From Ulota crispa (Eukaryota > Streptophyta > Bryopsida > Orthotrichales > Orthotrichaceae): a stretch of 64,000 nt of DNA. The notes under the pieces are model-generated. The model worked only from the letters and a program-made list of their open reading frames with translations, ran no database searches and was not told the origin of the DNA. The DNA lies in assembly GCA_963920765.1 (NCBI GenBank), contig OY987248.1:15968539-16032538 (forward strand), in the 5' to 3' direction. This document shows, piece by piece, positions 1 to 64,000 of the stretch. The number at the start of each line of letters is the position of its first letter. The stretch's first letter is position 1. The position numbers and the translations under genes are program-made.

Positions 1-2244
1 GGAAAAAGGACAAAACCTAAAGATGTGAATTGTTTATTACAACATTATAACCATTGGGGTCAGCATTTTTCATTTCCATAATTATATTCTTAACAATTTA
101 GTGTTTTGAATCATTCTTTACTTTTTTTTACTTACTATTGTTTTTCCATATGTTATACAATTCCAAATGATTTGAAATTTTTTTGACATGTACTTTATTT
201 AGGTGGAATAAAGAATCTAGGGAAGCACCATCAACATGGCCCTTTTTCCTTAAGAATTTCACATTCTAAATGGTAGCTGCCCGGTTTTCCACAAGACGTT
301 TTTGAGTATTCAAACCATTCTATCTTCCAATCCACGAGGTGGAAAACTTTGAAATGGTTTCCACATCTTCTACAAGATCCGACAGTCACACAAGCATAAA
401 ACTGTTTTTGTCTTCAAATTTGGTTGATGCTCTAAAAATGGCAATTTTGGAGAGTTTTTGGTGAAAACTTTGCATGGTCCTTTAGTGGTTAAATGGGTCA
501 CATTCTCTTTGTTCAAAAGTTGTACTTGTGCATGTTTTAGGAATTGAGAGAGTACCATGAGCCACTGTTGAGTGTGCTTATTGGTCATAATTGTGCTGAG
601 ATTTTTCTTTTGGTAAAACATAGATATATGCCATACTAAAATAAATGAAAACTTGTTTTCAATCATAATTTGAGAATTAGAATATGGAATGGGTGCTTGC
701 ACGCTTTAAAGGACTTAGTTCAACATCCTTTGCTTTGCGGTAGTTGGTTTTTGGATTCATGTGCTCCATTTACAAGCCACTTTTTAACCATGAATGCTAC
801 AGTCTATGATCTAGAATAGCTACCTTTGCACCTTTTGCTTTGATAGATTGTAGTTAACTCGTAACAACTTAAGTCTTTTCAATTTAAACCATTTCTTCTT
901 TGAATTTCTACCAAAAATATTTCCAAATTGCTAAGTTGACTTGGTTTTTCTACAAATGTTATATTTCCTTTAGATGGTTGGTTCATGAGCCTCTTACCTT
1001 ACACCACAAAAAGCATGCATATAAAATGGTGATTTAGTACTTGCATGAAGGACCTTAGTCACATGCACAATCTAAAACATACAAAAAGGTATTGTATTGA
1101 TAAAATATGTAAATGAACTCACTAATCACTATCCAAGTACTCCACTCATCTATACAAATAGAGTAAAATATAGTTTATGGTTCTACTAGTTTACGTACTC
1201 GTTGTACCAATGGAGGCAACAAAATGTCTTTGCAATAAACAAATTGTGCAATAGCAATTTGTTTCAAGGTCTTACCCAAAAATTCCATTTATAACTTTTG
1301 TACTTTTACTTTTGCCCAAAGTACAAATGCTTGTACTCTACTCTATTTTATTTTATTTACTTTGGTTAAACTTGTACCCCACTTTATTTAAGTATATACT
1401 TGTTAAACTACCTCCACTCTATTTTTAGGTATATACTTATTAAACTACTGTTTACTGCTACATGCATGGAATGCAACTCATAGTTGCACCAAAACTCTCT
1501 CTTTTTCATTTGATATAGGATTCTCTCATAGTTACACCAAAATTCTCTCCATTTCATTGGTTATGGGATACTTTTATATATATTAAATATTAAAGATTAG
1601 ATTGTGCCTACATCTTTTTCCAATTGGGATGGCATAACAATATAACTTTCATGATTGCATTGAACTTGAAGGGTGGGCAAAAATAGGGACTTAGTGATTT
1701 GTTTGTAGTAATAAGTGCATATCTTAGGATCCTTTTTGAGACTTTGAAGGGGCTCTTTGAGGGCTCAAATTTTTTAAAATGAGTTTTTACCAATGCATGT
1801 CTCTTTTTCAACTTGCTTTTCTTACTTTTACCCTCCTTGTAGTTGGATACCTCATTTGATTGTATGAATGTAACTTTCTTTCTTATTGCATCACCATTTT
1901 TGAGATAAACTTATCTCAATTCTCCACCACCCACAAAATAAGAGTTACACTTTCTTCATGGAGAAGTGCTCCTATTGACTCCTCTTTCCACTCCAAATCT
2001 TCTTATTTTTCATAGAAGTTTCATTGTTGAAGAAGGTGTGTCTACTCCTAGTATATGAATAATTTCTTTTTTATTTCTTTTTTTGAAAGAGATTAAATTA
2101 TATGACAAAACTGGAAAACACATTTGTCTGTGCAGATTGAAGTTATTTTGGGTGTGTGAAATAAAAAGTGTAGATGTTTCTTACTGAATACCAAACATAG
2201 TAAAAACGGTTTGAATTTGGTTTGAGACTTTGAGTGTATTGTAC
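1..2244. other. AT-rich gene-free stretch
   Basis: Short frames only. 1300-1380 shares agtttaaccaaagtaa-type sequence (inverted) with 8222-8360, and 1470-1560 holds a 2 x 45-bp imperfect repeat. Nothing else recognised. Confidence 0.5.
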
Positions 2245-3120
2245 ATGTACAGTACTCTTGCATATCTTTATGCCCAGCCATTCTACCATTTCAAAAATTT
2301 AGCATTTTATACAATACAACTGGTAATTTTGTATTTTATATCATTGGTCTGTAATTCTTATACAATTGTAATCAAGCCTACCAAGTTTTGAGTTCCAAAA
2401 ATAAAAAACCTGTTTTTGGTGAATTTTTTAGATGAAATTCATGGTTTTACTTGACAATTGATTAAAAAACATTGGTGATGAATTTTGGAGATTTGATTGC
2501 ATGGGTATGTAGGAATCATCTGTATGCACATCTTTCCTTTGAACCAAAATCTTCAAGAAGTTTCAAAATTTCTTCTATAGAGATTTTAGTGTTAGGCCCA
2601 TCATGACCAAATTTAGTAAAATATACTCTCCATTCTTCAATTAGTTTTTGGCAAAATAAAAATACAGCATTGCTCAAAGGTGCAAACTTAACCACAATGT
2701 ATGAGTCAAATTTTAAAATCTGATTAAAGAATGGAATTATCTATTTTACTAATTTTGGTCATGATGGGCCTAACACTAAAATCTCTATAGAAGAAATTTT
2801 GAAACTTCTTGAAGATTTTGGTTCAAAGGAAAGATGTGCATACAGATGATTCCTACATACCCATGCAATCAAATCTCCAAAATTCATCACCAATGTTTTT
2901 TAATCAATTGTCAAGTAAAACCATGAATTTCATCTAAAAAATTCACCAAAAACAGGTTTTTTATTTTTGGAACTCAAAACTTGGTAGGCTTGATTACAAT
3001 TGTATAAGAATTACAGACCAATGATATAAAATACAAAATTACCAGTTGTATTGTATAAAATGCTAAATTTTTGAAATGGTAGAATGGCTAGGCATAAAGA
3101 TATGCAAGAGTACTGTACAT
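2245..3120. repeat. Long near-perfect inverted repeat (foldback locus)
   Basis: Left arm about 2245-2620 and right arm about 2745-3120 are reverse complements over roughly 375 bases with very few differences (for example cccagcc against gcctagcc). The loop is about 120 bases and partly pairs as well. No target-site duplication or protein-coding content was seen. Confidence 0.9.
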
Positions 3121-3747
3121 TACTGTGTGATTGAGTAAGTAAGGTAAGAGGCTTGAACTCCGTTAGGGCACTAATTCCGCTCACCTCCCCAAATGAACTC
3201 CACAAGTATATGCCTTATTCATAACCTTTCAAAAATGTACAGCGGACGTACATTTGAAGAAGTGATCCATTTTAGAGCCCTATGACCTTTCCACTTCATA
3301 ATTTCATAACTAATTCCACACTGCTCTGAAAAATGCAAATTAACTTGAGTTAGATGCCAATTCCTCTTGTCTTTCAAGGAAAATTTACTAAAGAATATAT
3401 CAAGAAGTTCCACCTCCCCAAAGTTCAATTTTAGCTCTTAGAAGATTGGTTTACGAGCCCCTTACCTAACCAAGGTTTGGGGAGAAATTTTGACTTCACC
3501 TGCTTTGTCAGCATTTCCCATATTCAACTGGGTTTTTGGTGGATTGCACCAAATGTTTTCTATATTTACATTACAATATACTAGATTTAGATTTTTGGGT
3601 AAATTTGATCAGGTTTCAACCGGCAGTTTCAAATTCAAATGACTATTTAAAAAAAAAAATCAAATGGCTATTCTGCAATTTGAACTGGTTGACAATACAG
3701 TAAATGCTGGTTATTCTCAAACATTGGTAAGTACTAAATTTGTTATA

Positions 3748-3980
3748 CTACAAGAAAAAGGGCCCTTTTTGACTAAAGGTTATGACTACCAAAACAACGA
3801 AAACAACTAGGACTTTTTGACTAGTCAAGTGTTTAATTTATGACTACATGTAGTCATAAATTAAATTACTTATGACTCATTTGGTCATAAATTAAACACT
3901 TGACTAGTCAAAAAGTCCTAATCGTTTTAATCGTTTTGGTAGTCATAACCCTTAGTCAAAAGAGACCCTTTTTCTTGTAG
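3748..3980. mobile_element. Foldback MITE with CACTA-like ends (CTACAAGAAAAAG)
   Basis: Ends CTACAAGAAAAAGG and its inverse CCCTTTTTCTTGTAG bound a 233-bp element. The body is almost one palindrome (tgactagtcaa and gtcataaattaaa on both arms). The CTACAAGAAA terminus is typical of CACTA/En-Spm elements. It carries no transposase. Confidence 0.7.
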
Positions 3981-4350
3981 GAATTAGTCCAAAGCAAAGA
4001 TGTACCCTCTCTAAAGTACAATAAAGCACTTATTATTAAGAGATTTCCTAAGTTTTCGATAGTAGTAGAAACTAGGCTTTAGAAGTTTCGTTTGACTGGA
4101 TTTGCTTCACATCAATGTAGAGTTTGTTGTGAAGATCAACATCACATCAAGTCTTAGGCACAAAAGGCCAAAAATAGTAGGTACATTATGCAGTTCAGTG
4201 TGTTGTTTTCTTTGTAACAAAACTACACTTATAAACAAAGATCAACTTCTATGATATGGACCTAAGTAAATGATGTGGAATGAAATTGTTATTGTTTGTA
4301 GGTTTATTTTTAATTTTTATAATAAACACTTACAAAAGTCATTTTATTAA

Positions 4351-4652
4351 GAGCATCTGCACCATTACATGCAAAGGGTATGATGAGATGCAATACTTGG
4401 ATGATAAGTATTCAAGGTCCCTCAAAATGATCTTTTGACACTCATATTGAGCGTGTCAAGTAGGGGTCCTTGAAATCACATTTATTTTAAGTTTAGTGAG
4501 AATTATCTTATATTCCACTTGATGATTGGTCAATCAACTATTTGTGGAGCACTTTTGAAGAGTAAGGGTGAGGGACAATTTTTTTAGGGTTTTTCAAAAA
4601 TAGATGTAAATATTTGACAAGTCAAATATTGCGTGTAAGGATGCAAATGCTC
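4351..4652. mobile_element. PIF/Harbinger-like MITE, TAA target duplication
   Basis: Inverted ends GAGCATCTGCACCATTACA / GAGCATTTGCATCCTTACA, flanked by TAA on both sides (4348-4350 and 4653-4655). Its core (tttaagtttagtgag...ttga) is shared with the element at 8401-8704, so both belong to one family of about 300 bp. Confidence 0.75.
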
Positions 4653-5150
4653 TAAGGCCCTCTTTGCACTTGAGGCAAGAAGCCTTGAAGAAAACCCTTC
4701 ATGAGCCATGGCTTGTGCTTGAAAGGCCAGCGTTTGGAGGTAATGGCCTTTAGTTGTTATTTAAAGTGAGAAGGGGTCATGAAATTGAGTTTTAATGTTG
4801 TAGCATATTTCCTAAAAAAAACACTACAGTAATTAAAGTGATTGGTTGTAAGAATTTTAGCCAAATAGTCCCCTAGAGTTATAGTCAAGCCCACCTCTTT
4901 AGGTGGGCCTGATTATAATTTTGGGGACCCAAAACTTGTGCTTTTTCATTGCCATGGAGGATAAAAGTGTTGTCCACCTCATTTTCTCTCCTTGTCCCTT
5001 GAAAAAAAAATCCCCATGTAAAGTGACATTCCTTGGTCTTCTCAATTATGTGGTTTTCATTGGATTATGTTTTTTTCTCCATAGCTTTTTGCCTATTCTC
5101 AGCTCTAGTGTAAGGGGGCCTAAGTATTTGATTCCTTTCTCCACAAGCTA

Positions 5151-5412
5151 GAAACGCAATATTCACTAAAAAGGGAAAAAGCTTACATTTTGGGACTTTT
5201 GCAGGATTAGGGTGGTCACCCTAATTTGAACTCTAGCATTTTTTTTTGGTACACATGGCCTCACCTAAGAGGAGGAATTTGTGAGGGAAAAAATCTTAGT
5301 GGCTCAGACTGAATGTGATACTTTCAAATCTAATTTAAGGTGGCTATTTGAGATTAAGGTGAAATACAAAATGATACACATGTTTTTCCCCTTTTAATGA
5401 ATATTGCGTTTA
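5151..5412. mobile_element. MITE with AAACGCAATATTCA ends
   Basis: Inverted ends AAACGCAATATTCACTAAAA and AAACGCAATATTCATTAAAA. The interior (gagggaaaaaatcttagtgg and neighbours) recurs in opposite orientation at 51014-51262, proving a dispersed family. Confidence 0.65.
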
Positions 5413-7723
5413 GAACAATTGTTGCAATTAGTTAGTTTTTTTTGTACTCAACATCTATAATACAACTAAAAAGTGATGGTGGATGTCCTTGTGAGTGTAT
5501 CATATAATCAAAAACAACAATTTCACCTCTCAAAAGTTTTCCATTTCCTACAATTGCAATACAAAAAGCAAACACATATATGTATTTCTTGTTCCTAGTG
5601 TCATTGGTTTGTATCAAAAACATTAGAGAGCACCAGTTTCCTTTGTCCCAACTTCCCCTCTTACACGCATCAATGCCATACTACTTGTTGTTTGTGATTA
5701 GGATGTGCATCAACATATACCCACTCATTCAATACCTAGAAATAACAGGTCTTTACAAATCCAGCTCCCATGCTTTTCACTCCTTGTTTCACCCAACATG
5801 ACTTGTTCAACTCGTCAACTACTAGGTACATGAACATATCCACAATTATCATTGGTGACCACATAAACATCAAAAGATTGCGATTTTCTTGTATTTGTTT
5901 CCAACTGTACTATCAAGGTTTGTCATTCCTTTTATTTTACAAGAATAATTCCAAAATGGTAGTTTTAGAAACTCAAGAAAAACAAGAATTTCTATTGAAT
6001 GAAGCATCTTGTTCTAGAGTTTTCTAAACATTGAGATAGACATCTCTTACTCGTATAAATTATCTCTTACTCGTATAAATTATCCTTACTTTTTCATGCA
6101 CATAATTGACACATCCATTCATGTTCTATTAGTCAAGAGTAATATTAAATGCATCTAGATAATGACTATTGAGGTGCTTCCAACATTAACATTAGAATTT
6201 GAAAAATATCCTTGTAATGCAACTTTTTTTTCTTTCATCCGTGGTTTGCATGTTTTTATATATGTTTTTGCAACTCTTTATATACTTATCTAACCTTTTT
6301 CAAATTTTCAGAAACACTGTTGCAAGTATCTTTAAGCCATTGTGTAGCATGCATTATAATTGTCCGTATCATTGAGTTTTGTGATGTGCTCTTTGTCTAA
6401 ATTTGATTTTGTGTGAAATAATGAAGTGAGCATTAATAAAATTTACATAGCCCTTGTCTAATACTTTAGCATCCACACAAAATGTTATTTGTCCAATTTA
6501 AACTTTGGATTCAATTTCATTAATCTCTAACCGCCCATACTTTTCAAAAAGAGAAAAAAAAGTAACATATTTAGTCCACTAACAAGGTGAGGGGTTGAAC
6601 TATTGATTTTTTTGTGTTTTTTTTATTATTATTCAGAATTTCAAGCATCACCATCACTTTGTTCGGGGTGCCCATTTGTCTCAAAACAGCCACTCGTATA
6701 ACTTGGTCCTAAATTGAGATTTTTTTTGCTTGGCTCTATACAAACTATTTCTTGAATAAAGCAAATATTTTCATCACTATGCTGCAAAATCTACATCGTT
6801 GATGATGTATTATCTACAATGTTTACTTTTAACATTATGCTAGAAAGCTTTCTAGTTGGATTAAAATGATCATATCCATTTGTAAAATCAAAATCAGAAA
6901 CAACAACACACAAAAATGGAAATTTCTACCATGGCTAAAAGAAAATGTGCTACGCAGCGTTCTCTAAACTGGCTAAATTTAGCACAATTGCTAATAAATA
7001 TTTCTTGTAACTAAAAAATGAAAACTTTTCAATGTTAAATTTGAAAATTTTAACTTTTTAGCAGTGTTTTTAGCCACTTGTGCTGAAGGTGAAAATCATA
7101 TTTGGGATCACTGGTGCTACAAGATTGAAACACCTTCAAACTTCCAAACCATCCACTTCTTCAACTCAAAACCATGCCAAAACAAAAATTCTTGATACAA
7201 CAAAAGAATATTTTTAGAAGACAAAAAATAAATTGAATATTTTTATTTTAATACAATGCTGTGGAATAACACATTTTGAAAGATTTTTTCAACTCAATAA
7301 AGGAAATAATCATTTCAAGAGCAAAAATTAAATGTAATAAATGCTTTTCATAATACAAATAGAGAGATCATTTTAGATTGTAAATAAAAAGTATAAAATG
7401 TAAAAACAAAAATATTTTACTCTAGAAACTCATTAAAAAATTGCTCAAATTTTGAAAGGAATCATAAATATCAAAAAAAGAAAAAGTAATGAATAAATCA
7501 CCTCTAAACAAAAATATATATATGCAAAAGACACAACTATCACAAACATGTGAAAATTTTGAACAAAAAATAGTAAACACAAAAAAACATAAAGATGAAA
7601 AGTCAATAAGTAATATTGTTTTCAAAAATAACTGTAACAAAAAAAAGTAAAATGAGAATTGGAAGGATACTCTTCCACCCCCTTTTAGTCCTTGAAGTTC
7701 TTGACTTTGTCAAAAGTTGCAGC

Positions 7724-7848
7724 CACTACAAGGAAACCATGATTGAATCTACAAAAAATTAATAAAAATTGTGACGTAATCTACAATATATAAATTAGGT
7801 CACAATCTTTGTCAACTTTTTGTGTTCAACCACGGATTCCTTGTAATG
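7724..7848. mobile_element. CACTA-type MITE with AGC target duplication
   Basis: A 125-bp element with ends CACTACAAGGAAACC and CATTACAAGGAATCC (inverse of the right end) and a 3-bp direct repeat AGC on each side, the size expected for CACTA transposons. The subterminal parts also pair. Confidence 0.75.
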
Positions 7849-8400
7849 AGCCAATTTCCAACCAACTTTTGAAAAAGCGTGCATTAGTGAAGAACAACTC
7901 CATTTTGGTACTTTTGATGTTTTTTTTCTTTCTATAGTTTCATATTGGGTATTTTCAAAGTGAATATTGTTTTCATTTGTAAGTGTAGATTAATCCGATC
8001 AAGATATAGTCCCAAATCAAAATAGATACTATGAGAATAAATTTATAATTAAATTCAAGGTCTGAAATTTGAGAGCATTTTTTTGAGTTTAAAATTACAA
8101 TTTTGAAATAACATCTCAAAAAAAAATGTAATTTGCAATTATCTATCACAAAATTAAAAAAAATAGGTCATGTTATTGTGCATGTGTGTGTTGGTTTGAT
8201 AATCCACTTTTAGTTTGATGTCCACTTGAAAATAGAGTACAATACAAGTTTAACCAAAGAAAAAAATTAGTTCAATGTCCAAAGTAAAAAAAATTAATTT
8301 AATGTCCATGTAAAAATAGAGTACAGTACAAGTTTAACCAAAGTAAGATTTGGGCAGAATCTTAAAGTGTGCCAAATGGATTTTTTTTATACAAATCTTA

Positions 8401-8704
8401 GGGTATCTCCACCGGGGCTCGGGCTTGCTCAAAGTGGATGAAAAGTGTTGAGGCCCCTCTCAAAACCCTCTCAAACACTTTGATCTAGCGAGTTTAGCAA
8501 GCCATTCTTGAAGTTATTATTCACCTTAAGTTTAGTGAGTTTTATCCTCTACTTCCATTGATAAATGGTGTTTATTTATGGGGCATGTTGGAGTGTTAGG
8601 CCACCTTTTCAAAGAGCATGGGTGGAGGTTGGAGATTGAGAGCCTTGAGGCCTCACCAAACAAAATGAAAAAAATTGAAAGAGCGTGGACCGGTGGAGAT
8701 GCCC
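8401..8704. mobile_element. PIF/Harbinger-like MITE, TTA target duplication
   Basis: Ends GGGTATCTCCACCGG and GGGCATCTCCACCGG (inverse of the right end), flanked by TTA on both sides. The core is shared with 4351-4652. The 304-bp length and 3-bp TWA duplication fit Tourist/PIF-type MITEs. Confidence 0.8.
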
Positions 8705-11015
8705 TTAACCTATGCTAAATGGAATCATCATTGTTCACCTTGCTAAATGGGACGACAAACTAGTTATAATATGAAGCAATTTTGTGTATAGAATCAACTT
8801 TACATAAAATGTGCTTAAGAAGTGATGCTTGATGATCAAAACAACAAGAACGCTAAGCTCAATAATAGTGTTATTGCATGTTTATTGCTCCTTTATAAAA
8901 TTGAACTTTTTCTTAATTTGGTTCCATTTGAAATAACAATGTTAAATTGTTTTAATATTGTGTAGTATATTGCGTATGAAAGATTTGGGTAAATTGGAAA
9001 GTAGTTTGACAATGGTAAAAATATAGATATTAATGTAATTTGATTTTTTATTATGCTTTACCAAATACTTGAGCAAAAAAAGTGTATTTATTGTCAATAT
9101 ATGGAATTAGCAAACAAAAGACATTCTAAATGTAGTCAAGATGTTGAATTTGGAATTATCTTATTTATCAATAGCACATGCATATATGTAATCGGAAGCA
9201 ACCTCTTGTTGGCCACATTCCAATTCACAACAGTACAAATGGAGAAGTAGATTTAGTTATTGATTTCTTTTTCAATCTAGAGGTCTTGATTAAAACTTGC
9301 GCAAATTTGTTTATTTTTAGAAGTTCAAATTTGTATAATAAGTCAATGTCTTTTACAAGCAATGATAATAATCTAACAAGGAGCTTGAAATAATTGGGTA
9401 TTTTTGTTTGCATCACAGTTGCACAAATTGATAGTGAAATTTAAATTCAAATCAAGAGCTCCTTTAGAAGAATTGTTTCATATGTTGAATTTAGTTATAA
9501 CAATATATTTACAATTGTTGACCGTATATTTTCTTTTTTCATGCCAAATTGCAAACTTTTGTCATTACAAACCTTTTTATTGTTTGTTCAATTTTATATA
9601 TCTTTTCTCAAAAGAAATTCTATGTTATCTATTTTGCAAGAGGTAATAACACCTCTTGAGCAAAAATTAATTAATTTTTAAGGATTGGAATCCTTTGCTC
9701 TTTTAATTTTTAAACAAGAATTGTATCAACATTTAAACAATTTATTATAACAAAAATTTGTAATTTACTATTATTATAACAACAATTCTATTAAAAATAT
9801 CATTTTGTAATTAGAAATTAGAAATTTTTATCTTTAAAAGAAAATAAATAAACTAAACTATTTGAACAAATAATTAGATTCTAATAAGATAGTAAGTTTT
9901 TTGCATGTTTTACTAATGCTTAATGTTTTTTGTTTGTAAATCTCAACATGCGCAGATGCGCTATATATATACTTAGAAATCAAAGAGTGTTGCATTATGC
10001 TTTGTGAATAAAGAGTTGTCTTGTCGGACAGGTTTTGGGGTTTAGTTGTCGTGTTGTCTGACGTCTGATGTCGAGCATGACAAGTGTGAAGTATGAGTAA
10101 CAATCTTGTTAATAAGGCCCTATTTAACAACTGAGATTATTTGAAAATGTACTTTAAATATGACCCAAAATGTAGAATCTAATAAGTGTATATTGAATTG
10201 AGACACTTTAATAAAATGAAACATTAATATGTCAAGATTGGAAAAAGAAAGTGCTTTATTTAAAAGTCAACCTTAAAATTGACTCTACTAGATGGACAGA
10301 GGGTCTCTTGTCCGTCTGTGACGTCAAGTTTGTTGAATTGTTGTCATGTCGGGGAAGACAACCATATTGTGATTAATAGCTATTATGGTTTTTGAATATA
10401 CAACAAAAAGGTAATTATAAATGTTTAGTAAATTTTTTAAATTTCACATATATATAGCTTGGAGAAAAGAGAGAAAATAAGAAAAACACTACAATCTAGA
10501 AGTTTAATTTGCAATGAATTGACTTTTGCTATAAAAATTTAACAAAATGGTGATAACAAAGTTTAACTTCTACAATTTTAATTTTTTTTAATGTTTTGTA
10601 TAGTTATTAGGTTCCAAGTAAACTTATGACAAAATGTCTATGTATGTGAATAGATAAAACTACAAACATTTTGTAAAAATTTAAATTTTTGTTGTTGTAT
10701 ATTAAATGAATAAAAAATCAAGTTACTTAAAGTTTTAAGATAATTGCAATAATATACTAACATACAATATTTTAAATTTTTGTGGCAAACAAATGGCAAG
10801 CTCATTAAAATCAACGTCTGTACTTTACAAGTAAATTAAAAATAGTATGGATCCAAGGCTTGTAATACTATAAAATTTGGTCTTGTATATGTGTAGATTT
10901 TGAAATTTCATAGATGCAATTTAAAATTTTGAGTTTAAGATTTAAGATTATAAGTGCATTCTAGTATACCCACAATGTCAACAAAAAAATAGAAACCACA
11001 AAAAAAACAAAAAAC

Positions 11016-11048
<33 letters not shown>

Positions 11049-12616
11049 TAGCAAAAATTGAATTGCATTAAAATTTAAGATTTTTTCAAAACATTTTTAT
11101 CACAACTTAAATAATTATGTAGAATTATCATATTGAAGCTTAAAGATTATAATACTTGTTTTTCACTTACAATTGCTGTTTCTCCCCAAAGGCTGGATCA
11201 TTCTTGCTTTTTTAAAGATAAAAAAATTTAGATTATGTGAAGTTTGGTTGCTTGCAAATAGTGAATACTTTGCAAAAAAAACAAGGATGTCAATTTTTCT
11301 AAATTTTTTTTCTAAATGACTAAAGTGAATATCATTACCATCAATTAAAGGTAATACACTATCCTTGATAGAAATAAAGGCATGCACCTCAAGATTGTAA
11401 CGGACTAGATTGACCAAATGAATCAATGCATCTCAAATTTCAAAAGTTTTCTGGCATTAACAATAGAATACCCAAAGCAATCAAGAGTAATCATAGAGTT
11501 CAAGTTTTTGAAGAAATACTTGCCAAATCCATTCCACTTAGAGAAGAATTAGATTGTGACATTACATCGTTCATAAAATAGATTGGGCACTAGATTGTTT
11601 AATTTTAAGTTTGTTTGATTCTTAAATTTTTCAATGATTGAAAAAAATCTTAAATCTATAAGCATTTAAAATTATATTTGATCTAATATTTTGGACTAAA
11701 TTTTTGAAAAACTAGCAAATAGAATTTGAAATTATATATAGATTTACAAGTATTTGTATCCAAATTTGCAAACACCATATTAGTTAAAAATTTGATGCAA
11801 GTCATTTAGGCAAAGATTTCATAGTCTAAATTCTAAGTATTCTTTATAAGTCAAAGAATTTTTTCATAAATTTATAATCATTTGAATTTTATATCAAGCA
11901 TTTTATATTGATTGGATAAATTTTATAATATTTGTACTACAAAAAGATGACCAAATTAGATTTTTTTTAGATTATGTAAAGCTTATTGCAATCTAAATGT
12001 TTCATTTTTAAATTTTTTCTTTCAAAGTAATAGATATTAGGATTGATTATAGATGACATTCATTTAAAGACAATTTTTTTTGCAAGATTTTTCTTAAGTT
12101 TGGATTGGCAAAGTCAGCAAGTTTGAAGTATTTTGACATAAGAAGGGATGTATTGTGTCTTTCAACAAAACCTAGGTTTTTGCTTACATGCAATAAATAG
12201 TCAAGATGCAATTAAAAACGTTTGCCGGGAAGTTGAGCTCACTTGAAGTAGAGTACCAATACCATCAAAAATGTTAAGCTGAAGTTACAGATCCAGTATG
12301 GGTGAGTCTAGTAGCGATGCTTACACCTTTGTCATATTCATATAATTTTCATAATATGATATATCTAATTCAATCGGCTCATTTGGTTTTATTCCCAGTC
12401 ATCATCTTCATTGGGAAATCCACAAGGAGGTGCAGCGAGTTGTTTTTACGGAGCTTTATCTTTATATCGGGCTATAGCTGCTTTGCTTTCTCCAAACTGC
12501 TTGTTGCATGCATTTTGCCAAAGCTAAGGTTTACATTTCACCAAATTCACAGCATTCCACAAATGCCTTTCCTTCCACTTCCTTAAATTATCACATTTTC
12601 TTATGGTCTCTCTCAC
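8705..12616. other. AT-rich gene-free stretch
   Basis: Contains an A-run at about 11010-11044 and short frames without family resemblance. I see no gene or complete element. The earlier gap 5413-7723 is the same in character, with one 2 x 20-bp repeat near 6040. Confidence 0.5.
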
Positions 12617-12952
12617 ATTATGATATATCTAATACAATATATTATTAATAAAAGAGAGATATTCTTTTTTCTTTTTTTTCTATGTAATTCTTAGAAATAA
12701 TAAATTTGGAACAAAAGGATTCAAACTTCTAAGTGATAGGGTCAAAATTTGATGCATTACCACTTTGCCACACTCCATAAATAGACAAGATTATTAAATA
12801 CTTATAATTTGTTAATTTTTGTTTTTTTAAATAAATTGCCAAACAATTTTTGTCAATTCTAATTTTAAAATGAATTATTAAAAATATGTAATCTTTTTGA
12901 CACTAATAAAACCAAAACAAAAAATAAAAAGATAGAAATTACGCATATAATT
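12617..12952. repeat. Copy A of a 330-bp direct repeat
   Basis: Shares long blocks with 13726-14040, including ccactttgccacactccata and gaattattaaaaatatgtaa. Both copies end at an AT microsatellite. Copies lie about 1.1 kb apart, as LTRs of a tiny non-autonomous element would, but no primer-binding site was identified. Confidence 0.7.

Positions 12953-13027
<75 letters not shown>
12953..13027. repeat. (AC)n(AT)n microsatellite
   Basis: About nine AC units followed by about thirty AT units, at the edge of direct-repeat copy A. Confidence 0.95.
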
Positions 13028-13028
<1 letters not shown>

Positions 13029-13578
13029 TAAGCAAAGCAGAGGCAAAACATACTCATTTTTATAAATTGAATATTTTTTTCATTAAAAATGAGGTATATA
13101 CAAAATCTATACACATTGCCCCAAAAGTATTGCTATTCTCCAATACTTTTGAAACAACTCCTCAAAATGCTCAAAATATTCTAGGCTATTAAATTTCCAA
13201 TCTTTCCAATTTTCCAAGTCACATAATTGTTTGCTTGAAACCACACAATTCATCTTCAACCGTTTGTATACATGGGCTCTTGTCACAATACTTGACACAA
13301 TTTCTTTGTTTGCTTCATTTGAACATGTGCTTACTATTGATGATGTGCTTGGAATAAGCAAAATTGCTACTTTTCTTGCACATGTTAATATTGTTTGCAA
13401 GAATACAGTTTTGTTTATGCAAGTAAAATCTTTTAAAGCCGACCTTAGAAATTGTATTTCTTGCTTAGCGGTTTGTTGATTTGTTGAGTAATCAAGTAAC
13501 TTGTTTTTCAAATTTTCATGACGCTTCATAATTTTTCTACTTGTACTAAATTTTCATCTAAAACAATCATTTTAACAC

Positions 13579-13672
13579 AGGGATAGAGGGGCATATGGGT
13601 AGGGAGCATAGGGATAGGGAGCACGGGGATAAGAGGGCATGGGGATAGGGGGCAGGTGGATATGGGGTGAGG
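13579..13672 (+). repeat. G-rich minisatellite of GGGATAGGGAGCA-like units
   Basis: Irregular units such as ATAGGGAGCA and GGGGATAGGGGG give at least ten runs of three or more G within 95 bases, inside DNA that is otherwise very AT-rich. Confidence 0.85.
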
Positions 13673-13725
13673 ACAGAATCCTGTTGGTACAAAGGGTGTG
13701 TAAAGTAGTATTTATAAAATTGTCA

Positions 13726-14040
13726 TAATAAGATATATCTAATACAATATATTATAAATAAAAGATATACATATATATAATTCTTAGAAATAATATTTGA
13801 AAGAGAACAATTCAAACTTTCAAGTGATAGGGTCAAAACTTGGTGCCTTACCACTTTGCCACACTCCATAAATAGACAAGATTAATGAATACTTATAATT
13901 TGTTAATTATTCTTATTTTTTAGAAATTGCCAAACAATTTTGTCTATTTTAATTTTAAGATGAATTATTAAAAATATGTAATCTCTTTGCAACACTAATA
14001 AAACCAAAAAAAAAATAGTAAAAGATAAAATTAAACATGT
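13726..14040. repeat. Copy B of the 330-bp direct repeat
   Basis: Partner of 12617-12952 in the same orientation, diverged by point changes and small indels. It is followed by a TATA/CATA microsatellite to about 14098. Confidence 0.7.
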
Positions 14041-14099
14041 ATATATATATATATATACATATATACATATATATACATACATACATACATACATATAAA

Positions 14100-15688
14100 T
14101 TGTAATATTATCTTAAAAATTTTTACTTGATTTTCAAATAAAGATCAATTAATTTATAATTGTTTTAATAAAATTTTCAAAAATGTTATCAATAAAAAAA
14201 ATTACACTTTATTTATTAACATCTCAAAAACATTTAGCCACTATTAAAGCAATTAATCCTCCTCTTGTACAAGCTCCAAGTAGCTCACTCATCTCAGATA
14301 AACCAAAGTTATTATTATTTCAAATATAAAAAAATCTATACTTTTGGCTTTTTTACTTTATTTAGTTACCATTATTTTTTTAATCATTAAAAAATTTTAC
14401 GCATTTGCATATACAGATTTTATATATATACATAAATTGTTTTTCAATGTAAATGTAAAAATATAATAGCTTTTGCCACTTTGACCATCCGAATCATTAT
14501 GTTAAGAAAATCTTATTCTAAAAAGAAAAGAATATGGATTATTATGATTTAAATTATGATCAAATTGCTTTAGGGCAATCAACTTTTTGTAGTTGAAGAA
14601 TCCACAATTCAAATTATTTCACTTTTAAATTAGAATTCTAAAGGAAATACATGAAGCTATTCAAATTCAAAAAATATTACAAATCTTTGGAATGACCTAA
14701 ATATAAAAACATTAGTTTTTTTTCATTGCATAAAAAAACTAAAAAACATATCATTTTATACAAACAATAAAAAACAATTTAAAATTTCTGTGAATATAAC
14801 TAAATCATCTAAATCACTATTTGAAGTTGAATTTATATTTTATTAAAAATAAGTGTAATGGTGAGCAATCTAGGAGTAGTACTATTTGATAATATAATCT
14901 ATTTATTGGTTCTTTTATAAAAAAAAATTGCATATGTCTTTTTTATTTTGCACTAAATGTAGCAGTTGTCGCAATAAATTCAATTTATGTAGGGGTTGTA
15001 ACTGTTTTAATTATATTTGTTGTAATTTACAAATGTTAAGTAAGATCCTATTGAAAATCAATAGTTGTTTGATCACAACACACTAACAAGGAACAAAATG
15101 TCAAGCATTTTGGCAGACAGTGAATGAAGTATCAAGTATGCTTTTGCTTTCCAAAACCATATCACATTTCAATACGACTCAACAACATCATTGCCATTAC
15201 AAAGTTTATTTGTGCAAATTTTCATGTATATATATGTTAAAGCGTGCTTCTCATGGAAAACTCCTATCTATTCTTTGTTTCAATATAACGTACCAAATAG
15301 ATAAAAAGTTGGACTTGCTTTGTATAGTTCTCGCCACTTCTAAGTACAAGATTTTTGCAAATAATAACAAATTATAACATTGGCTTAATCAATGTTAGAA
15401 GCAAAATGTATCATGTTCCTAGTTAATAAATAGGAGCTACATGTTGATACAGGTTCTGCAATGCAAGTATTGCATTGTTAAAGTAGGGTGCCCAAGAGGG
15501 GCCGTGACTCAATTTTTAGAGTTGCAAGGTCAAAATTGTGGTGCTCTTGTTTCATGCTCCTAGTTGCCAAGGTCATCATCATTAGTGTATTGGAATGGGT
15601 TAGTATGTGCAACTAACAAAGATCTTGCTACTACAAAATTAATTTTGATTGACAAAAATCTTATAACTGAGAGATCAAATCAAATTGT
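14100..15688. other. AT-rich gene-free stretch
   Basis: No conserved protein blocks or inverted ends seen. The following gap 15920-16619 also shows nothing. Confidence 0.45.
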
Positions 15689-15919
15689 TTAACCCTTGAA
15701 TGGCCCAAAAGCCCTTTGCAGCCGTATGTATGGTTGTATATACAAACATATTTGAGCTGCTTTTAGGGCTTTTCAAAAAAAAAATGCACCCACCATCATA
15801 TAACCCTTCAATATGTATGATTGTAACACTTAATTTCTAACTGATTCAAACTTTTGAATATTGGTTGCGATTGTATTTGGTACCATATCTCCAAAGCCAA
15901 AGGGCCCTTTAGGGGTTAA
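15689..15919. mobile_element. TTAA-flanked element (piggyBac-type ends), 231 bp
   Basis: Starts TTAACCCTTGAATGGCCC and ends GGGCCCTTTAGGGGTTAA, so TTAA sits at both borders and the ends are inverted repeats beginning CCC. It carries no transposase. Confidence 0.65.
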
Positions 15920-16619
15920 GTTGTGTCCCTTTATGTGAGTGGCGTAGCAAAGTCCTTGTGACAATCATATGTTGCTAGGGGTTAGATCTTCTTTTTTCAA
16001 CTGAAAGATTCACTTTTTACATTTTTTTTGTTTTCTTTTAATTTTACATAATCATGGCTTAAAAAAATGGAGTATGAAAGACATATTTTTAAAAATGAGA
16101 TCTAGCTTGAAAAATTCTGATTCTTTTTCTAACACATCACTTGTTAACAAAGACATATAAATGAAATTGAAAAAACTAATTTAGAGTAGAAAAAACTATG
16201 ATACAAATTTTATGAATTCAATAAGATTTAGATAGAGTTTTTTGTAAAGTTTGTAAAGAAGTTGGAAAATCTGCATATGTCAACAAAAGTTCAACAAACA
16301 TCAGAATTCTAGCATTAAAATATCACACTAAATCTTCAAAACTTAAAATATTGACTTTGGCCAAGTATAAATAAATGTAAATAAAGTATGCAAAAAGCTA
16401 TAGTTAGTGCTAATCATAGTTGTAATGAATCAACAATAATATTATTTAGAATCGTAATATTTTAAGAAAAAAAGTGGTGCTTTTTCATAAATTTGAAAGT
16501 TTATAGGGTTTCTTTCTTGCAAAATATTTACAACTGAAAATCTCTACTACGATGAAATGCATGTGTTAATATGATTTTTTTATTTGTTCAATTAATCAAA
16601 GAAAGGTATTAGATAGAAT

Positions 16620-17045
16620 TAGAGATTCTAAATGTTCTTGGTTTAATGATTGATGAATCTACAATTATATTTCTTAGAAACACTGTACAATACTCTTTGC
16701 AACTTTTTAAGAAGTTGACTTTCTTACTACTTTTTTTAAAGATTTATGTGGATTGAAAATGGAAATTAAATCTCAACATTGATTTTTGACATTTCTATAA
16801 GTACTTTTAAAACCTATAGGTTGAATCTTAGTAAATAGGATGGTTTTATATTTGATAAAGCCTCCACTATGGTTGAGAAGCATACGCATGTAGGATTTTG
16901 GCTAAAAAGGTAAGGTCGTTCTTTACTTCAACTCATTGTGTTGTTCATAGAACAAATTTAGTTGCCTCTGAAACTCCTAAACATGAATCTTGAAAGAAAA
17001 TGTGTAATAAAGTGGATTCTATGTTGAATGCATTATCTAATCATT

Positions 17046-17109
<64 letters not shown>

Positions 17110-17570
17110 TTTCCTTTGCTTTGCAAGCCCTTTGAAATGAATTAAATGATGCTCAAAATAAGTTAATAAATAACATAAAATTTGTTGGTTACCTAGGTAG
17201 GAAGTTGTGGTTACTTTGTGTGCTTCCTTAAAGTTTGTCGTTATTTATTTGCATGATACTCCTTCTAAGTACAATACATCAATTTTTAACTTTTTTATTA
17301 AATTGAATTTTTTAAATTTTTTTATAATCACTATTTTTTGATTAACATTTTACACATGCTCTCAAAATTGTCTAAATCTCTTGGTCTAAACTTGTTGATA
17401 TCTCTATTATTAGGATTTTTTGTGAAAACAAAGATAACATTCATAAGGATGTATTTTGTTCTTAATTGTTGTAATTTAAATTACAACACTTTTGAACTAA
17501 GTAGAATTTTCCAAGTCAGTTCAAAATTTGATCTCCATTTAGTTACCTCTTTTGCTTGCCTAATAAAATA
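16620..17570 (+). pseudogene. Decayed hAT-superfamily transposase (C17orf113/ZNF862-like)
   Basis: Translating across stops and frameshifts gives LGLMIDESTII near 16650 (the MIDEST box with the first catalytic Asp). Next comes DKASTMVEKHTHVGF near 16860, followed after a frameshift by FFTSTHCVVHRTNLVASET near 16920 (the HCxxHRxxL block), then KKMCNKVDSMLNALSNHLN near 16995. A TA microsatellite plus T-run (17048-17112) interrupts it. Further remnants, such as HMLSKLSKSLGLN, follow near 17350. The order of blocks matches hAT-like transposases with a degraded N-terminus. Terminal repeats were not found. It is dead as a coding unit. Confidence 0.6.
17048..17112. repeat. (AT)n microsatellite and T-run inside the hAT remnant
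   Basis: About 45 bases of alternating AT followed by about 20 T, splitting the transposase remnant. Confidence 0.95.
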
Positions 17571-19527
17571 AGAGGATTAAAATTCCACAATGCTGAAATG
17601 ATTAGAGATTCTACAAGAATTAGTTTGGAGGCTGCCTTAAAATTTTAATTTTTTATGCTAAGGCACTTTGCATGCTTTTAGAGATTAGGCTTGTGTAGAA
17701 TAATGTCATAAATGCTTTAGAAGTCATCAACCCAAGTCAAATGCCTAACAAGCATATAGATATAGCCTCTTGGTAGGTTTTGGAACTTGATTGTGTTTTG
17801 TAACCATTTGGACAAGAAAAAATCCAAAAGGAAGACTTTTTTCTATTAGTAGATGTAATAGCTTGTAAACAAAAGTTGTTTGCATTTAAATTGCAAAAAA
17901 AAACTGTGTGGATGGATAGAAATTTTGGAGGTTTATGTGCTTCTATCAATTGGAGTCTATTTTTGAAATTGAAATATTCCAACATTTTAACTTCTACTGA
18001 AATTGCTAAGTGTTAATGCATGAACAATGAAATGCATGATTTTTTTTGTTGGGTGCAAAACAACTCTTAACAAAAGCTTCAAAATTGCATGACGACAACA
18101 ACCTTAGAAAGTGTCATGCAACTGACCTTGCAAGAACCAAATGAAAATTTTGACAACATATTAAAAAAAACTGTTGTGTTGTGAAAAAATGCCTTTAAGT
18201 TCTGTTATTTGTATTCAAGTCCAAAGCAGTATCTTATTGGGGTTGCGAAAAAACCGTTTGAAGAAGATTCCTAAACTCTTTCGATTTCATACAACCTTTT
18301 CATTGCTTTTTATTGCATCTTTAGATGAGTTGAAAATTTTCTTAGCCTGCAAACGGTGAAGGGCTATACCACATTCAATTACTGCGAAGGATACAAAATT
18401 AGGCATTACTTCTAGTTTGAAATTAGCTTATCATTTAAGTATACAAAAATATAATAATGTAACTGGTGCCAGTTTCAATTTAGAGGAAATTAGCAGCTGA
18501 AAGTTTGAAATTGTAAGAAATTAAGGAGTCGTTTTTATTATCCTAATTTGCGTGGTTAGACTTTTTCAGGGGATTGTCGAGATGCAGCCAATGTTTGGTA
18601 AAAATAAACTGATTTATTTTTGCAAATCAGCTGAAGGTGCTCTAATTTTTTTTCAAACACTAGTAGGATCTCATAAAAAATGATAAAAAACACAAATGTA
18701 TTTCTTGTTAAATTTTACCAAAAGGAAAATATTATGATTGGGCTATATTTCAAAAAAGTCTAAGTGAATCCCAAGGGAAACAAAAAAGAAGAAGCAAAAG
18801 TGCAATAATGCATAAGTACAAATGTGAATTAAGCATTTGGTGCATTATAAGCACAACGACGCTACTGGAGGAGCGGCAAATGGTGAGCTTGTGAGCCAAG
18901 AGTGGGAAAGTCATGAGCATGGAGCCTAAATCCTAAACGTTTGAAGTATAAATGAAAATTTACAGTGATGAGTTTAAACACTTGTCATAATTAAATGAAA
19001 GTAGTACTCAAATTAAGAATGGGGTCCTATTACCATGGATATTGGGCTGCACCCATGACTGTGTAGTTGAAGCAAATTAAGCCAAATGTTTTAGAGGTTT
19101 TCTAAATCATTGTAGCACATGACAGGGCCATTAATAAAACAAAATAGGTAGTATTCAAGAAAGAAGAGTAGGTGCAAAAATTGGGGGAATTTGATTTGCC
19201 ATGACTTGGTAGTGTAATACACGGGTTGTCGAAGAGGGAGTTCAGGTCTGATGAGCAGTAGTGAGTGCGTAGTTTTGGGTATTATTATTTGGTCACAAAC
19301 GGAGAAGAACAAAACATCAGTCGTCACAAGTAGCTTCAAGTATATTATCTCCACGATTACTAGATATCTGAAGCCACTTGTTGTAGACAGTCTCCGACAA
19401 ATTGCAAGTATGCATATCTGCCAGCTCTTCTAGGTTGAAGTTCTACATACATCACATAGTAGTAGTTCTATTACTTTGTAAGAAATATGTTAAAAATGTT
19501 CATGGGCAGTGATACCCCTAGAACATC
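17571..19527. other. AT-rich stretch downstream of the hAT remnant
   Basis: May contain further decayed transposon sequence, but no block could be named. Confidence 0.4.
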
Positions 19528-19905
19528 ATTCTTGGCATAATGTTCACTTGCAATAAACTTCAATGGAGTGAGGTGCATTTCTTTGTGAACAGTAGCCTCT
19601 CTAGAACATTATTCTTGGAAGAATGTTCAAGTTCATTTCTTCATGGACATAGGGCACCTTACAAAATCATTCTTGGAAGAATGTTTAAGTCCATTTCTTT
19701 ACAAACAGTAGCCACCCTTGGACAACATTCTTGGAAGAATGTTCAAGTCCATTTCTTTGAGGACAATAGCCACCCTTGGACATCATTCTTAGAAGAATGT
19801 TCAAATAATAGAACCACTGTAGAAGGAACTTCTAGTGGAAGTTTGTAATTTATTTTCACGGACACTACATGGTCTTCAAGATCATTCTTGGACAAATGTT
19901 CAAAA
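19528..19905 (+). repeat. 58-bp tandem repeat with ATTCTTGGAAGAATGTTC core
   Basis: The core recurs at 19528, 19611, 19669, 19727, 19785 and 19884. The four central copies are exactly 58 bases apart; the outer ones are diverged. Each core contains alternating TTC/GAA pentamers. A 102-codon frame across it is probably incidental, because 58 is not a multiple of three. Confidence 0.85.
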
Positions 19906-20471
19906 AAATAACCTAGTCTCCCGTACTAACTAAATGAAGAACAATTTAAACAAAATATGAGAGGTCCTAGAACAAGCTAGTTTGCACCAATATGAATTAC
20001 ATTTATATGACTAGCAGTATGTACAAAGATGCACAAATTAATCATTTGAGATGGTAGGGATATAGAATACATAGCATTTCTAAAGGGCCGCCCCATTGCT
20101 TGTTCCATGGTAATAGGTGTGCGGCTTATCTTGGTCACCCTAAATCCATGGTAATAGGACCTCTTTATAAATTTCAAGGTCTGAAACTATCTGCTCATAA
20201 GTTCATAGGCTCATGGGCTCTTGCTCACAAGCTTGCCTCCTAGCAACCCTAATTATAAGCACAATGGTCAATACTTCAAAATCCAACACAAGTTTGAGAC
20301 AAGTTAATCATATATATTGAAAAAGCATATAAGCTGTTTGTGTTGTTATGCACAACATAACTATTCTAGATGAACATTAGAGTGAGATCTTAATCATAAT
20401 TTTTTGAAAAATTTAACAAATACTACTTTTGACTGATGTGAAGTGTCTTTATCTCCAAAGTTAACAATTTG

Positions 20472-21411
20472 TTAACCCCTAAAGGACCAAGCCCTTTTTG
20501 TGAAAATCATTGAAAATTGCCACTTTCAAAGGAATGAGTAGAGAGGTAGGATTTTTTTTTGAAAATTCTAACACAAAATCTTGCCCTAGTTAATGGGAGG
20601 TACTTGCATGAAAAAATTCAGCTCATTCTAGATGTAGAGGGGTGAGATATGGACCTCTGAAGTGCAAAAAAAAAGTTTTTTTCTCTGATGCCCAAAATTT
20701 TAAAAAGCCTTTGACTGCTCCTATATCAAAAAAATTGCTTTACGCAAAGTTGAAGTTTATTTTTTCCATGTAGAAGACCAAGTTAGGTAAGTGTGGGAGA
20801 ATTTTCAAAAGATTTGGAGGTGTAAATCATACTTTGTAAAATCTTGCAATGCCGTAAGGCCATGAAATTTGCATATACATTAGGCAAAATTGGATGATTT
20901 ATGTAAAATTGAGAAATTTGAATTACTTTAATCCAAATGGAGAAAACCAAGCAATTTTAGTCTACTACAACTTGGAAAAAAAGAGTAAAGAAAAAAAACA
21001 CAAAGAGCTCAAAAAAGTAAAGCACCAAATTTTACAAGGGGCAAAAGGAATGGAGGTTTGGGAGTCCCATACTTACTAGCAACCTAAAAATTCTCACTCA
21101 TCAATCAAAATTGAATGATTCAAAGCTTCCCACATATATTTAAATATGAGGAACCAATTTCAGATTTTTATTTGGAAAAAATGCAACTTTAATGATTTTT
21201 TTGGGCTACCCACCTCCCTCATTTTTCAGAAATCCATGCATAACTTTGTCAATAAATGTAAGAATGAAGAAAAAAATAGATGTGCATGTACATCTTTGAA
21301 TTCCTCAACTTCCTTAAAAGTTTCAAAAAATCATAAAATTTGGTTTAGTCATAAGTACATGCCCCATGTCCATTTGTCCTCTAAGGGGACAATTGGGCCT
21401 TTAGGGATTAA
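20472..21411. mobile_element. TTAA-flanked element (piggyBac-type ends), 940 bp
   Basis: Left end TTAACCCCTAAAGGACCAAG; the inverse of the right end is TTAATCCCTAAAGGCCCAAT. The interior shows no recognisable transposase. Confidence 0.6.
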
Positions 21412-21583
21412 GGAAGGATATTTTATTTAGAAAAGAACTATCTTAAAGAAGTTTGAGTAGAGCAATACTTGAATATCAAGCTAGTCACTAGCTTTCCTTT
21501 AGTGCTTCAAGATATAGCCTCTTGAATTAAAGCAGCTTGCTTGGAAGCGAATGCTACAAGTCCCTTGTAGCGTAGCTGCTAAT

Positions 21584-21650
21584 TTAACCCCTAAATGCCT
21601 AAGGCACCAAAATTTAATATTCAAGAAATTTTGAGACTTTGCTAGAGGCA
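21584..21650. mobile_element. Isolated left end of a TTAA element
   Basis: TTAACCCCTAAATGCCTAAG and then GCACC, nearly identical to the left end at 55227. No matching right end was found in the next 3 kb. Confidence 0.45.
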
Positions 21651-24600
21651 AAGCTTGGAATGTTAATTTTTTTTTGGAGAAGCTACAATCTAAAATTAGT
21701 TTCAATGTTCAATTTGAATGTTCTTCATACCACATTTCAATTAATTTTGGTGGAAGCTAAACTACAAGCATGTCAATTGCACACTGAAAACTGTGATGGG
21801 TAGTGTTGCTAAAGAGCCTATGACAAGCTACTATATAGCAAAAACATGCAACATTAGAGAATAAAGTAAAGATCTTCTCCCAAGTAGTGAGGGCCCTTCT
21901 ATTGAAAATTTATCATCTAATAAGACTCAAATGTGTTTTTGTTCTACTTTCACTTGGAATGTCCTTGTTATTCATATCAAAATCTATCAACCATTGGATT
22001 CTCTTTGTTCAAAATGATTTTTGGTCGGTAATTGGAACTAAGAGTATTCTTTATGTTAAGTGGTAGTTCTTGAAATGTTGCATTGCAAGCTCATTTCTAA
22101 AATTGTGATCATGGATTTGGAAGGGGAGCATTGGTTTTGAAGTAACAACAATAAATACTAAATCATCATATGTGGTTGTTTCCTAGTTTTGTACTTAGAA
22201 ATTGCCAATTTTGCATAATGAGTTTCAGGCTACTCCACAAAAATTACCAAACTATGTAGTCATCCACATTCAATCACAAATATCATTACATATGCATGGC
22301 TTATTTGAAATTATTTTTTGGCAACATCATTTAGAAACCCTGAAGTTGAAGATTTTGCACTTACAAAACTGTTTCAATGTTTAATAACAATCTTACTACT
22401 ATAGGTTGAGAGCAAATTCAATAGGTCTCTGCCCAATAAATTATTTTTTGAGAAAAAACCAATTTGGCTATCAGATGTCATAATTAAACAAGCTTAGGCA
22501 CTTTCAAAACATATTGTTATTATTTGGCATTTAGCCAAAAAAATTAGTAAAATTAAAGCATTTTTCTAAGCATCTTCCACTTTCTGAAATTAGCTCTTTG
22601 TATAAAATTTGCAATAAATTGAGCCTTCTTGGAATTAACCTTGAGCTTCCATTGATAGTAAAGCTTAATGACTCTTATGATATTTGGCATTTCAATTTTT
22701 GGTTTGTTTAATATTGGGCATTTTTGAAGAATAATTTATAGAATAATTAGGCAAAATTTTGGGGAATTATTTTATGTTGAATCTATTCTCAACCTACAAT
22801 ACTACAATTCAAAAATTCCCCAAAATGTCATTTTGAACCAAGAAAAGAAAAGTAAGATGGAAGTACTCATTGCCACCAACATTCAATATATAACCAATAG
22901 GGCGTGCTATTTCCACCATGAGCAAGGATAGGTGTTCTAGAATGCATTTTTTTTGTCCTTTTCAAGGTTGGGGCCACTTAAGTCATGCCACATGTCCCAA
23001 AGTGAGGTAGGAAGTAATGAGCTGAAATTAATTTGGCTATTATCCAAATTGCATGATTCTAGACATTGGCAATGGTCCAAAACATTGTTTGACTCCCAAA
23101 ATTCACAATAATTTCAGTTTTGCAAATAAGATTATGAAAAATTTGCAATCCCATTATTTATTATCTTCCTAAATGGGTAAAACATTTGTTGCTTCAAACT
23201 CTTTGTAGTTTTTTTGGAAAATCGCTTAAGTTATCATATATTGGTGCTTCCACCTTAACTCTAGCATTTAAAGGTTGAAACCAGTTTGGAGTGCAGAATG
23301 GATTAAGAACTCAACATAACAATAGTAAATCACATAGTGACAGACAGTAAGATAGACACACCCATTCCCAATTGCTCCCTAATTCTGCACCTTATTTTTG
23401 ATGCTTTCGCCACACACTCTTGAACCCATACTAGAGCAGTAAACACTCCTTGCACAAGCAAATCATGCCATAGCTCAATTGCTAACATGTTGTGAGATGG
23501 TTGGAATTGGGACCATCAAGTATCACTATAGGAACACATCCAAGTTGTTTCAAGGTTAGTCTAGAGTTGCTAATAGGGACCCTATGAGCTACAACTTTGC
23601 CCTTCAATATAAAACAATCTTCAATACTTTTTCCACAAAAATTCTGTTCCATGATAGCTTGTTGAAAAGCTAACCCTACTGATTTTTGTTCTTGAATTTT
23701 CAGAGACCTTGAGTACCCCCAAACCCTTATCCGGTCGGGTATCAATGTGTCTACCTTAGTGCACTTGTCAACACTGTGAGTATTCTTTGAATTGCGTCCG
23801 TGTGGTGATTCTTGCAACCTAAGGTGGCAGCATCCATAAGCGTTGTGGCCCCATGGGCATCACGTGACAGTGGCAAGGGCTAATTAATATAAAAAGAAAT
23901 GGTTGTGGGTGATGGAGTGATGGTTGTGGGTGACTGACATGACGGTTTTGAGCACCCATGTCACTATTTAAGAACCAACAAGCCTTGTTTTTAGCATCTC
24001 TTACACATAGTTCTTACAATTTCAGTGATTTTGGACTTTGAAAAACATTTGTGAACAAATGCTTGCAGTTGAAACCTTGAAATTAATGCCAATATTTTTG
24101 GTTTCCACTTCCTAACTTACACTATTTTTTTCAAAGTTAGTCAATTGTTTTACCTACTCCAAAACCCTTATTTCCACGCTTATGGGTGCGCCTACCTTAC
24201 ATGATCTAATGCTAACTGACTATCGTTAGTCACTGCAACTTTACGTCCAGTCTTAAATGAGAGCAAGGGTTTTGATCAGAATACCACATCCATAATGCCA
24301 CACTCATGGTAATGCCTTAGGAGTAGTGTTTGCAATACAGGACCCCTACTGTAGTGTACTCATGGTCCGAAGAGAATCAGCCGAATCCGTTCATTTCATG
24401 GCGTTGGGCGGATTGTCACTGAGTAAGTTGCTCTCTGTTCAGGTGCTTAGCCCTAAATTATTTCTGCCTCGTACTCAATTGTGGCTCCATATTCTGAGAT
24501 GTGGTTGAGTTACTTACACTCTGGGCTGTTAGAGCGGCTCTCTCGGTGGTGACGGATACTGAACACCCTCGTAAGATCCATGTATTGCTGCTATGGTCTG

Positions 24601-25462
24601 AGTGTTGAAGTAAGTATCCTGCAACAGAGGTTATTAGGGCTGCGATTTCAATCGCACGATTCTGATGTTTATTATTAAATTCAGTCCAGCGTAATTCGCA
24701 TTCCCGGAATTTCATGTCAAAGCACTAACCCTTCATAGAAATTTCAAATTGCCTCTGCTCTTGGAGCATATGTTTTGAACTCCGACAACCCTAATTATTT
24801 CTGAAGAATCGTATGCTGCGACAATGAAGAAGGGCCATTCGTTAATAAGGAAGTCACGCATGCAGATCAACCATTTCGAAAGAATGGGCCTCCACTGCCT
24901 CTCGTTAGGGCTGCTTACCAAAAGCTTGATTGTCTGACCTAATTTAGGTGTATGCAATTCCAGCGGTTGTGCGTTGTATGGGCTGGGCTGGGTGAGGCAA
25001 GGCGAGACAGCATCATGTAGAACCTTTGATTCGTTCCTTCAATTGTCTCCTGTAATCCCTCCGCTTGTATGATGCGAATTGCGCACAGAAATGGCTCGTC
25101 ATCCAGTTCGCTCTTCATACAGGCTGTATATGTAACGATCAGATTTAGTAGACGATGTGAAGAATTCAAAGAGGAACGAATGGCAGTCGAATTCAGAATC
25201 TTGTCCTATTTTATGTTTAACCAGAATTCAAACTGTGCGTTTACGGTAAATTAATTGAGCGTATTAATATTTGAGCTCCCGTTGAGTTTGTTAAAGTTCT
25301 AGCTTGGAGGGAGGGCGTCAAAATTCTCTTCAACGCACCTCGCTATTAAGCAACAAGAGTGCTCAGCCACTTCACAAGGGAAATGCGACAAATGTGCGGA
25401 TAGAGAGTGTCACCTGTGAAGAAGTTAGGGTTGACGAGCAAGGGCATGGAGAATGTAAAGGT
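21651..25462. other. Boundary between AT-rich and GC-richer DNA; trihelix 3' flank
   Basis: Composition shifts near 24.1 kb. A motif aacccttat...gcttatgggtg...cctacctta occurs at about 24167 (and at 54470), with a diverged form near 23725. Minus-strand frames between 24458 and 25169 show no family resemblance. Confidence 0.45.
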
Positions 25463-26392
25463 CTACAGCTTCTGAGCGACTGTTTTCACAGCATCAGCAA
25501 GTGCAACAAGCACTCGAGCTAACGTGGCGGTATCCTTGGGCTTAGTGCTCTCTATCTCCACGGCCTCCTGCCGTTTGTCACTCCTTTCCAACACCTTCAT
25601 GAAGCAATCGATGAGCTCCTTGGAGCCATCCTTCATCGCATGCACAAAATCGTTCAAGACCACCGGGTTGTCTAAACTTACTCTTGTCTGCTGCTTTTCA
25701 TGTTGCATTTTCTTCCCTCTCCTCCTCTTCCCACTTGAATCTGTGTCCACGGATTCCATGTCGTTGCCCTCACTACTCCCAACTTTGTCTTTGATGGTCA
25801 TCGGGGTGGAACTGGACACCGGATTCTTGAATTCCCGCTCCTTCCATCTCACCCTGTCTTTCTTCTCCTCTTTCTCGTTTTGAATGGCGTGCAGACTGTA
25901 GAACACAATCTCGTCCATCTGCGGCGGCAAGCTCGCATCCTTGCGCTCCTTGTTGGTCATGTCCTTGAAGTAATCCTTGGCGCCACCGCCGCCGACATAC
26001 TGCCACTCACGCACCGCCTTGTAATCCTTCATCATGTTCTCCCACTTGTCTTGGCACTGGCTGCCACTCCGTCCCATATCCTTGGTCTCCATGTGCATCG
26101 CCACGATTCGCCACTTCTCAGCTGCGGGCAGCTTCACTCCTTGGCTCTTGTACGCCTGACAACGCTCCCGTTCCTCTTTCTTCGCCTCGATCAGAGTCAG
26201 CATCTCCGACACCGTCCATGGCGCACTCCGGCTGCGTTTCTTGTTACTCCCACATCTTCCATTCAGGCAAGAGTCGATGGTGGCTACAATTCCACCGCCA
26301 AAACCGAGCAGCGGCAGCTGGCTTCCAGTCATTACGCCACCTACATCTTCCTGTGTAGGATCCGAGGCCTCGCCCGTCCCATTTTCCTCCAT
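25463..26392 (-). CDS. Trihelix (GT-type, MYB/SANT-like) transcription factor, intronless
   Basis: One open frame of 309 codons with an acceptable first ATG. Residues 53-135 form a trihelix DNA-binding domain. The spaced tryptophans W59 (APWT), W94 (EKWRIV) and W117 (CQDKWENM) mark three helices, and the third helix runs into KDYKAVREW, as in GT factors. A basic stretch, KRRRGKK at 222-228, is a likely nuclear signal. Residues 242-309 are helical and leucine-rich (VLNDFVHAMKDGSKELIDCF), probably for oligomerisation. The first 50 residues are Gly/acid-rich and probably disordered. By family, it should bind GT-rich promoter elements in the nucleus; its target genes cannot be read here. It is GC-rich compared with the AT-rich DNA beginning near 24.1 kb. 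Several long opposite-strand frames over it are shadows. The family call is firm, the subfamily uncertain. Confidence 0.87.
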   Translation of the reverse strand: MEENGTGEASDPTQEDVGGVMTGSQLPLLGFGGGIVATIDSCLNGRCGSNKKRSRSAPWTVSEMLTLIEAKKEERERCQAYKSQGVKLPAAEKWRIVAMHMETKDMGRSGSQCQDKWENMMKDYKAVREWQYVGGGGAKDYFKDMTNKERKDASLPPQMDEIVFYSLHAIQNEKEEKKDRVRWKEREFKNPVSSSTPMTIKDKVGSSEGNDMESVDTDSSGKRRRGKKMQHEKQQTRVSLDNPVVLNDFVHAMKDGSKELIDCFMKVLERSDKRQEAVEIESTKPKDTATLARVLVALADAVKTVAQKL

Positions 26393-27643
26393 TTCTCCCT
26401 CCTATAGAAACTCCCACATGTTGCAATTTCTCCGAAGATTTGCTAGGTCTGAAGATGCACAGGGCACCCTCTCCCATTCAAACCATATCCTCATAAGTTG
26501 CATCAATTCTCCCGCAATGCTTTCGGAGTTTTAACGACTCCGAATCTCATTAACTGCAAAGATCCAGATACATCAAGATGTTGCGATCAAACGCAAATTT
26601 GCGGTTGCTAAGTACCGTCCATACTTGAATCAGGTCAATCACTCACTACCTAGAAGGCATTGGTAGGGAGTGCTCGGCATGCAGGGGCACCCCAAGCGGC
26701 AATGAATCGTAAATGGCGACAGCAACAAAGAGCATGATTGTCAGAAATGTCAGCCGAGATTCAGTTTCGATCTCGTCCAATACATGCCTGCACTGTTGAA
26801 CCTATCCTTGACGCGCGCACGAAAACGGGAAGGAATAAAAATTTGGATAGGGAATCTCACGCGATGGTGCAGAACTGGCTGACGCTCTGTGGGAATGAGG
26901 AATAATAGGGCAGGAATTGGCGCTCTGCCGGTCTGTGGTAGTTAACTGAACTGCAAAAAGAGCAACCGCTCCCCGCTTTTCAAACTGTCAATCTCCCGCT
27001 CAACTTTGATGCTCTATTTCGCCACCCCTGCATCTTCTAGCTTGATCGACTCCATCAACAGCTCCCATCAGCAAAGGAGGAATCAGACTTTTGTTAGCCA
27101 TGCTCTGTGCTTTCGTAACCTCGTTAAGAGCGAACATCTCGTTTAGAACAACATTGGTCCAGGCCACATCCTGTAATATCCATGGACAGTCTTCACATGC
27201 ATTCAGGTCCTGCTCTTGTTGAGCCTTACGGTTTAGGTAGGACATTTAAATAGAAAAGGATAACTCAGTTCTACAGAACGCGAATCGATTCCACAAAGTT
27301 CCTGATCTCCACCTAGCCTCGACAATTACAAGAGAGAATCTAGTGACAACCACACAAACCCAAATCTCTTTCAGTGCCCACGATTTCTACTCTCCAAGTA
27401 AAACTGGTCGAGTAGTCAGAAGAAAATATAGTTATCAATAGCCTGCAAAATCTTCACTGAGCTCTACACAAGTGATAAACTACCTGCCAATACCTCTTCA
27501 TAGCAGATTCAAATACAAGACCAAAATAGCGCATCGAACGAGCACGCTTCAGCACTGCCACCATCAGGTATTGATGCAAGTTGAACAGTCCGACGTACAA
27601 TCGTCGTCTAATGGATCTCATCTGTCTGAAACAGCTGAATGAC
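26393..27643. other. Spacer between trihelix promoter and transfer-protein 3' end
   Basis: Holds the trihelix 5' flank. An 81-codon minus-strand frame at 27000-27245 (ALNEVTKAQSMANKSLIPPL inside) faintly recalls an armadillo repeat but is not supported by anything else. Confidence 0.4.
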
Positions 27644-27649
27644 TTTATT
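27644..27649 (-). terminator. Candidate polyadenylation signal AATAAA
   Basis: Minus-strand AATAAA about 265 bases after the transfer-protein stop codon, in a T-rich context. It is the first canonical signal downstream, so it probably ends that 3' UTR. Confidence 0.45.
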
Positions 27650-27914
27650 GCAAAAAAATTATGGTTTCAATGAATGAAAAACATGTACGCTATAGGACAT
27701 TTGCCCTTTCTGATAACTTGCAACGGGGAGAGACTCTTCTTGCGGAAATTGCATAATAATACTCAATGCCTTCACAGAATGCATGACATTTGAATGTACC
27801 TTCTCGAAGCTGCCAACATTTGGATGACCCTCAGCCCACCGTCTCCAAGCAAAATTGTTATCTTTTGGAACTCGAATTTTTTTTCGCTGCTTGTTTTGCA
27901 GGCCTACAATGCAA

Positions 27915-30900
27915 CTACGATGTCAGACTATGATTCAATTTTGGCTGTGTCGTTGGACGCCGTTTGACTGCAGACATAGTTTTGTCTATGACTGTCACAC
28001 ATTCAGTTAGTTTCTTCCCATTCGTGGCTTCTGGCTTATATTGAGATCCTTGAGTGTTAGGAGCACTAGCAACAGGAGAACCAATTGGAGCAACCGACCC
28101 CTTCCCAGGTCGCGATGGTTGTGTAGCTAGCTTTTGACTTCTAGCCTTCGCCCATGCTATAGCCCGGTCGAGCACTGCAACACATGCTGCTACCTCATTG
28201 TCTTCGTCTAACACACTGGAAGAAACCGACTCCCCATTGGAGTTATTCAGCTCAGTAGAAGGCAATGAGGCAAAAGAATCGGAAGAGCCGCCGCCATGAT
28301 TGAGGGTGACCTTCAGGTCAGCGTGAGTAGGCATTGTGTGAGCAGGCAGAGTGTTACGAGCAGCAAAGTGAGATGGCACTGGTGGCGCACTGTTGGCTGA
28401 AAGAGTGCCAGCTTCCTCTCCAACCTAGAGAAATCAACAGGCCACATCATGTATACTGCATATGATATCCTTGTTAAGTATACTAAACATGTGAAGGCAG
28501 CACATCATGCAACTTACGACATCAATTAATGAAGGCAGAAGTACAAAATTAATACAGCTGACTTGGAAGGAGAAACTGCATGCCCATGTCATGCCACCCG
28601 GCACTGTAGCAACCATACAATTCACTTACGTCAGAAGCAGACATGGTTGCAATACCAACGGCAACTGAGGGTCCCACAAGACTTGGTCGTCTTATGAGCC
28701 GTGGGCTCCCGGACTCCCTCGGTTTTGATATTGATAAAATCCGACCCAACACCTTATCGCGATCATCCATTTTCTGCGTTCACAACATGGGATCGAATTA
28801 CCAAACGTCACATATCTCAATCTAACTGGCTAGTTGCTGCTCGCTGAATCCAAGTGCTTGGGGAAGTGGTTCATATTTTATGACTGAAATTATCCTACAT
28901 GACTCTAGAGAAGACCGACAATTCTAACGAGACATTAGATCCCGTATGAAATAGAACTATTTCATTCGGCACTAACATAAAATACAGGATCTCGATATAT
29001 GCCACGACAAGGCATGCTTGGAATATTGCAAGTGCGGACAGAAATAGTTGGAAACATACAGCAGTGGTTGCATCAGCCTCCATATCTCCAGGTGCATCCG
29101 GTTCTGTGGCTCTCTCCTCTTGCATTGGTGTTTTGTTCTGTAACAGGGCTCGAGCCTGTTTCACGAAGATATGATGGATTGGAATCAAGTATTCAACAAC
29201 AACGACCCAAATTCTAGGGGAATCTCTACTCCAACTGCTCTTTTTGCTACTTCACAAGCCATGAATTCACTGCACTTGCATTTAAAACTCTGATTCGCCT
29301 CCAGATGCACTTGCAGAATCTTACTTTTGCTAATGCCGCGGTAGTCTCGTCCTCCATACGACGGACATCTTCCATTGACAATCCAAACCATTCATCAAGC
29401 CAACAGAAACATTTACGATGACCTTCGAGCAGAATTTTACGTTGTGCATTCTGCAACACAAACCTCCAGCCTTTAAATCAATAACCTTAAGTGTAATGAC
29501 CATAAACCATGCCTCTTTAATTTACGTTTTCTAAAAATAAATGCACAAATTAACGAATTAACCATTTACAATGTGCACAAATTAAGCTCTCTGGTTCCTT
29601 ATTAAAAAAAATTGCACTTGGCATATGCCACATGGCAGTCACTGTGCAATTTTTGTGGCGGCAAGGCCACCATGTTTTGTAGCATGGCCAAAGTTGAATC
29701 CAACTTCTCTATTCTTAAACTCCCAAAAGATGAGCATTATAAATTGTTAGACTAACCTCTCACTTGAGAGGGTGTCAAAGTGCAAGCAATTTCATGCTGT
29801 CACATTTAATATGATATCAAATATGCAAATATAAAAAATAAGTTTGTTAATTTATGGCAATACACAAATTAACTTTCATGATGTGCATAAATTAGGTTAA
29901 TTTGCTAATTTATGAAAAAACGTAAATTAAAGAGGCCTGCCATAAACCACATATTATTTTAGGCGCTGTACCTATATAAAGAATCCTGCAAAAGAGCTAC
30001 CAGCATTACCACAGGGAGAAAAAAGTATCGAATGTACTACCTTAGAAATAAATTTCTCAAGCCGCGAACCAAAACCCCAATAGGGTACGTCAACTGTCAC
30101 ACACTTGTATGCGCACATGACTGGTTCACAGGTTTTCTGCAAATTTAGCGGAAATACAAACTCATCGTTTTGATCTCGATTTAGAATTTCTGGACTAAAT
30201 GAAAAATAAAAATATTTAAAACGTAGGAAGAACAGAAGATTTCTTTACAAAACGATTGTAATAATCGATATAGAAAGAGCGTTCCCACCTGCCAGCCCTC
30301 CTGCAGAGGACCCCTGCCAGTTTTCGCCGACTTAAACTTCATTGGGTCTTCCGTCTCAACGTAATTTTCCACAGGGTCCATAGCTATGTCAATAAACTCG
30401 ACCTGCCTTTTCTTGATGGTTTTGGCGTCTAGATCCAAAGCCTGCAAGTCCCCAGTCGACACAGAAAGCAAACAAAATTCAATTACAAATAATTAATCTT
30501 TCCTTCGCTACAACATTACTATAACATATGATCGTGATAGGGTCCAAGTGCCGTAAACCTGCACAATATTGATTCTAAGTGAGAACTCTACTATACCAGG
30601 TTCATAACTGCACTGACAAATTGAGATTCAAGACTCGCTCACTTTCGTTAGAAAGAGAAACATACGATGACAGAGAAAAGGCAAGCTGAATTCAACTTAC
30701 ATTATCTGTTGCCCCCCGATCAGCTATGTGAGTGGTTTCCAAAATCAGCCGAAGCTTATTAAAAAACGGACACTGCATTGCATCCGCCATACCAGAGCTC
30801 AGCAGAATTTCGCTACAACTCGAAGCAATAATAAGATTCAAGTCACTTAAGCACATTGCGTATATTCAACCAGCACTGACCTATCCAATTGCGTACTGAT

Positions 30901-32089
30901 CCTAAACCAAACATGCTCGACAGTAACAAACAACACTCAGCTCACCTTCAAGACTGTTCACGAAGAGGTACAGCATCACCACGCCACATCAAAAGCCAAT
31001 TAGAAGAAAACAATCAGATACCATACAAGAGAAAATCCGTAAAATATCATGTATGATGATTATCATTTGAATTAATGCATAAAGTTGACACCACAAATAA
31101 GGGTGCCATCAGGAGAGTGCCGTAGCGAACCAGTAGTGCAGCGCGGGTAGGCATTCCAAGCCTCTTCTTCCAGCATCAAAGCCTTCTTTGGCACCAAGCT
31201 TACAAGCCAACCAGGCAATTTGCTGCAATCACCACAGAACATGTATCCCTCAGAGTTCGTGCCACGAGAATACATATCCCTCACAGCATATTTGTTCCTC
31301 AAAGTTAAACATACCCCTCGCTACATTAAATGAATTCATGCCACGAGCACTAAGCTAAAATCAAGTACGTGACTCGTATGGGCCACAAGTATCGACCCTA
31401 ACAATAAAGAATCATACGAAAAAAAGAAGAAGCAGAGATTGAAATCAACACTCAAAAGCTCAGAGAGTTGAAGAATACAAACTTGGCTAGATGATAAATT
31501 TTATGCGTATATTGGCCACGACGATCGTTTTCTTCGTAAGGCTCGTTTTTCAATACTTCCACCCCATCGCCGTCATCTCCCGATGATTCACTCGCACTGA
31601 ACTTGGCAACCATATACAGCTGGGCTATCTTGTACTGCACAGTAAAAGAAGATACGTTCCAATTGTGAAATGGAGGCGCAAACCACGTCAGCTTTCTTCT
31701 CAAACAACCGCAGCGAGACAACTTCAATAATCTTCCTTCGGAGGTCCAGCTTCGTCGTGAATAAAAAATGTTGAAGACACCGAATGAGAGGCCATTACTA
31801 GGACAAAGAACATAGCAACAACGATTCTTAACGGATGAAAGCGTACCTCTTCTACAGTGAAGGGAAGCACAATTCGACTGAAGTAGACACGGTTAAGGAG
31901 TTTGCAGCTATACAAATAATTTCCCGACAGATCAAGTACCTCCACGTATCCTATAAATCGAAAAGGAAGATAGGTATAATAATTCACTGTTACTCACAAT
32001 AAATAGAACAAATTTAATGGAATATCGGATCCGGGCACAACTTAACCTCTAACTAAACTCAAAGGATACTATTCTTGCACAGCCACCAT
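27915..32089 (-). CDS. Phosphatidylinositol transfer protein (StAR-related class I type) with long C-terminal extension
   Basis: Eleven exons (minus strand): 32070-32089, 31847-31877, 31483-31634, 31090-31222, 30701-30772, 30289-30441, 30041-30136, 29325-29450, 29060-29155, 28630-28773 and 27915-28424, giving about 510 residues. The lipid-transfer domain is residues 1-261: MVAVQEYRIVLPFTVEE, then YKIAQLYMVA, GQYTHKIYHL (T60, K62), EEAWNAYPRC (N91, C96) and MEDVRRMEDET. These match the inositol-lipid-binding Thr/Lys, Asn and Glu and the Cys of rat PITP-alpha. The membrane-docking Trp pair is replaced by YW (VPYWGFG). Residues 262-510 are an extra tail, mostly low complexity, with two related helices. 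By family it moves PI/PC between membranes in the cytosol. The exon 4 to exon 5 join is the weak point: the chosen donor leaves about 14 residues more than relatives have. Intron 1 looks U12-type. All other introns are GT-AG. Confidence 0.92.
31878..32069 (-). other. U12-type (GT-AG) intron, intron 1 of the phosphatidylinositol transfer protein gene
   Basis: Read on the minus strand, the donor is GTATCCTTTG, matching the minor-spliceosome consensus RTATCCTTT. The branch motif TCCTTAAC lies at 31892-31899, about 15 bases before the CAG acceptor. Splicing here joins codons for MVAVQE-Y-RIVLPF, which is what the family N-terminus requires. Confidence 0.85.
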
Positions 32090-33167
32090 CGCTGATCCGT
32101 CGAGTTTGCTTCTTTTCGTTAATGAAATGGTGGCGCTTTCCCCTAAGTTGTAACCTGCAAACCACAGTGAACAGTAATCAGAGTTAGGGCTAAGAGCTCC
32201 ATTAACTGTGTCACGCCTCCGTAGAATTCAGGATCTACAAACCTGATATTCGGCAAACTCACAATTTCTCTATTAGCAATTCGTATAATAAACAGGCTGT
32301 CAAACAGAACCTCGAAATATTCCGAATGGATTAAACTTCATAGACCTTGGCGTTCTCTCATCAATCCTTCACGAGTTTCCTCGTTCTTCGATCAAAACCT
32401 TAGGTTATTTACAAGCTTTAAACAGGTGGAATTGGCATTCTTTCAGTCGAATCATAATGCTTCGATGTTGGTAACTTGGCGATCTGAGCTCACAGATTTC
32501 ACTCATACCTACCAAATTAAAATTTGACATCAGGTAAATTAGAACCTCTTGTGAAGACAGCACACTGTAACTTAGAGGTCGTGTGATATGGACCAATGCC
32601 GCCGACCAAAAACAAGAATGTAGCAATCGAGAATCTAAGGTACGAGTAAACCTGCGCCCCGGCGCAATAATGATTTCCAAGCCAGGATAGGAAGCACGAA
32701 CATATTGCCCTAAGTCGAACTTGCTAGGGACTTCCACAAAAACTGAAACTCTCAATACGAAACATCTCAACTGAAACCAGATTAGACTTCACAACCAGAA
32801 TGAGTTTATCGCCAAAGAAACAACAAGGGATTGCATCATTCAATAGACTGCGCAAGGAGAGATAGGGAACACTCACGGATAAATATACGGCGATCAAGAC
32901 GGGAGAGCAAAACTCTTCACTGAGGTTGAAGCCAACGCATGTGCGCTCCTCGCCTGGACGAAACAGACACCAATAGCTACCTCGATGTACAGATCGCCAA
33001 CTGTACGGAACACATTCACTCGTGATCTCCGAACATATAGTTCCCAAGCCGCTCCCCTGCTACGAAACAATCAACCACGAACACTCTCCGCAGCAGTGTC
33101 TTCAACCCGGCATATCCAAGCACATCAACGCCGATCCCCGACAGCTGTTCCACAGTCAATTCCCGGA
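32090..33167. other. 5' flank or spliced 5' UTR of the transfer-protein gene
   Basis: GC-richer than spacers. Minus-strand open segments near 32655-32770 and 32990-33060 can be joined at splice-like sites, but the product matches nothing I know. They may be UTR exons. Confidence 0.35.
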
Positions 33168-34070
33168 AGCAGAACCAGGCCTCTTCGAATACGATTTCAC
33201 ACACTCTGTCTTGGCTCCACTCCCGTCTATTTCCCCTCCACCACGCTTCAACCACCACTTCTGTACAGTACATCAATCAAAGATCGCCAGACCTGCTCAT
33301 GTCCTTCTCAACCGGATCGTAAACTGACTTTTTCCGTGCTCGTTTCGGCGAAAATGAGACAATGAACTAACTATCTGTTTTTTCCGGAGGTTCCGCATCA
33401 ACGACACCACTCAATAAAATAAATAAACAGAAACGGAGAAATATGAAGTAAGCTTAATTCACGAGAAACACATGAATAGCAGAGCCAGGCCTCGAATACG
33501 ATTTCACACTCTGTCTTGGCTCCACTCCGTCTATTTCCCTCCACTCACCACGCTTCAACCACCACTTCTGTACATCAATCAAAGATCGCCAGATCTGCTC
33601 ATGTCCTTCTCAACCGGATCGCAAACTAATTTTTCGGTGCTCGTTTCGGCGAAAATGCGACAATGAACTATCTGCTTTTCCGGAGCTTCCGCATCAACGA
33701 CACCACTCAGAAAAATAAATAAACAGAAACAGAGTAATATGAAGTAAGCTTAATTCACGATTAACACGTGAATATCGCACACGCATATCATCACCGTCTC
33801 CCTCCAGATCTGCTCTTCATCTTGACATGTCCTTCTCACAACCGGATCGCAAACTAATTTTCCGGTGCTCGTTTCGGCGAAAATGCGACAATGAACAAAC
33901 TATCTGCTTTTTTCCGGAGCTGCCGCATCAACGACACCAGTAAAATAACATAAACAGAAACAGAGAAATAGAGAAATATGAAGTAACTTAATTCACGACA
34001 AACACATGAAGTGATCGCACACGCATATCGTCACCGTCTCCGTCTCTCTCCAGATCTGCTGCAACGTCCA
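33168..34070. repeat. About 300-bp tandem repeat, two full and two partial units
   Basis: Unit 1 begins near 33168 (gcagaaccaggcctc) and unit 2 near 33478 (gcagagccaggcctc). A third, altered at its start, runs about 33774-34020, and a fourth fragment follows. Shared blocks include gctcgtttcggcgaaaatg and gcatcaacgacacca. It lies 1.1-2 kb upstream of the transfer-protein start codon. Confidence 0.85.
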
Positions 34071-34611
34071 GATTAGGATCAACGACTCTTTGTCAGACGG
34101 ATCCAAGATGTTCCTTTTGCCTTCACACGCCACAGGTACTACAGAGGCGCTCCATGCGATGCATATCAAAAACTTCAGTGGAACTTTTACTTCACGCTGT
34201 GGACCGACCTACGGTCATCCTTGTTATTAGGGTCCACATCGGATCATTTCTAGGGTGCCGACATGTCCAGCTCAGATTTCTCGAAGGCGGGCTCGGGGCT
34301 CCTCTGGACTTCCTCCCGCCGTCCGTGTCGTTGTCACCTGCCAACGTTCGTCCAGAGGATGTGCGACTTTGTCATCTGCACATTCATTCTCCGTCGGCGG
34401 GCCGTCGTAGTCGTAGTCGTACCGGCGAGAATACGGTCTTCGATTGGGCCGAGGTGAACTCTAGCACCTTTTGCTTTTCAGTGTTGTGAACCTTGAGTCA
34501 ATTTCCCGTCACAAGCGGTATCTGATTCTTTGGATCTTGCTAGGATGCTCATGCTGTGATCAGTGACATTCAGGGAAATTTTGAAAAATTCCCCTATATT
34601 TGCCGCATTTT

Positions 34612-34927
34612 AAGAAAGGAAAATTTCATGGATACCCCTGAAGTTTGCAATAGTTTCATAGCTACCCCTGCTATTTCAGAAATTTTACAAGTATCATTGT
34701 ACCAAAAAATTTTAGGTGTTTTTTTTGTTGTGCATGTCACTTCCCTTTTTCCTTTGTGCGCACACATAGCAAGAAAGAAGTAGTGTGTGCACAAAGGTAG
34801 AAGAGAAGTTGCATGCCAAAACGCTTCAAAATTTTGGTCCAAGGGTATCTATGAAGTTTCTAAAAAAGCAAGGATATCTATGAAATTATTGTAAACTTTA
34901 GGGGTATCCACAAAATTTCCCCTTTTA
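34612..34927. mobile_element. Foldback element, family FB1 copy 1
   Basis: Starts GGAAAATTTCATGGATACCC; the inverse of its right end starts GGGGAAATTTTGTGGATACC. The two halves pair almost end to end. The same family occurs at 52004, 56493 and 57946. Confidence 0.75.
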
Positions 34928-37900
34928 AAAAAATACAAAAATATGTTGATAAGGGTTCCATAGTACCATAGTACAAGTGTACTATAGTGCAAGACAACAT
35001 AAAGCAACAAAGGCTTAACAACCATATGAGTTGTTTATAGCACCCCGTAATAAGTTGAGACACTTTCTGACTATAAGCGAGATGGTCTGAGAATCAAAGT
35101 TACAAAAACAAATGGGAGCTGTTGTTTGTCAAAAAAAGTTGTTGGCATTCAAATTGGGCAGTTACTATTTTGGCCAAAAAGTGTTGGTTTATGGTGTTTT
35201 GCACTATATGATCAACAAAAAGTACACAACCACCTTAGCAAACACTTGCCTATGAATTGATTTCATCTCTGTTTTTGCTTGTGTATTTCAATATTAAACC
35301 ATTTCTCCATATTTGATATTTTTGTTTTCTAATATTCACAAATATTTACATATTTGCACACTCATTGCACAAAAAAAAATTGCCTTCAACGAACAAGGTC
35401 TTTACAAAATTGGGAGTGGAAGCATTGCCTTGAGCATGCATACGGCAAGACATATTAGTGCACAATAGGTGCTTCATGGATCCCGTGTTATGGTATTTTT
35501 AGATTTACAAGGATACTTTTTGAATTTTTCCATACCTTTAGCTCAGTTTTGGGCAAATTTTTGGTGTGCAATAATTTATGACTTTGTATGAGGTGAAAAT
35601 ACCATAAATCATTAAAGTAAGCCACTTTAGCTTGTAAGATATGGGGGATTTCTTGAGAAATTAAGCTCAATTAGTGGAGAGACAAGGATAAGGAATAGTG
35701 GAAAAAAAAAAAAAAAAAAAAAAAAAACTCAATGTGGATTTAGGGTTTGGACCAATTCTTGTTTCATAAGTGCACCTTAAACAGCTACCTCTAGAACCTT
35801 GTTCCAAAACAAGTTTGAACCAATCAAATGCAAAGAATAGCATCTTTTTAGAATCTTTTAGAATCTTTTTCAAATCCAGCTACTAGAAGCGAGTAACCGT
35901 TTATAGTATTCCTACTTTACTTTCCAAAAGTTTGTTTTCTAAGAGCATGTATCAAGCATGATTTTTGAATTTATCAACGAGGTCAAACATAAGTAAATAT
36001 TTTTAGACCTTTGTCAAATCAATATAGAAGCATCCCATTTCAAAAATCACCAAAAATTTATAAATAATGTTTTTGGTAATGAAATTTTGATATGATAGGC
36101 TAAAACATTGATGATGTTGTTACCTTGATAAGGTTTTAAAGAAATATTTAGCACATTTTGTGCTTAAAATAAAATTTTCCCAAAGACATAATAAAAATTC
36201 TAAGAGATGAAAACTTGGAGTTACAGATATAAGTTATCAAACATGATTGAGTTAAAACTTCAAGATTGATAGCTATGTCCAAAACCAACCATGTTTTTTA
36301 TATAGATTTCACATAAATAAATTTGCCTTGGATGCCAATAAGTTAGTAGCATGTGAGCATAGAATGCTTAATAGAAAATTTTCAAAAATTGCCCTTAATG
36401 AGGGTTGTTAGTAAAGAAGGTCAAATAATAAATATTAAGTTGGACTTGAAGGCACTTTTATTGTAAATGAAAACGAAATGGATGAGTGTAAATTTGAAAT
36501 ATAAGAATCACTTCATCATAAACAAACTATTCATTTAGGTTGGATTAGAGACCTAATATAGATGGATGAGGATTAAAAAATGCAGTCACATTTTATACTC
36601 TAATATAAAATTTAACAATAGCATCGCATTCAATCAAATGGCCTTATGCACGTGCACCGATTATTGTAATGAAGAGCATAAGTGTATTTTTATTTAAATT
36701 CTTTTGTTATTGCCCTAATTGTACAATTGTTCTAATTTATGATATTATTACAATTTCATTTGAACAAATTTAGAAGAAAATAGTTACTTTCAATTAGTTG
36801 TATAAGATGTACAAACATGACTTCCCAAGGGCATAGTAGAGATGTTGTCGTATATTTGACATTTGCTACCAGTAAGAAATTTTAACTTGGTATCTCAAAT
36901 AGCTCACTAGAACTACATTTATCTATATTCCAACTTCTTTGTTGATCTCAAATGAAGTAGGGGTGTGGATCCTTTTGAGATATAAGAAAAATACCCCATA
37001 TTGTATTGGTTGCAAAGGACCTTATGGACGTTTAAGGGTTAAAGTGACATTCTTGAAGCACTAAAACACCAACCTAGTCATCAAAAACAAATTTTTTCAT
37101 GTTCCCCAATGAACAAATGAGTTTACTGTATCCATCTTTAATAATATCAATTAGCCTCAAGGTACTTTCATTTCAACATCAATATTAAAGCATATCAGGG
37201 GATGGTCTATTGTACACTGTTTAAGTCCTGTAACTCTCACGATAAATTTGAACTATATATACCATAATTTTCACACAATTAGGGTACTTAAAAATTTCTT
37301 TTTTAATTAATTTAAAAATGAAAAACTATACACTTCTATGAATAATACTTTGATTTCAAGTATGAAAAATGTAAAAAAAATCTTAGTCAGTCTGTCATAA
37401 TGAGAGATGATGTAAATAGATTTAAATATCCAAAAACCAGTGTGCGACCTAAAGAGCCGCAACAGCGACTGTACAGTTTTTTTGACGTGTAAAGAATTCC
37501 ATCGAAACGGGCTGGGGCTTTATCATCCATCCACGATGGCGAGGGCTTACTAAAACCTAAGCCATCAGCTCCGTCGTGTTCCGACTTGCGAATGCACATC
37601 AGTTTGTAGAGCTTCAAGTGCTCACGAAATTCAAAGTATTTCAAATAGTGTTCCGAAACTTGAACCACAATCTTATGTTCCATTTTGTTTCACTTTTAGG
37701 TTTTAATGTAAAAAAAATCCTCTCAAAGTGCTGTATTCAATTTGCTAAACAGTTTGACCGAGATGCTCAAACTCTTTCGGAGAGGAACAATTTGGTTGAC
37801 AGTCATCAGTCAGAATTCAAGGCGCTTGAGCAGGCAATGTGCGTGGAATAGAATTAGTCTCTTGAATACATTACGTTGTTTGAATTATAATCGCTCATTG

Positions 37901-38012
37901 TGAGCTTCTCTCGTGAACCGCAAAACAAGCCGCCGGATCGCTTGCATCTTGTTGTCAGGTAAGAAAATTCTGATCATTTCTTTGAGGTTTACAATTTTCA
38001 AGAGTGTTAGCA
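34928..38012. other. AT-rich spacer and ELP4 upstream region
   Basis: Contains an A-run at about 35702-35727. From 37.4 kb composition rises; a 98-codon minus-strand frame at 37387-37683 (starts MEHKIVVQVSEHYLKYFEF) has coding-like composition but no recognised family. Confidence 0.4.
37005..37042. mobile_element. Isolated right end of a TTAA element
   Basis: GGACGTTTAAGGGTTAA matches the right ends at 57737 and 59077. No left partner was located. Confidence 0.4.
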
Positions 38013-38408
38013 GGTTGGTGTAGTATGGTTGAGGTGTACACCTAGAATCTCACAATTCTGGAGACAAAAAAAATACAGTGTTGTCAAGCATGTCCTGTCG
38101 TTTTATGCCAATTCTTCAGTAATGTTCCGTACATGTTGCTATGGCCTTGGTTAAGAACTCTAATTAGGTTGTGAATCATTGATAGCTTTCCACATTCAGA
38201 CGAGAGAGCAATTTGGTGTAGATCTGGTTGAGGTGTACAGCTAGAATCTCATAATTCTGGAGAAAAAATATACAGTACTGTCAAGCATGCCGTGTGATTT
38301 TATGCCAATTTTTCAGTATTGTTCTATACATGTTGCTATGGCCTTGGTTAAGAACTCTAATTAGGTTGTGAATCATTGATAGCTTTCCACATTCAGACGT
38401 GAGAGGCT
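38013..38408. repeat. 198-bp tandem duplication upstream of ELP4
   Basis: Two adjacent copies (38013-38210 and 38211-38408) share gttgctatggccttggttaa and gatagctttccacattcaga. They lie 185-580 bases before the ELP4 start codon, in the promoter or 5' UTR. Confidence 0.85.
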
Positions 38409-38592
38409 GACAGGCTTTCTTTTTTTTAAATATTAGTTACTTATTATTGTGTTTTGCGGGAATTCTTGGAGTTGAGTTTGCAACCTGTGTATGTTACTCG
38501 GAGGCTGCGAGGTTTGAAGGTGATAGTATGCGTTTCAGGTTTGATTGGATGATGTATGTGAGATTGTGAGATATTGTAGGCCGCAGAAAGGA

Positions 38593-41283
38593 ATGAAGAT
38601 GAAAGCGGGAAGGAGTTTCGTCAGAAAGGGCGTTGCTTCTGGTGCAGGGGCCTATATACAAGCGAAGGGCGTCAGACCTGGCTCTCATGGTGTTTCAATT
38701 GTGTCCTCAGGGCTCGATGACCTCGATCATATCCCCCCTTCTCTCTTCGTACATTCAATCGGTTTCTTGATGTGCTACACTAGTTTAAATGTTTTTTCCG
38801 TTCTCATTCTAATGCAATGTGAGCCTATTGTTTCCCTAGCTTTCCTCTTGCCGATGACTTTGGAAGATTCTCGTCACTTAACATATACCTACAGATAATT
38901 GGTGGCGGGATTCCAGTAGGGAGTTTGGTCATGATCATGGAAGACAATGAAGCGCCTCACCACATGTTGTTGCTACGTTACTTCATGGCTCAAGGTCTCG
39001 TGCATTCGCAACCTCTATTTTTCGCCAGTCCGTTGCTGTCTCCTAAAGCGTTTCTCGGGACCTTACCAGCCATAGCTAGTGTAAGAGAAAGCAAGAGCGG
39101 GTCGATGAGACCAAAGGACAGCAATCAACAGGTATCATTTTTCTGTGCTTTGATTCCTCATTGCGGTAGCATGAAATGCACATTTGTATGTCCTTTTTCC
39201 AATTCCTCTTAAGTGACAGAAGAGCTACATACTGAGATGAGTTTTGATGGACATGTTCTTGTAGGATGAGTTGCGGATCGCATGGCAGTATCGACGTTAT
39301 GTGAGTGAACAGAAAGCATTGGAAGAGCGGCGCGTACGACAACAAGAACTCTCTGCTTCCTCTTGGGCCCCATCGTCTTCATCTTTCATTCACACCACTG
39401 CAGGTAATTCTAAACCCTAATCCCTCACGAATCGTTCCTTTTCTGTTCCATTGTGCAAGCTTTGCCCATCATCGTGGCAATTTTATCAATCCCGAAAGGA
39501 TCAAGAGATCCAGATTGGAATTCCGGATTTTGGAGGACTTTTCAGTGGGTCATTTGAGGACTCTTTGTTCAATTTAAAATTCTAATTTTTAGAAAATACG
39601 CAAACTAAAGTCTTCACTGGTCCTGGTGATCTAGATTTAGCCCTGTCTGAATTACGTTATTCAGAATTTGATCAATTCAATCGGTTGTTTTTGAAACCAT
39701 GGGATACTGGTCAATTAGGGATTAAGCCGAACACGGCGGTTTTGCTTTGGAGCCACATTCCGATTTAAGTATTTATGCGCCTGCGAGGATGTTTGTTGTC
39801 TCGACTGTGGAGTTCAGTGATTTCGGGATATGTTGTGGTCGAGACGTTAGTGTTCTTAACAACCAGATAGTGTCCTTGCTCTCAACGGAGGTTGAGAAGG
39901 AGATAGGATAGATTTGATTTTTTTGCTTCTTTTTGCAGGTGAGTCTTATGAGTATTGCAATGATTTTGACTTGCGGAAGCCTTTGGAGCGTTCTCTGTTG
40001 ACTGGAGCCATGTGCAAATCATTAGTTTCGGGTGCACACCTTGGGGGCCTTCTGGACGAATGCAAGGAGTTTGTTGGGAAACTGGACAGGTTTAGATGAC
40101 TTTAACTGCTGAATCTATCCATATGATTTCTGGTATTGTGATGTAAAAGGGATTTAGTGTAGGTTGATATTATATTGTAGATTCCTGTAATTTTGCAAAG
40201 ACCTACTAATAAATACTAAATGGATAGTACTGCGAAGTAGATTTGGAAATCTATCTCTGAAACATTACTTGACTTATCCTGTACCAAGCAGGCCAGTTGG
40301 AGGGATGCAGACTGTGGGACGCTTGGCTCTGCAATCACTATGTGCTCCACAATGCATGCAGACTTGCACGGTCTGGAATCTTTTCTCTTTCTCCAGCACA
40401 CGTGTTGGATAGTTTTAATCTGATTATGCATACCATTCTTCCTTGATTCATTGTCTGACGTCATATGGTAGTGTTCAATAATTTAAGGCTCTGTCATTGC
40501 ATCGTGTTCCAGGAGTGGGAGTTACTATCATTTTTGCAAGCTCTCAAAGGGATTGTTCGGACCTCAAATTCAGTGGCTGTTATTACGTTTCCTGCATCTC
40601 TATTGAGACCTACGATAGCTACTCGGTGGCAACATTTTGCAGATATTCTGCTGTCTGTGGAAGCTGTCCTCGGTAAGCAATGTTTCATCCTTCTAAACAA
40701 ATTCTAGTAGTAGTGTTGAAATTAACAGATACGCTATATTCTGCGTATGTGAAGAGGTTTAGCTGCTTATCAGTGGTGGTTGTGCTCGATGCAGATGAAG
40801 ATAAAGAGATGTCTGGAATGCTAACAGATTATCAGGAAATTGTGGGGTTCCTCCGTGTGCACAAGCTGTCGACTATAAACACTCAAGTACATTTTCTTCT
40901 GCTGTTTCTGAATTCCGATGTCTATAGCAGCATTTAATCCCATTCCACATCTTGTTACCAAAGCTGAAGGCGACTTGTCATTGTCATACTCCGTTGCAGA
41001 TCACTGCCTGACTTAGCTACTGTTTTAGGATGCAACGAGTCTTGATCATTCTTAATTAAATTCTGTAAGCTTTACACATGTTGCGTCTTTTTTTCTTATG
41101 CAGGTTCCCAATGTTCCTGATGCCAACGTTCATACGATGAAGGTTATCAGAAGAAAGAAGTTAACTTTAGAGCGCCTACAATTTGCCCCTGTGGATGCAG
41201 TTTCAGGGGAATCTGGAAGTGAGACTGCAGCTAGTCTTTTATGTGGACAACCAGCTAATGCTCCCTCAAAATACGACTTCTGA
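38593..41283 (+). CDS. ELP4: Elongator complex subunit 4 (PAXNEB family)
   Basis: Eight exons: 38593-38728, 38893-39131, 39265-39403, 39939-40089, 40292-40370, 40513-40672, 40795-40886 and 41104-41283, all phases consistent, 391 residues (Arabidopsis ELP4 is about 355). Diagnostic stretches are [81 protein letters not shown] and [17 protein letters not shown]4 forms the Elp456 RecA-like ring of Elongator, which acts with Elp123 in wobble-uridine tRNA modification and transcription-linked acetylation. The start ATG at 38593 is followed six bases later by another in frame (38599), and either could be used. Intron 1 is AT-AC; the rest are GT-AG, with a weak donor after exon 5 (GTCTGG). The exon 3 extension ([12 protein letters not shown]) looks lineage-specific. 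The 5' flank holds a 198-bp tandem duplication. Confidence 0.95.
38729..38892 (+). other. U12-type AT-AC intron, intron 1 of ELP4
   Basis: The frame continues from ...LDDLD to QIIGGG only if the intron starts ATATCCCC and ends TACCTAC. The donor fits the minor-spliceosome ATATCC core (positions +7 and +8 are C instead of T). A branch-like TCACTTAAC lies at 38874-38882, with the branch A about 11 bases before the terminal AC. No GT donor in the area keeps the frame without adding unrelated residues. Confidence 0.8.
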
Positions 41284-43278
41284 GATTCTTTGAGTAATCA
41301 TTTTGTCTTCGCTGGGAAGCTATAACAGTCACGAGGTTACCTGGTCGTCCGCAATGTAACTCAATCACCAGGGCGCAATTTCTAGTATGCAAATGGGGCA
41401 TTGAAATCGTAATTGTAGATTGATTGTGTACGCATCGGAATGAATTTGGGTGTTCAACATGGTCTTTGAAGGTGCATCTCTTATGCTTAACAGATTGGGC
41501 AGGTGATGAGATGTTATATGCAGCTCTGCTCTCAGGAGACGGTGTACTGATTCTGAGAAGGTTGTTTGTTTATCCGATCACCGAACTGACTATGAACATC
41601 AGATGTGTGCTGCTTGTTATTAAAGGCTAATGTATGCACGCATTGTAGGAATGAAATTGCTGTTCTTCTATTTGCATGTCGTTGTACCAGATCAGCTAAC
41701 TGAACTTGAGTCAGTTCAAATCACTATTGCATGATGTTCGAGGCTTACATTATAATGTTGTGCTGCAGGAATGCAATCACAACCAAAGGAAGCTATCCAA
41801 CTAGCTTATGTCTTCGAAATGGACGCAAGAGTGAACCTGTGATATTGCTCCTTTCAACCTCTTACAAATTAATGCGTGATTTTCTCCTCGAAGAATGTTG
41901 ACAAGCTTTCAGGGCTACAAGTTTATGGCTTCAAATACATGGCTTACTGATGAACAATGTCAATTCAGAGTTTGAGACTGCGCTTCGTGTATGTTCACGC
42001 CTGACAAGATAACGATTGTTATGAAGTCTATTCTCCAGGTTGTCTTGAGTGTAGTAACTGCTGCCAACATGAAGCAGCTCTTTGTCGCATGTATCCTGTC
42101 AGCGTGAGCAAGTAGAGTACCGACTAACAGCAACCTGTTGATGTCATAGTTCAGTTCATAAAGATTTAGCGCATCAAAAGTGACATAAGGAAACACGACA
42201 TATGCCGTTACTTGACGTTCCTGCTTTTCAAGCTGTGGTACTTGCGGTTGCTGAACCTGCCACTTAATGGTTGTTGCAACTACAACAAAGACTGATCGGA
42301 CCGTCCGCTTTACGTGATCGTGACATATTGGCACCAAGGGACGTTCGAATTTCATCTAATCTGCGAATACCAACGTTCGGTAGTGTCATTGCTTCCCTTA
42401 AACTTCCTCTGACATTTCGTTGTCATGCAAAGATGCTAGACTTGACTGCATTTAAATCTGATGGTTGTGAAAATCACTCTAGAGACGGCATTTGACCAGG
42501 TATAGCGAGAATAGAGAGCCTTTTTTTTTAGCGAGTGATCAAGAGATTGCGAGGGATGTTATTTCTACGCCAAGACCGTATTGAACATAATCTTAATTGT
42601 TGGTTGGATTATTTAATCAAGTGTCTAAAATGGATACCATAATGCGATAGGACACAATTGCGAGATATAACCCACATGTAATATATAGTTGTTACCTCTA
42701 TAGATGTGGGCATCATTATTAATGATTTAGATGTTGCAGGCATGCGAAGTCAGCTGAGAGACAGAATCAACTGTAATGTTTGAAATTGAAGCCTAGTATA
42801 AACCGCCCTGGGATACAACAGATCGTAAACATCCACTTAAGATCTCCCAACAACGGAGGTAAGAGATCGCCATCTCATCCATTACATCCTGGAAAAAGGA
42901 CGATGCCTCGTTCAAGTGATTGACTGTTCATTATGACCTTTGACAGGTCAAAACTACACCTGTCCAATAAAAGTGAGCGGACACTCTGGTAAACGTCTCT
43001 CTGGCATGCCAAATATTACGGGCTACAAATTAGCCGGTGATTGGTCCCCGGAGACACAAACCTAGAGTGGAGGGCTTCAACAATTCAATAAAGTCACTGG
43101 TTTTCCGGACAGGGAGCTTTTTCAGGCATGAACAATACCGCCACTGGCCGGCGCGCGACGAGTTATCTCTACAAGCCGCTTCGCAGTCCGGGCGTGGTAC
43201 CCGAAGTGAAAGGAGAAAAAGGTAAACAACTGATGCTTCATAAATACACAAAAAGCTTGAAATGATCCCATAGCCAGG
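41284..43278. other. ELP4 3' flank and LBD 3' flank
   Basis: Convergent intergenic region. Frames up to 131 codons occur without family resemblance. Confidence 0.4.
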
Positions 43279-44150
43279 TCACGTCCATAGAAAATCGGAG
43301 AGCTCCGAGTTATCCATGCGGTGGTACTGGGTGGGCCTGTAGTGATCCCGGTAGTCATTGTGAAGTTCAGGAGATTCTGGCTGCAATGGAGGCGACATTC
43401 CCTGCTGCTGATGATATTGCATTGAATCGGAGGAGGAACGATCCGGGGTTTGCATCCGCATGCACACGATCTCGGCGTTGGCGACTGCTAACTGAGTTTG
43501 AAGGTGTGACACTTGCTGTTGCAGGGAGGATATAGCGCCTACACAGCCGTAGACTGGATCTCGTACTCGCGCATTGGCTTCGTATACCATGGAGCTCACT
43601 GCATCGCCTCTTGCGTCCATTGGTAACTCCTGCTCGCAACCAATTTTTTTATGTATCAGAATGTGCTATCTGAGCTCAAAAGCTTTGCAAATTACTCTTA
43701 AACCTCTTTACTACGACCTTCTCTGAATGACGTTCTACATTAGCCTGTATAGTTGCCATTGTATCTTAGACTAAAGCACAGTTATCTCGATCCCAAACTA
43801 TCTCACAACGAAAAGGTGTAAGATTAAAGAGTTATGAGTGTAGATGGACACAATGCACTGAATATCGAGAGTGCGGTTAGAGGAGCTGCCAAACTTGAGT
43901 ATTGAGTGTGTATTCAATAAAGTGAATGAGCTGCCTGATCTGAAAAACTTGCAAAAAGATGTAGAAGATCACGGATATAGAGCCATACCTGGAGCATTTT
44001 GTTGACATTGGCAGCGCCGAAAACCTTGTGGACGTTGGCGAACTTCTGAGGCTCATCGGGGGGAAAGTAGGGAGCGAACACACAATCTCGAGTGCATCTG
44101 CGCCTCAGCAACTTGCAAGCCGCACACGGTGACATGCCCGATCCCGACAT
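43279..44150 (-). CDS. LOB-domain (LBD/AS2-like) class I transcription factor
   Basis: Two exons (43989-44150 and 43279-43629, minus strand), 170 residues. The zinc-finger-like block is C9-X2-C12-X6-C19-X3-C23 (CAACKLLRRRCTRDC). It is followed by VFAPYFPPDEPQKFANVHKVFGAANVNKML (residues 24-53, here in pieces: FAPYFPPDEP, KVFGAANV) and the RDPVYGCVG signature at 77-85. The coiled-coil zipper is L90-X6-L97-X3-L101-X6-I108, so the last Leu of the class I pattern is Ile; the GAS-block Ser is Ala. The single intron falls after KMLQ, a position common in the family. The C-terminus is short and Gln/Pro-rich. LBD proteins are plant-specific nuclear regulators of organ boundaries and related programmes. 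The precise role here is unknown. Confidence 0.95.
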
Positions 44151-47100
44151 TGCAGATTCTCTAGCTCACTCTAGCTATAAAATACACTGTGTCAAAGTTG
44201 TTACCTTTCTAACTCCTTCCCCTTCCAGCTATCTGGAAACACCTGATCTCCTGACAAACGTTCCCGTCATTTCAGGAGATCTAGAGTGTGGCGCAGAGCA
44301 AACAAATACTATCCGACAGTCACTTCAAGCTCAAGCCTCTTAGTGCATGCCCGTGGAAATAGTTACCAGCGACCGTTCAGATTGCTTGATCTGTTGTTGC
44401 AGACGGCGCTCGTGCGAACAATAATTAGTGGAAGCAGATTAGTCAGATTGCGGCTGCTACACATCAAAATCCAAAAGAGGAGACCCAAAGTTAGTGCAAA
44501 ACCCTGTTCAGAAAGATCTCCTCAGAATGTCAATACGAGTTTGGCGACCATCAAGTTCAAAGTCTCTAAAGGACTCAGAGTCAATCCCTCTCAAGCCTGG
44601 AAGGTACGTTCTAGCCTAGATGGAGATTGTGTGTCTATGAGAATGGGAAAGGCCGTTTAAATGCAGTACAACAGTAAAGGGCTTGGCGATGGGGATTTGC
44701 ATGGGGTGCAACTACAGAAGCATGCCAAAATAATCGTACTCATGGAGAGGGAAGCCGTCCTGAAGTCGGGTACATGACCCCGAAGGGACAGAAATTGGAC
44801 GACAATAATAGAAGGTTCCCTACAATGACGGCTCGGATGAAACCCATGAGCTCAGCATCAGGATTGAGTACCAATCCGAGTACTGCAAATGCTGCCACCA
44901 TTCAAAATATAGTTCGCTTGTTTGTTTTTGGGAGTTGAACCCCGTGAAGGACGAGAAAGAGGGGATTCAAAATTGGATCCTACAAACTAAACCGCGTTGT
45001 CGGCGGCGTTTTCGGCTACCCCACATGGAATATCAGGGTCGGTATCTCCCGAGAAACCGTGAGCTCGCTAATCAAAGTAGCAGAATAATACGGCAGGTGC
45101 CCCAGGAACACGCTTGTGCATGAACTGACACAAGCCATGAAGCGAACAATACTACTCTAATCTGAGCATCTCAAGATCATAATCGTGAGGCAAGGGCAAA
45201 TCTCGATTAGATCGAGATGTCACGGGAGACCAACATTCATGACACAGGTGAGATACCTCAGCAACCTCCTCTAAATGTTCCTTTCAACTCAACAACACTC
45301 CTGATGTCTAGGTCTGTTAGTCAATCAACCCAATGTGCCTCAGCTCGACACTTGGACTGTATGCAATCGAGAGGTCTTCGCTGACCAGAATCTATGCACA
45401 TGTGACCAGAATCAAGTTCAAGTTTACATTGACTCTCACCTGCTTCAGCGATCCTGGGGGCGGACTGTCCGAGGATTTCGTATCTAAAATTCATGAAAGC
45501 CGCCCAGTTTTCTAAACATGCAACATTCTCTTCCAGAGTGGTATGGAAATACTTTAACACTCTTTGCTGGCACTGCGCACAATCGAAAGCTAGCTTCTTT
45601 TATACATAATATTACAATTTATACAACTAGCACCTGTACTCAACTGAGATAAGAAGACTGTGCAGAAGGAAGATACCCAATGTTCTATATCCAGATATGC
45701 AACATTCTCTTCCACATTGCGTGGACGCTCAATCCCGAGCCATTGAAGGTGCTCCTTTGAGCTAGCTACTTATATATATAGTAGCTTGAGTAAACATCGT
45801 ACGAAGCAGGCTGCACAGGCAGCATCTGAGATGCCGAATTCTGTACGACCTTCACTTCTGGAATCATGTGCACTCAGACTACCAAGGGTGGGTAACATGA
45901 TTTGTACTTGAATGCGCAGACTGTGACCACGATAATGATACACATCGGGAGAATCTAAGTGCTCTTCAGCAAAACCGACCGAAACAGTTACATCAAAGAT
46001 CACATGCAGACCAAGTTTCGAGGCTCGTGCATCATGTACACTTTTAGCTCTACGACTCCTACGAGCTCTGTATCTAATCCATCCTGGAGGCAATTTAACA
46101 TGGATATGACACTTGTTACCCCAGTGGCAGTGACTCAACAGAAGAGCCAGTGTCAAAGTTAACTGAGTAATGATCAATATTCTGTAGTAAAATCTTTCAC
46201 ATTACACGCTTGGAGGAGGCCAGACGTGGACTTGTAGCGGTCAAACCAAGGCCCTAGAGTGATCATGATGGGCTGCCCATGGTAGCGGCTTGTCCGGGAG
46301 GGACATGCCCATGTCAGGGTAAGAGATGTTGTGGTCATGTGGGTGTCTTAAAGCATTGTGAGGCTCTGCAGCTGAAGGGCCGGGACCCAGCACCCAGAAT
46401 CATCACCAGCAGCAGCAGAAGCATGTTCAAACGGTGCAGACGACAGGCCACTGCGGACAAAGAGTTTATTGAATGTCCTCTCATATCGCGTTCTTGGTGC
46501 ACCTTCCAAGCTACCCAGTCACATGCATGCATCGTATCAGTATCAGTTCAAGCTGAGAGCCGCTGACGATCATGAGCTCCTCTCACTCTAACCGAATTCC
46601 AGCTTCATGACATGATCCACTAATGCCGCACGCAACTCGGGTATTGTGCGACACTCACTCACCTTCATCTGGTGTGGATTTTTTTTCTGCTCTCCATTTC
46701 TTAACTGCTTCGTCTTCTGTCATCATTCCTCTGCCAAGTTTCGTGTCAGCCCACTGCACTCACCTGACTACACTCTTCACTCTATTTAGTGTTGCTATCA
46801 GCTCTTCATCTGACACGTTTAGTTTAAGCTATCACCTTTTAATCGAGCCATTGTTCTTTCCATGTTGACAGTAGCGCTAATACCAGCCAGTATAGTTCAT
46901 TTGGCAGCACTCAGCAACATGGCGCACTTTTCTGAAGGTATCTTGAAGCATAAACTCGTTTCAATTCAATGTTGTAGAGCCCTCTGCAGTTTCATGTCAC
47001 CATTTTGGCACTTAGAAATTCGGCCGAAATATTGAAATTGGCGTCGGAATATGCTACAATATATCACTGACTGTAGCATCCTAGCTTGTCACACAAACAA

Positions 47101-47749
47101 ACCATGTTATACTGATAGAGTCACTAAAATAAAAGAGATTTGAGAGCTTAACTTGCTGTAGACAGCACTTGCAATCGTAAATAGATTGAAGGGTATAGTT
47201 CTCACGATGCGTGATTAGGGCAACTGTTATAGAGGATTATTTTCCTGTCTGCTTGGACCAACACTTCTGAGACCCCTGGGTTCTGACTACAGCATCACTC
47301 GGGTCAGGTCATAAACTGACGATTACAACCCGGCCAGTAATATTTGCCATCAGTCAGAGAGGAGCCCTATGCAAATTCCGACAAGACGGCCATGACTCTG
47401 GGACTGCCATGCTAAGCAGCTCTCTGCTACCACAGGGTTAACTTGATTACCAGTGTCATGCTCTTGAAGTTGAGGACTGGGTTGCTCTTAGACACTACCA
47501 GGCGGAACCAGCATCAGGACCAGGACCAGCACCAGACTGAGACGGTAAGAAAGGATTGTCGGCTCTGTGCAGGAATGGGAGTAGTGCTGGCAGTGCAGTG
47601 CACTCGTGTCGGTGTAGAAGTCACCGGGACAGACGGGAAATGGGTGGATAGGAAGCGCATCCCACGGGATAGCTCTTCTGACTTCGTGCAAGGACAAGAG
47701 TATGTTCGTCCCGTGCCGGTATCCTCGATTGTCTTGGGAATCGTGCTCC
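44151..47749. other. LBD upstream region, unassigned
   Basis: GC-richer intergenic DNA with several medium frames (such as 44286-44660 plus and 45770-46177 minus), none resembling a known family. No repeats stand out. Confidence 0.4.
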
Positions 47750-49160
47750 AACAGATCAAGCCATGGTGGGGATAAGGGCGGGGACAAGCAGTAAGAAACC
47801 ACAGAGGTCTCTCACGCATTATTCCGTTTTATCACCGATCTTCATAACTAGACATTTATCCATTGAACTCGCTGAAATGGAAGCTTAATTAACAGGTGGC
47901 TAAGTGGTGAGGTTTAGTGGGAAATGTGAGACTTGCAGGGACATAAATGCATACAAGTTCCCTACAGGAGGGCATTGATCAAACCTCGCAGCTCTCACAG
48001 CAGCTCCCAGGGCCAACAGATCAAGCCATGGTGGAAATAAGGGTGGGGAAAAGCAGTAGGAAACCACAGAGGCCTCTCAATCACGCATTTTCCCGATTTA
48101 TCCCCGATCTTCATAACCAGACATTTATCCATTGAACTCGCTGAAAAGGAAGCTTAATTAACAGGTGACTAAGTGCTGAGACTTGATAAAAAATGTGAGA
48201 CTTGCAGAGACATAAATGCATGCAAGTTCCCTACAGAAGGGCGTTCATCAAACCTCGCAGCTCTCAGCAGCAGCTTCCAGGAACCGTCGAGTGTGGATGG
48301 TGGTAGAGCCAAGAGCAAGTTTTCAAAAAAACTGCGTAATCTTCGCAGGTGCGTGAACCAAAAACCCTCATCACTGGTCTTCATAACCAGACATTTATTC
48401 TTTAAACTCGCTGCAAAGGTAGCTTAATTAACAGGTGGATAAGAATATGTTCACACTTGGTGTTAAGAGTGGTAGTAGCAAAGGAAGTTAGATGCATTTG
48501 GACACACCTTTAGACAACATTCATATTGTTAATATTCATCTTAACACCAAATGTGAACATACCTTAAGTGCTGAGATTTGGTGGGAGGAAATAAATGCAT
48601 ACAAGTTCCCCTACAAGAGGGCGTTCATCAAACGTTGCAACTCTCAGCAGCTCCTCTCAGGAACCGTCGAGCGGGGATGGTGGTAAGTTAGAGCCTGAAG
48701 CAAGTTTTCAAAAAAACTGCGTAATCTTCGCAGGTGCGTGAACCAAAAACCCTCATCACTGATCTTCATAACCAGACATTTGTCCTTTGAACTCGCTGCA
48801 AAGGTAGCTTAACTAACAGGTGGCTAAGTACTAAGATTTGGTGGGGAATGTGAGACTTGCAGGGGAATAAATGCCTACAAGTTTCCTGCAGTAGGGCGTT
48901 CCGCTTTATCACCGATCTTCATAACCAGACTTTTATCCATTGAACTCGCTGCAAAGATAGCTTAATTAACAGGTGGCTAAGTGCGGAGACTTGATAAAAA
49001 AATGCGAGACTTGCAGGGATATAAATGCATACAAGTTCCTCACAGTAGGGCGTTGATCAAACCTCGCAGCTCCCAGGGACCGTCGAGTGTGGATGGTGGT
49101 AGAGCCTGGAGCAAGTTTTCAAAAAAAAACTGCGTAATCTTCGCAGGTGCGTGAACCCAA
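47750..49160. repeat. 270-bp satellite-like tandem array, about five units
   Basis: The marker cattgaactcgctg recurs near 47860, 48130, 48400, 48790 and 48940. Two unit types alternate in the variable part: one has cagatcaagccatggtgg, the other ttcaaaaaaactgcgtaatc. The long third interval is explained by a MITE insertion; the short last one by a deletion. No convincing gene overlaps it. Confidence 0.85.
48443..48564. mobile_element. 122-bp MITE inserted in the satellite, TAA duplication
   Basis: Ends pair as TATGTTCACACTTGGTGTTA against TATGTTCACATTTGGTGTTA (inverse of the right end). TAA flanks both sides. Neighbouring satellite units carry the uninterrupted site (ggctaagtgctgag). Confidence 0.85.
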
Positions 49161-49760
49161 AACCCTCCTTGTAGTCCTGCGTGTACAGTACCGTGCGTTC
49201 TCGTCGATCGCCAGCCATTGTTCTGTTGCACGTATGTATGATCATTGCTCTGCAACAACAGATGCAGTAACTTAACTTACTGATGCACAGAGAGAGCCAG
49301 GGCCTGCGCCGTGAATTTCTGAGACAGCAGCGCCAGAAGGGGTGGAGTTCACAATCTCCGAGTCCCGAATCCTAAGCTTAACTTAAGCTTAGAGCAGAAG
49401 CAACAAGCCGCTGAGCATTCTCTCTCCTTGAGTTCCCTCTGGTTCCCCCTCCTTCACGTCCGGGGATGTTCCTGTCCTGTCCGCTCCAACCTCTGGGAAG
49501 CTCTCACGTCCGTTCACACTTCACATGGCTTCTTTTATTGGAGGGTCTGTCATTGAATTTCACCTAACGTCTGTGTCAACAATCATTTAATATGTGTATG
49601 TGATAGTCGTCTTATAATGTTGTGTTAAATATATTCATTTGTATTCAACAGTATCATATATAAGGCCAACCATGCTTGTGTTTATTTGTTGTATTTGAAT
49701 AAATTCGTGTGCATATATTTATGCATATCTCTGTACATATGTTTGTATATATATTTGTAG

Positions 49761-50152
49761 GGATTAGCTAAAGCGTCACACCTCAAAGTTTGAAGGTTTG
49801 TTTTGAGCATGTATTGTGAGAATTTAACGCTGATTTTATTGATTTGGATTAAAATATTTGTTTCACCTCTATCATTTTAAGGTTATATTCAAAAAAGCTA
49901 GACTTGCTTGAGTTTGAAACTAAAAACACAAGATCTTTGAATCACTTAAAAGTAAAGATACTTAAAAAAATAGCAATGGTGCAATAAAAGTTCAATAAAT
50001 ATTTGTATTTGTTTTTTACTTCAAAAAGATGGTAATTTTGTAATTGATTAAATGATGGATCACTTGACTAATATAAAATAACATTACATTCTCAAATTAC
50101 ATGCTCACATGGGTGTGACATTAGCAATTTTAGGTGTGGCTTTAACAATTCC
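49761..50152. mobile_element. Foldback element, family FB2 copy 1
   Basis: Left end GGATTAGCTAAAGC; the inverse of the right end is GGAATTGTTAAAGCCACACC. Both sides are flanked by short TA-rich runs. Confidence 0.65.
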
Positions 50153-50196
50153 ATGTTTGTATATATAGGTATGTATATGTATATATAAGTATATAC

Positions 50197-50203
50197 AAGC
50201 ATG

Positions 50204-50264
<61 letters not shown>
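50197..50264. repeat. (AT)n microsatellite between two FB2 elements
   Basis: About 34 AT units directly left of FB2 copy 2. Confidence 0.95.
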
Positions 50265-50270
<6 letters not shown>

Positions 50271-50271
<1 letters not shown>

Positions 50272-50687
50272 GAGAGAATTGCTAAAGCCACACCCAAAAT
50301 TACTAATGCCACACCCCTATGAGCATGTGTTCTGCAAGTTTAATGCTATTATTTTGATTTGAGTGGTTCATAATTCATTCAATCAAGGCATTACCACTTT
50401 CTTGAAAGGAAGAAAAACAAAAAAACAAAAATTGTTGAACTTTTATTGCACCAATGTTGATTTTCTGATGTATTTTTGCTTTAAATATTTCAAAATTCCT
50501 ATAGTATTAGTTTCAAATTCAGGAACCTCCAATTTTTTTTGAATATAGCGTTAGAATATTAAATGTGAAACAGATATTTTGATCCACATTTAAAAAATAA
50601 ACATAAAATTCTCATAGTTCATGCTTAAAGCACACCTAGGGGTGTGGCGTTAGCAATTTTGGGTGTGGCTTTAGCAATTCTCTCTCT
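50271..50687. mobile_element. Foldback element, family FB2 copy 2
   Basis: Ends AGAGAGAATTGCTAAAGCCA and the inverse AGAGAGAATTGCTAAAGCCA, identical over this stretch and bounded by TA microsatellites on both sides. Confidence 0.8.
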
Positions 50688-50875
50688 ATATATATACATA
50701 TATATATATATCTATATATATATATATCTATATATATATCTATATATATATATATCTATATATATATCTATATATATATCTATATATATATCTATATCTA
50801 TATATATCTATATATATATCTATATATATATATCTATATCTATATATATCTATATAGATATATCTATATATATAT
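50684..50875 (+). repeat. (TCTATATATATA)n variable microsatellite
   Basis: Repeats of TCTATATATATA with length variation for about 190 bases. The long frame through it is an artefact. Confidence 0.95.
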
Positions 50876-51013
50876 GAAAGCTACATGCAAATGTAATGGT
50901 GTTATAGTAGAATTAGTACTTGGATTGTTATATTGGTATACATTAACATTGTTGTAATCTCACTATAGTACGTCATTAATTGGCAATGGTTTACTTGTTG
51001 TATATTGCAAACA

Positions 51014-51262
51014 CCATATTAGGTAAATTGGGAAAAAGAGGTGTCCCAACTTGTACTCCCCTTCAAACTAAAAAGTTAGATTTGAAGATTTCAAATTTAG
51101 TCTGAGCCACTAAGATTTTTTCCCTCGCAAATCCCTCCTTTCAAGTGAAGACACGTGTACAAAAATGCTGAGCTTGATTTGAGGAGATCACCTCAAACTT
51201 ATGAAAGCGAGTCTAAAAGTCCCAAATTATACAAATTTTCCCAATTTTCCTAATTTGGTGAT
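51014..51262. mobile_element. Second copy of the 5151-type MITE, inverted
   Basis: The inverse strand carries the same gagggaaaaaatcttagtgg block as 5283-5302. The ends (aggtaaattgggaaaa / aggaaaattgggaaaa) differ from the first copy, so the family is diverged. Confidence 0.55.
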
Positions 51263-52003
51263 TTTGAAAACAAATTATATTACATTAGGTTTGTAAAAAT
51301 GTTGCGCTCTAATGTCACATTGTGGTACATCTTGGTCTAAATTGACTTTGTAAGGTAAGGATTTGGTTTATAACATGCAAAAGTTGTCATTATTTTTGCC
51401 ATTCATTTTGTTGTTGGATATTTTTTATGGTTAATCCATGAAGATTTGTGTGTTTGTGACTTTGAGTTAATCTAAAAGAAGATAAGTGTTGAAATTCGGG
51501 TGTAGGCAAAATTTCAAAAAATCAATTGTTTTTTGGAATATAAGTGTAAGATCTTGCATTCATTTATAACTATTTGCCACCCTAAAAATTTCAGAACTTT
51601 GCGCTTTGAGAGATCATGTGGTTGAAATTATGACTTATGTTTACTTTGGACACGCTAAAATTTAGGCATTTCTACTTGAAATGTGGTTGTCTGGTTTAAA
51701 AGACTTAGGAATTTCAAAGGCTTTGGATATTAACAAAATATAATTATCATTAACATGTACATGGAGGCATGCAATAAACCTCTTATAAAGTAAATTTTTT
51801 GAAATTCCCTATCTCCCTCATAAAAACATGTATTAAAAACTAAACGGCCATGAAACTTTTTGGTGTGACTTGTTTCACTAGGGATTTTTTACTGAAATAT
51901 TACAGTCTGAAAAACACATATGAGATAGGACTGTGTCATTACCGTGAAAACCCATTGGGAAGATATAGGACTTACTTAGGTACTACTATTGTGCTTTGAA
52001 TTT

Positions 52004-52328
52004 TGGGAAAATTTCACTGATACGGCCGTAAAGTTTGCAATATTTCCGTAGACACCCTTTACTTTCAGAAATTGCACAAATACCTTTGGACAATAATTTT
52101 TAGGCATTTTTTTGTTGTGCTTGTACTTCCTTCATGACAAATGTTGAAGAAGGGAATGTGATGAAACAAAAGAGAAGTAACAAGCACACAAAGGAAGAAG
52201 GGAAGTAACATGCATAACAAAACAAATGTCTAAAATTTTTGATCCAAAGGTATTTGATTACTTTTTGAAAAAATAAGGGTATCTATGAAAATATTGCAAA
52301 CTTTAAGGGATCCATGATATTTTCCCTT
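52004..52328. mobile_element. Foldback element, family FB1 copy 2
   Basis: Begins gggaaaatttcactgatac and ends atccatgatattttccctta. The centre has the family's TTGTTGTGCTTG and cacaaaggaagaag segments. Confidence 0.7.
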
Positions 52329-52564
52329 AACTTCTCAACTTAGTATAAACTACCTAGACTGGCCTTTGATGCCAAGCTATGCAAAGATTTTTTTTGTGTA
52401 GTGTATGATGCCGTACCCAATTTGAAAAGGAATCCACATACATTATAAAAACTTCTTGCCATTTTACTTAATAATTCTAAAAAATTAACAAGCAAAAAGG
52501 TATTTTTTTTAACACAAATTCTATCCAAATTCAAAGGAATACATAGAGAATTCTATTTACAATT

Positions 52565-53009
52565 GGGGAAATTACAAATAGGGGCACAAAAATGAAAAAT
52601 ATTACAAATAGGGGCATAGTTTCAAAATAATTACAAATAGGGGCGCAATTTCAAAATAATTTGTAATTTTTTTGAAGCTTTTGTCCTCTTTTTTAGTTTT
52701 GACATTGTTTGATTTAGACATATCACATTAAATGTTAGCTAACTTCTAAAAAACTTAAAGGCCTCTCCAAATCAAGCCCAAAGAAAGAAATTTTAGTAAA
52801 GGGGATGGCAATTTTTGAAAAGGCCTCTAAGTTTTTTGAAAGCTAGTTAACATATAATGTGATGTGTCTAAATCAACAAATGTCAAAACCAAAAAAATTG
52901 ACAAAAATTACAAATTATCTTGAAATTGCACCCCTATTTGCAATTATTTTGAAACTGTGCCCCTACTTGTAATATTTTTCATTTTTGTGCCCCTATTTGT
53001 AATTTCCTC
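52565..53009. mobile_element. Mutator-like foldback MITE with 9-bp target duplication
   Basis: The direct repeat TTTACAATT flanks both sides (52556-52564 and 53010-53018). Ends GGGGAAATTACAAATAGGGG and GAGGAAATTACAAATAGGGG are inverted. Each arm holds three copies of TTACAAATAGGGGC, and the whole 445 bp folds into one hairpin. The duplication length and terminal motif fit MULEs. Confidence 0.85.
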
Positions 53010-53745
53010 TTTACAATTAGAAGTCCAAAATTACTAAGTTGCCAAGAAACATGCTTTGATTTTCTGAAGCTTTAGCATGCTTTTCTGTAATTCATTATGC
53101 ATTTTAAGTTATATTGTTCCTATATTGTGATCAAACTTTACATAACTTCAAAAGCCACACTCAATGTAACAGTTTTATAAGTTAATATTTTACTTCATGT
53201 GCTAGACTATGTAACATTTCTATGAATGTCATGTAACTAGTGATATACAAAATATAGAGTAAATATATCCTTTGAGGTAAATAATTTGTATGTCACTATT
53301 AGACACATTTCCATATAAATACTATAACAAACTGTGTTCACATGTGGATGTGTTATATTTGATTATATTGATTGTATTATTATGGTACTAACTATAAGTT
53401 TTGAGTGTCAAATAACACAAATTGTAACAATACTATACAAAATTTTATATAATCTGATGAAATGATGTTTTTATATATATTAATAATTTGATAGCATTAA
53501 AAATCAAACCAATCCAAAATCTGATTGTTTGACAATCTAATTGGCAAGGATCTAATAATTGGGACTTATCAAGCACACTAATTTGCAATTTGAGGTTCAC
53601 TTAGAAATGCTCACAGGGTAACATTGTCTAGAAGTTCTGGCATCAACAAGATGGCAGGGACTTTGCTCAAGAGTTGGGTACATGGAGCAAAAATGAAAGT
53701 TTAACTTTGAAACCAAGTTCCACCAAGTTTATTTTGCTTAGTCCT

Positions 53746-54918
53746 TTAACCCGTGAGCGCCCTAGCGCCCCAAATATGGGCTCTCAAAAATGAAAAGTTT
53801 TTGTTTGACTTGTTATAATCTTTCTAGTGATATGGTCAAATCATTTGTCATTTTCCTTATATTTTGGAGCTTGTCTCACCTACCATTCAACACGGTTAGA
53901 TTTTGTGAATCTTGTTTGTGATGACAATTTGGTTTGATTGAGAGTGAGTGTGTCTAGATTTTGATGAATATGGGCAGGGGTTAAGTTTTGTGGTTGATTT
54001 GGGAGGCGGGCAAGAGGTTTTCTTGTTCATAACTCAATACAGATGAGCAACACCTAACTATGATTTGCTGATGAAGATTTGACCGTACCATTAAAATGGA
54101 GTTTGATGCTTAGATCTTCACAATAAATTTGGTGGCAATTTATTGTTCTTTTGTTGCAAATTATAATAGATCTCTCAATCTGTATACGGTAAGATCACCC
54201 ATAAGCATTAGTGTCCCCATAACCATCACCTCTAAAATCTAGAAAATCCGTAGAAAGTAAATAGATGTAAATACAAGGATGTACAACATGTGAACATGAA
54301 ACCTTAGTGTTGGTTATCGATACAATGGTAGTTTTCTTTTTAAAAATTCACAACTTATTCTCACAGTATCCAAACAATACATTCAAAAGTGCCAACTCAT
54401 TATTTTTTTTGTTGGTAACAAGATTCCATAATTTGCTACATGTTTATAAATAGTCATCATGTTCAAAACCCTTACACTCACGCTTATGGGTGTTCCTACC
54501 TTATGGTGAAGTGAGCAAGCATACAACAAGCTACCTTTGCCACTATATTTTTGCTGAGGAATTCTTTTATGTTTTTATAGGGCTAAATTTCTAATTTTTT
54601 ACCATCAAGAACCATATGGAACTCCAACATGGCATTCTCAAAACTTGTATCTATTAGTATAAATGCCATTCTCTTTTGCATTTAGGGTTGTCTTTCTCCA
54701 ATGATTTGCATATTTTCAGCTTGCATGCAAGCAAATTTTTCAACCCCTAAACCACATGCTAGCACGGATCTTCATGGAATTTTTCCCATTACATTCATTT
54801 CCAAATTCCCCCACCTATCCCCTTTCATCCATAACCAAATTCATTGTCAAACTTTGACTACTAATGATGATGTGTTTAAATTGACCAAAAAGTAGTCAAC
54901 TAGACCTTAAAGGGTTAA
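53746..54918. mobile_element. TTAA-flanked element (piggyBac-type ends), 1173 bp
   Basis: Begins TTAACCCGTGAGCGCCCTAG and ends AAGGTCTAAAG-type sequence into GGGTTAA. The terminal match is short, and no transposase was seen. Confidence 0.45.
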
Positions 54919-55226
54919 AACACTTGAGATCTTTTTAGTATATCATAACCGAGGTCATAACCTCTCTAATTGAGTACAACTAGGACATGAGCAAAATATG
55001 CACTTAAACATATTACTCATTAGTAAAATTTGCACTTGATATGCATCACTATTCTTGCCAATTATTTATTGGTATTAATAATCCTTTGTCCACAAGACAC
55101 CATTACAAACATTTATTATTGAGTAAAAGCCTATTTTTAATTCCCTTGGTTGCATGCAAATAATTTGGGAAGGTCACTTTAACAATATTTGTAGGGTTTT
55201 GGTGTAAATTCAAGTAGTGCCATATA

Positions 55227-55854
55227 TTAACCCCTAAATGCCCAAGGCACCACATTTTGGTGCCAACAATATTTTAAAGTTCAATAAAACCTAACTAAGA
55301 TGCTAATTTTAGTATTTAGTATTTTAGAATTATTCTCTTTGAAGTCTAGTTTTAGCATCAAAAAACTAATTTTGAAAATTATTGATTGTGCATTTTCTAT
55401 TTGAGGTTTTTTGTGCTTGGGTGTTATTGCAATCTTGACTTTTTTAGTGTTGAGAGCTCATGAAAATGAGCCTCATATACACTAGATCTTGGAGAAAAAT
55501 TCACACTAGAAATTCATTTTAAAAAATTGTAAAAGAGATTTTGAAAATCCACTAATGGATTGGAGGTATGTATGTTACATCCTTTAATCTCAAATTTTTT
55601 GGATGACCAACATTTTAGATTTGACATGTGAAAAGAGGATTGAAAGACTTGAAGTCATTTTTGCAGTTTTAACACCCTCTTGATCAAACATTATAATCTT
55701 TCAATCTATAAATGGTATTGTTGTGTTTTCTTTTTGTATGTGATGTCTAACACATCTAGTATGAATTTGTAAGGTTACAATTCAAAAAAAATTGATACAA
55801 CTTATTAGAGCAAATTCCTAGAAGCTCAAAAAGGCCTTGGGCATTTAGGGTTAA
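55227..55854. mobile_element. TTAA-flanked element (piggyBac-type ends), 628 bp
   Basis: The best member: left end TTAACCCCTAAATGCCCAAG; the inverse of the right end is TTAACCCTAAATGCCCAAGG, nearly identical. TTAA is at both borders. It is non-autonomous. Confidence 0.75.
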
Positions 55855-56492
55855 GAGATTAAAATAAACATGAAATTAATACATTAATCATTTTCTGAAT
55901 ATGGAAAGCATGCTAAATTCTTTCAATTACCAATTAAGGTTCCTTCACTTTTACTATGGGCCCAACGTTGGGACTGAGTTGCAATTTTGCATATGCCTAC
56001 ACTAAGTATTTCCTATACTTACACCATGACTCAGGAATTATTTTGAAAAATTGATCAACTTATTCTACTAGAGTTTCAAAGATCACAAGTTTTTTTGCAT
56101 TTTTTGCATTTTTATCGGCCAACAGCACACTGATTGCCAATTCTCCTCAACCGTTTGTTGAGACTAAGAAGTTGTTTGTTCATTTATGGAGGTTCTTCCC
56201 CTGACAATATGTCTTTAGACTACTACCACGCATTACTTTGTGAGTCTCCTGTTTCCCTACAAATCTCAACTCTTGCTACTTGTTAAACACTTCCTTTAAA
56301 CATGTGAAATGAAATGCATTTCCGAACACACTACTTCCTCCAATAAGCTGAGAACTGCATATGAAGTCCTAAAACACCTGTCACAAACCCCCACACAATC
56401 AATTGTAAGATCTAAAGCACATGATGCTTCTTTAGTGAAATCCGAGCCCAAACAAAATAGATACTGTCTTCAAAATCAAACCATGGTTTATG

Positions 56493-56812
56493 TAAGGAAA
56501 ATTTCATGGACACCCCTGAAGTTTGCCATATTTTCATAAATACCCCTGCTTTTTCAGAAGTATCACAAATAAATACCCTTGACCAAAATTTCAGGTGTTT
56601 GTTTTGTTGTGCATGCCACTTCTCTTCTTCCTTTGTGTGCACGCATAACAGAAAAGAAGTAGTGTGCGTATAAAGGGAGAAGGCAGTGATATGAACAAGA
56701 AAACAAACGCCTAAAATTTGTGGTCCAGGGGTATTTGTGAAATTTCTGAAAAAGCAGGGGTATCTATGAAAATATGGCAAACTTCAAGGGTATCCATGAA
56801 ATTTTCCCTTTT
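56493..56812. mobile_element. Foldback element, family FB1 copy 3
   Basis: Starts AAGGAAAATTTCATGGACAC; the inverse of the right end is AAAGGGAAAATTTCATGGAT. It lies about 170 bases beyond the COX5C stop codon, so it may sit in or just after the 3' UTR. Confidence 0.8.
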
Positions 56813-56984
56813 AAATAATTAAACACATCTTGGACACGCACGTATCATGAAAAAGAATTTAATGGAGCGTGCTCGATTACCCCTGATGTATACAGCACCA
56901 AATGGAGACAGACAAAGATAGAGTTGCAAGGTGAACTTTCAGCAAAACATGATCAAGATGTGCTTATACTCACAATTGAGCAGT

Positions 56985-58550
56985 TTACTCCCCTGCAGCA
57001 ATAACAGTGATCTCTCCTGCCTCCAATCGGGCATATTTTTCCTCTGTCTTGCGGCGCTCGTTCATATGATGTACCTTCCAGAACGAGCCAGCTGCCATGC
57101 CATGCCATACTCAAAGCCATCAAAACATACAATCTACACTCAAAGCAACAAAAATGCTCACAAAATAAAAAAAAACAATGCCAATACCACAATTGAATGC
57201 TCACCCTCGTTACACAACCAAAATAAGTGACAAGATGAGAAACCAAATGCCTTACAAAACAAACTACCACGATGAAAACTTCGCTCTCAAAACAAGCAGG
57301 ACGCTGAAATAATTGCTGGAGAAAATACTTCATTAATAAATTAATATTCTCATCATGGAATGCTAGCCTAAACAATAGAACCAGCACATAAAACAACATT
57401 CTAAATATCAATTCGCTTAATAGTACTCTCTAAGTATACAACTCTAAGTATACAAGTTGCAGCATTTCTTGATGCTGTAAAAGTCAACCGTGCATGGTGC
57501 CCTCATGAAAATTGCAAGAAGGGCAGCTTGAGACCTAACACCGTGTCTCTGAATCTTCTCACATTTTCGATTACCTAAAAATGTGACTGCATTTAATGAT
57601 ATAACTTTTTGCCTCCCATGACTTCTACAAAGAATGCAAATAAAAAACAGCATTTTTTTGTATTTTTTTTTGTAGTACAGAATCTTTTTTGGAGCCGGAG
57701 GACCAAAAAAACGTCCTCCTCAGCGTTTAAGGGTTAAACAGCGAACAAAATCAAGAACGTCAACTACATGAAAGAAAATTGTTTCTCTATTATTCTACAA
57801 AATTAACAAACTACCACAATGAACACTTCTATCTTTTAAAATGCAGTCGCTAGGTAGTAACCATAGTGACCCTCGACTTCTCGAGCCTAAGAAAATCAAA
57901 TGCAACCACCTCCTACCAAATCCTGCAAATAACACTACTTATTTCTTGTTAAGTGTGCGCACAAAGGAAGAAGGGAAGTGGCATGCACAACAAAACAAAC
58001 ACCTGAAATTATGAGTCCAAGAATATTTGTGATATTTCTGAAAAAGCAGGGGTATCTATGAAAATATTGCAAACTTCAGGGGTACCCATGAAAATTTCCC
58101 AATAATTAAATGCAAACAGAAAACTCGACATCCAGCAAATCCTTTCACTGCAGTCCAGACTACAAAAAAAAAGAAAAAAGAAAAACTGAATGCAAACAGA
58201 AAATTTGAAATCCGGCAAAATCCTTTCACTAAAAAGTCCAGACTACAAAAAAAACAAAAAAAACAAAGCTAAATGCAAACAGAAAACTCGACATCCGTAA
58301 ATCCTCGCACTGTAGTCCAGACTACAAAGCAAAAAAAAAGAAAAAGCAAGAACTGAATGCAAGCAGAAAACTCGACATTTGAAAACTCACATGAGAAAAG
58401 GGAACAGATGATGGGGGGATCCATGCAGGGAGTTAACTCACCGACAAGTCCAAGGCCAATGCCATAAGAAATCTCCCGCAACAAATTCGGACAAGTCTTG
58501 GACGCCTGCGCCGCGACTTGCGCGGGTAGCCTGGCAGCTGCGGTAGTCAT
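56985..58550 (-). CDS. COX5C: Cytochrome c oxidase subunit 5C (plant type)
   Basis: Two exons, 58442-58550 and 56985-57091 (minus), encode 71 residues; usual plant length is 63-64. Exon 1 gives MTTAAARLPAQVAAQ...LLREISYGIGLGLV. Exon 2 continues AGSFWKVHHMNERRKT and EEKYARLEAGEITVIAAGE, matching the family core (GLxAGxxWKxHHxNExRKT and a C-terminal LEKGEISVV-like end). One transmembrane helix covers about residues 27-46, and the charged C-terminal half should face one side of the inner mitochondrial membrane within complex IV. Donor GTGAGT at 58441 and a CAG acceptor at 57092 keep the frame through a split Ala codon. The 1350-bp intron is filled with repeats. The surrounding DNA is AT-rich, and the exons stand out by their codon-like composition. 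Confidence 0.92.
57700..57737. mobile_element. Isolated right end of a TTAA element inside the COX5C intron
   Basis: AGCGTTTAAGGGTTAA matches the end at 59077; no left partner was found. Confidence 0.4.
57946..58100. mobile_element. Half copy of foldback family FB1 in the COX5C intron
   Basis: Only the right half is present, from gtgtgcgcacaaaggaag to cccatgaaaatttccc. Confidence 0.7.
58109..58380. repeat. About 82-bp minisatellite in the COX5C intron, 3.5 units
   Basis: Units start AATGCAAACAGAAAACTCGA at about 58109, 58189, 58272 and 58356. Each contains AGTCCAGACTACAAA followed by an A/G-rich run. Confidence 0.85.
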
Positions 58551-58662
58551 GGTTGCAGAAGAAAAATGCTTTGATAGCAAAGAAAACTCGATCTTGTAGC
58601 AAATTTTGCAACTCGAAAAGTGTTGAGAGAATCTTGTGCGGGAGTGCAGGACTGTATGTTTC

Positions 58663-58672
58663 AAACCCTAAA
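58663..58672 (+). promoter_or_regulatory. Telo-box (AAACCCTAAA) upstream of COX5C
   Basis: AAACCCTAAA lies 113 bases upstream of the COX5C start codon. Telo-boxes are common in plant promoters of translation and respiratory genes; the function here is inferred from position only. Confidence 0.35.
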
Positions 58673-58834
58673 TGAGCAGCTTTGGCTGCGCTCGTTTCTT
58701 TGGCCTTCTCCAACATTCCAATCAAGCTCTGTTGTAAGTTACTGAAGTCGACATTTCCTGGGATTTTCTTTGGTTTTTTTCAACCATTGATCGAGCGACA
58801 CGTACCCTAGAATGCGTCCAAATTAGGAATTATT

Positions 58835-59077
58835 TGAACCCCTGAGCGCCTAGAGTTGTTTTAGGGTCTAAGAGAAAATGGGGGTTTAATGGTCACCAGA
58901 GCTTGAAAATCTACATCCAGAAAAAGTGACCATAGGATTTGAAAAAAGACTACCTTCTTTGCTAATGGGGACGGGGACTAGCCATGACTGTTTTCACTGT
59001 ACAAATTAAGAGAAAAAGTGAGATTAAGTTGTGGGCCCCAACGACAAGATCCCGTCGCTGGGGCGTTTAAGGGTTAA
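58835..59077. mobile_element. Short TTAA-type element, degenerate left end
   Basis: The right end GGGGCGTTTAAGGGTTAA is clear. The left end TTGAACCCCTGAGCGCC is altered in the TTAA. Confidence 0.45.
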
Positions 59078-59154
59078 GGGAAACTTTGAAAATCACCCCT
59101 ATGTTTTTGCTGTATATTGAAAAATACTCATAAATTTTTCAACATTTTAAAAAT

Positions 59155-59370
59155 GGAATTATTACTGCGACACCCTAAATTGCTAACGGGACACCCTTGT
59201 GAGTTTGAAATTTGATAACTTAGTGCTATTTTTGATTTATTAAAGTGGTCCATTGTTCATTCAATCACGGCATTACCGACCTCCTTGATAGAAAATATGA
59301 CAAATATAAATTTCTATTGAAACATTATTGCATTGAATCTAATACTTGTATTTGGTTTGAGAGGTGACAT
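59155..59370. mobile_element. Half copy of foldback family FB2
   Basis: Contains acaccctaaattgctaacgg and cattcaatcacggcattacc, matching the left half of FB2 copy 2. Confidence 0.6.
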
Positions 59371-61992
59371 GGCAGTTGCATTCATCTTTATTAAAAGCCC
59401 TATGCTTGTAATGTTAAATTTAGATTGTTCAGTTCAATTTTGAGCAGGTTCTACAATGCAAGTCTGTAAGATACCATATACCAACAAACATTTGGCCACA
59501 AAATGTCAAATAGTGGTCAACTTTGGATGCTAAAATTTTTTTTTTGGCAAATGATAATTCCGTTCCGTTTTGTAGCTTTTTCCTAAGATCTACTTGCTTA
59601 TAGTTACAAAGAGTTTCAACTTACATGGTACTTTGAAGAGAGGATTTTCATATGTTTTTGAACTTAAGAAATCACAAATTCGCAATGTGAGAATGGAATG
59701 CATGTTAATACTAGACAATGATGAGAATAGTGGGCATTATAATTAGAAATTCTACTAGAAGACAAAACTATTCATAATATTCAATAGCGTGAAAAGAGGT
59801 TGCCTTTCCCTCCAATCAAGTATCATCCATGAACTTCATCCTAACATACTATAATTCTCTGCTTTGACATGGTTGGCCCCCCACGTATGTGCACTAAATT
59901 GAGCCTCTTTTTCATACTAACACTCTGACAAATTTTCACAAGTATCCTCATAGGTACTAATAGATGTGAAATATGCCACACCAATTCATTTGCCAAATGA
60001 AATGATGTGCAATATTTCACACCATTCAATTGGAGGGAAGATAGTCCTCTATGCTACTACTGAATGTTATGTGGGGTGCTACATATCACATCTACAAAGA
60101 AAATAAAATAAAATTTTGACACACCTATTATCGCTACATGCAAGTTTATCTTTCTTTATTGACACGAGGAGAGGCTCAAGAGAAGAGGTTCCAAAAATCA
60201 AGAAGGTTCTCAAAATCTAACCCATTCTCATAATTTTTCAAAGTAACTAAAAGAAGGAATCTTCAATGTCTTGGTTGTCCAAAATTACGTGCCAACTTTT
60301 GAAAACCTATGGTATGACTTGAAGAGTGTGGGCCAACGCCCAAGAAGAACCAATGGCTTGTTCAAAGCTAACAGGTTGAATTGAAGGTAAATTGTTTGCT
60401 ATTTGTAAAGATTGGCTGCAAAACTGATTAAAAATCTTTTAAAAGGTTATTTATAGTATGGAATAAATAAAAAATCAAATAGTTCCTTGATAAATTGTTT
60501 CAATACAAGAATTGAAGGAAGTCAACTACTCAAACTCAAATATGTCTCAAATAGTGGTGCATGGGGACTATTAAATTGTGAGCAAAGATTCATGAGCCAT
60601 GAGCTTAGATTTTCTGTCAAAATATTAAATTTCACCTATGAATGTGTATAGAGGATCTTATAATTGTGCATTATAAAAGTACATCTTTTGAAATATTTGT
60701 TGTTTTTTAAGTTTTTCAATGATTTTGAGCTCATAATTGGTTCCCACTTACAAAATCTTGGCTCATTGCTCATGGGCTCATGGTTGGGCATAGTCTATAT
60801 CAGTTGTCTACTCCAATTCTTTGGGGAGTAAGGTAGTACACTCAAAAATTGCCCATCTAAGGGCTCATCCCTCTTTTTCATGTTTTTTCATGGATGGGAT
60901 GATTTTTAGTTCATTTTTTAGACAAAGAGAAATAGATGTGGAATACAACACAAGTCATTTCATTTTTTTTGAAACATTTTTGAGTTACTTATGAATTTTC
61001 AAAGTGCATGTGTCATAGGTACCTATTAATACCCTTAGACCTTCCAATAACCGTTCACTTGCAAGTTGTGAAGAGATTTAAGGAAGCAAGGAGAATGACT
61101 GACTCTTGCAATTAAAAACACCTCTTCTTCCATGCATTCAATGAGTTGTAAGAGGCCAATGTAATTACCACCCGTGCACCATTTCACAACAAACTACTGG
61201 ATGGTTCAAAATGTGCGAACGGTTTATGAGCGTACTACCTTAGCAGCAGAAACCAATTCGAAGCAGCAGCAGCTCCTACTGCAGATGTCAAGGTCTATAA
61301 AACGTCAAATAACCTAATTACTGCCCCAAAGATAAAATTGATCCTTCTTGCAGAAAGTTCTACAGCGGCAGCTGAATACTAATTAGAAAAGGGACGAAAG
61401 GACCAACGAGTTACAGAATCGTGCACAGAAGAAGTGTTCTGAAAAAGCAACAGAATCCAAAAGTGGATAAAAGTGTTCTGTGGAAATACGGGGATCCAAG
61501 GCTTTTTTGAAGTCGGAAAATGTTGATGACCGTGACCAATTCCGGGCTAGCATGGCCTAATCAAGCGCCACAAAGCAGTCGGACGCACGTTGCAAAGAAG
61601 AGACACCGAACTCATGGCAAACTTCCATATTAGGGTAGTCACAGCAGTTTCTTGGCCGGCTGTGGTGAATGAGAACGCAAATGTGTCGCTTTGCTATTGG
61701 CTATCGGAATTTCCCTTTTCGTTAGGGTGTGAAATTTCTCATGTGGCAATGAGAAGTTTAGCAACCCAGGTTGCACCTTGTTGTGCTTGTTTTTATCATC
61801 ACATGATTGCTCCTATTGGTGGAGAGCACAGTAATCTAAAAAGCAGGTAATCATTCCCCATTCTCATTCTCCAAAACAAACAAACGGGATGTCACACTAT
61901 CTTCACAAAGAATGAGCTCCTATTAGCTCCTCTTTTCTCTCCACAACTTCTCAATCTCCATTCTCTTTTCGAAGCAGCGACTACCCCTATTG
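59371..61992. other. AT-rich spacer grading into the last gene island
   Basis: No element ends or protein blocks recognised. GC rises from about 61.2 kb. Confidence 0.4.
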
Positions 61993-62146
61993 TAATTGGG
62001 GTGAGCCAAGATTTGGAAAACTGAGATTCCCAAAAAATTGTGCTTGAGGAAAATTTGCCAGATCACTTGTAATTGGAATCAGCCAAGGTTTGGAAAACTG
62101 AGATTGCAAATATTTTGTGCTCGAGGAAAACTTGCCAGAACACTAT
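61993..62146. repeat. 77-bp tandem duplication
   Basis: Two adjacent copies share tttggaaaactgagatt and gaggaaaa.ttgccaga blocks. No coding context was seen. Confidence 0.75.
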
Positions 62147-62826
62147 ATGTGGATTTTGTCAGACTCCTACACAAGGCTCCATATCTCCTTTCCGCAGTTC
62201 TCAGATTCCGATGCAGCACGAAAGTTGGCCCTCACTACGCACGACACCGTTAACTTATACTCGCATTTTCGCTGTCACAAAGATATCAATGCAGCCGAGC
62301 ACTTAAAGTAGCCAAATGCATGCGATTCCCTCCCGAAAATTGCACTTGCACCGCGGCCGGCCTGTTTTGCATCACCACAATCAACCAAAAGTCACAACTC
62401 CAAACACAAGCTGTCCAGAGACTGGCAAAAGGTTGAAAGACGATCCATCTCTCAAAGCCAGGTCAACGCACCGTAAAATTCTCTCACAACCATCACCGAG
62501 ACGCTGCGACTTATCCAGTGGACACAAACGGACGCACATCTGCTCATCCATCCGGCGGTCAAAAATGGCGCACGTCAAGCCACAAATCTACCGAACGAGC
62601 CGAGCCGTGAAGAGAACCTCGAGCATCGGACGGAAAGGAACCGCCTAACCTAAGCTTAGTGCGATCTGCAACATGTCATCCTATCATGTGGAGAGATGCA
62701 GCATCTTCTCTCCGACTCTTATCCGTCGGCTTTTCATCCGCTCTCTTCAAACAAAAGCAGACAAGTAAGAGCAAATGTGAGCACTTCAATCAAATTCCTA
62801 AAAAATCTTAGGGCCGGTTCAGAGTG

Positions 62827-63240
62827 GACAAGATTTAGAATCGTCTTTTAGACAAGCGGCCGTATCTCGGGATGCGGACAATCCAGGACTTGCGCAGCAC
62901 ATTTTGAAGAAGAGGATTGTGCGAGAAGTGGACATTAGAATCGTCTTCTTTAGACAAACAGAGGTAACTTATCTCAGGAAGCGGACAATCCAGGACTAGC
63001 GCAGCACATTTTGAAGAAGAGGATTGTGCGAGAAGTGGACAAGATCTTTTCAGACAAACAGCCGTATCTCGGGAAGTGGACAATCCAGGACTCGCGCAGC
63101 ACATTTGAAGAAGAGGATTGTGCGAGAAGTGGACAAGATTTAGAATCGTCTTTTTTAGACAAACAGAGGTAACTTATCTCGGGAAGCGAGCAATCCAGGA
63201 CTAGCGCAGCACATTTTGAAGAAGAGGATTGTGCGAGAAG
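62827..63240. repeat. Four tandem 94-108-bp units in an ABAB higher-order pattern
   Basis: The block gaagaagaggattgtgcgag ends every unit (near 62907, 63015, 63108 and 63219). Units 1 and 3 share gccgtatctcggga; units 2 and 4 share agaggtaacttatctc. The array stops about 40 bases before the start codon at 63283. Confidence 0.85.
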
Positions 63241-63282
63241 CCACGAAACTTAGCATCGAGCGAGCAAGAGTTTGTGGAGCTC

Positions 63283-63709
63283 ATGTCGTCTCTTACCTGG
63301 TCGTTAGGTCGTTCCAATGTCTCATTAGTATTTTTCCACGGCGCTTCTCCTTCTTCTTCTTCGTCTTCGTCTTCCTTTTCGTTTTGGCAACAAACTTCTT
63401 CCCAGCGAGCGTTGAGCTGCAATTGCAGATTGCCTGCATACCCTAGATCTGCCGCTCATCGTATCTTGCTTCCACCGATTGGTGCCGTTGCTCCTGAAAA
63501 TCAAGTACCGGATTTGGAAGGCCATCGCCGCTTAGAATCGGTGCGTTTGAAGGATGGATTGGCTGTCATGGCAGTTGGCCATGGCGACTACCTCGGGGGA
63601 TTGTTGCGAAGCTTGGTGTCGCTGGTGGTGGCGTTGGCGATGACGGTCGGCGTCCAAGGGGCGCCGTCCTCGCGTGATACCTTCGAGGACGTTCCACAAA
63701 CCCTATCTG
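63283..63709 (+). CDS. Probable plastid-targeted membrane or lumen protein, first exon only
   Basis: 142 codons open from the first in-frame ATG, MSSLTWSLGRSNVSL, to a strong donor (G|GTGAGT at 63710). The rest lies beyond the window. Residues 1-60 are rich in Ser, Ala and Arg, poor in acids, with a run of eight Ser, as in a chloroplast transit peptide. A hydrophobic helix, LLRSLVSLVVALAMTVG at about 107-123, is followed by VQGAPSS, which could be a thylakoid signal-peptidase site or an anchor. No twin-arginine precedes it, so any lumen import would be Sec-type. The exon ends FEDVPQTLSG. I do not recognise the family with certainty; some conserved plant chloroplast proteins of unknown role carry a similar VPQTLSG before a Cys-rich region, but that is from memory and unverified. 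Confidence 0.6.
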
Positions 63710-64000
63710 GTGAGTAATGGAGCTTTGTCCTAATCTCTCACACTTTGTAAACATTCGAAGACAAAAAAAAAATCTAGACGTTTTGAAATACTTTGTTAGC
63801 TAACTACTTTTGGTACACAAGAAAGAAGTGCTATCCTTTTCATTTGTAATTGTACAAGTATGGCTTGTCCGTACTTTGAGTTAGTCTCTTTTTTAGAATC
63901 TGAATTCTAGTGACTTTTCACCCTTCCTTTCTCTACATTTTCCTCTTCTTCCCTCTCTTTCTAAATTTTGAATTTTAAATTGGTGATGGATAGACACCGA

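Follow-up and report, generated by a model that had tools for sequence, protein, structure and literature searches.

A probable U12-type AT-AC intron at the start of ELP4

Positions 38729-38892 (+ strand) of the window, the 64,000-nucleotide stretch of Ulota crispa DNA analysed here (C7:15968539-16032538), very probably form a U12-type AT-AC intron of 164 nt and phase 1, the first in an intact plant gene for ELP4 (Elongator subunit 4), as judged from the junction, the Pfam match and the splice signals. The initial annotation had proposed an AT-AC minor-spliceosome intron in ELP4, and this stands as the best reading given the profile scores, the minor-spliceosome genes and an AT-AC intron in CBP20 of the same genome. 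We regard the intron as real, yet as an ordinary further instance of a rare but well-described intron class that the minor spliceosome excises. Among the literature matches listed (supplementary tables and intron databases lying outside the search), none connects ELP4 with minor or AT-AC introns: in the excerpted text of PMC9295495 and PMC8394865, ELP4 and minor-intron terms occur in unrelated places, and the main text of PMC2426677 is without PAXNEB, Elp4 or elongator.

The region 38593-41283 (+ strand) encodes a full-length ELP4 protein of 391 amino acids in an intact frame distributed over eight exons. Specifically, the product matches Pfam PAXNEB (PF05625) with 255.5 bits from its residue 23 onwards, covering most of the profile (positions 4-347 of 366). 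The coding part of exon 1 (38593..38728) is an open frame that starts with the ATG at 38593 and ends in GAT C; a second ATG lies at 38599, and we infer the upstream one to be the start codon. Exon 2 (38893..39131) begins with AG ATA ATT GGT and encodes the glycine loop IIGGG, and is followed on the same strand by exons 3-5 (39265-39403, 39939-40089 and 40292-40370) and exons 6-8 (40513-40672, 40795-40886 and 41104-41283). Exon ends were set by eye at GT and AG and then checked for frame, a GT-AG placement being possible in all six of introns 2-7. The donor of intron 5 (40371-40376) is unusual, ACG/GTCTGG, and is the same in the second ELP4 copy described below. A search for ELP4 relatives in viral contigs gave none. 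Elsewhere in the window, three of nine frames scanned against Pfam score above the cut-off (Myb/SANT-like, LOB domain and phosphatidylinositol transfer protein), a set in keeping with a land plant, and a MITE-like family of ~320-bp repeats occurs in both orientations (34607-34934, 52005-52330, 56487-56813 and 57932-58116).

The protein sequence at the exon 1/exon 2 junction

Joining exon 1 to exon 2 in frame requires an intron length of 2 modulo 3, and the AT-AC join reads CTC GAT GAC CTC GAT C/AG ATA ATT GGT GGC GGG, corresponding to LDDLD-Q-IIGGG. We listed all joins with intron starts at 38700-38799 and ends at 38850-38911, whatever their terminal dinucleotides. LDDLD and IIGGG stay in frame and stop-free in 1065 of these joins, and seven leave a linker of one residue. 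GT-AG and GC-AG ends are absent from these seven; the AT-AC join alone has both recognised ends (AT-AC or GT-AG) together with matching signals. Three of the seven (CA-TA 38728-38891, AT-AC 38729-38892 and TA-CA 38730-38893) give Q from one common mRNA, and the other four give H. When the ends are confined to GT-AG, GC-AG, AT-AC, AT-AG or GT-AC and the linker to at most 14 residues, 16 joins are obtained, including a single GT-AG join (38749-38894, with a seven-residue linker) and no GC-AG join.

A PDB search, whose query carried a misread residue, matched ELP4 chains that read LD-S-IL, with one residue before the glycine loop and one extra residue further on in the loop. These chains comprise three distinct sequences that are overlapping constructs, apparently of one protein, presumably that of yeast. 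Arabidopsis and human ELP4 likewise have one residue at this spacing. Among six N-terminal constructs scored against PAXNEB, those with a one-residue linker score highest (Q, 103.6 bits; H, 103.3 bits), ahead of a three-residue linker (96.1 bits) and no linker (94.4 bits); the remaining two constructs represent GT-AG joins. The profile thus distinguishes the AT-AC product from the GT-AG products and does not distinguish Q from H. Since Q and H score nearly alike, the choice of Q rests on the splice signals.

The GT-AG join at 38749-38894 (TTC/GTACAT ... CTACAG/ATA), which would make the intron U2-type, is in frame and stop-free, and its donor hexamer GTACAT equals that of ELP4 intron 7 (CAA/GTACAT). 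We nevertheless consider it very unlikely, as it gives a linker of seven residues instead of the family's single one, lowers the score by ~12 bits both at full length (from 255.5 to 243.1) and in the N-terminal construct (from 103.6 to 91.3), and leaves the set of ATATCC, CTTAAC and AC without explanation. Additionally, an exonic TTC ahead of GT is a poor donor context. A second GT-AG join, at 38701-38894 (ATT/GTGTCC ... CTACAG/ATA), also preserves the frame, but it truncates exon 1 by VSSGLDDLD and so deletes residues covered by the profile, with scores falling to 72.2 from 103.6 bits (N-terminal) and to 224.3 from 255.5 bits (full length); its probability is minimal. Both GT-AG joins were rejected on these grounds.

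The initial annotation had stated that the frame and the family sequence force an AT-AC intron. This is borne out for the joined mRNA, LDDLD-Q-IIGGG, but not for AT-AC itself: because three equivalent placements yield the same mRNA, the frame alone is insufficient, and it is the signals, together with the intron classes known to exist, that decide for AT-AC.

Splice signals of intron 1

The coordinates first assigned to the intron are exact. Position 38728 is C, the intron begins with ATATCCCCC at 38729 and ends with ...CCTAC at 38892, and AG-ATA-ATT-GGT follows directly 3' of it. At the 5' splice site, the core ATATCC (+1..+6; 38729..38734, + strand) agrees exactly with the U12-type consensus ATATCCTT, as given in the excerpted text of PMC2831892, whereas +7..+9 read CCC in place of TTT, so that the extended form RTATCCTT(T) is matched in ATATCC and departed from at +7..+9. 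The AT-AG join at 38731-38894 (CAT/ATCCCC ... CAG/ATA), which places H instead of Q, fits the family equally well (103.3 bits), but its 5' end ATCCCCCC departs from the U12-type consensus, and AT-AG pairs seem disfavoured in U12-type splicing according to the part of PMC3584512 available to us. This join was rejected on both counts, and we give it next to no probability.

The AT-AC intron carries the branch site TCACTTAAC (38874..38882, + strand), already noticed as a branch-like motif 11 bases before the intron end. Its second A (38881) is 11 nt away from the final base of the intron, within the optimum of 11-13 nt stated for U12-type introns in the same part of PMC3584512. The site equals the consensus TTCCTTAAC at 7 of 9 positions with the CTTAAC core whole, the excerpted text of PMC5932401 giving the U12-type branch consensus as TTCCTTRAY. 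The 3' splice site is AC (38891..38892, + strand), and the AG after it (38893-38894) is coding. U12-type introns typically lack a distinct polypyrimidine tract; in ELP4 intron 1, the 20 bases preceding AC contain 13 pyrimidines, a content like that of the six GT-AG introns of the gene (10-17). For the ELP4 branch region, the best duplex computed with the genome's own U12 snRNA is weak at -4.1 kcal/mol and lies outside the branch register; the C8 copy reaches -6.7 kcal/mol and a consensus site -8.9 kcal/mol. The CCC at +7..+9, the imperfect branch site with its weak duplex and the variant U6atac box described below weigh against the U12-type reading.

These signals by themselves were rejected as proof, the loose combination not being rare in the window: ATATCC...CTTAA[CT]...AC within at most 500 nt occurs from four ATATCC starts over both strands, where 100 first-order Markov simulations give ~1.6 for each strand. 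The composition-based chance of finding all signal parts at the protein-forced junction is ~2.5e-7, a rough figure that presumes independence and concerns motifs picked after the fact. The splice signals are significant only once anchored to that junction.

Compared with introns 2-7 of the same gene, which are U2-type, intron 1 is similar in length (122-535 nt in the others) and in A+T content (60-68 %), but those introns end in GT-AG in six of six cases as placed and intron 1 in AT-AC. Being of phase 1 and the first intron, it agrees with both trends reported in the excerpted text of PMC10639083, namely the phase order 1 > 2 > 0 of minor introns and their significant 5' bias in 112 of 290 streptophytes.

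A decayed ELP4 copy in the same genome

The own-genome searches covered the 274.8-Mb assembly of 157 contigs. At C8:17458500-17464500, a duplicate of window 38641-42792 is present with ~90-94 % identity (26 kb of C8 compared). The duplicate still has its introns; it begins in the middle of exon 1, whose 5' part has no counterpart there. Exons 2 and 6 each carry an in-frame TAG, and the intron 2 donor is GC, not GT; judging by this damage, the duplicate is a pseudogene. One ~320-bp MITE-like repeat lies inside it, at the stretch matching intron 3. The decay of this second copy could be taken to mean that the ELP4 gene as such is non-functional, with splicing of intron 1 not needed; yet the window copy is an intact 391-residue frame and the C8 copy alone is damaged, and we hold non-functionality to be extremely unlikely.

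Intron 1 of the C8 copy keeps ATATCC (ATATCCCC) and AC, and has CTCCTTAAC. The branch region reads CACAAAGACTCCTTAAC in C8 versus CACTTAAC in the window gene, whose branch core is intact despite this nine-base difference. Because the longer C8 form has the fuller consensus, loss of the nine bases leading to the branch core from the window copy is more likely than their gain in C8. The C8 copy was rejected as independent proof of the AT-AC intron: since it duplicates the window gene, the agreement between the two reflects common descent.

A second AT-AC intron and the minor-spliceosome genes

According to the excerpted text of PMC5932401, CBP20 contains an AT-AC U12-type intron in 10 of 10 plant species compared. 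We located CBP20 in the Ulota crispa genome and placed the join by eye. The intron reads ATATCCTCTA...TTTACCTTAATTTGAAATGGTTGCAC, is 151 nt long and of phase 1, and its removal restores DYDPGRGGYGKL; its signals are ATATCCTC and ACCTTAAT, with a branch A placed 16 nt before the intron end, beyond the 11-13 nt optimum. This join indicates that AT-AC introns of the U12 class exist in this genome. The ELP4 intron resembles it in the ATATCC core, the CTTAAY core near the 3' end, the terminal AC and phase 1, but differs at +7..+9 (CCC in ELP4, TCT in CBP20), in the branch site (TCACTTAAC versus TACCTTAAT) and in the distance of the branch A from the end (11 versus 16 nt). A MIR5048-like stretch (Rfam, 71.8 bits, below the cut-off of 160) occurs at L010 1945-2306 (also L009 1004-1365), in the CBP20 intron that precedes the exon with GRGRSGGQ at its end.

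Genes of the minor spliceosome are likewise present. The genome contains two U12 snRNA genes (101.3 and 96.6 bits) and one U6atac gene (80.9 bits; Rfam cut-off 33), both families giving no match in 14 control genomes. Additionally, a U11-48K-type finger (32.8 bits) lies within an ATG-started frame of 684 amino acids; as this finger family also occurs in one of the 14 controls, the archaeon Sulfolobus acidocaldarius, it is weaker evidence. The two U12 genes (L006 and L007 on G000:C4) are nearly identical and ~15 kb apart, and an 18-bp repeat (GATGATTCTCGTCCTGCA) forms an array after L006.

Predicted splicing of ELP4 intron 1

From the U12-type class of the intron, we infer a splicing route in which U11/U12 would act before U4atac/U6atac/U5. 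Specifically, U11 with U11-48K would read the ATATCC 5' site, and U12 would base-pair to the branch region, CTTAAC, 11 nt before the AC end; U6atac would then take the place of U11 at the 5' site. Exon joining at GAT C/AG would restore the ELP4 core as LDDLD-Q-IIGGG, and the spliced mRNA across 38728/38893 would read ...GACCTCGATCAGATAATTGG. If intron 1 were retained, the protein would stop at the TAA at 38896-38898. If this reading is true, ELP4 belongs to the minor-spliceosome-dependent genes in the lineage of Ulota crispa, and gene models restricted to GT-AG and GC-AG introns would be expected to truncate or mis-join its start.

A variant pairing box in U6atac

The U6atac gene (L008; G000:C4:3240167-3240294, - strand) reads GAGCCGAGAGAAGG in place of the Rfam consensus GAAAGGAGAGAAGG. 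Its 5'-splice-site pairing box is accordingly AGCCGA instead of AAAGGA, a stretch that we take to be the 5'-site pairing register. An exact pattern search of the genome returned a single U6atac copy with the AGCCGA box. Places with at most three mismatches to the canonical box number 25; the closest, L018, has two mismatches and was rejected as a canonical U6atac gene at 17.8 bits against the cut-off of 33, looking like a chance match or a remnant, L018 and the U6atac gene being the two of the 25 scored individually. The Rfam search of the genome for U6atac scored 46 of 15217 first-look candidates, so an additional copy could be missed.

With the AGCCGA box, the consensus 5' site forms four of six pairs, versus six with the canonical box; the corresponding numbers are four versus five for CBP20 and three versus three for ELP4. 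No clear compensation for the variant box is seen in the 5' sites of ELP4 or CBP20. A minor spliceosome might operate with the AGCCGA U6atac while U11 and proteins carry 5'-site recognition, the CCC of ELP4 being therefore tolerated; we consider this rather unlikely. The box variant may be best taken as a lead rather than a result. If confirmed, it bears on how strictly the helix between U6atac and the 5' site is required, and it is possibly of more interest than ELP4 intron 1 itself. The promoter of the U6atac gene has ATACCATATTG at -64, which resembles ATACCATATCG at -68 in both U12 genes.
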